IMG/VR virus record: IMGVR_UViG_3300031862_000015
Span: 1-38,961 of that record
DNA: 38,961 nucleotides
Reading direction: 5' to 3' (one strand)
Source of the DNA: a virus
In this document: one piece after another, positions 1-38,961 of the stretch
Numbering within the stretch: position 1 is the stretch's first letter
Layout: each line of letters begins with the position of its first letter
Program-made: the position numbers and the translations under genes
The notes under the pieces: model-generated
The model's database searches: none
What the model was told of the DNA's origin: nothing
What the model saw: only the letters and a program-made list of their open reading frames with translations

Positions 1-25
1 AGCCGCAGATGTTCCTGCGGCTTTT
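1..25 (+). terminator. Intrinsic terminator at the circular junction
   Basis: AGCCGCAG (1-8) pairs with CTGCGGCT (15-22) around a 6-nt loop and a T-run follows. The last bases of the window, AAAAGCCGCAGATG, are the same hairpin's left half with three more A's. On the closed circle the stem becomes 11 bp, AAAAGCCGCAG against CTGCGGCTTTT. With A's on one side and T's on the other it could work on both strands. It lies between a promoter near 38870 and the first gene at 55, so it may attenuate that gene. Confidence 0.85.
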
Positions 26-54
26 AGCTTTTATAGGAAAAATTAGGAAAAATT

Positions 55-828
55 ATGAAAAACAATTACTATATTAAGTATTTTATTAAATCCATAGAAA
101 ATCCTCTTTTTAAAGATATTACAGCATGGCATATTTGGCAATTTTGTCTTTTAATGGCTTATCCAAAAGGAACGTTCACAATGGGAAGATTTCAAATGGC
201 AGATTTTACTGGTGTAAAAGGTATGACTGCATATAAAGCGTTGCAAAGATTAAAAAAAGCCAAAATGATAACAATTCAAGTAACAGGGGGTATTAACAAT
301 CGTTTTAGCGAAATTTCAATAGTAAATTGGGAGAAATATCAATCACTGGGAACAACCCCTAATAACAACCCTAATAACAATCAAGTAACAATCAAGGAAC
401 AATCAAGTAACAATCAAGTAACACACTATAATAGGGAATTAAGAATAAAGAATATATATATACCCCCCACAGAGTTTGAAAAATTAAAAAAGAAATTTCC
501 AGATGTTAATCTTTTAGAAGAACTTGAAAAAGCTAATGATTGGTTGAAAATGACTGGCAAAAGATACAAAGATTATGTGGCGTTTTTCAGAAATTGGTTA
601 CGTAAGTGTAATACTAAGGATTACAATAAAAGGGCGCCGACTAAACAAAGTCCAGAAGAAATCAGACTTATAAAGTTTTTAGAAGAGAATCAAATCGCCA
701 AAAACCCATCAGCCTATGTAAATAAAATTAAAAAGGACTACGGTGATAAATATTTTAGTAAATTATTAGATATAGAATTTAGCCGGTGGTTTGAATATCT
801 AAATTACTGGACTAAATCGAAGGCTTAA
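55..828 (+). CDS. Replication initiator-like protein with winged-helix N-terminus
   Basis: This 257-residue protein has an N-terminal region (about 20-100) that reads as a winged helix: FTMGRFQMADFTGVKGMTAYKA, shortened here to the core MADFTGVKGMTAYKALQ, then a wing ending SEISIVNWEKYQ. A low-complexity Asn/Gln/Thr linker (about 100-125) follows, then a charged alpha-helical C-terminal half. That layout, a DNA-binding head, flexible linker and partner-binding tail, is known from phage initiators such as lambda O and DnaD/DnaB-like replisome organisers. It probably binds the repeats inside its own linker-coding DNA and recruits host helicase, since no phage helicase or polymerase is visible. 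It is first after the junction terminator and has a weak site (AGGAAAAATT) before the ATG. Family membership is inferred from architecture, not a close match. Confidence 0.6.
   Translation: MKNNYYIKYFIKSIENPLFKDITAWHIWQFCLLMAYPKGTFTMGRFQMADFTGVKGMTAYKALQRLKKAKMITIQVTGGINNRFSEISIVNWEKYQSLGTTPNNNPNNNQVTIKEQSSNNQVTHYNRELRIKNIYIPPTEFEKLKKKFPDVNLLEELEKANDWLKMTGKRYKDYVAFFRNWLRKCNTKDYNKRAPTKQSPEEIRLIKFLEENQIAKNPSAYVNKIKKDYGDKYFSKLLDIEFSRWFEYLNYWTKSKA
357..465 (+). repeat. Iteron-like repeats and AT-rich tract; candidate replication origin
   Basis: Four copies of CAATCAAG begin at 378, 389, 400 and 411, an exact 11-bp period with consensus CAATCAAGTAA. They are preceded by two 12-bp copies of CCCTAATAACAA (357-368, 369-380). 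An AT-rich tract with TATATATATA follows at about 425-465. An 11-bp period is not a multiple of three, so the copies are read in different frames and the repetition is kept at DNA level. Iterons plus an AT-rich unwinding region inside the initiator's linker is the arrangement of the lambda origin within gene O. Confidence 0.65.
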
Positions 829-829
829 A

Positions 830-1039
830 ATGTTAAATGAAAAACAGAAACAATGGATTCTTTCCCAATCAGGCAAGGACCTAACAATTAAACTTTATAA
901 AAAGTATCTTAAGCGCCAAATCACAAAAGATATTCTTTTAGAATCCCTAAAATACTGGATGGGTAATAATAAGAAATTTAGACCAGCAAAAAAAGCCGGT
1001 GAATTACTTGATATTGTTGGCAAAATCTTCAAAACCTAA
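830..1039 (+). CDS. Small basic protein of unknown function
   Basis: This 69-residue Lys-rich, probably all-helical protein starts one base after the stop of the initiator gene, so the two are likely co-transcribed and translationally coupled. I recognise no motif. Its position suggests a replication accessory role, which is inference only. Confidence 0.6.
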   Translation: MLNEKQKQWILSQSGKDLTIKLYKKYLKRQITKDILLESLKYWMGNNKKFRPAKKAGELLDIVGKIFKT

Positions 1040-1104
1040 AAAAGATAATTCTTCAAATTAGGTTCAGTTTTAAGGAGATAATTTTCTATCCGTGTGTAGA
1101 GCAC

Positions 1105-1132
1105 TTGACAAGGATTTATGCAGGTGTATAAT
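1105..1132 (+). promoter_or_regulatory. Strong sigma70-like promoter
   Basis: TTGACA (1105-1110) and TATAAT (1127-1132) are both perfect consensus boxes, 16 bp apart, and the base pair TG lies just before the -10. It would drive the operon of small genes beginning at 1172 and including the ERF recombinase. Confidence 0.85.
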
Positions 1133-1171
1133 GAAGTTATAAGGTCGATTTAATTAAAAAAAGGAGTAAAA

Positions 1172-1384
1172 ATGGAAAAAACATTTCTCAAATTACAAAA
1201 TGGCAAAATTCAATATGTTAGTCTTGGACATTGGTTTGAGTTGCAAGATAGATTTCTGGAAGGAATAGAAAAAAACAAAAAAGAGATGGCGAAATCTTTA
1301 CAAAACCATTTCAAAAATCAATTAAACCTCCTAGCAACTCTTCAAAATTGTTATAAAATTATTAGAAATATGGAGGAAACATGA
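1172..1384 (+). CDS. Small helical protein of unknown function
   Basis: This 70-residue Lys/Gln/Asn-rich, predicted helical protein is preceded by AAAAAAAGGAGTAAAA, a strong ribosome binding site. It is the first gene after the consensus promoter at 1105-1132. Its stop overlaps the next start as ATGA. No family is recognised; early-operon position suggests a host-interaction or regulatory role. Confidence 0.65.
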   Translation: MEKTFLKLQNGKIQYVSLGHWFELQDRFLEGIEKNKKEMAKSLQNHFKNQLNLLATLQNCYKIIRNMEET

Positions 1385-1521
1385 AATGTGATATTTGCCA
1401 CAAGACACTCGGTAAGATCTATTACGAGGACGATGTTTTTCATATTAGACATTGCCCGGTATGCCGCAGAATCATTAAAAAAGGCAAAGAACTAATATTT
1501 AAAAAGGAAGGAGACGAATGA
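1381..1521 (+). CDS. Zinc-ribbon mini-protein
   Basis: This 46-residue protein begins MKCDICHKTLG and has a second pair in HCPVCRR. The CxxC...CxxC pattern, about 19 residues apart, fits a single zinc ribbon. It overlaps both neighbours by ATGA junctions, which supports real translation despite its length. Zinc ribbons of this size usually bind nucleic acid or protein; the target is unknown. Confidence 0.65.
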   Translation: MKCDICHKTLGKIYYEDDVFHIRHCPVCRRIIKKGKELIFKKEGDE

Positions 1522-1691
1522 ACGATATTAGAACCGTTTACTCAGCTTGGGATTGGTTGATCTGGGCGCTATTAGGAGGAACTATTATCGGATGCATCGG
1601 GATTATGATTCAAGAGCACCTTAGAAGAAAAAGAAGAAAACCATTGAAGAAATATAATATCACTCGATGGTTAGAAAAATGGTCGAAGTAA
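1518..1691 (+). CDS. Small single-pass membrane protein
   Basis: This 57-residue protein has one hydrophobic segment at about residues 13-31 (DWLIWALLGGTIIGCIGIMI) followed by a highly basic stretch HLRRKRRKPLKK, predicting a cytoplasmic C-terminus. It starts within the previous stop (ATGA). The function is unknown; early membrane proteins of phages may act in superinfection exclusion, which is not shown here. Confidence 0.6.
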   Translation: MNDIRTVYSAWDWLIWALLGGTIIGCIGIMIQEHLRRKRRKPLKKYNITRWLEKWSK

Positions 1692-1712
1692 TATAAATTT
1701 AAAGGGGGAATA

Positions 1713-1886
1713 ATGAGCGATCACATCTATGAATATCGTGAAAGAATGAAACAAGGGCTAATTAGAGTTGAAAGACAAAGACAAAGTTCAAAAGATGCCG
1801 GTCAAGAAGTAATCGAGATCACAAGAAAAATGTTTGGAGATGAAATGGCCAGTAAAGTGGAAGCATCATTAAGGAGGATGGCATGA
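1713..1886 (+). CDS. Small charged protein upstream of ERF recombinase
   Basis: This 57-residue, strongly charged, predicted helical protein is preceded by AAAGGGGGAATA. Its stop overlaps the ERF start as ATGA, so the two are translationally coupled. No domain is recognised. A helper role in recombination is possible only by context. Confidence 0.6.
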   Translation: MSDHIYEYRERMKQGLIRVERQRQSSKDAGQEVIEITRKMFGDEMASKVEASLRRMA

Positions 1887-2479
1887 CAGAAAACAAAGAG
1901 AAAAAAGTATTAACTTTCTACGAAAAGCTGACAGAATTACAGAATAAACTTAATGTTCCTAAGCTCCAGCAAAACAAATATGGAGGATTTAATTACAGAT
2001 CTTGTGAAGATATCCTTGAAGCAGTTAAACCCTTACTAAAAGAATACAAGATGTCTCTTACAATTAAAGATGAACTGGTTTTGATCGGTGCGAGATATTA
2101 CGTCAAAGCCATTGTTACACTTGGTAATCTCTCAGGCAGTGGCCAAGAAACGGTTACAGCCTACGCCCGGGAAGAAGAAGTCAAAAAAGGAATGGATGGA
2201 TCACAGATTACCGGCGCCAGTTCTTCATATGCCAGAAAATACGCCTTAAACGGATTATTCTTAATAGACGACGCCAAAGATTCAGATGCTACCAGTGATG
2301 GAAAGCAAAAAGCAAAACCAGTTGAAAGTAAAACTATTACACCTGAAATAACTGCTAATTGTGAGGATTGCGGAGTTGGTATCCCATTAGTTGTAGAAGA
2401 ATGGTCAAAGAAAAATTATGCCGGTAAGAAATACTGCCGATCGTGCCAAGCCAAACACAAAGATGAAGCAACAGATTAA
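1883..2479 (+). CDS. erf: ERF-family single-strand annealing recombinase
   Basis: This 198-residue protein resembles the ERF superfamily, which anneals complementary single strands during phage recombination and end-joining or circularisation. The N-terminal 130 residues carry family-like segments: LQNKLNVPKLQQNKYGGFNYRS shortened to NKYGGFNYRSCEDILEAVKP, then GSQITGASSSYARKYALNGL and a following DDAKDSD. After a linker, a C-terminal zinc ribbon appears, NCEDCGVGI and YCRSCQ (about 160-190), which is an add-on rather than part of the ERF core and probably helps bind DNA. It overlaps the preceding gene by 4 bp. No partner exonuclease is apparent in this window. Confidence 0.85.
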   Translation: MTENKEKKVLTFYEKLTELQNKLNVPKLQQNKYGGFNYRSCEDILEAVKPLLKEYKMSLTIKDELVLIGARYYVKAIVTLGNLSGSGQETVTAYAREEEVKKGMDGSQITGASSSYARKYALNGLFLIDDAKDSDATSDGKQKAKPVESKTITPEITANCEDCGVGIPLVVEEWSKKNYAGKKYCRSCQAKHKDEATD

Positions 2480-2490
2480 CCGAAGACTGA

Positions 2491-2518
2491 GGGTCTTTCC
2501 GCTTCGGTGGAAGGACCC
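2491..2518 (+). promoter_or_regulatory. Intergenic RNA hairpin after ERF
   Basis: GGGTCTTTCC (2491-2500) pairs with GGAAGGACCC (2509-2518) over 10 bp with one G-U pair and an 8-nt loop. There is no T-run after it, so it is not a normal terminator. It may protect the ERF mRNA end or mark a processing site before the gene at 2543. Confidence 0.6.
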
Positions 2519-2542
2519 TGAGATGTTCGATTAAGGAGGCAA

Positions 2543-2833
2543 ATGAACACAATACCAATGAGTTTGTTTGAAAAGAATCGCCGGGCGTATGTGGAGTATG
2601 CGCGCCGGCAGGCAAGACACCTCATTTACAAGCATGGATCAGTAACGGTCGATGATCTAAGGGACTTTATAGAGGACAGCATCCCAGCTTGGATGAGCAG
2701 GAAGTTCTTGGGGGCTGTTCTCGCAGGGAAGGAATTCATCCCGGTTGGATTTACAAAGACCAAAAGAAAGTCATCACATGGAAGATTAATAAGAATATTT
2801 AAATTAAGAAGGAAAAATGAAAAGAGAAAATGA
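2543..2833 (+). CDS. Small phage protein, possible winged-helix DNA-binding
   Basis: This 96-residue basic protein starts after TAAGGAGGCAA. Residues 20-55 (ARHLIYKHGSVTVDDLRDF...) look like a helix-turn unit, and the segment FLGAVLAGKEFIPVGFTKT followed by SSHGRLIRIF resembles a short conserved phage protein I have seen near recombination genes. The Lys/Arg-rich tail lies in a 32-bp sequence that recurs at 3150-3181. The specific role is unknown; nucleic-acid binding is inferred from charge and fold pattern. Confidence 0.6.
   Translation: MNTIPMSLFEKNRRAYVEYARRQARHLIYKHGSVTVDDLRDFIEDSIPAWMSRKFLGAVLAGKEFIPVGFTKTKRKSSHGRLIRIFKLRRKNEKRK
2781..2812 (+). repeat. 32-bp direct repeat, copy 1
   Basis: This copy lies in the 3' end of the gene at 2543 and begins GAAGATTAATAAGAATATTT. 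An exact second copy is at 3150-3181, 369 bp downstream. The micro-genes between the copies could have arrived or be lost by recombination at this repeat. Confidence 0.85.
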
Positions 2834-2916
2834 ATATTTATCTTCAATACATTTTACTCGCCTTATCGCTTCTCTTATTAGCATATATTTTGCTTAATGA
2901 TTGGAGGAAAAGATGA
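2830..2916 (+). CDS. 28-residue membrane micro-protein
   Basis: MNIYLQYILLALSLLLLAYI (residues 1-20) is one continuous hydrophobic helix, followed by LLNDWRKR. The start overlaps the previous stop (AATGA) and its own stop overlaps the next start (ATGA). This double coupling is the main support. It resembles single-TM phage micro-proteins in form only; function unknown. Confidence 0.5.
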   Translation: MNIYLQYILLALSLLLLAYILLNDWRKR

Positions 2917-3080
2917 AATTTTCCTATATTCATCCATCTGGCAATGAAGTTGATTGCTGGTATAACCCCAGAACTCATTATAGCAAATATAAATTTAGAA
3001 AAGTTAATCTCTTAAAAAGATTATACAATATATCAAAATTAATTCTATGGAATTTAGAAGAAAAATGGAGAAGAAAATGA
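2913..3080 (+). CDS. Small basic protein of unknown function
   Basis: This 55-residue protein is rich in Lys, Tyr and Trp and follows GGAGGAAAAG, a good ribosome binding site. It is coupled by ATGA to the gene before and overlaps the short ATG that opens the broken frame at 3077. No domain is recognised. Confidence 0.5.
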   Translation: MKFSYIHPSGNEVDCWYNPRTHYSKYKFRKVNLLKRLYNISKLILWNLEEKWRRK

Positions 3081-3158
3081 AAAAACTAAAAAGGCAAAAG
3101 AGTAAGAATTAAATTAGATAACAATCAAGAAGTTGAAGGAATAATTATAGAAGATTAA
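3077..3158 (+). pseudogene. Frameshifted 26-codon gene
   Basis: From the ATG at 3077 the frame closes after 11 codons. Skipping one A in the AAAAA run near 3088-3092 gives MKKLK followed by GKRVRIKLDNNQEVEGIIIE and a final D, a sensible beta-rich mini-protein ending at 3158. The stop lies inside copy 2 of the 32-bp repeat. It could be a real one-base insertion, an assembly error in a homopolymer, or recoding. Confidence 0.4.
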
Positions 3159-3181
3159 TAAGAATATTTAAATTAAGAAGG
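3150..3181 (+). repeat. 32-bp direct repeat, copy 2
   Basis: This is an exact copy of 2781-2812. It ends just before the ribosome binding region of the HTH gene at 3195. See copy 1. Confidence 0.85.
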
Positions 3182-3194
3182 GGCAAAGGACACA

Positions 3195-3389
3195 ATGAAA
3201 GAATGGTTCACCCTAAATCAAGTATCAAAAATAGAGCACTTTCCTTATAAAAATAGACAAACTATCAAGAATTTAGTTATATCTGGCCAGATTAAAGCTA
3301 TGATCACCGGAAAAGGCAGAGGGAGAAGATATCTCATAAATATAAAATCTGTAAAAGAGTATATTAAAAAAGCTCAAAAAGGAAACTAA
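3195..3389 (+). CDS. Excisionase-like helix-turn-helix protein
   Basis: This 64-residue protein has the pattern of MerR/Xis-type small DNA-binding domains: an N-terminal WFTLNQVSKIE helix-turn, a second helix NRQTIKNLVISGQIKA, a glycine/arginine wing GKGRGRRYLIN, then SVKEYIKKAQ. Proteins of this kind act as excisionases, directionality factors or simple repressors. No integrase is present, so a transcriptional role is more likely than excision. It directly precedes the tRNA-like RNA. Confidence 0.75.
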   Translation: MKEWFTLNQVSKIEHFPYKNRQTIKNLVISGQIKAMITGKGRGRRYLINIKSVKEYIKKAQKGN

Positions 3390-3441
3390 AAATATGAGGC
3401 AGGTTTGTCATATTTCCTGCCCCAAGGAATTATTTAACAAT

Positions 3442-3590
3442 TTAAGAGTCAGAATTGAGGGAGTGGTGGAAAAGGTAGACACAATGTCTCCTGCGGCCAA
3501 CACATAGGAGATTAGGAATCGTATGTCCTTAAAAATCGTAAGTTGCCTTGCAAGGTGCAAATCCTTGCCTCCCTCTACTCTGGCTCTTAA
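3442..3590 (+). ncRNA. tRNA-Leu-like RNA with unusual core
   Basis: GAGGGAG (3457-3463) pairs with CTCCCTC (3569-3575) as an acceptor-like stem. TG then GTG-GAAAAGGTAGA-CAC forms a textbook tRNA-Leu D arm with the GG pair. GCAAGG/CCTTGC (3550-3555, 3563-3568) closes a T-arm-like hairpin with loop TGCAAAT; the usual T at position 55 is G and the stem is 6 rather than 5 bp. Between D and T arms lie about 65 nt with no normal anticodon arm. TCTCCT/AGGAGA and AGGA/TCCT hairpins are there instead. The unit is about 120 nt against about 85 for tRNA-Leu and lacks an encoded CCA. A further 12-bp stem, TTAAGAGTCAGA (3442-3453) with TCTGGCTCTTAA (3579-3590), encloses it. It may be a tRNA mimic, a decayed tRNA, or an intron-bearing tRNA. 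Confidence 0.55.
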
Positions 3591-3604
3591 CAAAAGAAGA
3601 AAAG

Positions 3605-3722
3605 ATGAAAACTAACAAAAAAAACAAAAACTACTAAGCGATTTTACTTTTGGTAACAAAGTATTAGAGGTGCTAAATTTGTTTTTATTCAGAAGTTGGA
3701 GTCAAAAGATAAAAATGACTAA
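3605..3722 (+). pseudogene. Broken small reading frame
   Basis: The ATG at 3605 stops after 10 codons. Removing one A from the run of eight near 3614-3621 opens a frame reading ...TKTTKRFYFW, then an in-frame TAA, then QSIRGAKFVFIQKLESKDKN to 3722. Two lesions are therefore needed. A 12-codon frame (3715-3753) follows. I treat this as decayed or noncoding AT-rich sequence. Confidence 0.25.
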
Positions 3723-3756
3723 CAAAAAGACAGAGCAAATAAAAAAGGAATAAGAG

Positions 3757-3831
3757 ATGAGTTATTTTACAGGAAATTATTGGTGTAATTATTATTCAAT
3801 ATATACTGATGGATTAAAATATTGGATTTAA
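3757..3831 (+). CDS. Possible 24-residue Tyr-rich peptide
   Basis: MSYFTGNYWCNYYSIYTDGL continues KYWI before TAA. AAAAAAGGAATAAGAG precedes the ATG, like the ribosome sites of neighbouring genes. Nothing else supports it, and it may be chance. Confidence 0.3.
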   Translation: MSYFTGNYWCNYYSIYTDGLKYWI

Positions 3832-3854
3832 TAAATAAATAACTTGATATAAGC

Positions 3855-3941
3855 GGCGGAAATCAAACCTTCCAATCAAATTTCCGCCTCCCAAGAGCAG
3901 GTTGGGAGTTGACCCCTCCTCTTCTAATCTGCTGCTGGGAG
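3855..3941 (+). ncRNA. Structured RNA leader with C-rich anti-SD loop (element A)
   Basis: GGCGGAAAT (3855-3863) pairs with ATTTCCGCC (3880-3888). CTCCCAA (3888-3894) can pair with TTGGGAG (3902-3908), or its CTCCCA part can pair with TGGGAG (3936-3941) with GCAG/CTGC (3897-3900, 3929-3932) stacked inside. The two pairings exclude each other, as in an RNA switch. The interior contains CCCCTCCTCTTCT (3913-3925), whose CTCCT is complementary to AGGAG of the ribosome site at 3949-3953. It lies directly upstream of the gene at 3960 and shares the C-rich motif with element B. Confidence 0.55.
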
Positions 3942-3959
3942 AAAAATAAGGAGTAAGAG

Positions 3960-4265
3960 ATGAAAAAAATAATAGACCAAGAACAATTATTAGAAGCTGT
4001 TTTTTGCGGGGTTGAAGCGTATCTGCATACCGACACCACTGATTATGACAATTTCTGCGGTATTAGAGATATGGGTAGATTTATTTGGCGTAATTTGGAT
4101 AAGAGGGCAAAATGCCACAAAGAAAAATTAACTCTAAAATCTACTCGCAAAATAGACGAAATAATCCAATCCAAGTTGGAAGAACGAGATAAAGATTATA
4201 AAAAAATCATAGGAAGATTGTATTTAAAAACCCCCAAAGACCAATTAAATAAAGGAGAGAAATGA
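3960..4265 (+). CDS. Hypothetical protein downstream of RNA element A
   Basis: This 101-residue charged protein has an N-terminal helical segment (DQEQLLEAVFCGVEAYLH), then a region with GIRDMGRFIWRNLDKRAKC, and a Lys-rich tail. No family is recognised. AAGGAGTAAGAG precedes the ATG and the stop overlaps the next start (ATGA). Expression may be controlled by the folded leader just upstream. Confidence 0.65.
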   Translation: MKKIIDQEQLLEAVFCGVEAYLHTDTTDYDNFCGIRDMGRFIWRNLDKRAKCHKEKLTLKSTRKIDEIIQSKLEERDKDYKKIIGRLYLKTPKDQLNKGEK

Positions 4266-4561
4266 AATCACAAAGCGAAATAGAAAAAGAGTTTGATAAA
4301 AGATTTATGCCACCCACCATAAAAGATGAATGGGAAAATTTGAGAAGTGGATTAGAACCATTATCGGGAATTACTGGAAACTTAAATACTATTAAATCCT
4401 TCATCCGCCAACTCCGCCAAGATGATATTAAAAGTTTGATTGAAATTTTAGAAGGATTAAAGATAGATGGAAGAGATTGGCTTTCTGCTCATCAAGGTTT
4501 GGTGTGGTCGCAAAATCAAAAAATCCAAGAAGCAATTAACCAATTAAAAAATAAGGAGTAA
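4262..4561 (+). CDS. Hypothetical helical protein
   Basis: This 99-residue acidic-to-neutral, mostly helical protein is coupled by ATGA to the gene before. It contains FIRQLRQDDIKSLIEILEGL in its middle. I recognise no family. The sequence after it repeats the AAAAATAAGGAGTAA initiation region seen before 3960 and 4829, then a possible 14-codon peptide (4580-4624). Confidence 0.6.
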   Translation: MKSQSEIEKEFDKRFMPPTIKDEWENLRSGLEPLSGITGNLNTIKSFIRQLRQDDIKSLIEILEGLKIDGRDWLSAHQGLVWSQNQKIQEAINQLKNKE

Positions 4562-4608
4562 TAGATATTAAGGAGAAAAAATGAAAATAATCAAAAGGGA
4601 AATGAATA

Positions 4609-4794
4609 ATGAAGAAATTGATTGATAGACAAAAATTAGATGTAATATCAATGTTAATACCAGAACTTAATATCCCAAAATGGGCAAGTATTATTTATAA
4701 GATTTCTCATCCTCATAAAGGTTGTCCACACCAAGATTGGGAAGAAGAAGCAATCAAAATATATAAAAATATGAAAAGGAATAAGATTTTGTAA
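4609..4794 (+). CDS. Small hypothetical protein
   Basis: This 61-residue protein has a helical N-terminus and the segment HPHKGCPHQDWEEEAIKIYK, whose two His and one Cys may bind metal. The ATG follows AAAAGGGAAATGAATA. It overlaps a possible 14-codon upstream peptide (4580-4624) that could couple its translation. Confidence 0.5.
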   Translation: MKKLIDRQKLDVISMLIPELNIPKWASIIYKISHPHKGCPHQDWEEEAIKIYKNMKRNKIL

Positions 4795-4828
4795 TAATGA
4801 TAACTTTAATTTAAAAATAAGGAGTAAG

Positions 4829-4864
4829 ATGGCGGTAATTATTTTTTGCCGGCTGGGCGTGTAG
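4829..4864 (+). CDS. 11-residue leader peptide before phage groES
   Basis: AAGGAGTAAG followed by ATG opens MAVIIFCRLGV and a TAG stop. The site copies the initiation regions before 3960 and after 4547. The peptide's codons overlap the 5' strands of two stems in the folded leader (4837-4845, 4850-4856), so a ribosome translating it would open them. It could act as a translation-sensing leader; no peptide function is claimed. Confidence 0.45.
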   Translation: MAVIIFCRLGV

Positions 4865-4942
4865 GTTCTACTTAAAGCAGATTTGCCCCTCCTTTTCTGC
4901 TTTTGAACCATTAAATGCACTTCCAGCCGATAGAAAATAATT
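4837..4942 (+). ncRNA. Nested-stem RNA leader controlling phage groES (element B)
   Basis: Four nested stems are visible: AATTATTTT/AAAATAATT (4837-4845, 4934-4942), CGGCTGG/CCAGCCG (4850-4856, 4923-4929), GGTTC/GAACC (4864-4868, 4905-4909) and AAAGCAG/CTGCTTT (4874-4880, 4897-4903). The 16-nt terminal loop holds CCCCTCCTTTT. Its CTCCTTT (4889-4895) is an exact complement of AAAGGAG (4946-4952), the groES ribosome binding site, so a pseudoknot could hide that site. The outermost stem ends three bases before the site. The motif CCCCTCCTnTTCT is shared with element A. Confidence 0.65.
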
Positions 4943-4957
4943 AAGAAAGGAGTTACT

Positions 4958-5320
4958 ATGAGCAAAAAAATCATCCCAATGAGCGAGTACGTGCTTGTCG
5001 AAGATCAAGAAGACAACAAATTATCAAGTGGGATTGTTGTGGCACAAGAAAAAGATAAACAATCACAAATTGGAAAGGTAATTGATTTAGAAACCTTTAA
5101 TAACGAAGAAATTAATTTACTGTTAAAAGCTGGCATAAAAATCACCCTCCAAGATTTAAAGGAGCTAACAAAACAAAACCAAATCAAAAAAGATAGTCTG
5201 GTTATTTATAAAAAATACTCCGGTAACCAAGTAGAACTTGAAGGAAAGAAATATAAACTCATTGCCTTTTCTGATATAATTGGTATAATAAAGGAAGAAA
5301 ATGGAAAAAGAAAAGATTAG
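4958..5320 (+). CDS. groES: Phage co-chaperonin, GroES-like with insertion
   Basis: This 120-residue protein caps the GroEL ring. KIIPMSEYVLVEDQ (4-17) matches the first GroES strands, and SSGIVVAQEKDKQSQIGKVI covers the mobile loop, where SGIVV stands for the GroEL-binding GGIVL tripeptide region, and the following strand. DSLVIYKKYSGNQVELEGKK and YKLIAFSDIIGII are the last strands. Typical GroES is about 97 residues. Here roughly 30 extra residues, about 44-75 (ETFNNEEINLLLKAGIKITL...), lie where the barrel roof loop would be. It sits 134 bp before groEL, with a short gene between. Its leader folds (element B). Identification rests on motif order and on the groEL neighbour. Confidence 0.85.
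   Translation: MSKKIIPMSEYVLVEDQEDNKLSSGIVVAQEKDKQSQIGKVIDLETFNNEEINLLLKAGIKITLQDLKELTKQNQIKKDSLVIYKKYSGNQVELEGKKYKLIAFSDIIGIIKEENGKRKD
5272..5289 (+). promoter_or_regulatory. Twin extended -10 boxes inside groES, before groEL
   Basis: TGATATAAT (5272-5280) and TGGTATAAT (5281-5289) lie back to back in the last codons of groES. TTGCCT (5262-5267) is 16 bp upstream of the second. They could give groEL extra transcription independent of the groES leader. The DNA also encodes protein, so chance is possible. Confidence 0.45.
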
Positions 5321-5495
5321 ATATTGGGAACAACGAATCCTCAATAAACAAAAGCAAGTTTTAGACCTAATCAAGGAAATGAACTCTCATCTCATATTTA
5401 TAGGTAGAGAAGAAAGATATACTTTACAATTTAAGAAAGAAAGGAGCATTTCAAATGCCAAAAAAACTTCTATTCAACGAAAAAGCGAGAACTAA
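5301..5495 (+). CDS. Short gene between groES and groEL
   Basis: This 64-residue frame starts after AAGGAAGAAA. It encodes a helical, Lys/Glu-rich N-terminus (RYWEQRILNKQKQVLDLIKE), then IFIGREERYTLQFKKE. Its start overlaps the end of groES and its last 13 codons overlap groEL in another frame, so the C-terminal residues may be uninformative. No family is recognised. It could be a small adaptor or merely an open stretch. Confidence 0.45.
   Translation: MEKEKIRYWEQRILNKQKQVLDLIKEMNSHLIFIGREERYTLQFKKERSISNAKKTSIQRKSEN
5437..5463 (+). repeat. 27-bp translation-start repeat, groEL copy
   Basis: The 18 bases before the groEL ATG (AAGAAAGGAGCATTTCAA) and the following ATGCCAAAA are identical to 19173-19199 before a late structural gene. 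A near copy precedes the scaffold gene (AAAGAAAGGAGCATT before 14639). Confidence 0.8.
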
Positions 5496-7083
5496 ATTAT
5501 TAAAAGGAGCGAAGATTGTCGCCGATGCTGTAGGGTCTACACTGGGCCCCAAAGCGAATAACGTCGCTATAGAGAGACCATTTGGCGCGCCTTCTGTCCT
5601 GCATGATGGGGTCTCGGTTGCCAAAGAGATTGATCTAAAAGACCCCGATGAGAACCTGGGAGCGCAACTCATCAAAGAGGCGGCGCAGAAGACAAATGAT
5701 AAAGCCGGCGATGGAACCACTACAGCCACTATTTTAACTTATGCGATGACCCAAGAAGCTATCAAGAATATCGCCGCCGGAGCTAACGCTATGATGTTAA
5801 AAAAAGGCATGGAATTAGCAGTTAAGGATATAGTTAGATCTCTTAAAAGGCTGGCCAGAAAAATTAAAACTAACGATGAGATTAAAAATATAGCTACCAT
5901 CAGTGCTCAAGACGAAACTATTGGAAATCTAATCACATCGGCTATAAAAAAACTCGGCAAGAAATGTATTATTGTAGTAGAAGAATCCGCCAAACCAACT
6001 ATGGAAATGGAATACAAAGAAGGTATGCAATTTGATAAAGGTTGGGTTTCGCCTTACTTTGTCACTAATCCGGAGACGATGGAAGCAATTATCGAAGACG
6101 CCTGGATTATGATAACCGATGCTAAAATAACTACCAACGCTCAATTTATAGAATGGGCTAAGAATATCGAAAACCAATATAGCGAAGGAAAACCCCAACC
6201 TCAAATGCCTAAGAATATCGTGGTCATCGCTTCGGAGGTTTCCGGAATTGCTCTTGCCAGTATGATTCAAAACAAAATGCAAGGATTTCTGAATATTCTC
6301 GCCGTTCAAGCCCCTCAATATGGAGAAGCTCAAAAAGACATTTTAAGAGATATTGCGGTAGTTACCAATGGAAATTTTATATCCGAAGAGGCCGGCGGAT
6401 CTTTGGCCACAATGAAACTACAAGACTTTGGACACGCTAAGAGAGTAGTCTCTACCAAAGACAGCACTATTATCGTTGACGGAGAAGGGAGTAAAGAAGG
6501 CATTACTCATTACACTCATATACTTGAAGAGCTATTAAACAAAACAACCAGTGAATTTGAAAAGGAGAAGTTAGAAGAGAGAATTGCAAAACTAACTTCC
6601 GGCATTGCTGTGATTAATGTTGGCGCGCCTTCTGAAATGGAAATGAAAGAAAAGAAAGAGCGCTGCATCGATGCCATCGAGGCAACGAAAGCGGCGATTG
6701 AGGAAGGTATTGTTAGGGGTGGAGAAGTAGCATATCTGGCCGCTATTAACGGATTACAATGTGAAAGCGCCGGGGATATTAAGACAGGATATAACTTAGT
6801 ATTAAAAGCGGTCGTGAGACCGTTTGAGGTTCTGATGGAAAATTCGGGCTACGATTCTGGGATGATGCTGGAAAGACTGCAAGCAACCGAGATGGGGATT
6901 GATGTCAGAGATGGTATCAAAAAAGATATGATAAAAGCCGGGATTATCGATCCGGTTAAAGTCAGTCGAGTGGCTTTGCAAAACGCCCTCTCTTGCGCTT
7001 GCTCCATAATGACTACTAATTGTCTTATAACAGACATTAAGGAAAATAAAGATGATTCCGGAACAATATCGCAAACTCAATAA
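5455..7083 (+). CDS. groEL: Phage-encoded chaperonin GroEL
   Basis: This 542-residue protein is full length for the family (about 540-548). Visible features are STLGPKANNVAIERPFGAPS (28-47), the ATP-binding GDGTTTAT (85-92, Asp86 matching E. coli Asp87), the apical start EGMQFDKGWVSPYFVTNPET, and the hinge/ATPase segment SEMEMKEKKERCIDAIEATK with Asp406 matching E. coli Asp398. RGGEVAY then stands for AGGGVAL. The apical domain carries about ten extra residues around YSEGKPQPQMP (242-252). The GGM-rich tail is absent; it ends SGTISQTQ. With its GroES-like partner it should form an ATP-driven folding chamber in the host cytoplasm, probably for phage virion proteins. It is preceded by AAGAAAGGAG. 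Confidence 0.97.
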   Translation: MPKKLLFNEKARTKLLKGAKIVADAVGSTLGPKANNVAIERPFGAPSVLHDGVSVAKEIDLKDPDENLGAQLIKEAAQKTNDKAGDGTTTATILTYAMTQEAIKNIAAGANAMMLKKGMELAVKDIVRSLKRLARKIKTNDEIKNIATISAQDETIGNLITSAIKKLGKKCIIVVEESAKPTMEMEYKEGMQFDKGWVSPYFVTNPETMEAIIEDAWIMITDAKITTNAQFIEWAKNIENQYSEGKPQPQMPKNIVVIASEVSGIALASMIQNKMQGFLNILAVQAPQYGEAQKDILRDIAVVTNGNFISEEAGGSLATMKLQDFGHAKRVVSTKDSTIIVDGEGSKEGITHYTHILEELLNKTTSEFEKEKLEERIAKLTSGIAVINVGAPSEMEMKEKKERCIDAIEATKAAIEEGIVRGGEVAYLAAINGLQCESAGDIKTGYNLVLKAVVRPFEVLMENSGYDSGMMLERLQATEMGIDVRDGIKKDMIKAGIIDPVKVSRVALQNALSCACSIMTTNCLITDIKENKDDSGTISQTQ

Positions 7084-7252
7084 AGAATTCGATCAACGAC
7101 CACTAAGAAAGATATTAAAACTCCCATGTGGACACGGAAATATTGAAATTACTCGGCCACAAGATCAATATATAACTTGTCCGAAATGCTTCCATAAATT
7201 TCTTTTAATCTGGTCAAAAATAGCTAAATATAAAATAGAAGGAGAATTATGA
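7052..7252 (+). CDS. Small zinc-binding protein
   Basis: This 66-residue protein carries LPCGHGNIEI and ITCPKCFHKF, a Cys/His pair plus CxxC pattern fitting a zinc ribbon. The start overlaps the end of groEL by 32 bp and follows TTAAGGAAAATAAAG. It is first in a run of four overlapping small genes. Function unknown; nucleic-acid or protein binding is plausible. Confidence 0.6.
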   Translation: MIPEQYRKLNKEFDQRPLRKILKLPCGHGNIEITRPQDQYITCPKCFHKFLLIWSKIAKYKIEGEL

Positions 7253-7470
7253 TATGGATTATTGTTTGGATATTAACAATTATTACTTTATTCCTTGGGT
7301 CAGTTGTTGGCTATCTAATCGGCTCCAAAAAATTAGATAGAAAGATTACTCAATTAAAAAACAGGATAAATCCTCCGTCTGGATCGGGTCCGATTAAACC
7401 TTACACCAAAGAAGAATTGGAAGTTCTGGAATCTACTGATAAAAAGAGAATGAAGGAGCTTGGGTTATGA
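7249..7470 (+). CDS. Small N-terminally anchored membrane protein
   Basis: This 73-residue protein opens with a transmembrane helix, MIWIIVWILTIITLFLGSVV (1-20), extending to about residue 25. A basic stretch SKKLDRKITQLKNR and a hydrophilic Pro/Gly-containing tail follow. Start and stop both overlap neighbours by 4 bp. No family is recognised. Confidence 0.6.
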   Translation: MIWIIVWILTIITLFLGSVVGYLIGSKKLDRKITQLKNRINPPSGSGPIKPYTKEELEVLESTDKKRMKELGL

Positions 7471-7769
7471 TTTGCTCAAGATGCGGGAAGAAGTCTAATA
7501 ATATTAAAGTAATTAACGGCGTTGAATATTGTCATTCTTGTGGCCAATTCTCTGAAGCCGGCGGCACTACAACCGATGGTCTTCTGACACGCAACCGATT
7601 CTCTATCCGGCGGGACTCCAAGCAATATGAAGCCGATCTTCTCCCGCCTCATGAGTATGATAGGGCATCCCGCAAGATAAAACCCAGCGAAAAGTTTATA
7701 AAACAATATCCCCACCGAATTAAGGAAACATATACTAAAGAAGAATTAAAAGAAATAGGAATTGAATGA
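7467..7769 (+). CDS. Zinc-ribbon protein
   Basis: This 100-residue protein begins MICSRCGKKSNN and continues VEYCHSCGQF, a classic CxxC...CxxC zinc ribbon in the first 27 residues. The rest is hydrophilic (LLPPHEYDRASRKIKPSEKF). It shares the ending motif YTKEELKE with the preceding small membrane protein (YTKEELEV), hinting at a common short element. Coupled by ATGA at both ends. Confidence 0.65.
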   Translation: MICSRCGKKSNNIKVINGVEYCHSCGQFSEAGGTTTDGLLTRNRFSIRRDSKQYEADLLPPHEYDRASRKIKPSEKFIKQYPHRIKETYTKEELKEIGIE

Positions 7770-8044
7770 AAAAATTAAGCAAACAAGATTTTTTACAACT
7801 ACACGCTGACAATTTAGAACAAGAAATCTGGCTTTCAGAAATTGATTTAATGATCACTCAAAAGGCATTAAAAATTTCTAAGGACAAAAAAGCAATCGAT
7901 AAAATGATGAAGATTGAGAACAACATTCACAATAAAATCGAAGGACTAAGAGCCAGAAAGAATTTTGTAATAGGAGTGATCAATGGAACCGAAACTGAAA
8001 TGGACAACCCAAAAGAGAAAGGTCAGGGATTTACTGCCGTATGA
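7766..8044 (+). CDS. Helical hypothetical protein
   Basis: This 92-residue protein is predicted to be a helical hairpin rich in Lys, Glu and Ile. It starts in the previous stop (ATGA), and its last 62 bp overlap the methyltransferase gene in another frame, where the encoded tail (NGTETEMDNPKEKG...) looks less ordered. The long overlap suggests coupled expression. No family is recognised. Confidence 0.55.
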   Translation: MKKLSKQDFLQLHADNLEQEIWLSEIDLMITQKALKISKDKKAIDKMMKIENNIHNKIEGLRARKNFVIGVINGTETEMDNPKEKGQGFTAV

Positions 8045-9176
8045 GAAGAATCCCCGCCAGATGACTGCATCCCAAGCCAAGCAACTTACTAAAAGTTTGC
8101 AGAAGTTTAATCTGGTAGAAATTCCAGCCATTGACACTGACAATCGGATCATCGCTGGCCACATGAGATTAAAAATTATGATGCAGTTGGGTCGGGGGGA
8201 TGAAGAAATTGACGTCCGTGTGCCGAATCGGAAGCTAACAAAAGAAGAATTCAAAGAGTATAACATCCGCTCCAATAAAAACACCGGCGAAGGGGATTTC
8301 GATGCTTTAGCTAATAACTTTGAGATTCAAGATTTAAAAGAGTGGGGCTTTAAAGAAGATGAATTAAAATTTGACTTTGTAAAAGAAGATGATGTGCCAG
8401 AAGTTTCAGAAGGAGAGCCAATTTCAAAATTAGGCGATATTTATCAATTAGGGAATCATCGGGTGATGTGCGGCGACTCAACCAAGATTGAGGATGTAGA
8501 GAAGCTGATGGACGGGCAGAAGGCGGAAGTAACAATCACTGACCCACCATATAATTATGGAATAGAGTATGACAGTTATGATGACAAGAGAAAAGAAGAG
8601 GAATATGAAAAATTTGTGATTAGTTACTATCAAATAGCAAAATTATTTTCAAAAAAAATAATTGTGTCAGTAGGAATAAAAAATTTAGGAATATATTATA
8701 AAAATTTTAATCCTACTTGGTTAATAATTTGGGTGAAAAAAAATTGTAGAACAAGGTCTAAATTAAGACATTATAGTTCTTGGGAGCCGTGGATAATAGA
8801 AGAATTTGAAGAGCAACAAAATTGGGATATTATCTGGGTGGAAGGAAAAGCCACAAGACCGTGTAAGGATTTTTTAGAATATAACATAGTAATACAAAAG
8901 GAATTAGAAGGCAAACATCCCGTTCCAAAACCACTAAAATTAATACAAGAACTTATAACCAAATTTTCAGATAGAGAACAAATTATATTAGATTTATTCG
9001 GTGGCTCAGGCTCAACACTTATTGCTTGCGAACAGATGCACAGACGTTGTTACATGATGGAAATAGACAATCGCTATACAGATGTTATAATTAAAAGGTG
9101 GCAAGCACTAAGTAGAAATGAAGCCATAAGATTATCGGATGGCAAAAAATGGAACGAATTAAATCAAGAAAATTAG
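7983..9176 (+). CDS. ParB-like domain fused to DNA methyltransferase
   Basis: This 397-residue protein has two parts. Residues 1-130 resemble the ParB/sulfiredoxin-like domain often joined to phage methylases: RDLLPYEKNPRQM, then IIAGHMRLKIMMQLG. Residues 145-390 form an amino-methyltransferase. GDIYQLGNHRVMCGDST precedes TDPPYNYG (186-193, catalytic DPPY), and the S-adenosylmethionine motif LDLFGGSGST follows at 336-345. DPPY before FxGxG fits the beta-class order of N6-adenine or N4-cytosine enzymes. It would methylate phage DNA, probably against host restriction. AGGAGTGATCA precedes the ATG. No restriction gene is beside it, although an HNH gene overlaps its end. Confidence 0.9.
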   Translation: MEPKLKWTTQKRKVRDLLPYEKNPRQMTASQAKQLTKSLQKFNLVEIPAIDTDNRIIAGHMRLKIMMQLGRGDEEIDVRVPNRKLTKEEFKEYNIRSNKNTGEGDFDALANNFEIQDLKEWGFKEDELKFDFVKEDDVPEVSEGEPISKLGDIYQLGNHRVMCGDSTKIEDVEKLMDGQKAEVTITDPPYNYGIEYDSYDDKRKEEEYEKFVISYYQIAKLFSKKIIVSVGIKNLGIYYKNFNPTWLIIWVKKNCRTRSKLRHYSSWEPWIIEEFEEQQNWDIIWVEGKATRPCKDFLEYNIVIQKELEGKHPVPKPLKLIQELITKFSDREQIILDLFGGSGSTLIACEQMHRRCYMMEIDNRYTDVIIKRWQALSRNEAIRLSDGKKWNELNQEN

Positions 9177-9655
9177 ACGGAAAACAAAATCCCGAATACT
9201 ACAAACAATATTACAGAGAAAATCGGGAAAGATTAGCCAAACAAAATAAAGCTCGGTATATTCGAGTTAGGTCAAATCCAGAACTATTAAAATTAGCGAG
9301 ACAAAAAGCCGCAGAAGCGACAAGAAAGTGGAGAGCGAAACATCCAGACAAAGTAAAGAAGAGTCGAAAAATAATTTATAACAATAGAAAAATAAAAGCA
9401 TTAAAAATAGTCGGCGATTCAAAATGTGCAAGATGCGGATGTGATGAGATAGATTTCTTGGAATTTAACCATAAAAATGGAGATGGCTGTAAAGATTGGA
9501 AAAAAAGTGGTGGTAAGGCAATGATGGATCGAATACTTACACAAAAAAGAAAAACTGATGATTTGGAAATATTATGTCGGGTTTGTAATGCGTTGGAATT
9601 TTTAGAAAGAAAAAATAGTAAATCAGCCCAAAATTACAGGATATTATGGGGATAA
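9149..9655 (+). CDS. HNH-type nuclease
   Basis: This 168-residue protein has a very basic N-terminal half (YYKQYYRENRERLAKQNKAR), then a zinc-bound HNH-like fold: KCARCGCDEIDFLEFNHKNG, and LEILCRVCNALEF with the second Cys pair. HNH proteins cut DNA with one metal ion in a beta-beta-alpha site. It overlaps the methylase by 28 bp and lies just before terS, where packaging-associated HNH nucleases commonly sit. A homing nuclease is the alternative. Confidence 0.75.
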   Translation: MERIKSRKLDGKQNPEYYKQYYRENRERLAKQNKARYIRVRSNPELLKLARQKAAEATRKWRAKHPDKVKKSRKIIYNNRKIKALKIVGDSKCARCGCDEIDFLEFNHKNGDGCKDWKKSGGKAMMDRILTQKRKTDDLEILCRVCNALEFLERKNSKSAQNYRILWG

Positions 9656-9656
9656 A

Positions 9657-9684
9657 TTGTGATGTGATTATCAAAAGATATAAT
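9657..9684 (+). promoter_or_regulatory. Promoter before packaging genes
   Basis: TTGTGA (9657-9662) and TATAAT (9679-9684) are 16 bp apart, immediately after the HNH stop. It would start the packaging/head transcript. The -35 is only a partial match. Confidence 0.6.
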
Positions 9685-9710
9685 AAGTTTACACAGAAAG
9701 GAGACTAATT

Positions 9711-10082
9711 ATGGCTAAAAAGTTTACACCTAAAAAAAGGAAAATGATAATCAAAAAAGACTTAGAACTCGCTATTGATAAACAAGGCGGACTTATTACT
9801 TACATCGCTAATTCAATGGGATTTTCTCGCCAGGCAATTCATAAGGCAATCAAGAGATTCAAATTAGAAGATAAACTTCAGGAAGCGCGGGATAAGGTAT
9901 TGGATTTGGCAGAAAGTAAATTGATTGAAGAAATCCAGAATGGTAATCTCTTGGCGATTATTTTTTATTTAAAAACTATCGGCAAGAAAAGAGGATATAT
10001 TCAAAAACAAGAACTTGAAGCCGATGTTCAACAAACAATTCATACTATTTATAAACCCTATGTGCCAAATAAAGTTGAGTAA
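9711..10082 (+). CDS. terS: Terminase small subunit
   Basis: This 123-residue basic protein has a helix-turn-helix (ITYIANSMGFSRQAIHKAIK, about 29-48) and then DLAESKLIEEIQNGNLLAII and FYLKTIGKKRGY, a segment typical of phage small terminases. The small subunit recognises phage DNA and hands it to the large subunit. It lies two bases before terL and follows AAAGGAGACTAATT. Identification rests on the conserved C-terminal helix and on context. Confidence 0.8.
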   Translation: MAKKFTPKKRKMIIKKDLELAIDKQGGLITYIANSMGFSRQAIHKAIKRFKLEDKLQEARDKVLDLAESKLIEEIQNGNLLAIIFYLKTIGKKRGYIQKQELEADVQQTIHTIYKPYVPNKVE

Positions 10083-10084
10083 AT

Positions 10085-11542
10085 ATGGCCGAAGTCAAAT
10101 GGTATCCATTTCCAAAACAAAAGCTTGCGTTAGAAGCTACCTCATTTGAGATACTATTTGGCGGTGCCAGGGGGCCGGGGAAGACCGCCGCGGGGATGGT
10201 TTGGATCCTTGGACCTGAATACGAAAAAGGAAAGTATTACATCAATCATCCGTTATATAGAGCATTAGTTCTCAGAAAAAACTATGATGATTTAGTGGAT
10301 TGGCTGGACAGAGTTTCTTTTTTTTATCAAAACTTAGGAGTGAAGATTTCTGGACTACCAGCGGTGATACGATTTCCTTCCGGAGCTTTGTTCAGGCTGG
10401 GTCATCTTAAAGACAGACGATCTTATGAAAAGTATCTCGGTCATGAATACCAACGAATTCTAATAGAAGAGTTAACTCTTATTCCTCAAGAGAATTATTA
10501 TTCGGCTATCTTAGGATCTTGCAGATCAACCATCGAAGAACTAAAACCACAAGTATTCTGCACTTCAAATCCTGATGGAGTAGGTCATGCTTGGGTCAAA
10601 AAGAGATTCATCGACCCGGCGCCGGCAGGTTTACCTTTCATCGGGGAAGATACAAAAAGGGGTCGGGTTTTTATCTCAGGAACAATAGAAGATAATCCGG
10701 CACTTATAGAGAAAGACCCAGGGTATATAGCTTATCTCGATGGTTTAAAATTAGAACAGCCCGAACTTTATAAAGCTTGGCGACTTGGAGATTGGAATAT
10801 ATTCGTTGGTCAAGTCTTTTCTGAATTTGTTAGTAGAACTCACATCATTTCAAGGCCTCAGTTTAGTATAGACCAATGTCGTAGAATAATAACTTATGAC
10901 TGGGGATATAATTCGCCCGGTTGTGCTTTATGGCTTGCAGTCACTCATGAAGATAGATTCGGGATTCAAAGAGTCTATTGCTATCGTGAACTTTACCAAA
11001 ACCAGAAAACTCCCGAAGAGTGGGCTTATGATATCAAAACATTTACCAACGTTGAAGACGTCGACTTCATGGTGCTTCCAAAGGATTGTTTTGCATCTCC
11101 TCAGGGAGGAAGGTCAATCGCTTCTATCTTTCAAAGCGTTCTCCCTATTCAAATAATTGAGGGTGATTCTCTTACAAGAGCAGCCAGATTGAATAGACAA
11201 GCTGTAACTCATCAATTCCTTTCAAATGCGCGTGACGGCCGACCTTATCTTTATATCTTAGAGAGATGCCGTAATCTTATACGAACCCTCCCCGAATTAG
11301 TGTATGATGAGACTGATGTTGAATTAATTGATACTGAAGGTGAAGATCACGCCTTCGACGCCTTGGGGATGGGATTAGTTACTATCAAACAAAAATACCA
11401 TTTATTGTCAGGTCCTATCCGAACCACTCGAAGACCTGAACAAGGAATGAAAGTTCTGCCTTCCGGCGAGCTCCAAGCTCCTGATTTCTGGGAAGAATTC
11501 AGGCTTCACGGTTATAGACATAAAATGCCAGAGAATAAATAA
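10085..11542 (+). CDS. terL: Terminase large subunit
   Basis: This 485-residue packaging motor has an N-terminal ATPase: LFGGARGPGKTAAG (about 24-37, Walker A with Lys33) and RILIEELTLIP (124-134, Walker B plus catalytic Glu). CTSNPDG (159-165) is the coupling motif. The nuclease starts TYDWGYNSPG (Asp272) and ends DHAFDALGMG with the last acidic metal ligands. It cuts concatemers and drives DNA into the prohead through the portal. Length and motif order are complete, and the gene follows terS. Confidence 0.95.
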   Translation: MAEVKWYPFPKQKLALEATSFEILFGGARGPGKTAAGMVWILGPEYEKGKYYINHPLYRALVLRKNYDDLVDWLDRVSFFYQNLGVKISGLPAVIRFPSGALFRLGHLKDRRSYEKYLGHEYQRILIEELTLIPQENYYSAILGSCRSTIEELKPQVFCTSNPDGVGHAWVKKRFIDPAPAGLPFIGEDTKRGRVFISGTIEDNPALIEKDPGYIAYLDGLKLEQPELYKAWRLGDWNIFVGQVFSEFVSRTHIISRPQFSIDQCRRIITYDWGYNSPGCALWLAVTHEDRFGIQRVYCYRELYQNQKTPEEWAYDIKTFTNVEDVDFMVLPKDCFASPQGGRSIASIFQSVLPIQIIEGDSLTRAARLNRQAVTHQFLSNARDGRPYLYILERCRNLIRTLPELVYDETDVELIDTEGEDHAFDALGMGLVTIKQKYHLLSGPIRTTRRPEQGMKVLPSGELQAPDFWEEFRLHGYRHKMPENK

Positions 11543-11544
11543 TA

Positions 11545-11553
11545 TGATATAAT
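11545..11553 (+). promoter_or_regulatory. Extended -10 promoter, apparently leaderless start
   Basis: TGATATAAT directly follows the terL stop. The expected transcription start, about 7 nt on, falls on the A of the next ATG at 11560, and no ribosome binding site fits between. No good -35 is visible. Confidence 0.5.
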
Positions 11554-11559
11554 AAAAGT

Positions 11560-11859
11560 ATGAAGAACTATCATTACAGACCAGCGATTTTTGCAAATCT
11601 AACAGGACAAACAAATATCACCCCTTCAAAAAAGGTAATTTCTGTCTGGCTTGACGATTCTAATGATAAAGTACTTAAAAAGTTTCATTGCATTAATTGC
11701 GGGCATGTTGTATTTGAATACTATAACTCAGTTGATTTAATTGTCAACGGAGAACACTTTGAAAAGAAACCCAAAGTTATAATGTGCCACGGGACTTACA
11801 GCGACCCCTCGACTGAATTATTTAACAGCCGCTGTAAGACTAAATATTATGTATCATAA
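11560..11859 (+). CDS. Hypothetical protein between terminase and portal
   Basis: This 99-residue protein has FHCINCGHVVFEYY (about 43-56) and two later Cys (IMCHGTY, NSRCKTKYY), possibly a zinc ribbon. No ribosome site precedes its ATG; a promoter -10 ends six bases before it, so a leaderless message is likely. An in-frame start further in is not evident. A structural or packaging accessory role is inferred from position only. Confidence 0.6.
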   Translation: MKNYHYRPAIFANLTGQTNITPSKKVISVWLDDSNDKVLKKFHCINCGHVVFEYYNSVDLIVNGEHFEKKPKVIMCHGTYSDPSTELFNSRCKTKYYVS

Positions 11860-11867
11860 GGAGAATT

Positions 11868-13925
11868 ATGGAGACACCACAAATTCAAACTACTGAAGAG
11901 GCGAGAAAAGAAGAAGCGGTTGTCCGTTACCCTTCTCTTAGTATAGATATTGAAGATTCGGATTTAATTCGTCTAATAGACAGCCGAATTAAAGATTCTG
12001 AAGATTTCTACGAGGGCAAATTAAAACTTAAAAAGAGACGTCAGAGAATGGAAGAATTCTGGCTGGGCAAACAGGTAGACGAATCCCAATTAGATGCCGC
12101 TTGGCAGTTGCCTTACGTTGATAATATAATCTGGCAGGATACAGAGACACGAATTGGTTTAGTGGCTGCTAAACTTCCTGATATTATAGTTATTCCGCCG
12201 ACTGACGATCCGGTTGCCAGAGAGAGAGCAATGAAGATTGATAAGGGATTAGACATCAGAATTAACAATGAAAATATACGCCGGTTGATAAAAGATGGAC
12301 TTCGCGATAATCATTTGTTTTTGATTGGCTGTGTCAAAGTCAGATGGGATGAAAACATTGGAGAGAACGGAGATTTTATATTTGAGAAGGTTAATCCTAA
12401 GAAGTTAATCCTTGATCACACTGCGACTATTCCGCACGATGGTTATTCGGCAGACAATATGGAATTCATCGCTGAATGGATAGAAGAGCCAGTTTCGCTT
12501 GTTTGCGCTAAATTCCCGGACAAAAAAGAAGAACTTTTGAAAAAACTCAGAATTATAATGGGGACGCAAAAGCAGATGTCTTCAAAAATGCGTTATTTGG
12601 AAATCTGGTTTACATGGTATGACAAAGAAGGAAATAAGCAGGAAGGGGTTTGTTGGAAATACGGAAAGCTTTTATTGGATAAAATGAAAAACCCTTACTA
12701 TGATTGGGAAGGATTAAATAAAGGATCAAAAACCCAACTTCAGAACTTCTTTCCGTTTCCTCGTAAGCCGTATATCTTTTTTAATCATATGAACTTAGGA
12801 AACTCACCAATTGACGATACTACACCGGTTGAACAATCTATACCACTTCAAGTTAACATTAATAAAAGAGGCAGACAGGTTACTGAGATATCCGATAATG
12901 CAGTTCCTAAAAAAGTTTTCTCTGGCACTGCGATTACTAAAGAAGAAGCGCGCCGGGTATCTAACGACCCTTCAGAGCACATCTGGTTAGAGAGATCTGA
13001 TGATGTTAATAAGGCATTTACAACTGTTAGGTCTGACCCGCCTTCTCCTTTATTGTTTGATGATCTCGTTGCCAACAGAGGACAAATTGATGCTAAGTTT
13101 GCTACCCATTCGATAACTCGGGGAGAGACTGTAGCTCCTGCAGCATCGGGTATTGCTAAGCAGATTACTCGTCAAGGCGACTTACAGATCACAGACGACT
13201 TAGTAGAAACGGTTATAGTCCGGGTAATTACTGAGTTGTGTGGATGGGCACTTCAGATGATAAAAGTTATGTATAACAAAGACCATGAATTTAAAAATAT
13301 GGGCAAGGACGGCGAATTAACCACTTTAACTCTAAATCAGACCTCAGTTGATGAAGGGGTTGGTCTTCAGGTTCGAGCTTCTACGTCCGATAAAACAGAT
13401 AGACAGAATATTTCTTTAGAATTAGCCAAGGCCAAAGTGAATGATCCGCTTTCCTTATTTGAAGACTTAGATGTTTCCAATCCAAAAGAGAGAACAGAGC
13501 GTGCAATAACTTTTCTTAAAGGTCAAATGGATGGTTATCAATCTTATCTTAAATTTACCGGTCTTGATCAAGATCCCAATATGAATCCTGAAGCTGCCGG
13601 TAATCTGGCCAATTTAGGAAAGGAAGAAGCAGTTAACGATATTCAGTCTATTAAAGATGGAAAGCCTGTTGAATCAAAAGGTTTGCCATCCCCTGAGTAT
13701 GTCCAGACTCTTATCGAATACGTCAATTCGGAAGAATTCCGAAAGCTTAGCCCAGAGATACAACAGAGCTTCCAAAGTTACATTCAAGAACTTAAAAATA
13801 GAGTTAGTCAACAACTGCAACCACCTGTTGGTGGTCAACCATCACCTCCGGCGATCTCCGCTGTTCCTGCCGGTGCGGAGGCAATCCCTCCGGCGGGAGG
13901 AGGTGGTGGCTTGCCATTGACTTAA
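11868..13925 (+). CDS. Portal protein
   Basis: This 685-residue protein follows terminase, the usual portal position, and its length fits podovirus portals (P22-like about 725 residues). The first 60 residues are charged and disordered, then MEEFWLGKQVDESQLDAAWQ and ENIRRLIKDGLRDNHLFLIG lead into a long alpha/beta middle. VEQSIPLQVNINKRGRQVTE (about 325-344) resembles the stem helix region of portals. The C-terminal tail is Pro/Gly-rich. The portal dodecamer sits at one capsid vertex and passes DNA. The ribosome site is AAGGAGAATT. Confidence 0.85.
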   Translation: METPQIQTTEEARKEEAVVRYPSLSIDIEDSDLIRLIDSRIKDSEDFYEGKLKLKKRRQRMEEFWLGKQVDESQLDAAWQLPYVDNIIWQDTETRIGLVAAKLPDIIVIPPTDDPVARERAMKIDKGLDIRINNENIRRLIKDGLRDNHLFLIGCVKVRWDENIGENGDFIFEKVNPKKLILDHTATIPHDGYSADNMEFIAEWIEEPVSLVCAKFPDKKEELLKKLRIIMGTQKQMSSKMRYLEIWFTWYDKEGNKQEGVCWKYGKLLLDKMKNPYYDWEGLNKGSKTQLQNFFPFPRKPYIFFNHMNLGNSPIDDTTPVEQSIPLQVNINKRGRQVTEISDNAVPKKVFSGTAITKEEARRVSNDPSEHIWLERSDDVNKAFTTVRSDPPSPLLFDDLVANRGQIDAKFATHSITRGETVAPAASGIAKQITRQGDLQITDDLVETVIVRVITELCGWALQMIKVMYNKDHEFKNMGKDGELTTLTLNQTSVDEGVGLQVRASTSDKTDRQNISLELAKAKVNDPLSLFEDLDVSNPKERTERAITFLKGQMDGYQSYLKFTGLDQDPNMNPEAAGNLANLGKEEAVNDIQSIKDGKPVESKGLPSPEYVQTLIEYVNSEEFRKLSPEIQQSFQSYIQELKNRVSQQLQPPVGGQPSPPAISAVPAGAEAIPPAGGGGGLPLT

Positions 13926-13927
13926 TG

Positions 13928-13936
13928 TGATATAAT
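13928..13936 (+). promoter_or_regulatory. Extended -10 promoter TGATATAAT
   Basis: TGTGATATAAT follows the portal stop. The expected start lies at the AAGGAG site, so the leader before the ATG at 13954 would be about 11 nt. There is no clear -35 at standard spacing. Confidence 0.55.
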
Positions 13937-13953
13937 AAAAATAAGGAGAAACT

Positions 13954-14157
13954 ATGCCACTAATAAAAGGAAAGTCGAAAAAAACAATCTCAGAAAACAT
14001 TTCTGAACTACACAAAGGTAAGACCTTTGCTAAGACAGCCAAGAAGTTTGGGAAGAAAAAAGCTGACAAACAAGCTATTGCTATTGCTCTTGAACAAGCC
14101 CGAAAGAGTAAAGGGAAAAGAATTAGTCGTTTACAAGAAAGGGCACAAACGGAGTAG
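13954..14157 (+). CDS. DUF6496-like small basic protein
   Basis: MPLIKGKSKKTISENISELH and ADKQAIAIALEQARKSKGK match the pattern of a small, common phage family (DUF6496 as I recall it), usually encoded beside portal or head genes. This member is longer at 67 residues because of a Lys-rich insert (KTFAKTAKKFGKKK). The function of the family is unknown; its charge suggests DNA contact in the head. Confidence 0.7.
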   Translation: MPLIKGKSKKTISENISELHKGKTFAKTAKKFGKKKADKQAIAIALEQARKSKGKRISRLQERAQTE

Positions 14158-14159
14158 TT

Positions 14160-14291
14160 ATGGTTCAAAGGAAGAAAATAAAACTCCCGCAGCCAAAAAT
14201 AACAATGACTAAGAAATCAACGGGGCAAACGAGCAGTAAATTACATCAAGCGGCGATGGACATTTTAAAAAAGCGCGCCCAGGCGGCATAA
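14160..14291 (+). CDS. 43-residue basic protein
   Basis: MVQRKKIKLPQPKITMTKKS and SSKLHQAAMDILKKRAQAA make a basic tail and a C-terminal helix. GGAGTAGTT precedes the ATG, and the stop overlaps the next start (TAATG). These junctions support translation. It may be related in role to the preceding basic head-region protein. Confidence 0.6.
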   Translation: MVQRKKIKLPQPKITMTKKSTGQTSSKLHQAAMDILKKRAQAA

Positions 14292-14617
14292 TGGCTAACG
14301 AAAAGATTCCTACAACTCAAATTGAAAGGATCAAACAAATTGACAGAATTAAACCATCTTTGTTTTTAAATGAAAAAGACTGCCCGGATATTAAAAAGAT
14401 GAGAGCCGGTCAAGAGTATGACTTTATCATTCACGCTAAGATGACATCAGATAGCCGGGATACAAAACATCCCGAGACTGGTAAGAATCTTAGAAAACCT
14501 ATGGTATCAGGACGATTCGAAATTCTCTCAATAGAATCTCCTGGTGATACCCTCGATGATTCAGATTTTACCGGTCTACCAATTGAAAGAATGAAACAAA
14601 AATCACAAGAATATTAA
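14291..14617 (+). CDS. Hypothetical head-region protein
   Basis: This 108-residue mixed alpha/beta protein has a lone core of the type RAGQEYDFIIHAKMTSDSRD, then GRFEILSIESPG. It is coupled by a 1-bp overlap to the gene before and lies directly before the scaffold gene. No family is recognised; a small capsid accessory is the likely class. Confidence 0.65.
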   Translation: MANEKIPTTQIERIKQIDRIKPSLFLNEKDCPDIKKMRAGQEYDFIIHAKMTSDSRDTKHPETGKNLRKPMVSGRFEILSIESPGDTLDDSDFTGLPIERMKQKSQEY

Positions 14618-14638
14618 CAAAAGAAAGGAGCATTAAAA

Positions 14639-15349
14639 ATGCCTAACAAAATGGAAGAACTTTTGGGCGATGACGAAACCCCAAAAGAGCCAAATCAAGA
14701 CTTAGAGACTATTAAAGAATCTCTTGGGACCTTATCTGAGAATGTTCAGAAATTGACAGAACAGGTAACGACAATTGATGAGAGAGTTTCAACCCCTCCG
14801 GTTGAAGAAGAAGAGGAAGAAAAGGATGAATCTTATAATCCGGCTGAAAAGCCAGGATATACTTGGGATGCAGTCAGACAAGATTGGATAAAAGATGCCG
14901 AAGAGATTGTTGACAGGAAACTAACTGAGAGAGAGGAAGAAATTCAAGCAGCTCAGGAGAGTGAGCGACAAGCCCGAGAGTTCATAGACAAAGAATTTGA
15001 CAGTCAGTTAGAAGAAATGGAGAAATCAAAAATCATCCCTCCTATTGAAGACAAAGATAACCGTGATGACCCTGGCCGAGCTGCCAGACGAGAAATCTTT
15101 GGATATGCCGCTGTATTAGGAACCACCAATCTTAAAAAAGTAGCTGAAGCCTTAAATAGAGAACACGACAGAGGATTTAACTTTGATGTTTCTTCTGGTC
15201 AGTTTGTAAGAACAAGAACTTCTGGTATCGGTCAGACAGCACCAGTCGGATCATCATCTTCAAGAACGGGCGGCGCTGGTAGAGTTATATCTTACAAAGA
15301 GCTTCACAATACCTCAATGGATGAATTAGCAAGACGAGCCAACGAATAA
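14639..15349 (+). CDS. Scaffolding protein
   Basis: This 236-residue acidic, coiled-coil protein lies immediately before the major capsid gene. ETIKESLGTLSENVQKLTEQ forms a heptad helix; an acidic run EEEEEEK and a long helix AEEIVDRKLTEREEEIQAAQ follow. The tail is Ser/Gly-rich and ends with a helix (YKELHNTSMDELARRANE). Scaffolds guide prohead assembly and leave before DNA enters. Sequence similarity is weak in this class, so the call rests on composition and position. AAAGAAAGGAGCATT precedes the ATG. Confidence 0.75.
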   Translation: MPNKMEELLGDDETPKEPNQDLETIKESLGTLSENVQKLTEQVTTIDERVSTPPVEEEEEEKDESYNPAEKPGYTWDAVRQDWIKDAEEIVDRKLTEREEEIQAAQESERQAREFIDKEFDSQLEEMEKSKIIPPIEDKDNRDDPGRAARREIFGYAAVLGTTNLKKVAEALNREHDRGFNFDVSSGQFVRTRTSGIGQTAPVGSSSSRTGGAGRVISYKELHNTSMDELARRANE

Positions 15350-15350
15350 C

Positions 15351-15379
15351 TTGACTTTTTAAAATCTATATAATATAAT
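15351..15379 (+). promoter_or_regulatory. Major capsid promoter
   Basis: TTGACT (15351-15356) lies 17 bp before TATAAT (15374-15379), with an overlapping second TATAAT at 15369-15374. It starts right after the scaffold stop. Transcription would begin near 15386 and meet the hairpin at 15395 almost at once. Confidence 0.8.
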
Positions 15380-15394
15380 AAAATTAAGAACGCC

Positions 15395-15417
15395 AAAGCG
15401 CAGTCCCTGCGCTTTTT
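15395..15417 (+). terminator. Terminator-like hairpin in the capsid leader
   Basis: AAAGCGCAG and CTGCGCTTT form a 9-bp stem with a TCC loop and a T-run. It lies downstream of the capsid promoter and upstream of the capsid gene, so it may end readthrough from scaffold, attenuate the capsid transcript, or cap its 5' end. Confidence 0.75.
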
Positions 15418-15447
15418 GTATTAAGAACTTAAAAGAAAGGAAGAAAA

Positions 15448-16524
15448 ATGACATTTTCAGACCAAGTTCAAGCTCTAACACAGGAAGTCCTTATTCCGAA
15501 AGTTGTCGATAACGTTCTCAATTCCAACATTTTGGCTTTGAGGCTTATTGGTAATGCTTTGGCAGGAATAGGATATGATGTTAGAAAAACAATCAAGTAC
15601 CAGAATTCAGGCACTGCAGCTTCATTTGCTGGTTTAGACACCTTCTCTGCGGCTCAGCTATCAACGAAGTTGAAGCTTGTATATGATATGAGAGCAGCGA
15701 GAGAACCTGTAGCAATCTCCGGTATGGATGCGGTTGCTAACGCCTCAGCTGAATCTCAAACAGACTTAGTTAAAGAGGCATTAGAAGAAACACAACAAGA
15801 ATTAATTGACGCAATTGGAACCATGCTCTATGGTGATGGCACAGGAAACTCAAACAAAGACTTTTTAGGATTAGAAGCTATCGTCGATGATGGAACAAGT
15901 GTTACCACTATCGCTGGTGCTTCAAGAACAACCTACCCGGTTTTAAAAGCTACCAGAACCGCTTCTGGTGGGACTTTAACTTTAGCCAAATTAGCAACTC
16001 TTTTCTCAGCAATATCTTCGGGTTCAGGAAATGCTTCCCCTTCGTTAATGATTTCTAACGAAACGGTTTGGGATCTTTACGAACAACTCTTAACTCCAAC
16101 TGTCAGAGAGCAATATACCTCAATGGGATATTATGACGTTGGTATGCGAGGTGGGGCTACCCGAGGGAAACAAGGCCTTGTTGGTATGGGTGGATTTGTA
16201 GCAGTTACTTATAAAGGTATCCCTTATGTTCGAGATGAAAAAGCCACAGCGCAAAGACTATATATGTTAAATGAAAACTGGCTAAAATGGTATGGTTGGG
16301 ATTCAAAGGGATTTGCTGGTTATAACAAAATTGCCTTCGGTTCTTCACAGATTGAAGGTGAATACGCAGAACCCCCGATGAGTCAATTCACTGGATTCAA
16401 TAGCTCAGGATTAAAAACTCCAACCAATCAATTTGGTGTTATTGCTGATATAATCTTACTTGGTAATTTGACCTCATGGCAGCCAAGAAGGAGTGGTCAG
16501 CTAACCGGTATAACTGGAGTATAA
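15448..16524 (+). CDS. Major capsid protein, probable HK97 fold
   Basis: This 358-residue protein has its own strong promoter and AAAGAAAGGAAGAAAA site. The N-terminal helix (VQALTQEVLIPKVVDNVLNS) is followed by a spine-like helical region, SQTDLVKEALEETQQELIDA, then IGTMLYGDGTGN. ETVWDLYEQLLTPTVREQY and GFVAVTYKGIPYVRDEKA read like A- and P-domain segments of HK97-type capsids. The C-terminus is beta-rich. Position after scaffold and before a decoration-like gene supports the call. Confidence 0.85.
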   Translation: MTFSDQVQALTQEVLIPKVVDNVLNSNILALRLIGNALAGIGYDVRKTIKYQNSGTAASFAGLDTFSAAQLSTKLKLVYDMRAAREPVAISGMDAVANASAESQTDLVKEALEETQQELIDAIGTMLYGDGTGNSNKDFLGLEAIVDDGTSVTTIAGASRTTYPVLKATRTASGGTLTLAKLATLFSAISSGSGNASPSLMISNETVWDLYEQLLTPTVREQYTSMGYYDVGMRGGATRGKQGLVGMGGFVAVTYKGIPYVRDEKATAQRLYMLNENWLKWYGWDSKGFAGYNKIAFGSSQIEGEYAEPPMSQFTGFNSSGLKTPTNQFGVIADIILLGNLTSWQPRRSGQLTGITGV

Positions 16525-16551
16525 ATTTAATTTAAAAAGAAAGGATAAATT

Positions 16552-17289
16552 ATGAAATTAGAATCAACTGCAACAATTCTCGACTTTGATCCTTATAAAA
16601 CAAGGACCGAAGCGGGTTCAACACACAATCTTGGTGAATTAGTTGCTTTAGCTGATCAGCGAAAATTCCGCTATGCAGTCGCTGGAGCCTCAGATATTTC
16701 TCATAGTAAGCTTCAGTTAGCCCCCGCGCCAAAGACAAATCATCACAACATTGCTGTTTATGCGGCAGCGGCTATTGGGGCGACCGAGGTTCAGGCCACA
16801 TTAGGCGCGACCGCGGCCACTGCTAACGAATACAGCGAGGGTTATCTGTGCGTCAACGACGCCACCGGCGAGGGTTATACCTATAAGATCAGTGGTCATG
16901 CAGCTGTAGCTTCTGCTGGGGTGATTACTGTTGAACTCTTTGACCCGATCAAAGTGGCCTTAGTGGCTGCAACATCGGAAATCTCCTTGATTCATAACAC
17001 CTACAATGGAGTAGTCGAGGGAACTTCCGCGACCCGATCACCTGCTGGTGTCCCGTATGTTGACATTTCGAGTGGAGATTACGGCTGGCTTCAGACACGA
17101 GGTGTCGCTGCGGTATTGAATGGTTCAGCATGCACTCTCGGAGCTCGCCTGATGGCGGATGCTTCCACCGCCGGGGCGGTTACAGACCAAACTGACGTCA
17201 CTGCTCCACAGGCTGAATGGCAAGTCGGTTTCGCTATTACAGTCGGAGTCTCAACAGAATACAAACCAATCTTTCTAACAATAGATTAG
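16552..17289 (+). CDS. Capsid decoration-like or minor head protein
   Basis: This 245-residue protein is Ala/Thr/Val-rich and beta-predicted. It starts with a capsid-associated look (THNLGELVALADQRKFRYA), and proteins of this class commonly follow the capsid gene in uncultured podoviruses. The middle, AAAAIGATEVQATLGATAAT, is low in charge. DNA here is richer in GC than the surrounding genes. It probably decorates or completes the capsid; the exact role is not provable from sequence. Confidence 0.6.
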   Translation: MKLESTATILDFDPYKTRTEAGSTHNLGELVALADQRKFRYAVAGASDISHSKLQLAPAPKTNHHNIAVYAAAAIGATEVQATLGATAATANEYSEGYLCVNDATGEGYTYKISGHAAVASAGVITVELFDPIKVALVAATSEISLIHNTYNGVVEGTSATRSPAGVPYVDISSGDYGWLQTRGVAAVLNGSACTLGARLMADASTAGAVTDQTDVTAPQAEWQVGFAITVGVSTEYKPIFLTID

Positions 17290-17296
17290 GAGAATT

Positions 17297-17434
17297 ATGA
17301 CAATTGACGATAGCGATTATGGTGTATATTTGGCTACCAAAAAGATTGAAGATGCCAAAAAAACACGCAAAAAAGCAAGTAAAAAAGCAAGTAAAAAAGC
17401 AAGTAAAAAAATAAAGAAAATTAAAAAAGGTTGA
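17297..17434 (+). CDS. Lys/Ala/Ser repeat peptide, histone-tail-like
   Basis: This 45-residue protein has a short acidic head (MTIDDSDYGVYLATKKIEDA) and then a tail built of KKAS repeats: TRKKASKKASKKASKKIKK. Three 12-bp DNA repeats of AAAAAAGCAAGT underlie it. AGGAGAATT precedes the ATG. Such tails bind DNA or polyanions, as in histone H1 termini. A DNA-condensing or virion role is inference. Confidence 0.55.
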   Translation: MTIDDSDYGVYLATKKIEDAKKTRKKASKKASKKASKKIKKIKKG

Positions 17435-17486
17435 CGAGGAACCCACCAAAGAATGATGGGGGATTCAGGACCTTAGAAAGGTTACT

Positions 17487-18467
17487 ATGAAAGCAAGAGA
17501 TTACATTCCAGCTCTTAGGTTTGGAGCTAAAATCTACCCCGAAGACATTGCCGGGATTGACCCACTGACACAGACTAATCAGTACTGGTTTGTTGATGGT
17601 GATAAATCCGCCGATGGCGGCGGTAAGTCTTGGGAAGACGCCTACAAGACAATTCAGGCGGCAGTCAATGCTGCCAGCGAGGGTGATGTTATTTTCGTCG
17701 CTCCAAAGTCGATCACGGCTTTGGCGACCGATCCTGTTGACTACGCCGAAACGATTATAATTCCCAACAGCAAACCCAACCTCTCAATTATTGGTGTCTC
17801 CAGAGGACGAACGCAGGGAGGATTGCCACAAATCAAAATTGGGAGTGGTTCAACAGCGATGTTGACTGTTAGAGCACCTGGCTGTTTGATCGCTAACCTT
17901 GGATTTAACGGCGCTTCTTCAACCGGTGGAGGCATTCTCTTAGACGATGACGGCGGAACTTCTAAAGTCGCTTTCGGAACTACAATCGCTAATTGTCACT
18001 TCAAAAATTGTGTTGGTTCTACTGCTACCGATGCCTCAACCGGCGGAGCGGTTATGTGGGGTTCAAATGGCGGGGGCTGGCAAACCCTCATCAAGGGAAA
18101 TATGTTCTATAAGAATGTTGGCGATATTGTCCTTATGGGCACAAGCGTATCCGTTCCTCAAGATGTGGTGATTGAAGATAACATCTTCTCTGGGCCGGCG
18201 GCGAGTGTCGACTGCAACCTCTATTTGGCTGGCGGTTCGGGCATGAACGGTGTTTATGTTAGAAATAATGTTTTCCCTGTCTTTCCTGCTCTTTCCAGTG
18301 GCGCCAACCTCCGTTATGCTAAGATGACCGGTTGCGTTGGCATCTTATCTAATAACTACTTCGGCACCGATAAAACCTTCGGGGCGGCAGGAAATGGAGC
18401 CGTTATTCCGACTACCACCTTCTTATCTGGCAATTACGATGAAGGCGGACTGATAGCGAGAGTATAG
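17487..18467 (+). CDS. Parallel beta-helix structural protein
   Basis: This 326-residue protein opens with a short particle-attachment-like region, then WFVDGDKSADGGGKSWEDAY and KTIQAAVNAASEGDVIFVAP, the usual entry to a right-handed parallel beta-helix. Later coils carry turns such as TTIANCHFKNCVG, IKGNMFYKN and VIEDNIFSG. The fold is shared with pectate lyases and phage tailspikes. Location in the head cluster suggests a capsid fibre or spike. GC is higher than in neighbours. No catalytic residues are assigned. Ribosome site GAAAGGTTACT. Confidence 0.7.
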   Translation: MKARDYIPALRFGAKIYPEDIAGIDPLTQTNQYWFVDGDKSADGGGKSWEDAYKTIQAAVNAASEGDVIFVAPKSITALATDPVDYAETIIIPNSKPNLSIIGVSRGRTQGGLPQIKIGSGSTAMLTVRAPGCLIANLGFNGASSTGGGILLDDDGGTSKVAFGTTIANCHFKNCVGSTATDASTGGAVMWGSNGGGWQTLIKGNMFYKNVGDIVLMGTSVSVPQDVVIEDNIFSGPAASVDCNLYLAGGSGMNGVYVRNNVFPVFPALSSGANLRYAKMTGCVGILSNNYFGTDKTFGAAGNGAVIPTTTFLSGNYDEGGLIARV

Positions 18468-18550
18468 TAGTTTGAAGAGATTTTGATAAATTGACATCTT
18501 ATTAACATGGTCTGACTGCTTGTTTAATAATTTTGAGAATCACTGTTATT

Positions 18551-18575
18551 AAGGTAACCTAAATTTACCTTTAGG
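18551..18575 (+). promoter_or_regulatory. Two mutually exclusive hairpins upstream of a terminator
   Basis: AAGGTAA (18551-18557) can pair with TTACCTT (18565-18571), or CCTAAA (18558-18563) with TTTAGG (18570-18575). Both cannot form together. They lie in a 195-bp gene-free stretch, just before the terminator at 18581. Short stems in AT-rich DNA may be chance. Confidence 0.35.
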
Positions 18576-18580
18576 ATATA

Positions 18581-18617
18581 GAAAAGAGCCTGTGGTCGAT
18601 CAGGCTCTTTTCTTTTT
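18581..18617 (+). terminator. Strong intrinsic terminator
   Basis: GAAAAGAGCCT (18581-18591) pairs perfectly with AGGCTCTTTTC (18602-18612), followed by TTTTT. It ends the capsid transcript; a new promoter follows directly. Confidence 0.9.
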
Positions 18618-18619
18618 GG

Positions 18620-18645
18620 TTGACAAATTCAATATGTGATATAAT
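18620..18645 (+). promoter_or_regulatory. Promoter after terminator, unusual 14-bp spacing
   Basis: TTGACA (18620-18625) and TGATATAAT (-10 at 18640-18645) are both excellent, but only 14 bp separate them. The extended -10 may make the -35 dispensable. The leader to the ATG at 18664 is about 12 nt and is almost only the ribosome site. Confidence 0.75.
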
Positions 18646-18663
18646 AAAAGAAAGGAGATAATT

Positions 18664-19158
18664 ATGACAAGTTTTAATGCAGCCATAGATAGAGACGCGA
18701 ATAGACAAGTTATTAGTTCTAACGAAGCTTTTAAGGTTTCTAAAAGTATGACTTTTGCTGGTAACACCGTAAATGACCCTGGTGATTATGATGGCACGGG
18801 TAATCCAGCGACTTTATTTACGGTAACTGGTGATGTTTTAGCCACCATTTTTGGCATTTGCACAGTTTCACTTACGGGAGAAACGGCTACACTCGCTCTC
18901 GGGGTCACAGATGCGACTGGTATTTTCTGCGGCGAGATTGCTGCTACTACTATTTTAGCCAAATACGTAATAGCAGAAGGTAGCAACCCAGCATTATCAC
19001 TGGGGTTAGACCCAACAGGCGATGGGACAGAATTTGTTATAGGTGGTGGTCAAGATATAATTCAAACTGTCGCAACAGCCAATATTACCGCTGGTGCAAT
19101 CACTTATTATTGTTTGTGGAGACCTTTATCATCTGATGGTAAGGTAGAAGCAGCATAA
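18664..19158 (+). CDS. Beta-rich virion structural protein
   Basis: This 164-residue protein is rich in Thr, Ala, Gly and Val with few charges and reads as beta-sandwich: FTVTGDVLATIFGICTVSLT, then TATLALGVTDATGIF. It starts a new transcript after a terminator-promoter pair. Head-decoration or fibre base are the likely roles. No named family is recognised. Confidence 0.6.
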   Translation: MTSFNAAIDRDANRQVISSNEAFKVSKSMTFAGNTVNDPGDYDGTGNPATLFTVTGDVLATIFGICTVSLTGETATLALGVTDATGIFCGEIAATTILAKYVIAEGSNPALSLGLDPTGDGTEFVIGGGQDIIQTVATANITAGAITYYCLWRPLSSDGKVEAA

Positions 19159-19172
19159 AAATATAACTAAAT

Positions 19173-19199
19173 AAGAAAGGAGCATTTCAAATGCCAAAA
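19173..19199 (+). repeat. 27-bp translation-start repeat, late copy
   Basis: This is identical to 5437-5463 before groEL and spans the ribosome site and first codons of the gene at 19191. It suggests copying of an initiation module or a strong shared selection on it. Confidence 0.8.
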
Positions 19200-19820
19200 C
19201 CAAAAGAAGACCCTCAGGACGTATTAATTGTCCAAAACATTGATCTAAATTGCGATGATGTCGATACCGAAGAAGGCTGGTCGCATAAAGATTATTATCA
19301 GGTAAAATGGGGCGGAAACCCCATAAGAATTAAACCCGGAGAAACAAGACGACTTCCCCGTTATGTTGCTGAGCATTTTGCTAAACATTTAGCTAATCAC
19401 ATCCTAATGAAAATGGAAAAAGAAACTGGTAAGCAATTTTTAGTCAATAACCCGATAGAACGACCGAAAGTTCTCAAACAGATTATTATCGGGGTTGACC
19501 AGTATTTCTTAGATCAAGAAATCGCCGAACAAACAGAAGGCGAGAAAGTAGCCGCAGAAATCGAGAAACTAAACGAACCAGAAGAAAAAGCTCTGGATGT
19601 CGGGGCAGTTCCTAACCCCGCAATTGGTGAATTAAAAGAAGAACCCAAAACTCCAGAAATTCCAGAAGAAAAACCATCTAAAGAAAAAACTTCAATTTGG
19701 GACCCTAAACTACCCGATCCTTCTATCAACGAGCTACGGCACGCCTGTAAGCTTCAAGGAATTGAGTTTACATTAAAAGACAACAAGGAAACATTAATCC
19801 AAAAACTGAAGTCTTTTTAA
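19191..19820 (+). CDS. Virion-region protein with HeH/LEM-like C-terminus
   Basis: This 209-residue protein has an N-terminal globular part with the stretch YYQVKWGGNPIRIKPGETRR, a Glu/Pro/Lys-rich disordered linker (about 125-175), and a C-terminal segment DPSINELRHACKLQGIEFTL then NKETLIQKLKS. This tail resembles helix-extension-helix (HeH/LEM/SAP-like) DNA-binding motifs found in phage head proteins. It begins with the same 27 bases as groEL. A head-completion or DNA-binding virion role is inferred. Confidence 0.6.
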   Translation: MPKPKEDPQDVLIVQNIDLNCDDVDTEEGWSHKDYYQVKWGGNPIRIKPGETRRLPRYVAEHFAKHLANHILMKMEKETGKQFLVNNPIERPKVLKQIIIGVDQYFLDQEIAEQTEGEKVAAEIEKLNEPEEKALDVGAVPNPAIGELKEEPKTPEIPEEKPSKEKTSIWDPKLPDPSINELRHACKLQGIEFTLKDNKETLIQKLKSF

Positions 19821-19829
19821 AGAAGAACT

Positions 19830-20633
19830 ATGGACGAATTTGAGGAAGCTGCTAATTTATTAAGCAAAACTGTTAAAGATCTCGAAATTCAAAAGAAGAG
19901 ATTAGATATTGATGTTGTTTCTTTAGATGCTCAACTTAAAGAGTCGCAGCGTAAACTCTATCATCTTCACGACAATATCAGCCTGCTCGAAAAAGAAAAG
20001 AAATTACTGAAAGAAAAAATTGACCGTGAGACGGAGGCAATGAAAGAGATTAAGCATCAGCAGGAGGAGGAAATAGCAAACAAAAAGAATTTAGCCGAGA
20101 TTGAGATATTAAATAATCGCAAGAAGTTAGAGAAAGAGTGCGAAGAATTAGAGGCTAAAAAGAAAAAGTATCTAATTGATAAGCAGGCTTTGGAAAAATT
20201 AAAATTAGATTTGAAAAAATATAATGATTCCCTCCAAAAAGAACGTAATCAACTGTCTCAGGATATAAACGAATTAAAGATTAAAAAAAGAGATTTGGCT
20301 TTTAAAGTAAAAACTAATGAAACTTTGAGAATGAATTTACTTGCAGAACGTGGGCAACTGTCAGTTGATAAAAAACAAATTAGTGACAATTTAAAAACTT
20401 CTGAAAATAAACTGGACGAAGCTAATAAAAAATTACAAGAAGCCAACAATCTTTTATCAACTATAAACGAACAGGCAAATCAACTTAAAAAATATCAAAA
20501 AGATTTAGATATTAAAGAAGATATTCTTAACAAAAAATCCTTCATCTTAGAAGGTAAGGAAAGAGATCTGAGAAAAAGAGAACTCCAGCTTTCGGACCGA
20601 GAAGCAACACTCAAATCAAACCTCAATTTATGA
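19830..20633 (+). CDS. Long coiled-coil protein
   Basis: This 267-residue protein is almost entirely heptad-repeat helix, e.g. ETEAMKEIKHQQEEEIANKK and LSTINEQANQLKKYQKDLDI. There are no transmembrane or catalytic motifs. It follows the HeH-like protein after nine bases and lacks a strong ribosome site (AAAGAAGAACT). A fibrous virion part or tail-assembly rod is plausible. It is too short and poorly placed to be a usual tape measure. Confidence 0.65.
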   Translation: MDEFEEAANLLSKTVKDLEIQKKRLDIDVVSLDAQLKESQRKLYHLHDNISLLEKEKKLLKEKIDRETEAMKEIKHQQEEEIANKKNLAEIEILNNRKKLEKECEELEAKKKKYLIDKQALEKLKLDLKKYNDSLQKERNQLSQDINELKIKKRDLAFKVKTNETLRMNLLAERGQLSVDKKQISDNLKTSENKLDEANKKLQEANNLLSTINEQANQLKKYQKDLDIKEDILNKKSFILEGKERDLRKRELQLSDREATLKSNLNL

Positions 20634-20640
20634 TATAATT
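20632..20640 (+). promoter_or_regulatory. Extended -10 promoter TGATATAAT
   Basis: The box overlaps the stop of the coiled-coil gene. The leader to the ATG at 20657 would be about 10 nt. There is no recognisable -35. Confidence 0.5.
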
Positions 20641-20656
20641 AGATTAGAGGTTAACT

Positions 20657-21085
20657 ATGAGTGATGCAGTTCGTGATCAAAATCGAATCGCCGGGATCAT
20701 AGCGGAAACCTATGATGCTAATAGAACTCCTTCGCCTCTCTCGGTTGATCCAGTTACTGGAAGATTAAGAATAAATGGAACCGTTACTGGAACGGTTATT
20801 GTTGATAATTTAGGAACTACTGTTATCGCCGGTCAAAAGACGGTCGCTGTAACAGATACTGCTGTTAAATTAACTACCAGCTCAACACCAATCAAAAATG
20901 GCGTAATTATTCAAGCATTAGTAAATAATTCAACTACTGTTGTCGTGGGACCTTCTACGGTCACGACAGCAAATGGTTTTCAACTTCAAGCCGGACAATC
21001 AACCTCTTTAGCAATTGATGATTTGGCTTCTGTTTATATCAATGGCACCGCTGGTGATGGTGTGTGCTTTATATCAAGCGTTTAG
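20657..21085 (+). CDS. Small beta-rich structural protein
   Basis: This 142-residue protein has LSVDPVTGRLRINGTVTGTV and VIAGQKTVAVTDTAVKLTTS, patterns common in small phage proteins of the head/fibre region, with the rest beta-predicted (NGVIIQALVNNSTTVVVG). No catalytic residues are seen. A capsid fibre or decoration role is likely by composition and place. Confidence 0.65.
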   Translation: MSDAVRDQNRIAGIIAETYDANRTPSPLSVDPVTGRLRINGTVTGTVIVDNLGTTVIAGQKTVAVTDTAVKLTTSSTPIKNGVIIQALVNNSTTVVVGPSTVTTANGFQLQAGQSTSLAIDDLASVYINGTAGDGVCFISSV

Positions 21086-21092
21086 GAGAATT

Positions 21093-21539
21093 ATGCCCTT
21101 ACTTCCATTTGGTTCAGCGCCAGCAAGCAAAAAAGTATTTGTTCCTTACACAGGAGCAACTGCTGATGTTGATTTGGGGGCACATAATATTAAAGCAGCT
21201 AATTTAGTCGGTCAAATTCAATTTGTCTTACCAGCAGTTGCAGGAAGCCAAGCGAGAGTCCGAATTCCTAAAGATTTAACTATAACCTCAGCGATTATTG
21301 TCGGCGATGTTTCAGGTTCTGCAGTGGTGGATATTTGGAAAGATACTTATGCAAATTATCCGCCAACTGACGCTGATTCAATTACCGCCGCAACACCACC
21401 GACTTTATCATCAGCAATTAAAAATACCGATTCAACGCTTACTGGTTGGACAAAATCTTTTACTGCTGGCGACTGGCTGATTGCGAACGTTGACAGCTGT
21501 AGCACGCTTAACGAATTGGTAATTGTATTAACATATTAG
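21093..21539 (+). CDS. Beta-rich structural protein
   Basis: I place the start at the ATG at 21093, directly after TTTAGGAGAATT, giving 148 residues. An upstream in-frame ATG at 21015 would overlap the previous gene by 71 bp and lacks a ribosome site. The N-terminus VFVPYTGATADVDLGAHNIK is a motif seen in fibre and spike heads. The rest is beta-sandwich-like with VSGSAVVDIWKDTYANYPPT. It is likely a virion fibre component. Confidence 0.65.
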   Translation: MPLLPFGSAPASKKVFVPYTGATADVDLGAHNIKAANLVGQIQFVLPAVAGSQARVRIPKDLTITSAIIVGDVSGSAVVDIWKDTYANYPPTDADSITAATPPTLSSAIKNTDSTLTGWTKSFTAGDWLIANVDSCSTLNELVIVLTY

Positions 21540-21548
21540 GAGAAAATT

Positions 21549-21758
21549 ATGGCAGACGAAATTTACACCTTAACTACAACTCAAAAAATCAACCTAACTG
21601 AAATCAGGCGGCAAATTACCGAGCTACAAAACCGCAAGAAAATCGCTGAATCTGTTAGTCAGGAAGAAAAAGATAAACTTTATTACAACCTTGAAATTAA
21701 GCCGTTAGAAGAAGGAATCAAGCGGCTTCAAGATGAATTAACTAAATATAAAGGATAA
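21549..21758 (+). CDS. Short coiled-coil protein
   Basis: This 69-residue helical protein (LTEIRRQITELQNRKKIAES, then LEEGIKRLQDELTKYK-like tail) follows AGGAGAAAATT and ends three bases before the next gene. It may trimerise or support the fibre proteins around it. No family is recognised. Confidence 0.6.
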   Translation: MADEIYTLTTTQKINLTEIRRQITELQNRKKIAESVSQEEKDKLYYNLEIKPLEEGIKRLQDELTKYKG

Positions 21759-21760
21759 TT

Positions 21761-23344
21761 ATGTCAACTTCCTTCAACACTCACAAAGATTTAACAACGG
21801 TTATGTTCTATGATGCTTCTGCTAATACTTATACTACCCGTGATTTAACAACGGGTGATTATTTCGCCGATGATGTTGCGGTTGGGGATATTCTTTACTT
21901 CGGTCTAACCTCCGATATATTCAACGACATCTTCGTTAATGTCGGAACAGCGAGGGACGGGACGATAACGGGAGTTTGGGAATACGAGATGCGTTGGGCG
22001 GGGATGCCTTGGCAGACAGTAACGGTGACCGATGACACCAACCTTTTCTCGACTCTCGGGGCAAACGCAATAAAGTTTGACCCGTTAGCTTTAAATGATT
22101 GGGAAAATGTTACCGTCAATGGTTTGAATAGATGGTGGATAAGATTTCGAGTTTTGTCTGTTTCTGGAGTAAGCGAAGGCGGGGCGAACTCAACAACGGC
22201 GATGCAGTGCGGCGACCACATTATTCACTTGGACGAGACTAAATCCTTTGCCCAGCTTTACGCCTTAGATTTGGCTAATGGCTGGGGAGTGATTAAAAGA
22301 ACCCACACGTATCTTGGAGATATATATCACACTGTATTCACTCTCGGATGTAGGATTGCCGTTGAAGGGTCGGGGGCTTTAGTAGATACAGCAATATTAT
22401 CAGCGGATTATGGAGCTGGATTAGGGATTGAGATTTTGTGTCCGTGGGCGGGATATAATCAACATAATGGGATTGTTGCCGCTTCAGGGACCACCGTAAC
22501 CCTCGGGACTTATGACGCAACGAATCTCTACTCCAAGTATTCAGTCCTCTTAACCCAGACTCGTGCCTATGCCGCTTCTGGCGGAGTAGCAACACTGGAT
22601 TTAGATGGAACGGTGAATTTTTATGGCGTAAATATTCCCCAGCTTACTTATATGATATTAGATGTTTCAAAGACAGATGCGGTGACAATTAAAGATAGTT
22701 TTATTGGCAAGTTTTCTGCGATTCCTTCAGGAATTACCGCCAACAAAACTGACTGGTATACTTATGGCAATACTAACTGGAACCTTAAAAATGGAAGTTA
22801 TATCACTAACGGACTTTGGTTATTACAAGATAATGGTGTATATCCAGGTTTTGCTGTTGCTAATGGAAGAGGTGGTGCAAGAGATTATACGATACGAGCC
22901 ATAAATGCTTCTTCTATGACAATGGGATATCTTGGAGTAAGCACTGGAATATTGGAATTCATAGATTGTGTTTTTGAAGGTAATTTAACTTTTGCTGTCA
23001 GGGCAGGGTATAACCATTTGATTTATAAATCGGCATCCTACGATATGCACTTAGAAGATTCAAATGGAAACAATGTGCCAGGTGCAACGGTCACGATGGT
23101 CAATTCAGACAATGAACAGGTATTTTCGGTTGTTACAGATGCCAATGGAAATATAGACGAACAAATCGTCCCCTACGAAATTACAAACCAATATGGAACG
23201 ACAGAAAAAAGTTTCACGCTGACAATAGCAAAAGAAGGTTACCCGACAATAACAAAACATATAACAGCGGCACAATTAAAAGTTAGATTACGAGAACAGC
23301 AGTTATCGGCTGAAAAGAGAATCGGATATGCTTACATAATATAA
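21761..23344 (+). CDS. Large fibre/spike-like structural protein
   Basis: This 527-residue beta-rich protein starts with a folded domain containing NDIFVNVGTARDGTITGVWE and YEMRWAGMPWQTVTVTDDTN. A middle region resembles a parallel beta-helix (TVNFYGVNIPQLTYMILDVS, TIKDSFIGKF). Residues about 430-490 form a carboxypeptidase-regulatory-like beta sandwich (YDMHLEDSNGNNVPGATVTM, VVTDANGNID). Such Ig-like modules mediate surface binding in tail fibres. It is probably a receptor- or particle-surface protein. Ribosome site AAAGGATAATT. Confidence 0.6.
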   Translation: MSTSFNTHKDLTTVMFYDASANTYTTRDLTTGDYFADDVAVGDILYFGLTSDIFNDIFVNVGTARDGTITGVWEYEMRWAGMPWQTVTVTDDTNLFSTLGANAIKFDPLALNDWENVTVNGLNRWWIRFRVLSVSGVSEGGANSTTAMQCGDHIIHLDETKSFAQLYALDLANGWGVIKRTHTYLGDIYHTVFTLGCRIAVEGSGALVDTAILSADYGAGLGIEILCPWAGYNQHNGIVAASGTTVTLGTYDATNLYSKYSVLLTQTRAYAASGGVATLDLDGTVNFYGVNIPQLTYMILDVSKTDAVTIKDSFIGKFSAIPSGITANKTDWYTYGNTNWNLKNGSYITNGLWLLQDNGVYPGFAVANGRGGARDYTIRAINASSMTMGYLGVSTGILEFIDCVFEGNLTFAVRAGYNHLIYKSASYDMHLEDSNGNNVPGATVTMVNSDNEQVFSVVTDANGNIDEQIVPYEITNQYGTTEKSFTLTIAKEGYPTITKHITAAQLKVRLREQQLSAEKRIGYAYII

Positions 23345-23356
23345 AGGAGATTAAAA

Positions 23357-23656
23357 ATGACAAGAGCCCCTTCGTCTTGGTCAGAACCTACAAGAAACAA
23401 AACCAACTTCTCAGAAATTACAAGAAGTAAATCTTCTTTTTCTGAAGTAGATAAAAATAAAACTGCTTTCTCGGAAGCAAGTAGAAGTAAGGGTCTTTTT
23501 TCTGAAAGAAACTCTCCCACGTATAATGTAGTTTTAGATCCGGTTCCTTTTGATGAATCAACTGTTAATATTAATGACAATGATTGCTTTTTTGATGGCC
23601 CGAAAGTAACTGAAACATATCCTACGGGGGAAGAAAAGACAGGGTGGTCAGAATAG
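23357..23656 (+). CDS. Protein with 10-residue F-S-E repeats
   Basis: This 99-residue protein has Trp or Phe at residues 8, 18, 28, 38 and 48, each followed by SE, in units such as FSEITRSKSS and FSEVDKNKTA. A non-repeat half (YNVVLDPVPFDESTVNINDN) follows, and the protein ends GWSE. The exact 10-residue period suggests a fibrous or solenoid stalk. Comparable short-repeat proteins occur in fibre regions of uncultured phages as I recall. Ribosome site AAAGGAGATTAAAA. Confidence 0.65.
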   Translation: MTRAPSSWSEPTRNKTNFSEITRSKSSFSEVDKNKTAFSEASRSKGLFSERNSPTYNVVLDPVPFDESTVNINDNDCFFDGPKVTETYPTGEEKTGWSE

Positions 23657-23665
23657 TGGTATAAT
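23657..23665 (+). promoter_or_regulatory. Extended -10 promoter TGGTATAAT
   Basis: The box overlaps the stop of the repeat-protein gene; the ribosome site TAAGGAG lies at the expected start. The leader to 23682 is about 10 nt. No clear -35 is present. Confidence 0.5.
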
Positions 23666-23681
23666 ATAAGTAAGGAGATAA

Positions 23682-24443
23682 ATGTCATATCCAACAGATT
23701 TAGATAATTTAGGTGTTAGTAATCCCTCCTCAAGCGATAATTTAGGCACTGGTCCTCATCATACTCTTCATTCAAATGAAAGAGACGCTATTGATGCTTT
23801 AGAAGCTAAATTGGGTATAAATAGTTCTGCCGTTAATACTTCAATAGATTATTTCTTAAAACACGCCTCCGGAGCTTATAGAACTCATACACACGACGCA
23901 AGTTCAGATGATGGCGCCAATATTCCTGAAGCAAATGTGGTATTTGGTCCGACAGGTCACGACCATAGTGGAACAACTAACGGCAATCTAATCCCGACCG
24001 CTGGGATAGAGGATAGTGCGGTAACAACAGCTAAAATAGCTGATGCTAATGTAATAACAGCTAAAATAGCTGATGCTAATGTAACAACAGCTAAAATAGC
24101 TGATGCTAATGTAACAACAGCTAAAATAGCTGATGCTAATGTGACAAGTGCTAAACTTGATTCAGTTACTGCCCCTTTGACTTTAAAAACTGGTTATCAA
24201 GAAACAGGTTCTTGGGGTTTTTATAACGCGTGTACCAGTGGTTCAGTTCTTTCAACATATATATGTTTTAAAACAATAATGACCAATATCCCAAGTTCTA
24301 TAACTATTAATGTTACTGCTTCAAATGTTGGAACTAATGTAGTTGCTGTGGATATAACAAAATATGGTTTTTGTGTCGTTCTTAATCCAACTGGCACTGG
24401 AACAGCAAACGCTTATGGAACTTGGACGACCGTGGGAAATTAA
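23682..24443 (+). CDS. Tail-fibre-like protein with AKIADANV repeats
   Basis: This 253-residue protein begins with LDNLGVSNPSSSDNLGTGPH and SNERDAIDALEAKLGINSSA, an N-terminal pattern common in phage fibre proteins. A His-rich patch (GPTGHDHSG) follows, then four 10-residue repeats of the type TTAKIADANV (about 114-153). The C-terminal domain (about 165-253) is a beta sandwich. Such short repeats build a trimeric fibre shaft ending in a binding head. Confidence 0.75.
   Translation: MSYPTDLDNLGVSNPSSSDNLGTGPHHTLHSNERDAIDALEAKLGINSSAVNTSIDYFLKHASGAYRTHTHDASSDDGANIPEANVVFGPTGHDHSGTTNGNLIPTAGIEDSAVTTAKIADANVITAKIADANVTTAKIADANVTTAKIADANVTSAKLDSVTAPLTLKTGYQETGSWGFYNACTSGSVLSTYICFKTIMTNIPSSITINVTASNVGTNVVAVDITKYGFCVVLNPTGTGTANAYGTWTTVGN
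24021..24140 (+). repeat. Four 30-bp tandem repeats in fibre gene
   Basis: Units begin at 24021, 24051, 24081 and 24111. They are nearly identical at DNA level (one base differs in unit 2: GTAATAACAG against GTAACAACAG). A degenerate fifth unit follows. The low divergence indicates recent expansion or ongoing recombination. Confidence 0.95.
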
Positions 24444-24458
24444 AGAAAGCGAGGTATT

Positions 24459-25379
24459 ATGTTAACTTGGGATCAAGCAATCACAACCTGTCAAAACATT
24501 TCATCAGATTCAAGCGATGCTTCTCTGACTTTCTTTAAAACTCTAATGAACGTTGGTTACAAATACGTATTGGCTGAATTATCCCGTTCTGTTACTGAAA
24601 AAACTAAGACTGCAGTTACTGTAGCCAGCCAACAATATTATCAAATGCCACCTGATTTCCTCTGGATTAAAAACATTACCCTTACAGTTGGCTCAACGGT
24701 CTATCCTATTGTGGAAATAGTAGACCAGGAAGAATGGGACTATCTTAATACAACCACTCAAACTTCGGATCTTCCTTCGTTTTTCTTTGTTAGACCCTAT
24801 TTTGGAGTTGGTGGCGCAGAAGTTGGGATTTACCCCATTCCTTCATCAGCCGGAAATACCATTACTATAGTTTACGAATCATCTGATCACGATTTAGCTG
24901 TTACGGCCTATACCACCGGGACTGTTGCTGTCACCAACGCCTCAGAAGCTGTTGTTGGTTCTGGCACTGCTTTCATCGCCGCAATGGTAGGCAGATACTT
25001 TAGTATTGCCGACCCTTCAGGCGATGGTCTCTGGTATCAAATCGCGACGAGAACTGATAATACTCATATTACTTTAATAAACTACTATGGAGGAGCGTCT
25101 GGGTCTGGTCTCTCATATACTATCTCTGAAGCTTTTGCTCTACCAGAAGAGATGCAAATTTTGCCTGTCTATTATGCATTACAGCATTATTACGCAACTA
25201 AAGAAAACGATAAAAGGTCAATTCAATACTTAACCTTATTTGAAAAAGGACTTAGAGAAGGCAAAGTTAGATACGGAACTAAATCACGATCTAATGTTAT
25301 TCGTAGAACTCCTTGGTGGATGGGTTCCCGAGCTGATCAATATCCTGCCCACTTCCCACAAAATATCAGTGGAAGTTAA
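24459..25379 (+). CDS. Head-tail adaptor / tail-tubular-like protein
   Basis: This 306-residue protein begins with a helical region (FFKTLMNVGYKYVLAELSRS) followed by VASQQYYQMPPDFLWIKNIT, a pattern of adaptor proteins that dock under the portal. A beta insert, VTNASEAVVGSGTAFIAAMV then GRYFSI, and the helical C-terminus MQILPVYYALQHYYATKEND complete it. P22 gp4 and T7 gp11 play this role. It is followed closely by a large beta protein as expected for a tail tube/nozzle pair. Confidence 0.65.
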   Translation: MLTWDQAITTCQNISSDSSDASLTFFKTLMNVGYKYVLAELSRSVTEKTKTAVTVASQQYYQMPPDFLWIKNITLTVGSTVYPIVEIVDQEEWDYLNTTTQTSDLPSFFFVRPYFGVGGAEVGIYPIPSSAGNTITIVYESSDHDLAVTAYTTGTVAVTNASEAVVGSGTAFIAAMVGRYFSIADPSGDGLWYQIATRTDNTHITLINYYGGASGSGLSYTISEAFALPEEMQILPVYYALQHYYATKENDKRSIQYLTLFEKGLREGKVRYGTKSRSNVIRRTPWWMGSRADQYPAHFPQNISGS

Positions 25380-25381
25380 TT

Positions 25382-26857
25382 ATGGACATCAAATATCTGA
25401 ATCAAAACTTTTTCTTTGGAGGAATTGCCCCTTCAGCCAAACTCGGAGTTAAGGGTAGTTTTTATTTTGGCCAGAGATTGAATATCTACGATGAAGCTTC
25501 CCACGTTACAATTATGCCAAAAGCGACTGCAGTTTCAGGGGGTACGGTCACTGATTTAATCAAATGGATTGTCTCTGGCGCGCCTTATGATACCAATATG
25601 TATTTCTATTCAGAGGGCGGAAAGATTTACCAAGAAACCTCTGGGGGAAGTTGGAGTTTACTCAGAACGGTTGCTAATTCAAATGGTCAGGGAATGGCTC
25701 TTTTTAACGATTATTTATACTACTCAACTGATTCAGATATTGGACGTTATGGACCGCTTAGTGGAACTCCTTCATTTGACGACACTTGGGGTTCTACAAC
25801 TGCAACGGCTCAATCTCAGTCCGCACTTCAAAACACGTCCACAACTAAGTTTGGACCTATTAAGGCGTTTACAAATGGTATCGCTATTGGTAATTCAAAC
25901 TATTTAGTTTGGTGGGATGGGACTGTTCTTACCACCCAACGAATTACCTTGCCTCCTGGTTTGAATATTCGTTCTTTAGAAGTTAACGATCAGTTTTTGG
26001 TAATCGGCACTTGGAGAGGCACGACTATCAATACTAACGATGAAGGTTTTCTATTCTTCTGGGATGGGGCATCTGATACGTTTAATAACTTTGTATCTAT
26101 CCCTCAGGGTGGAGCAGCCGCTCTTTTGAATAACAAAAACAGACTTATAACTTCAGCCGGCGGCAGCGGTCAAATTCTAATGAATTATTCGCCTTTCGCT
26201 AATCTACAAACCATTCCTAAGCTTGAAGTTAGTAAATATTTAGAAATCTACCCTGGAGCGGTTACTAACTGGCGAGGAATGGCACATATCGGAGTTAGCG
26301 CCAATACTGATTCAACTTCAATCATCCAGGGAGTTTATACCTTCGGGTCTCTGACTCAGTTATATCCTGAAGTCTTCAACTATGCCTTTACTATCTCAAC
26401 TGGAACGACTACGGGAACAACTCTGAAAATCGGCGCTTTATACGGAAAAGGAAACAATCTCTATATTGCCTGGAGAGACGGAAGTAATTACGGAGTTGAC
26501 AAGGTTGTAAACTCCAATGACCCATATCCTTCAGCGGTCTTTGAAAGTCTTATATTCGACAACTCCGAACTTTACAAAGACAAATTAGCTAAAAAACTAA
26601 AAGCCACCCATTTGCCTTTAGCAAGCGGAGAAAGTGTCCAATTGGGATACAAAGTCAATCGGGCTGCGGATTATACCCTTGGGACAGCGAATACTACTGT
26701 TGGTTCAACAGAGACTAAGCTGCCTATTCCTCAGTCTGCTGGCAGATTTAGAGAATTTCAATTTGAATTAATACTTGCAACTTCAGGTTCAACTTCTCCA
26801 ACTGTCACATATGTTGGTTTAGAATATGATGAGCTTGGAGACGAAGAACAATTTTAA
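25382..26857 (+). CDS. Probable tail nozzle-like beta-propeller protein
   Basis: This 491-residue beta-rich protein shows repeated blade-like strands: NMYFYSEGGKIYQETSGGSW, GMALFNDYLYYSTDSDIGRY, NSNYLVWWDGTV and FLFFWDGASDTF. The aromatic-Asp-Gly pattern recurs about every 40-60 residues, suggesting a propeller. Podovirus nozzle proteins (T7 gp12 type) contain a propeller and follow the adaptor, as here. There is no strong ribosome site; it starts three bases after the adaptor stop, suggesting coupling. Confidence 0.55.
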   Translation: MDIKYLNQNFFFGGIAPSAKLGVKGSFYFGQRLNIYDEASHVTIMPKATAVSGGTVTDLIKWIVSGAPYDTNMYFYSEGGKIYQETSGGSWSLLRTVANSNGQGMALFNDYLYYSTDSDIGRYGPLSGTPSFDDTWGSTTATAQSQSALQNTSTTKFGPIKAFTNGIAIGNSNYLVWWDGTVLTTQRITLPPGLNIRSLEVNDQFLVIGTWRGTTINTNDEGFLFFWDGASDTFNNFVSIPQGGAAALLNNKNRLITSAGGSGQILMNYSPFANLQTIPKLEVSKYLEIYPGAVTNWRGMAHIGVSANTDSTSIIQGVYTFGSLTQLYPEVFNYAFTISTGTTTGTTLKIGALYGKGNNLYIAWRDGSNYGVDKVVNSNDPYPSAVFESLIFDNSELYKDKLAKKLKATHLPLASGESVQLGYKVNRAADYTLGTANTTVGSTETKLPIPQSAGRFREFQFELILATSGSTSPTVTYVGLEYDELGDEEQF

Positions 26858-26865
26858 GGAGTATT

Positions 26866-27090
26866 ATGAGCAATAATGTATTTTTTCCTGAGATAGACCC
26901 TGTTTTACAATCAGAGTATGCCCAAGAATCAAGTAATGTCTCTCCAGATAATATTTTAAGTGCCGGTAATTTACCGGGAAGCACGGTTATTCGTATCGGT
27001 TCTCCGGCTAATATTATAATTGATGGAAAGAACAAGAATGTAAGGGTTAACGACGGAACTAATGACCGTGTTTTAATAGGGAAATTCTAA
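26866..27090 (+). CDS. Small structural protein
   Basis: This 74-residue protein ends in ANIIIDGKNKNVRVNDGTND then RVLIGKF, a short beta unit I associate with fibre or baseplate-type phage proteins. Its stop overlaps the next start. AAGGAGTATT precedes the ATG. A connector or fibre-anchor role is inferred. Confidence 0.6.
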   Translation: MSNNVFFPEIDPVLQSEYAQESSNVSPDNILSAGNLPGSTVIRIGSPANIIIDGKNKNVRVNDGTNDRVLIGKF

Positions 27091-27821
27091 TGACTACATT
27101 TGGAGCAAAAGCATCTCAATTAGGATACGAAGTAGACGAATGCGCTGATTATGAATTGACTTTTTCGTCTGAATTCCCGATGTTAAAAATAGAGCACCAA
27201 GGGAGTGTTACTATAACAGACTCTAAGCAGAATCAAGATATTTATACCCATAACTTAGGATACATTCCTGCTTTTTGGGTATTTGATAACAAAGATTCTG
27301 GGAAATCACGACTTGCTAATCTCTATTCATATAATTTTGTAGTTAATTCTACAAAATTGTCGTGGGTAGGAGACCCTTCTCTTTCGGGAGCTCATACCTT
27401 CTACTATTTCATTTTTAGATGGAATCTACTTACCGAATTCACTGGGGCGGTTATCAATACCGAACAGACTTCACAGGGTTCATACGGAGACTATGGTATT
27501 AAAGTCGCAAAATCTGGCAAAAGTATCAATTCTTTAGATTATAGAGATTATGTGATTCATTCCAATTGCAAATCCCCTATCATCCATATGACCGGAGTGG
27601 TAGGTCCGTATTTTCCGACTTGTGCTTTGATACCACATTATTTAGGATACGCTCCATTATTTTTTCAATGGATCAGTGATGATAATAAAAATTCATTTAA
27701 ATTAATGGCTAAATCGCCAGAGGAGTATGTCGGATCAGACGAAACGTATATAATTATTTGTTCAATAGATAATACATATATTTCTTATATGGTTTTCAAA
27801 GACCCAATGTATATAGGATAA
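27090..27821 (+). CDS. Fibre-type protein with internally duplicated domain
   Basis: This 243-residue protein consists of two related halves. The first starts TFGAKASQLGYEVDECADYE and the second (from about 130) DYGIKVAKSGKSINSLDYRD; each then has a segment of the form SEFPMLKI or CKSPIIHM and a beta-rich body with HNLGYIPAFW or HYLGYAPLFFQW. The next gene carries a third copy. Such repeated GIKVxxxGxxV domains fit receptor-binding or virion surface proteins. The pairing strongly supports a real gene. Confidence 0.65.
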   Translation: MTTFGAKASQLGYEVDECADYELTFSSEFPMLKIEHQGSVTITDSKQNQDIYTHNLGYIPAFWVFDNKDSGKSRLANLYSYNFVVNSTKLSWVGDPSLSGAHTFYYFIFRWNLLTEFTGAVINTEQTSQGSYGDYGIKVAKSGKSINSLDYRDYVIHSNCKSPIIHMTGVVGPYFPTCALIPHYLGYAPLFFQWISDDNKNSFKLMAKSPEEYVGSDETYIIICSIDNTYISYMVFKDPMYIG

Positions 27822-27823
27822 AT

Positions 27824-28261
27824 ATGAGCGAATATGGAATTAAAATTTCATTACCAGGATACGATGTGAAAACGGCAACTCCCGAACAATGCGCAGTGCA
27901 TTCTGATTATCCTGTTCCTAAAATAGCAATGGACAAAACCCCTTCTCATTTTGGTATAGTTCATTATACAATTCCAAAAGGGACTTATGTAGATGGAACA
28001 TACAATATATTTGTTACGGTTCATGGATGGGGGTATGTTCCGACCGCATTAGTATATGGCGGTAATGATTTATATTTTGGTCAACAAAATAGTCCATTGC
28101 CTCTTTCTATCGGCGATTCCCTCGGATTAACCTATTATGTTGATGATAATATTTTGAGTATTGATTATACTATTGATAGTTTTGGTAGTGGAAGTATTGT
28201 ATTAGATGCAGATATACCTCTAACTTTCAAATACTACATCTTTGTTGAAGATGGTGCATAG
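27824..28261 (+). CDS. Single-domain paralogue of the preceding fibre protein
   Basis: This 145-residue protein begins EYGIKISLPGYDVKTATPEQ and continues SDYPVPKIAM, then VHGWGYVPTALVYGG, matching both halves of the protein before it. It lies two bases downstream without a strong ribosome site. It is probably a gene duplicate that may pair with it on the virion surface. It ends at a promoter and terminator-like hairpin. Confidence 0.65.
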   Translation: MSEYGIKISLPGYDVKTATPEQCAVHSDYPVPKIAMDKTPSHFGIVHYTIPKGTYVDGTYNIFVTVHGWGYVPTALVYGGNDLYFGQQNSPLPLSIGDSLGLTYYVDDNILSIDYTIDSFGSGSIVLDADIPLTFKYYIFVEDGA

Positions 28262-28287
28262 ACTTTAAAATAGTGATATAATATAAT
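28259..28287 (+). promoter_or_regulatory. Promoter before internal-protein genes
   Basis: TAGACT (28259-28264) lies 17 bp before TATAAT (28282-28287), which overlaps another TGATATAAT. The boxes and the following ATTAAGAACGC match the capsid promoter layout. Confidence 0.7.
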
Positions 28288-28299
28288 TAAGAACGCTTT

Positions 28300-28321
28300 A
28301 AGCCGTCCCGACGGCTTTTTT
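28300..28321 (+). terminator. Terminator-like hairpin in internal-protein leader
   Basis: AAGCCGT (28300-28306) pairs with ACGGCTT (28311-28317) around CCCG and is followed by T's. It lies just after the expected start of the promoter at 28259 and before the gene at 28335, as in the capsid leader. Confidence 0.75.
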
Positions 28322-28334
28322 ATTTAGGAGGAAT

Positions 28335-29279
28335 ATGGCAGTTCAATTTCCAACCCTTACAAACCCCTATGAAGATGTTGTTAGCTGGACCAAAGAAAGA
28401 GAAGCCGGCAGCCAAGCTCTCTTAGCAAGTCAGAAAGCCCAACAAGAAGAACTATTTGGAAAATACAAATCTGCGGTGGCTGCTCAACCTACTATGCAGG
28501 CAAGTTATAAACAGCTCTCTACTGAAGCTGGGATTCCTGAACTTCAATCACAGATTACGGATATTAATAAACAGATGAGTTCTGTTCAGCAAATGTTAAA
28601 CAACTTAGATGTTAATATTGGAGAACAAACCAGAGGAAGTTGGGCAACTCAATCTCAAAGAGAACAACTAAAAGCTGCTCAAATGGGAGGACTAACTCGT
28701 CAGATGGCCAACTTGGGCGCAGCAGCCGCTCCTCTTTCTAATCAACTAACAGCTTCTCAACAAAACATCGCCACTCAATTAGGCCTTATAAGCGCTGATC
28801 AGCAAAAACAACTCCAACCTTTCATAATGGAAATAGATGCTCAATCTGATCGTTTCGCCAGAGAAATTACACTCTATGATCAAACAACTCAAGATACCCT
28901 TTCAGCTCTCATAGCCAAGGCTGGTAGAGAAGCAGAAATGCAGCAAGCAGAATGGGACAAAGCAATGAAACTCGCCGAACAAGAACAACAATACTTGTAT
29001 CAAAAAGCTCTCAATGCTCAACAGATTGCCGCTTCTTACGGATTAAAGAGAATGGAACTTGCTGCTTCTACAGCTCGTCCTAGTGTTGGAGAAGCCCTTT
29101 CTAATATGGCTGGACAATACACCCATTATCATCCTCGGACAAAACAATATGGTCAGTGGTTTATCAATACTGCTGGTCAAGCTTTGACTCGTGAAGAAGC
29201 AGGGAGGATAGTGCAACAACAAACCGGAGCTGATTACAACGAAATAATGAGACAAATTTACCAAACCTTCCCAGGTTAA
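28335..29279 (+). CDS. Helical internal virion/ejection-type protein
   Basis: This 314-residue Gln/Ala-rich protein is almost wholly helical (ELQSQITDINKQMSSVQQML, LTASQQNIATQLGLISADQQ). The C-terminal 70 residues are more globular (YTHYHPRTKQYGQWFINTAG). Its size, composition and place before two huge proteins resemble podovirus internal core proteins that are ejected with DNA. TTAGGAGGAAT precedes the ATG. The role is by analogy. Confidence 0.6.
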   Translation: MAVQFPTLTNPYEDVVSWTKEREAGSQALLASQKAQQEELFGKYKSAVAAQPTMQASYKQLSTEAGIPELQSQITDINKQMSSVQQMLNNLDVNIGEQTRGSWATQSQREQLKAAQMGGLTRQMANLGAAAAPLSNQLTASQQNIATQLGLISADQQKQLQPFIMEIDAQSDRFAREITLYDQTTQDTLSALIAKAGREAEMQQAEWDKAMKLAEQEQQYLYQKALNAQQIAASYGLKRMELAASTARPSVGEALSNMAGQYTHYHPRTKQYGQWFINTAGQALTREEAGRIVQQQTGADYNEIMRQIYQTFPG

Positions 29280-29288
29280 GGAGGTTAG

Positions 29289-32200
29289 ATGGCTAAAAAG
29301 AAACGCATTAGTCCTTGGGGAGGTGGAGATATAAGTACCAGTCCATGGGAACCATCAGAAGAACCATCAGCTGTTGGTGATGTTTCTTCTGCAATTCCCT
29401 CGCCAACCCAAGACACCAGATCTACATTACAAAAAGCAAAAGAATACTTAAGCAAAGCTAAAAATACCTTAGCCAGTGTTTTTACTAAACAATACTGGCA
29501 ACCCGCTCCTCAAGTAAGAGCCAGAGATGTAATCAGGGAGATATACACTGGACCTCTTTCAACTTATGCTGTAGCCAAAAAAGCAGCAGAAGAAGGAACA
29601 TATGCCGTTCAACATCCTGTTCAGGCCGCTAAAAATGTAGCCAAGGGATTAGGACCTCTCACCGAACATTATCTTCTTTCACCTTTTGCAAGAAGGAAAG
29701 AAGTGCATGAAGCCTATAGAACAGGCGGAGCTAAGGGGGCGGCTAAAGAAGCAGCGAAGCAGTTCGCTGGACAACAAGCAGCTATGGTTGAAACTGGACT
29801 CTTATTTTTTGGAGGCGCTGAAGCCAGGGGAGCTAAACTATTACCAACTCTTGGGAAGGAAGCGGCTACTGGTCTTGGCTTTGGAGCTACAGAGTATGCT
29901 GGTAGACTTTTACAGGGTGAGAAACCTTCACTAAAAGGAGCCGCCAGAGAAATTGTGCCACCAACTGTGGCTTTTCCAGTGCTATCACAAGCTGGAAGAA
30001 TGGTTTTCGGAGCTCGAAAGATTAAAGTCACCCCCGAAGAAGAAAAGTCTGCCTTAGATTATGTAATGTCAAGAGGAACTAAATTAAGAGAAACGCTTAC
30101 AATTCACCCTGAAGATAAAAGAATTATGGCTAATTACATCGACGCTTCAAGAATTGGTGGTGGTCCCAGTAGACAACTTGCAACTGATGCTCAAAGAATA
30201 GCTGAACACTATAATATACGACCAAAAGGAAATCAAGGGTTAGCGGACGCCTTTGATGAATCTTTACAAAGAACAGCCGGCATTGGTAGAGAGTATTTAA
30301 GAACAGATTTAGAACTAAATAAAGGTAAAGTAATTAAACCCCTACCCACAGGAGAGGGGATAGCCCAAGCTAAAGCCTCTGGTCAGTCTTTCGACGAGTG
30401 GGTGAAGGGGCAGAAAATTATTGAAAATAAAAATAACGGAGGAATTATTAAGTATAAGGATGGAGAATTAAAATATTCAGTTGAGGACGGAGTGATGATT
30501 ATAGATGATATAGATGTCAAGACTCAAAAACAGGGAACGGGAACAGTATTGATGCAGGAAGCGGAAGATGTTGCAGAAACGCTTGGAGTTGAAAGAATTG
30601 AGTTAGGAGCGTTTCCTAAAAACAAAACTATCACGAGTGAACAGTTAAGAGATTTTTATGAAAATCTCGGATATAATGTAAACGCAGATATGCCTTTCGA
30701 AAAACAAACATATTACGATATGAGTAAGTCAGTTAGCGGAAACAACATTGAATTCAAAACCCGTTCCCAACTAAAAGCAGAGTGGGATGCCACCAAAGGA
30801 ATAAAAGAAGTCCAGCCTCCCTTATTTAGATTAAAAGATGATTTTGAAAAAGCTACTGGTATTACAATTTCTGATCAACAAGAAAAACAAATCACAGATC
30901 TTAATAAAAAGATATTCGGCGACGAGAATATTAAGATAACCGGTCAGATTTTAACTCCAAAAGGTCAAGAAGCTTTAGGTTCTTATAGGGACGGTATGAT
31001 TAAGATTTTAGGTGGTCAGGCAGATGTGACTGACACTTTTTATCACGAAGCAGTTCATAAATATTTAGACGTATTCACAGCGGCTGAGGAACATGCCAGT
31101 CTTCTATTGCAAGCTCAAAAACAATTTGGCACTACTGATTTTGCTTCTACCGAAGAAAGATTAGCTGAGAACTTTATCAATTATGCTTCTGGGGTTGAAA
31201 AGACATCACCTTTCAAGGTTGCATTTGATAGAATTATTACCCGGATTAAGAGTTACTTTAGAAATGAAGACACAATCAAATCATTCTATGATGATATTCT
31301 AAGCGGAAAGGCAGCGAAACCTACTCCAGAAATTCCTGCCCTTCCTGGTGTTGTATCGGAAGATTTATCTAAATTACCTACGCCCGCTAAAGCTTTGCAA
31401 ACTGAACCCACCCCTGCTGAATTGACAGCCGCTCTTGAACCTTCTGCTAAAGATTTCAGAAGTAATCTCCGATCTGTGCTGTTAGAAAAAGCACAAGGTT
31501 ACGAAGCGCAAGCTCAACAACGGGAACTTTACGATAACATTCTCGGTAAAGAAACAATCAATGAAATTAAGAAAGTATTAAGATCAAAGGCAGCTCAAGA
31601 ACCCGACTTTGACGTCACTAAAATAGAAGGATTTGACGAAATAGCTCAGGTTCTTCGTGATTACACCGGTCGTCCTGATATGAGTAGCAGTGAAGCTCTT
31701 GATTTGATAGACAATCTTCCGACTTGGGCAGAGATTAACAAACAAAAACCAGTTTCTTTGAAACCTCTCGGTGATGTTCAGCAAGTTTTCAAACCCGCCG
31801 AGGGGAGAGAAGTTATGGTGCCTTCTTCTCAGCTTCCGGTTGGAGAGGGTGAAGTTAAACCCAGTCGTTTAGCTGATAGGTTAACACGTAGAATTGAAAA
31901 TCTGACCGAAGAGCAAAAGCAGTCAATTCCGAACTACCAGGTTATGAATAAGCAAGACCAGATTGCCAAAGCAGCCGCTTTTGTTGAGAAATATCCTGAT
32001 GACACAATGGCTATTCTTCAAGGAAAGAAACAACCGCCTCAGGGTTTGCTTAGAAACTCTCTCGCCTTGGCGATGGAAGAAAAGGCAGTCTTAGATAAAG
32101 ATGGAGATTTGGCAATGAAATTAGGCAGTCTTTATTCTACCAGAGCTGGTCAAGAAATCAGCATCTTAACCGAACGTGATCCCGAGAGTCCTGTTAGGTA

Positions 32201-32363
32201 TATTTCAGATATTCAAACTGCGAGAATTGAAAGAAAAGGCGGAGCTGAAGTTGTAAATAAGGCTCGGCAGAGAGAAGTGGCAAATTTAAATAATGAAATA
32301 AAAAAGGCAGCGCCCACCAAAAATCAATGGGCAAACTTTATTGATAGTATAAAGTGTCATTGA
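29289..32363 (+). CDS. Polyvalent internal protein with GNAT and zincin motifs
   Basis: This 1024-residue multidomain protein begins with a basic, amphipathic Ala/Lys-rich region (about 45-240, with possible membrane-active helices such as GLLFFGGAEARG). A GNAT acetyltransferase-like domain follows (about 383-475): IIDDIDVKTQKQGTGTVLMQ, with QxxGxG at 413-418, and the family-like FYENLGYNV. A zincin-like metallopeptidase comes next, TFYHEAVHKYLDVF with HEAVH at 586-590 and a probable third ligand in TEERLAENF (Glu627). The remainder is helical. Such phage polyvalent proteins enter cells with the DNA and act on host targets. It is preceded by AAGGAGGTTAG; an 18-bp duplication overlaps its end. 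Confidence 0.75.
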   Translation: MAKKKRISPWGGGDISTSPWEPSEEPSAVGDVSSAIPSPTQDTRSTLQKAKEYLSKAKNTLASVFTKQYWQPAPQVRARDVIREIYTGPLSTYAVAKKAAEEGTYAVQHPVQAAKNVAKGLGPLTEHYLLSPFARRKEVHEAYRTGGAKGAAKEAAKQFAGQQAAMVETGLLFFGGAEARGAKLLPTLGKEAATGLGFGATEYAGRLLQGEKPSLKGAAREIVPPTVAFPVLSQAGRMVFGARKIKVTPEEEKSALDYVMSRGTKLRETLTIHPEDKRIMANYIDASRIGGGPSRQLATDAQRIAEHYNIRPKGNQGLADAFDESLQRTAGIGREYLRTDLELNKGKVIKPLPTGEGIAQAKASGQSFDEWVKGQKIIENKNNGGIIKYKDGELKYSVEDGVMIIDDIDVKTQKQGTGTVLMQEAEDVAETLGVERIELGAFPKNKTITSEQLRDFYENLGYNVNADMPFEKQTYYDMSKSVSGNNIEFKTRSQLKAEWDATKGIKEVQPPLFRLKDDFEKATGITISDQQEKQITDLNKKIFGDENIKITGQILTPKGQEALGSYRDGMIKILGGQADVTDTFYHEAVHKYLDVFTAAEEHASLLLQAQKQFGTTDFASTEERLAENFINYASGVEKTSPFKVAFDRIITRIKSYFRNEDTIKSFYDDILSGKAAKPTPEIPALPGVVSEDLSKLPTPAKALQTEPTPAELTAALEPSAKDFRSNLRSVLLEKAQGYEAQAQQRELYDNILGKETINEIKKVLRSKAAQEPDFDVTKIEGFDEIAQVLRDYTGRPDMSSSEALDLIDNLPTWAEINKQKPVSLKPLGDVQQVFKPAEGREVMVPSSQLPVGEGEVKPSRLADRLTRRIENLTEEQKQSIPNYQVMNKQDQIAKAAAFVEKYPDDTMAILQGKKQPPQGLLRNSLALAMEEKAVLDKDGDLAMKLGSLYSTRAGQEISILTERDPESPVRYISDIQTARIERKGGAEVVNKARQREVANLNNEIKKAAPTKNQWANFIDSIKCH

Positions 32364-32376
32364 TAGTATAAAGTGT
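32340..32376 (+). repeat. 18-bp tandem duplication at the end of the polyvalent gene
   Basis: ATTGATAGTATAAAGTGT occurs at 32340-32357 and 32359-32376, a 19-bp period. The first copy encodes IDSIKC, then the frame closes after one extra His. The second copy in the original frame would give the same peptide and a TAA. A recent slippage event is likely. Confidence 0.9.
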
Positions 32377-32392
32377 TAAATATGGAGGATAA

Positions 32393-34462
32393 ATGGCTTT
32401 TTGTTTAATGCCAAAAGAAGCAGACAGATTTAAAACCGCTTTAATATCCGGCGAGATTGATTTTATGAAACTTTCAGAGATGACCAGCGAGGATAGAAAC
32501 AAATACTTAGCTCAATTCGTCGGAGAAGAAAACGCCAAGCCTGTTAATGCTTTATTTGAAAGCAAGCTCTTGCTTAAGAATATAGAATCCGGGATGGTCA
32601 CTTGGGCTAAGAAAGTAATGGGAATTACCCCGCCTGTAAGACGAGATTTGATGTCTAAGATTACCAGATTACGAGAAGGTATGCAAACCACAAATCAAGA
32701 AATGTTCCTAAAAGATTTGGTTGATACTCGGCTTGGAGTTAATGTAAATTCTGAAGAATCAAAAACAATAGTAGAAATGGCAGACAAAGTCAGAACTTTA
32801 AGAGACAAGGTTGACCCTACTACTTTTAAATTTCCCACCGAAAAAGACCGCTTTGATTATGGGACCGCTCATGCTCTTTTAAATGAATATGTTGGCAATA
32901 TAAAGGGCAAAGCAATGAAATTAGGACTTAAAGATTACTTGGCTCATCCTCTGGAAATTCTTTCTGGTCTCTCCGCAACGTTTAAGTCCGTGGTTGCCTC
33001 AATGGATAATAGCTTTTTTGGTAGGCAGGGGATTAAAACTCTTTTTACCAACCCCGATATTTGGATGAAGGATTTTGCTAAATCTTGGGTTGATATTGGC
33101 AAAAGATTAATAGGAAAAGACCCGATGACTGCTATTAGGGCAGATGTAATTTCACGTCCTAATGCTCTAAACGGAAAATACAAAGCTGGGGGATACGCCT
33201 TAGATGTTATATCAGAAGAAGCTTTTCCATCCCAACTACCATCAAAAGTTCCTATTTTAGGAAGATTATATCAAGCCTCAGAAGACGCCTTCAACGGAGG
33301 GGCTTTAAGAATACGCGCCGACTTGGCTGATAGAGTAATTGCTGTTGCCGAAAGACACGGTAGAAATACCCTGGACCCAGTAGAAGCTAAAGGTTTAGGT
33401 AAGCTGGTCAATTCTCTTACTGGCCGAGCGAGTATTGGAAAAGCTGAACCTTTAGGAAAAGAGATAAACGCCGTTATGTTTTCAATTAAATTTTTGAAAT
33501 CAAACTTTGATACTTTGACTGCTCATTTATTTGATCCGGGCGTTAGTCCTTATGTTAAGAAACAGGCTGCCGGAAACCTCTTAAAGATTATCGGTGCCAC
33601 CAGTGCTATTTTAGGGATTGCTGAGTTTCTTCACCCTGGAAGTGTAGAACTGGATCCAAGAAGCTCCAATTTCGGGAAGATTAAAATAGGCAATACCCGT
33701 TTTGATGTAACTGGGGGAATGGCCTCGATAATAACTCTCGCTTCGAGAATAACACCAACTATGCATAACGGAGAATGGGGCTTCTGGACTAAAAGTAGCA
33801 CAACCGGAGAATATACAAAGCTTGGTGGCAAAGAGTATGGAGCACAAACCGCTATGGATGTAATTGATAATTTCTGGCAGGGGAAACTTGCGCCTGGAGC
33901 CGGTTTGTTAAGAGATTTATGGAAAGAACAGACTTATCAAGGTGCGAAATTAACACTTAAAGGTGAACTTCAACAATTAGGAACTCCTATGGCTATACAG
34001 AATTCTTTAGAATTGCTCAAAGACCCTAACGGAGCTAATGCTGTTCTGGGGACAATTATGGATGTTTTGGGATTTAACGTCAGTACCTATGGAAGTAAAA
34101 CTCAGGATATTCAAAATAAAATGGGTATAACAAATATGCCTTCAAATGTAATAAATGAAATTGACAGATTAACTTCAACTGGCAATGCCCCATCAATTCC
34201 AGATTTAGAAAACGAATCTTCAATTCAGAACTTCAAGAGCCAGGTTTCGGGAGATGAGTATAATCAATTTATAAATGAAGTAAGATCTTCACTTCCCGGG
34301 GCTTACCAGAGTATGATGATGAATGTTCAGTATATGGGTCAGTCTGACGCTAACAAAAAGAAGTTCCTTGATAGCGCCAAAAATCAGACTATTAGTAACC
34401 TATTAAAGAAGTATGGCTATAAAAAACCGAAAACAAAAAGAATAAAAATTCCTCAATTGTGA
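32393..34462 (+). CDS. Large internal virion protein
   Basis: This 689-residue protein starts MAFCLMPKEADRFKTALISG, with MTSEDRNKYLAQFVGEENAK soon after, an opening I associate with large internal proteins of uncultured phages encoded after a polyvalent protein. It is mostly helical and includes hydrophobic stretches (LKIIGATSAILGIAEFLH, about 398-416) that might contact membranes. No enzyme motif is evident. ATGGAGGATAA precedes the ATG. The gene may once have been continuous with the polyvalent gene, but each has its own start here. Confidence 0.65.
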   Translation: MAFCLMPKEADRFKTALISGEIDFMKLSEMTSEDRNKYLAQFVGEENAKPVNALFESKLLLKNIESGMVTWAKKVMGITPPVRRDLMSKITRLREGMQTTNQEMFLKDLVDTRLGVNVNSEESKTIVEMADKVRTLRDKVDPTTFKFPTEKDRFDYGTAHALLNEYVGNIKGKAMKLGLKDYLAHPLEILSGLSATFKSVVASMDNSFFGRQGIKTLFTNPDIWMKDFAKSWVDIGKRLIGKDPMTAIRADVISRPNALNGKYKAGGYALDVISEEAFPSQLPSKVPILGRLYQASEDAFNGGALRIRADLADRVIAVAERHGRNTLDPVEAKGLGKLVNSLTGRASIGKAEPLGKEINAVMFSIKFLKSNFDTLTAHLFDPGVSPYVKKQAAGNLLKIIGATSAILGIAEFLHPGSVELDPRSSNFGKIKIGNTRFDVTGGMASIITLASRITPTMHNGEWGFWTKSSTTGEYTKLGGKEYGAQTAMDVIDNFWQGKLAPGAGLLRDLWKEQTYQGAKLTLKGELQQLGTPMAIQNSLELLKDPNGANAVLGTIMDVLGFNVSTYGSKTQDIQNKMGITNMPSNVINEIDRLTSTGNAPSIPDLENESSIQNFKSQVSGDEYNQFINEVRSSLPGAYQSMMMNVQYMGQSDANKKKFLDSAKNQTISNLLKKYGYKKPKTKRIKIPQL

Positions 34463-34468
34463 TATAAT
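34460..34468 (+). promoter_or_regulatory. Extended -10 promoter TGATATAAT
   Basis: The box overlaps the stop of the internal-protein gene. The ribosome site AAAGG lies about 8 bases on and the ATG is at 34487. No matching -35 is seen. Confidence 0.5.
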
Positions 34469-34486
34469 TAAAATGAAAGGATAATT

Positions 34487-34879
34487 ATGAGTCCACAAAT
34501 GAGCCCAGCTTTACAAGCAGCAATTGAAAGAAGACGACCCGGCGGTCTGATGGCCGATCAGATGCCTCCAGAAGGAATGTTACCTGAAGGACCCGCTCCT
34601 ACTACTCCTGCTGCTCCTGCTCCCACACCACCAGTTAATCCTGCCCTTTTGGGTGGTCAGCCGGCCGCAGCTATGCAGAATCCCGGTATTGATGATCAAA
34701 CAAAGAAGATTATAATGGCGGCGATTACTCGTCTGATACCATTATTAGGACCGACAGGTGGTGCTACGATTCCAGCGGCACCAGCAACTCCCCCGGCGGG
34801 CGGAACCCCTCCAACGCCTCCTATGGCTGGAACCCCGGGACCTGGAGCTGGTCCGATGGCTAATTTACCTATGGGATAA
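34487..34879 (+). CDS. Pro/Ala/Gly-rich protein
   Basis: This 130-residue protein is mostly Pro/Ala/Gly low complexity (TTPAAPAPTPPVNPALLGGQ) and has one predicted helix, DDQTKKIIMAAITRLIPLLG (about 69-88). Proteins of this style occur near the ends of internal-protein clusters in podoviruses. It is probably a flexible virion component. Higher GC here follows from the amino acids used. Confidence 0.6.
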   Translation: MSPQMSPALQAAIERRRPGGLMADQMPPEGMLPEGPAPTTPAAPAPTPPVNPALLGGQPAAAMQNPGIDDQTKKIIMAAITRLIPLLGPTGGATIPAAPATPPAGGTPPTPPMAGTPGPGAGPMANLPMG

Positions 34880-34881
34880 AA

Positions 34882-36120
34882 ATGAAATTTTTGGTAATCG
34901 ATTTTGGATTATTTTGTGAGCACGCAGCTGCCCTAACTGATAACGGAAAGAATCAGGTCTATTACTATTCTCAGTGGGAGTCAAATTTCCCCGCTTTTGA
35001 TAAATATATTATTGGTGAAGGTAGTGGCGTTACTAAAATTAAGAACTTCTGGGAGTATGTTGATCAAGTTGACTGCATTGTCAACTTTGATGTCTATAAT
35101 AATGATGTGATCACTTATTTAAGAGATAAAGGGTATCGAGTTTATGGAGCCGGCCTTGGTGAGATATTAGAAAATGATCGTTGGGCAATGAAAACGCTTG
35201 TTAAAAAATTGGGACTGCCAGTAAATAATGCAGTAAGAATTGCCGGCACCCCTGATCTACGAGAGTACCTTAAAAAAAACAAAGACAAATACATTAAAAT
35301 TGATTTATTTCGCCAAAATCTCGAAAGTTTTCATTCTAAAGATTATAAATCAGTAGAAATCATTATTGATGAAATGGACAATGTTTTGGGTCCCTTCAAA
35401 GACGACTTTGAATTTATTGTTGAAGATGCGATTGACGCCAAGGAATCGGCAGAGCCGGGTTTTGATGGGTTTTTTAACGGTAAAGAATTTGTCAAACCTT
35501 ATTTATTTGGTTATGAAATTGAAAAAGCTTTTTACATCGGCAAATTTACTAATCAATTAGCGCCCCAACTTCAAAATACTTTAGATAAATTAACACCAGT
35601 TTTACGCGAAGTGGATTATCGGGGAGCAATGTCTTTAGAAGAAAAAGTGGTCTCTAAAGATACCAGCTACTTATTAGATGTATGTGCGCGCCAACCAGCC
35701 CCTCTTTCAGCCGGTTATATCGAATGGATTAAAAACTATCCCGAGTTGATTTGGAAGATTGCCGGTGCCGAGGCAGTAAAAATTGAGCCTGTCGCTACCT
35801 ACGTTGGCGCCATGCCTTTAGAAAGTAGCCACGCTAATGAACATTGGCTTCGTATTTTAATTGATGATGTCGCAAAAAATCGCAGAAATATCAAATTCAG
35901 ACAGTTTGTTAAGAAAGGTAATTTCTATTACGCTGTTCCGGGAATGAGTTCGGTTGTTGTAATTGTTGCTTGGGGCGAATCAGTTGATGAGGTATATAAT
36001 AAAATTAAGAAGTTGATTGATAAAGTGGAAGCTTATGGCTTGCAAAAAGATGTCTTTGGAGGTTTGGATCTTGCTCACAAAGAAATAGAAAAAGGAAAAC
36101 AGCTCGGAGTATCTTTTTAA
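34882..36120 (+). CDS. ATP-grasp family enzyme, PurD-like
   Basis: This 412-residue protein has the ATP-grasp layout. The N-terminal part is Rossmann-like (KFLVIDFGLFCEHAAALTDN, YVDQVDCIVNFDVYNNDVIT), then VYGAGLGEILENDRWAMKTL, equivalent to the region that precedes the ATP-binding domain in PurD-like ligases. KYIKIDLFRQNLESFHSKDY carries a candidate nucleotide-binding Lys, and SYLLDVCARQPAPLSAGY (about 262-279) lies where the metal/phosphate motif of the family ends. ATP-grasp enzymes join a carboxylate to an amine or thiol using ATP. Substrate is unknown. It lies between virion and lysis genes, unlike a purine pathway gene. Confidence 0.7.
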   Translation: MKFLVIDFGLFCEHAAALTDNGKNQVYYYSQWESNFPAFDKYIIGEGSGVTKIKNFWEYVDQVDCIVNFDVYNNDVITYLRDKGYRVYGAGLGEILENDRWAMKTLVKKLGLPVNNAVRIAGTPDLREYLKKNKDKYIKIDLFRQNLESFHSKDYKSVEIIIDEMDNVLGPFKDDFEFIVEDAIDAKESAEPGFDGFFNGKEFVKPYLFGYEIEKAFYIGKFTNQLAPQLQNTLDKLTPVLREVDYRGAMSLEEKVVSKDTSYLLDVCARQPAPLSAGYIEWIKNYPELIWKIAGAEAVKIEPVATYVGAMPLESSHANEHWLRILIDDVAKNRRNIKFRQFVKKGNFYYAVPGMSSVVVIVAWGESVDEVYNKIKKLIDKVEAYGLQKDVFGGLDLAHKEIEKGKQLGVSF

Positions 36121-36132
36121 AGGAGATAAAAA

Positions 36133-36336
36133 ATGACAGACCAAGAAATGCTTAAACAAATTTGGGAACACGTAATGACTATGAACCGTGAGCTCGGTGC
36201 AGTTCAAGCCCAAGTAGATGTTTTAATGAAATTATTCTGGATTGTAATGACTGCTTCAATTACAGCAGTTGTTGGAGTTATTATTAACATTTTTTTACAC
36301 GTAAGAGATAATCAAAAATCAAATAAACCACAATGA
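36133..36336 (+). CDS. XhlA-like holin or holin accessory
   Basis: This 67-residue protein has an N-terminal amphipathic helix (MLKQIWEHVMTMNRELGAVQ), then one transmembrane segment LMKLFWIVMTASITAVVGVI extending to about residue 52, and a charged tail. That layout matches haemolysin XhlA-type phage membrane proteins. It is near the lysis genes and follows AAAGGAGATAAAAA. It probably helps the endolysin reach the wall. Confidence 0.75.
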   Translation: MTDQEMLKQIWEHVMTMNRELGAVQAQVDVLMKLFWIVMTASITAVVGVIINIFLHVRDNQKSNKPQ

Positions 36337-36384
36337 AATGAACAAATAAAAGTTTTATGGACTTTCTAAGGAGGTCGATGTGAG

Positions 36385-36621
36385 ATGCTCCTCAAGGCGT
36401 GTCCAAAATGCAAGACGATGAGTTGGGATACGTTAAGTAATTACTGTTGTTATTGCGGGTTCTGCTTTAATCCAAGAAATCGCTGTAATAGATGCGGGCA
36501 GGAAGTTTCCCCTGCTCACAATTACTGCAGACGTTGCGGAAGAAAATTGAACCCCGTAAAGATGGTTAATCCAGATAATCCTATAGAAAGGAATGAGCCA
36601 AGTGGAAGTCTATGCAGATGA
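36385..36621 (+). CDS. Double zinc-ribbon protein
   Basis: This 78-residue protein has eight Cys in CxxC pairs: KACPKCKTM, NYCCYCGFCF, NRCNRCGQEV and NYCRRCGRKL. These make two tandem zinc ribbons, as in small nucleic-acid or protein adaptors. The ATG at 36385 follows AAGGAGGTCGATGTGAG; an ATG/GTG five to seven bases upstream is out of frame. Why it is placed with late genes is unclear. Confidence 0.7.
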   Translation: MLLKACPKCKTMSWDTLSNYCCYCGFCFNPRNRCNRCGQEVSPAHNYCRRCGRKLNPVKMVNPDNPIERNEPSGSLCR

Positions 36622-36820
36622 TTATGAACTAATAGAAACCCGAAGATTTGGAACTAACCTTATTCAGTTAATTTACGATAAAGATACTCACGGTTATTAC
36701 TTACACCATCGCCGACAAGGCAAACTCCTACTTTACGAATTTGTTTCTGACCAGTTTGAGAAAGCCATTACTTGTTTTCAGAATTTCATCAAGGACGCCA
36801 AATATGTCTTTGGTGAATAA
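36593..36820 (+). CDS. Hypothetical beta/alpha protein
   Basis: This 75-residue protein begins MSQVEVYADDYELIETRRFG and has antiparallel strands NLIQLIYDKDTHGYYLHHRR, then a helix. It overlaps the zinc-ribbon gene by 29 bp and has GAAAGGA before its ATG. No family is recognised. Confidence 0.6.
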   Translation: MSQVEVYADDYELIETRRFGTNLIQLIYDKDTHGYYLHHRRQGKLLLYEFVSDQFEKAITCFQNFIKDAKYVFGE

Positions 36821-36825
36821 TCTTA

Positions 36826-37066
36826 AGGGGAGTGGGCAACATCGCTCACTATACACCAGTATCCAGACACCCATCAAACCACGCCCACTCCCCTCCTAAT
36901 CTTTTAGAGGAATTATAAGAGCTAAGGTAATACATCTAACCCCTTAGCAGTTAGGAAAACTGAGGACTTTCTGACTACAGGGATATACCCAAAAGTCAAT
37001 AATGGGCTGATGCGGAAAGCAAATGCGAAAGCAAATGCGATAAATTGATGTCGTTAGCATCAGCCC
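36826..37066 (+). ncRNA. Gene-free region with four successive RNA hairpins (element C)
   Basis: AGGGGAGTGGGC (36826-36837) pairs perfectly with GCCCACTCCCCT (36883-36894). GCTAAGG/CCTTAGC (36921-36927, 36942-36948) follows. GACTTT/AAAGTC (36965-36970, 36992-36997) encloses GGG/CCC (36980-36982, 36988-36990). GGGCTGATGC/GCATCAGCCC (37004-37013, 37057-37066) closes the region, with a loop containing two GCAAATGCG copies. CCCCTCCT at 36890-36897 recalls elements A and B. No convincing gene lies here. It could be a small RNA or a leader for 37086 and the endolysin. Confidence 0.65.
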
Positions 37067-37085
37067 CGCCTCAAAAAAGGAATTT

Positions 37086-37211
37086 ATGATTATTCATTTC
37101 AATAGATGTCCATTCTGTAGGAAAAAATTGCCTGTATCAGATATGGCAATTTGGAATCATTTGGAAAAGTGTAAAAAGAATAACAGGAAAAAGAATAAAA
37201 GCTACTATTAG
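37086..37211 (+). CDS. 41-residue zinc-finger-like protein
   Basis: NRCPFCRKKLPVSDMAIWNH and LEKCKKN give Cys-x2-Cys ... His-x4-Cys, a CCHC-type zinc finger. A Lys/Asn-rich tail follows. AAAAAAGGAATTT precedes the ATG. It lies between the multi-hairpin region and the endolysin. The function is unknown; nucleic-acid binding is plausible. Confidence 0.65.
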   Translation: MIIHFNRCPFCRKKLPVSDMAIWNHLEKCKKNNRKKNKSYY

Positions 37212-37226
37212 ACAGGAGGAACTTAT

Positions 37227-38039
37227 ATGAATTTGGATGATTTTATAGCAAAATATAATGGGAAAAGCATTGATTACGATTCGGCTTATGGAACTCAGTG
37301 TACTGATATTTGTAAACTCTGGGAATCTGAAAATGGCTGGCCGATTATTAGAGGCAACGCCCTTGACCAGCCCAATAATATAGATAAAAATTTCTATGAA
37401 TATATTTCAATTAACAAAGAAAAGCCTAAAGCAGGAAATTTAGTAATCTGGGGAGCTGGTATTGGAAAATATGGCCATATCGCAATTTTTATTGGTGATG
37501 GTGGGAGTTATTTTAAAAGTTTTGACCAAAATTTCCCACTCGGTTCACCAGCACATATACAACAACATAATTGGAATAATGTAATTGGGTTTATAACACC
37601 CAGAGGAGCAAAAATGAAAGAATTTATTAAATTTCCCACATCAGATAAAGTTTATGGCTGGGTAGAAAGCGGGACTGATGTTGATTGGTCTAAATTAAAA
37701 ACCCCATATTCTAATGAGTGGATTAAATTTGCTGATAATGAAAAAGTTTATCAATGGGTAAATGATGGAGCTTTTGTTGATTGGTCTAAACTAAAAGAAA
37801 TTGAAAGTCCAATAGTTTTAGGAAAAACAATTGCTGATTTGAAGGAACAATTAAAAAAGGCACAAGAAATTTCTTCTCCGCCCTGTGATAATCAAGATTT
37901 AAAAGACCAAATAGAGAAATTAGAAGGAGCTTTGAGTCAAGGATTAGATAGATATAGTTTTGCAGAGCTTTTACGAGCTCTGGGTCGAAAAATTATTCAA
38001 TTTATTATTGATGGAGATAAAAAAAGAAAGGAGAATTAA
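37227..38039 (+). CDS. CHAP-domain endolysin
   Basis: This 270-residue enzyme has an N-terminal CHAP amidase/endopeptidase (about 1-127) with catalytic Cys25 in YGTQCTDICKLW and His84 in YGHIAIFIGDGG. Two repeats follow at about 132-158 and 164-190 (KVYGWVESGTDVDWSKLK and KVYQWVNDGAFVDWSKLK), probably a wall-binding or linker module. A coiled coil (DLKDQIEKLEGALSQGL) and basic tail end it. It cuts peptide bonds in peptidoglycan at lysis. There is no signal peptide, so a holin must release it. Ribosome site GACAGGAGGAACTTAT. Confidence 0.9.
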   Translation: MNLDDFIAKYNGKSIDYDSAYGTQCTDICKLWESENGWPIIRGNALDQPNNIDKNFYEYISINKEKPKAGNLVIWGAGIGKYGHIAIFIGDGGSYFKSFDQNFPLGSPAHIQQHNWNNVIGFITPRGAKMKEFIKFPTSDKVYGWVESGTDVDWSKLKTPYSNEWIKFADNEKVYQWVNDGAFVDWSKLKEIESPIVLGKTIADLKEQLKKAQEISSPPCDNQDLKDQIEKLEGALSQGLDRYSFAELLRALGRKIIQFIIDGDKKRKEN

Positions 38040-38209
38040 TGTTAGATGCACTTATTGGCAAGAAAACCTACATTTTAGCAATTATTACTATTTTGTATGC
38101 TATTACTGGTATGATTATTGGTAAGATTGATATTGCTGTTGGCTGGGCGATAATTCTTGGAAGTTTGCAGGTTATGGGATTACGCGCCGGAATTTCTAAT
38201 CAGTCCTAA
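38039..38209 (+). CDS. Small two-helix membrane protein, possible holin
   Basis: This 56-residue protein has two hydrophobic segments, TYILAIITILYAITGMIIG (about 10-28) and IDIAVGWAIILGSLQVMGL (about 30-48), with short charged ends. The start overlaps the endolysin stop (TAATG) after AAAGGAGAATTA. Position right after the endolysin and its topology suggest a holin or pinholin partner. Confidence 0.7.
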   Translation: MLDALIGKKTYILAIITILYAITGMIIGKIDIAVGWAIILGSLQVMGLRAGISNQS

Positions 38210-38214
38210 AAGAC

Positions 38215-38243
38215 TTGACTTTTATTTTGTGATATGGTATACT
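38215..38243 (+). promoter_or_regulatory. Promoter for transglycosylase gene
   Basis: TTGACT (38215-38220) is 17 bp before TATACT (38238-38243); TGATATGG lies between. It gives the last gene its own transcript. Confidence 0.75.
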
Positions 38244-38285
38244 GGTTTATGGTCGTAAAATTCGCTTTAAACGAGGGGAATTAAA

Positions 38286-38866
38286 ATGAATTTACACACA
38301 CTTAGATTAAAACAGATCAGTTGGAAAGTAATTGTTCTGATTATTCTTGTAGTTCTCGCAGGATGGGGTGTTTACCAAGCCGGAATAGCCGCTGGTGACT
38401 GGTTGGTTAGATATCTTGATCTTGATCACGTTTCAGCCGTCCCACCGGTGCATTTAAAGTAGGACGTGCAGAAGTCCCAAAGGACAAGAAGCCAATCGCT
38501 CAAGTCCAAGAACTTCGTCCGAAGACAATTTACGAAAAAGCTTCTGAAGCTTACGGATCAAAGATTCCGCCTAAGATTCTTTCTGCTATTCACGAAGTAG
38601 AAACAGGACGTCGGGGTGATACCTCTATCAAGAGTTCTGCTGGCGCCACCGGGCCGATGCAATTTATGCCGGATACTTGGAAGGCTTACGGGGTTGATGG
38701 TGATGGTGACGGAAGGGCTGATATTACTGATTTGGATGATTCGGTTTATTCTGCCGCTCACTATCTGACCACCAACTTCAACGAAAAGGGATCTATTGAA
38801 TTGGCTCTCTGGCAGTATAACCATAGTTGGGATTACGTGCATAAAGTATTGAAAATTGCCGGGTAG
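38286..38866 (+). CDS. Membrane-anchored lytic transglycosylase made by -1 frameshift
   Basis: The ATG at 38286 (after GAGGGGAATTAAA) opens a 58-residue frame with a transmembrane helix WKVIVLIILVVLAGWGVY (13-30), closing at TAG 38460. An overlapping -1 frame runs to 38866 and encodes an SLT-type transglycosylase, but has no ATG, GTG or TTG between its upstream TGA and the domain. The slippery T-TTA-AAG (38453-38459) lies directly before TAG. A -1 slip gives one 193-residue protein: anchor, linker VGRAEVPKDKKPIAQ, then KILSAIHEVETG (Glu106 probable acid/base) and SSAGATGPMQFMPDTW. The internal ATG at 38657 would lose the catalytic Glu. It would cleave glycan strands at the membrane. A one-base assembly error is the alternative. 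Confidence 0.75.
38453..38459 (+). promoter_or_regulatory. -1 frameshift slippery heptamer
   Basis: TTTAAAG fits X XXY YYZ in the zero frame (CAT TTA AAG TAG), with a stop codon in the next position. Weak downstream hairpins are possible (GGAC/GTCC at 38462-38465 and 38474-38477, or GTCC/GGAC at 38474-38477 and 38482-38485). No upstream Shine-Dalgarno stimulator is apparent. Confidence 0.65.
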
Positions 38867-38869
38867 GAC

Positions 38870-38898
38870 TTGACAAGATTTTAGGGGTATGTTAGGAT
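38870..38898 (+). promoter_or_regulatory. Promoter reading across the circular junction
   Basis: TTGACA (38870-38875) and TAGGAT (38893-38898) are 17 bp apart with TGT just before the -10. On the circle it would transcribe through the junction terminator into the initiator gene at 55. A possible 13-residue peptide (38908-38949) starts about 3 nt after the expected start and stops exactly before the hairpin. Confidence 0.65.
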
Positions 38899-38950
38899 TG
38901 AAATGTAATGGAACATCATTATATGCTTAAATTAGTTAATTTAGGCTAAA

Positions 38951-38961
38951 AGCCGCAGATG
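38951..38961. repeat. Terminal 11-bp overlap with window start
   Basis: AGCCGCAGATG at the end equals bases 1-11. It marks a circular assembly or a circularly permuted genome; the bases across the join complete a perfect terminator. Confidence 0.85.

Follow-up and report, generated by a model that had tools for sequence, protein, structure and literature searches.

The window analysed here is the whole of an IMG/VR virus record (IMGVR_UViG_3300031862_000015, 38,961 nucleotides), in which genes for terminase, portal and major head protein are present. The record is classed as linear, and its first 11 bases are the same as its last 11 (AGCCGCAGATG). When the ends are joined through these identical bases, positions 38946 to 38961 and window positions 1-29 become the left and right arms of a strong terminator hairpin, a perfect 15-bp stem of -26.1 kcal/mol (z -6.2). 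The shared ends together with the joined terminator make it very probable that the genome is circularly permuted and is complete, with a length of about 38.95 kb, and this places the gene of interest here, an SLT gene, away from any ragged end. A poor-quality record end, or host DNA at the border of a prophage, is less likely for the same reasons. In such a permuted genome the SLT gene would lie between a holin-like gene and a DnaD-like gene.

The lysis genes, the SLT gene and all signals described with them are on the plus strand. A CHAP-domain endolysin, recognised by profile matches and the main lysis enzyme of the phage, occupies positions 37227 to 38039 and is followed by a 56-amino-acid membrane protein (38039 to 38209), which is holin-like by position and hydrophobicity only; family searches with the latter gave no match. 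A 412-amino-acid protein without PHROGs or Pfam match (window 34882-36120) adjoins the lysis genes both here and in the related phage record G002, where its counterpart is 69% identical; the terminases of these two phages are 72% and their head proteins 84% identical. Elsewhere in the genome, GroES-like and GroEL-like genes are both present (window 4958-7083), with homologs of both in the related records G001, G002 and G012. There is also a tandem duplication of about 17-19 bases (ATTGATAGTATAAAGTGT, window 32339-32375), at the extreme end of one open reading frame (29289-32363) and shortly before another (32393-34462), and this duplication may have split two frames that were once joined.

The SLT gene is preceded by a sigma-70-like promoter found by consensus scan (TTGACT-17-TATACT at 38215 to 38243, with TG before the -10 element and 10 of 12 consensus matches), and a ribosome-binding site, GAGGGG, can be read directly at 38273 to 38278, seven bases before the ATG at 38286. 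From this ATG a zero-frame open reading frame of 58 codons, encoding a membrane anchor and the start of a linker, extends to 38462 and ends in CAT TTA AAG TAG, with the TAG at 38460-38462. In the -1 frame, the open stretch that follows a stop at 38423 encodes the rest of the linker and an SLT domain (38426 to 38866, ending in TAG at 38864-38866). Both frames are thus open for only 37 nucleotides (38426 to 38462), bounded by the -1 frame stop at 38423 and the zero-frame stop at 38460, and any change of frame must lie within this overlap. A previous sequence-only reading had given the extent of the feature as 38453-38866; the gene should be taken upstream to 38286 to include the anchor and to 38215 to include the promoter. 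Directly 3' of the gene there is a second promoter-like site, again by consensus only (TTGACA-17-TAGGAT, 38870 to 38898). It stands only about 50-60 bases ahead of the terminator (window 38870-38961), and might give a short transcript or attenuate the next gene (55-828).

The two reading frames are the two halves of one gene, as the sequence-only reading had supposed. Codon log-odds trained on the other genes of this phage point to frame 0 as far as about 38420 and to frame -1 beyond about 38466, so that the coding signal switches frame inside the overlap. Moreover, a search of the -1 frame upstream of the SLT domain for ATG, GTG or TTG found none, and just ATC and ATT codons occur there; the first ATG, at 38657, is already within the domain. 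The earlier claim that this half has no start codon of its own was therefore correct, and a standard independent start is ruled out. There is also no need to invoke an alternative genetic code, because the relevant stop sits in the other frame.

One could still imagine the SLT half as a separate soluble protein, translated after the short open reading frame by re-initiation or from a non-standard start (ATC 38495, ATT 38528 or 38564). An AAAGGA does lie upstream of ATC 38495, and weak starts may occur in this phage group, as a membrane-anchored enzyme of G002 has ATA/ATT after its ribosome-binding site. However, translation starts very poorly at ATC and ATT, the resulting protein would be without the anchor that it needs to reach the wall, and the frame signal begins upstream of all these candidates. 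We regard this explanation as very improbable.

The N-terminus of the anchor is positively charged, and a single transmembrane segment follows at about residues 11-29, where the Kyte-Doolittle average reaches its maximum of 2.36. By the positive-inside rule, these features suggest an N-in/C-out orientation with the enzyme facing the wall. Matches of the anchor to spanins or transporters are weak (E 0.005-0.01) and confined to the hydrophobic segment, and such identities were rejected.

The -1 frame encodes a complete SLT domain with its catalytic glutamate, as had been proposed. The SLT half matches the Pfam families SLT_2 (PF13406; 3.7e-16, 59.6 bits against a curated cut-off of 24.3) and SLT (PF01464; 5.4e-10, 39.3 bits against a cut-off of 21.3). 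In an alignment with 11 relatives it retains all 20 invariant columns, including E27 and G41-F48; the glutamate of the V/I-E-S/T-G motif is encoded at 38600-38602, and the GxxGPMQF motif is present as GATGPMQF. AlphaFold2 predicts a well-folded part at about 38528-38863, with pLDDT about 95 across most of residues 33-144 of the SLT half, and a disordered stretch in the first 30 residues, where the frame junction falls. The best Foldseek matches of this model are E. coli Slt35, SltB1 and Slt70, with a lysozyme-like fold. Taken together, motifs and model identify the predicted product as a member of the SLT lytic transglycosylase family. It has the fold and the catalytic glutamate region in common with E. 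coli Slt35/MltB and Slt70, but its catalytic unit is much smaller, with a single membrane anchor and no extra domains.

An old pseudogene would not be expected to look like this: the domain is wholly conserved and a second lesion is absent, and this explanation was rejected. Because all 20 invariant columns have been kept although the phage branch is as long as 0.76 changes per site, the domain appears to have been under selection until recently. If the frame break is a lesion, its conservation along so long a branch argues that the break is recent.

The nearest relatives of the gene are chromosomal SLT genes of Patescibacteria, which are 43-62% identical over the domain and have the same signal/anchor-linker-SLT build. 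In one class of this group, 40 of 55 genomes gave matches, mostly to a protein of this build of about 200-300 amino acids; none of the 40 contains a frameshift and 39 are without a stop. Identity over the domain is highest, at 56-62%, for copies from a small class of seven genomes, and these copies too are continuous in one frame. In the tree, the phage copy falls in the same part as these closest copies, on its long branch and with neighbours that are not resolved. The host genes, in Candidatus Berkelbacteria and related classes, resemble the phage copy in their signal or anchor, linker, C-terminal SLT domain and motifs, but are read in one frame, while in the phage copy the linker is shorter and the frame is broken. 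A single disrupted ortholog was seen, in Candidatus Berkelbacteria (L161, match 3001-3339 / L178), where an in-frame TAA stands two residues ahead of the catalytic glutamate (AVH*VESG). Among IMG/VR and GenBank phages the SLT matches are all distant. The 31 IMG/VR loci at 30-42% identity were left out of the ortholog set; those among them that were read in three frames look like large multi-domain phage proteins. The virus is a phage of Patescibacteria, ultra-small bacteria, with a host-derived, horizontally acquired wall-enzyme gene, which would have been taken from a lineage of this bacterial group.

Within the phages, the gene is missing from all 47 related records searched, including G002 (the positive control worked). 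It has the profile of an accessory gene of the 'moron' type, with its own promoter, a raised G+C content (46-48%, versus 31-35% in the preceding lysis genes), a terminator behind it and no counterpart in related phages. Anchored lysozyme-like proteins of other, unrelated kinds are encoded by three phages of the wider group, always in a single frame: G002 (L168:7747-8247), G035 (L216:1432-2028, minus strand) and G027 (L217:1351-1749), with the fold assigned partly by eye for G002 and G027, whose Pfam matches, to glucosaminidase and SLT respectively, are sub-threshold. The G002 reading frame has a strong ribosome-binding site, AGGAGG, then ATA/ATT and no standard start codon, and a start at ATT or ATA is possible there.

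At the joint itself, the zero frame does contain the slippery heptamer that the sequence-only reading had pointed out. T TTA AAG occupies 38453 to 38459 in the X XXY YYZ register, and the stop codon follows directly. Across the codon positions of this phage, such heptamers have a frequency of 0.6%. As a null model, 60,000 one-base deletions were simulated in the phage's genes. In 0.95% of these (1.7% when the deletion fell inside a run) the new stop was touched by a slippery heptamer, and in 0.28% (0.84% inside runs) by one of the X XXA AAR (lysine) type; a heptamer anywhere in the overlap was found in 7-14%. Given this rarity, the position of the heptamer at the stop is suggestive.

One explanation of the joint is programmed -1 ribosomal frameshifting. 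A fraction of ribosomes would slip at T TTA AAG to TTT AAA, yielding a short membrane peptide and a limited amount of anchored transglycosylase. The register of the heptamer is right, U_UUA_AAG is among the shift sites employed in assays of frameshifting (Atkins et al. 2016, PMC5009743), the SLT half has neither a start of its own nor any damage to its domain, and the frame break falls in a disordered linker. Against this, structure downstream of the heptamer gave z values of -1.5, -0.7 and -1.7 versus shuffles, none convincingly beyond chance, and no Shine-Dalgarno-like stimulator was found upstream, with no purine-rich element in 38426-38452. Some frameshifting in tailed phages is said to work without stimulators (PMC5009743), so that their absence does not exclude programming. 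Conservation of TTTAAAG-TAG among relatives, which the earlier reading had put forward as a check, did not emerge: IMG/VR holds no close homolog, the more distant orthologs, including all those of the host lineage, are unshifted, and the gene is accessory. These results do not bear out the word 'programmed' in that reading, and we judge such a mechanism possible yet doubtful. Slightly more doubtful still is the fuller proposal that the phage has brought a host wall enzyme under -1 frameshift control, making mostly the anchor alone and few anchored transglycosylases and so limiting wall damage.

The same reading knew of no frameshifting in a lysis enzyme, and here the literature says otherwise. 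The lysin of Lactococcus phage vML3 is described as two overlapping genes (Shearman et al. 1994, as cited in PMC10885494 and PMC3111421), and the PRFect paper (PMC10885494), citing that study, counts lysins among the genes in which frameshifts are known. By these citing accounts the vML3 lysin is, like this gene, a phage wall enzyme spread over overlapping reading frames, although enzyme and phage are both different. If the SLT gene does use frameshifting, it would then not be the first case in a phage lysin, and this precedent counts in favour of programming. The tail-assembly chaperone G/GT of lambda likewise has an XXXYYYZ site near the zero-frame stop and gives a short and a long product, but it is widely conserved among long-tailed phages, and nothing comparable was seen for the SLT gene site.

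Transcriptional slippage at the joint, which would produce some mRNAs with the frame restored, is the least likely of the explanations considered. Short runs of T and A are present there, but they are just three bases long, and such slippage usually needs runs of about eight or more.

In our judgement, by which the explanations were weighed, the phage copy was probably functional until recently and was then broken by a recent indel or by a consensus error. It is a single accessory gene with its own promoter, for a small membrane-anchored lytic transglycosylase with a predicted N-in/C-out anchor, a disordered linker and a putatively wall-facing SLT domain. The frame is interrupted a single time, within the linker, by a net shift of -1, which would have arisen either in this phage lineage or in the consensus of the record. 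From the present copy, most ribosomes would stop after 58 amino acids, and slipping at T TTA AAG would act as a leak through which some full-length enzyme may still be made.

A recent lesion or error is favoured because the Patescibacteria orthologs and the anchored lysozyme-like proteins of the phage group are all unshifted, and because the heptamer has neither downstream structure beyond chance nor a Shine-Dalgarno-like stimulator. The absence of the gene from the related phage records gives no hint that a recoding element has been conserved. A priori, recoding in an accessory enzyme is rare, and it is common for an accessory gene to carry a single lesion or for a consensus to contain a single error. 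On the other side, a lesion must place a heptamer at the stop by chance, as happened in only about 1-1.7% of simulated deletions (0.3-0.8% for the lysine type). Nor is the record generally careless, which speaks against poor assembly: the 21 kb that could be compared with relatives show no further break of frame. An independent copy of the locus was sought in IMG/VR with a junction pattern tolerant of length, and near copies were sought through the anchor alone, the endolysin and blastn in phages, with no hits; lacking an independent copy in IMG/VR, a lesion or error is favoured and not demonstrated.

Should the shift prove to be programmed, the gene would plainly illustrate how frameshifting can set the dose of a membrane-anchored lytic transglycosylase, and this in a group of bacteria on whose translation little work has been done. 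If instead the break is a lesion or an error, the finding comes down to a wall enzyme that a phage of Patescibacteria acquired horizontally and transcribes separately, and to a phage group in which membrane-anchored lysozyme-like proteins recur as unrelated versions.
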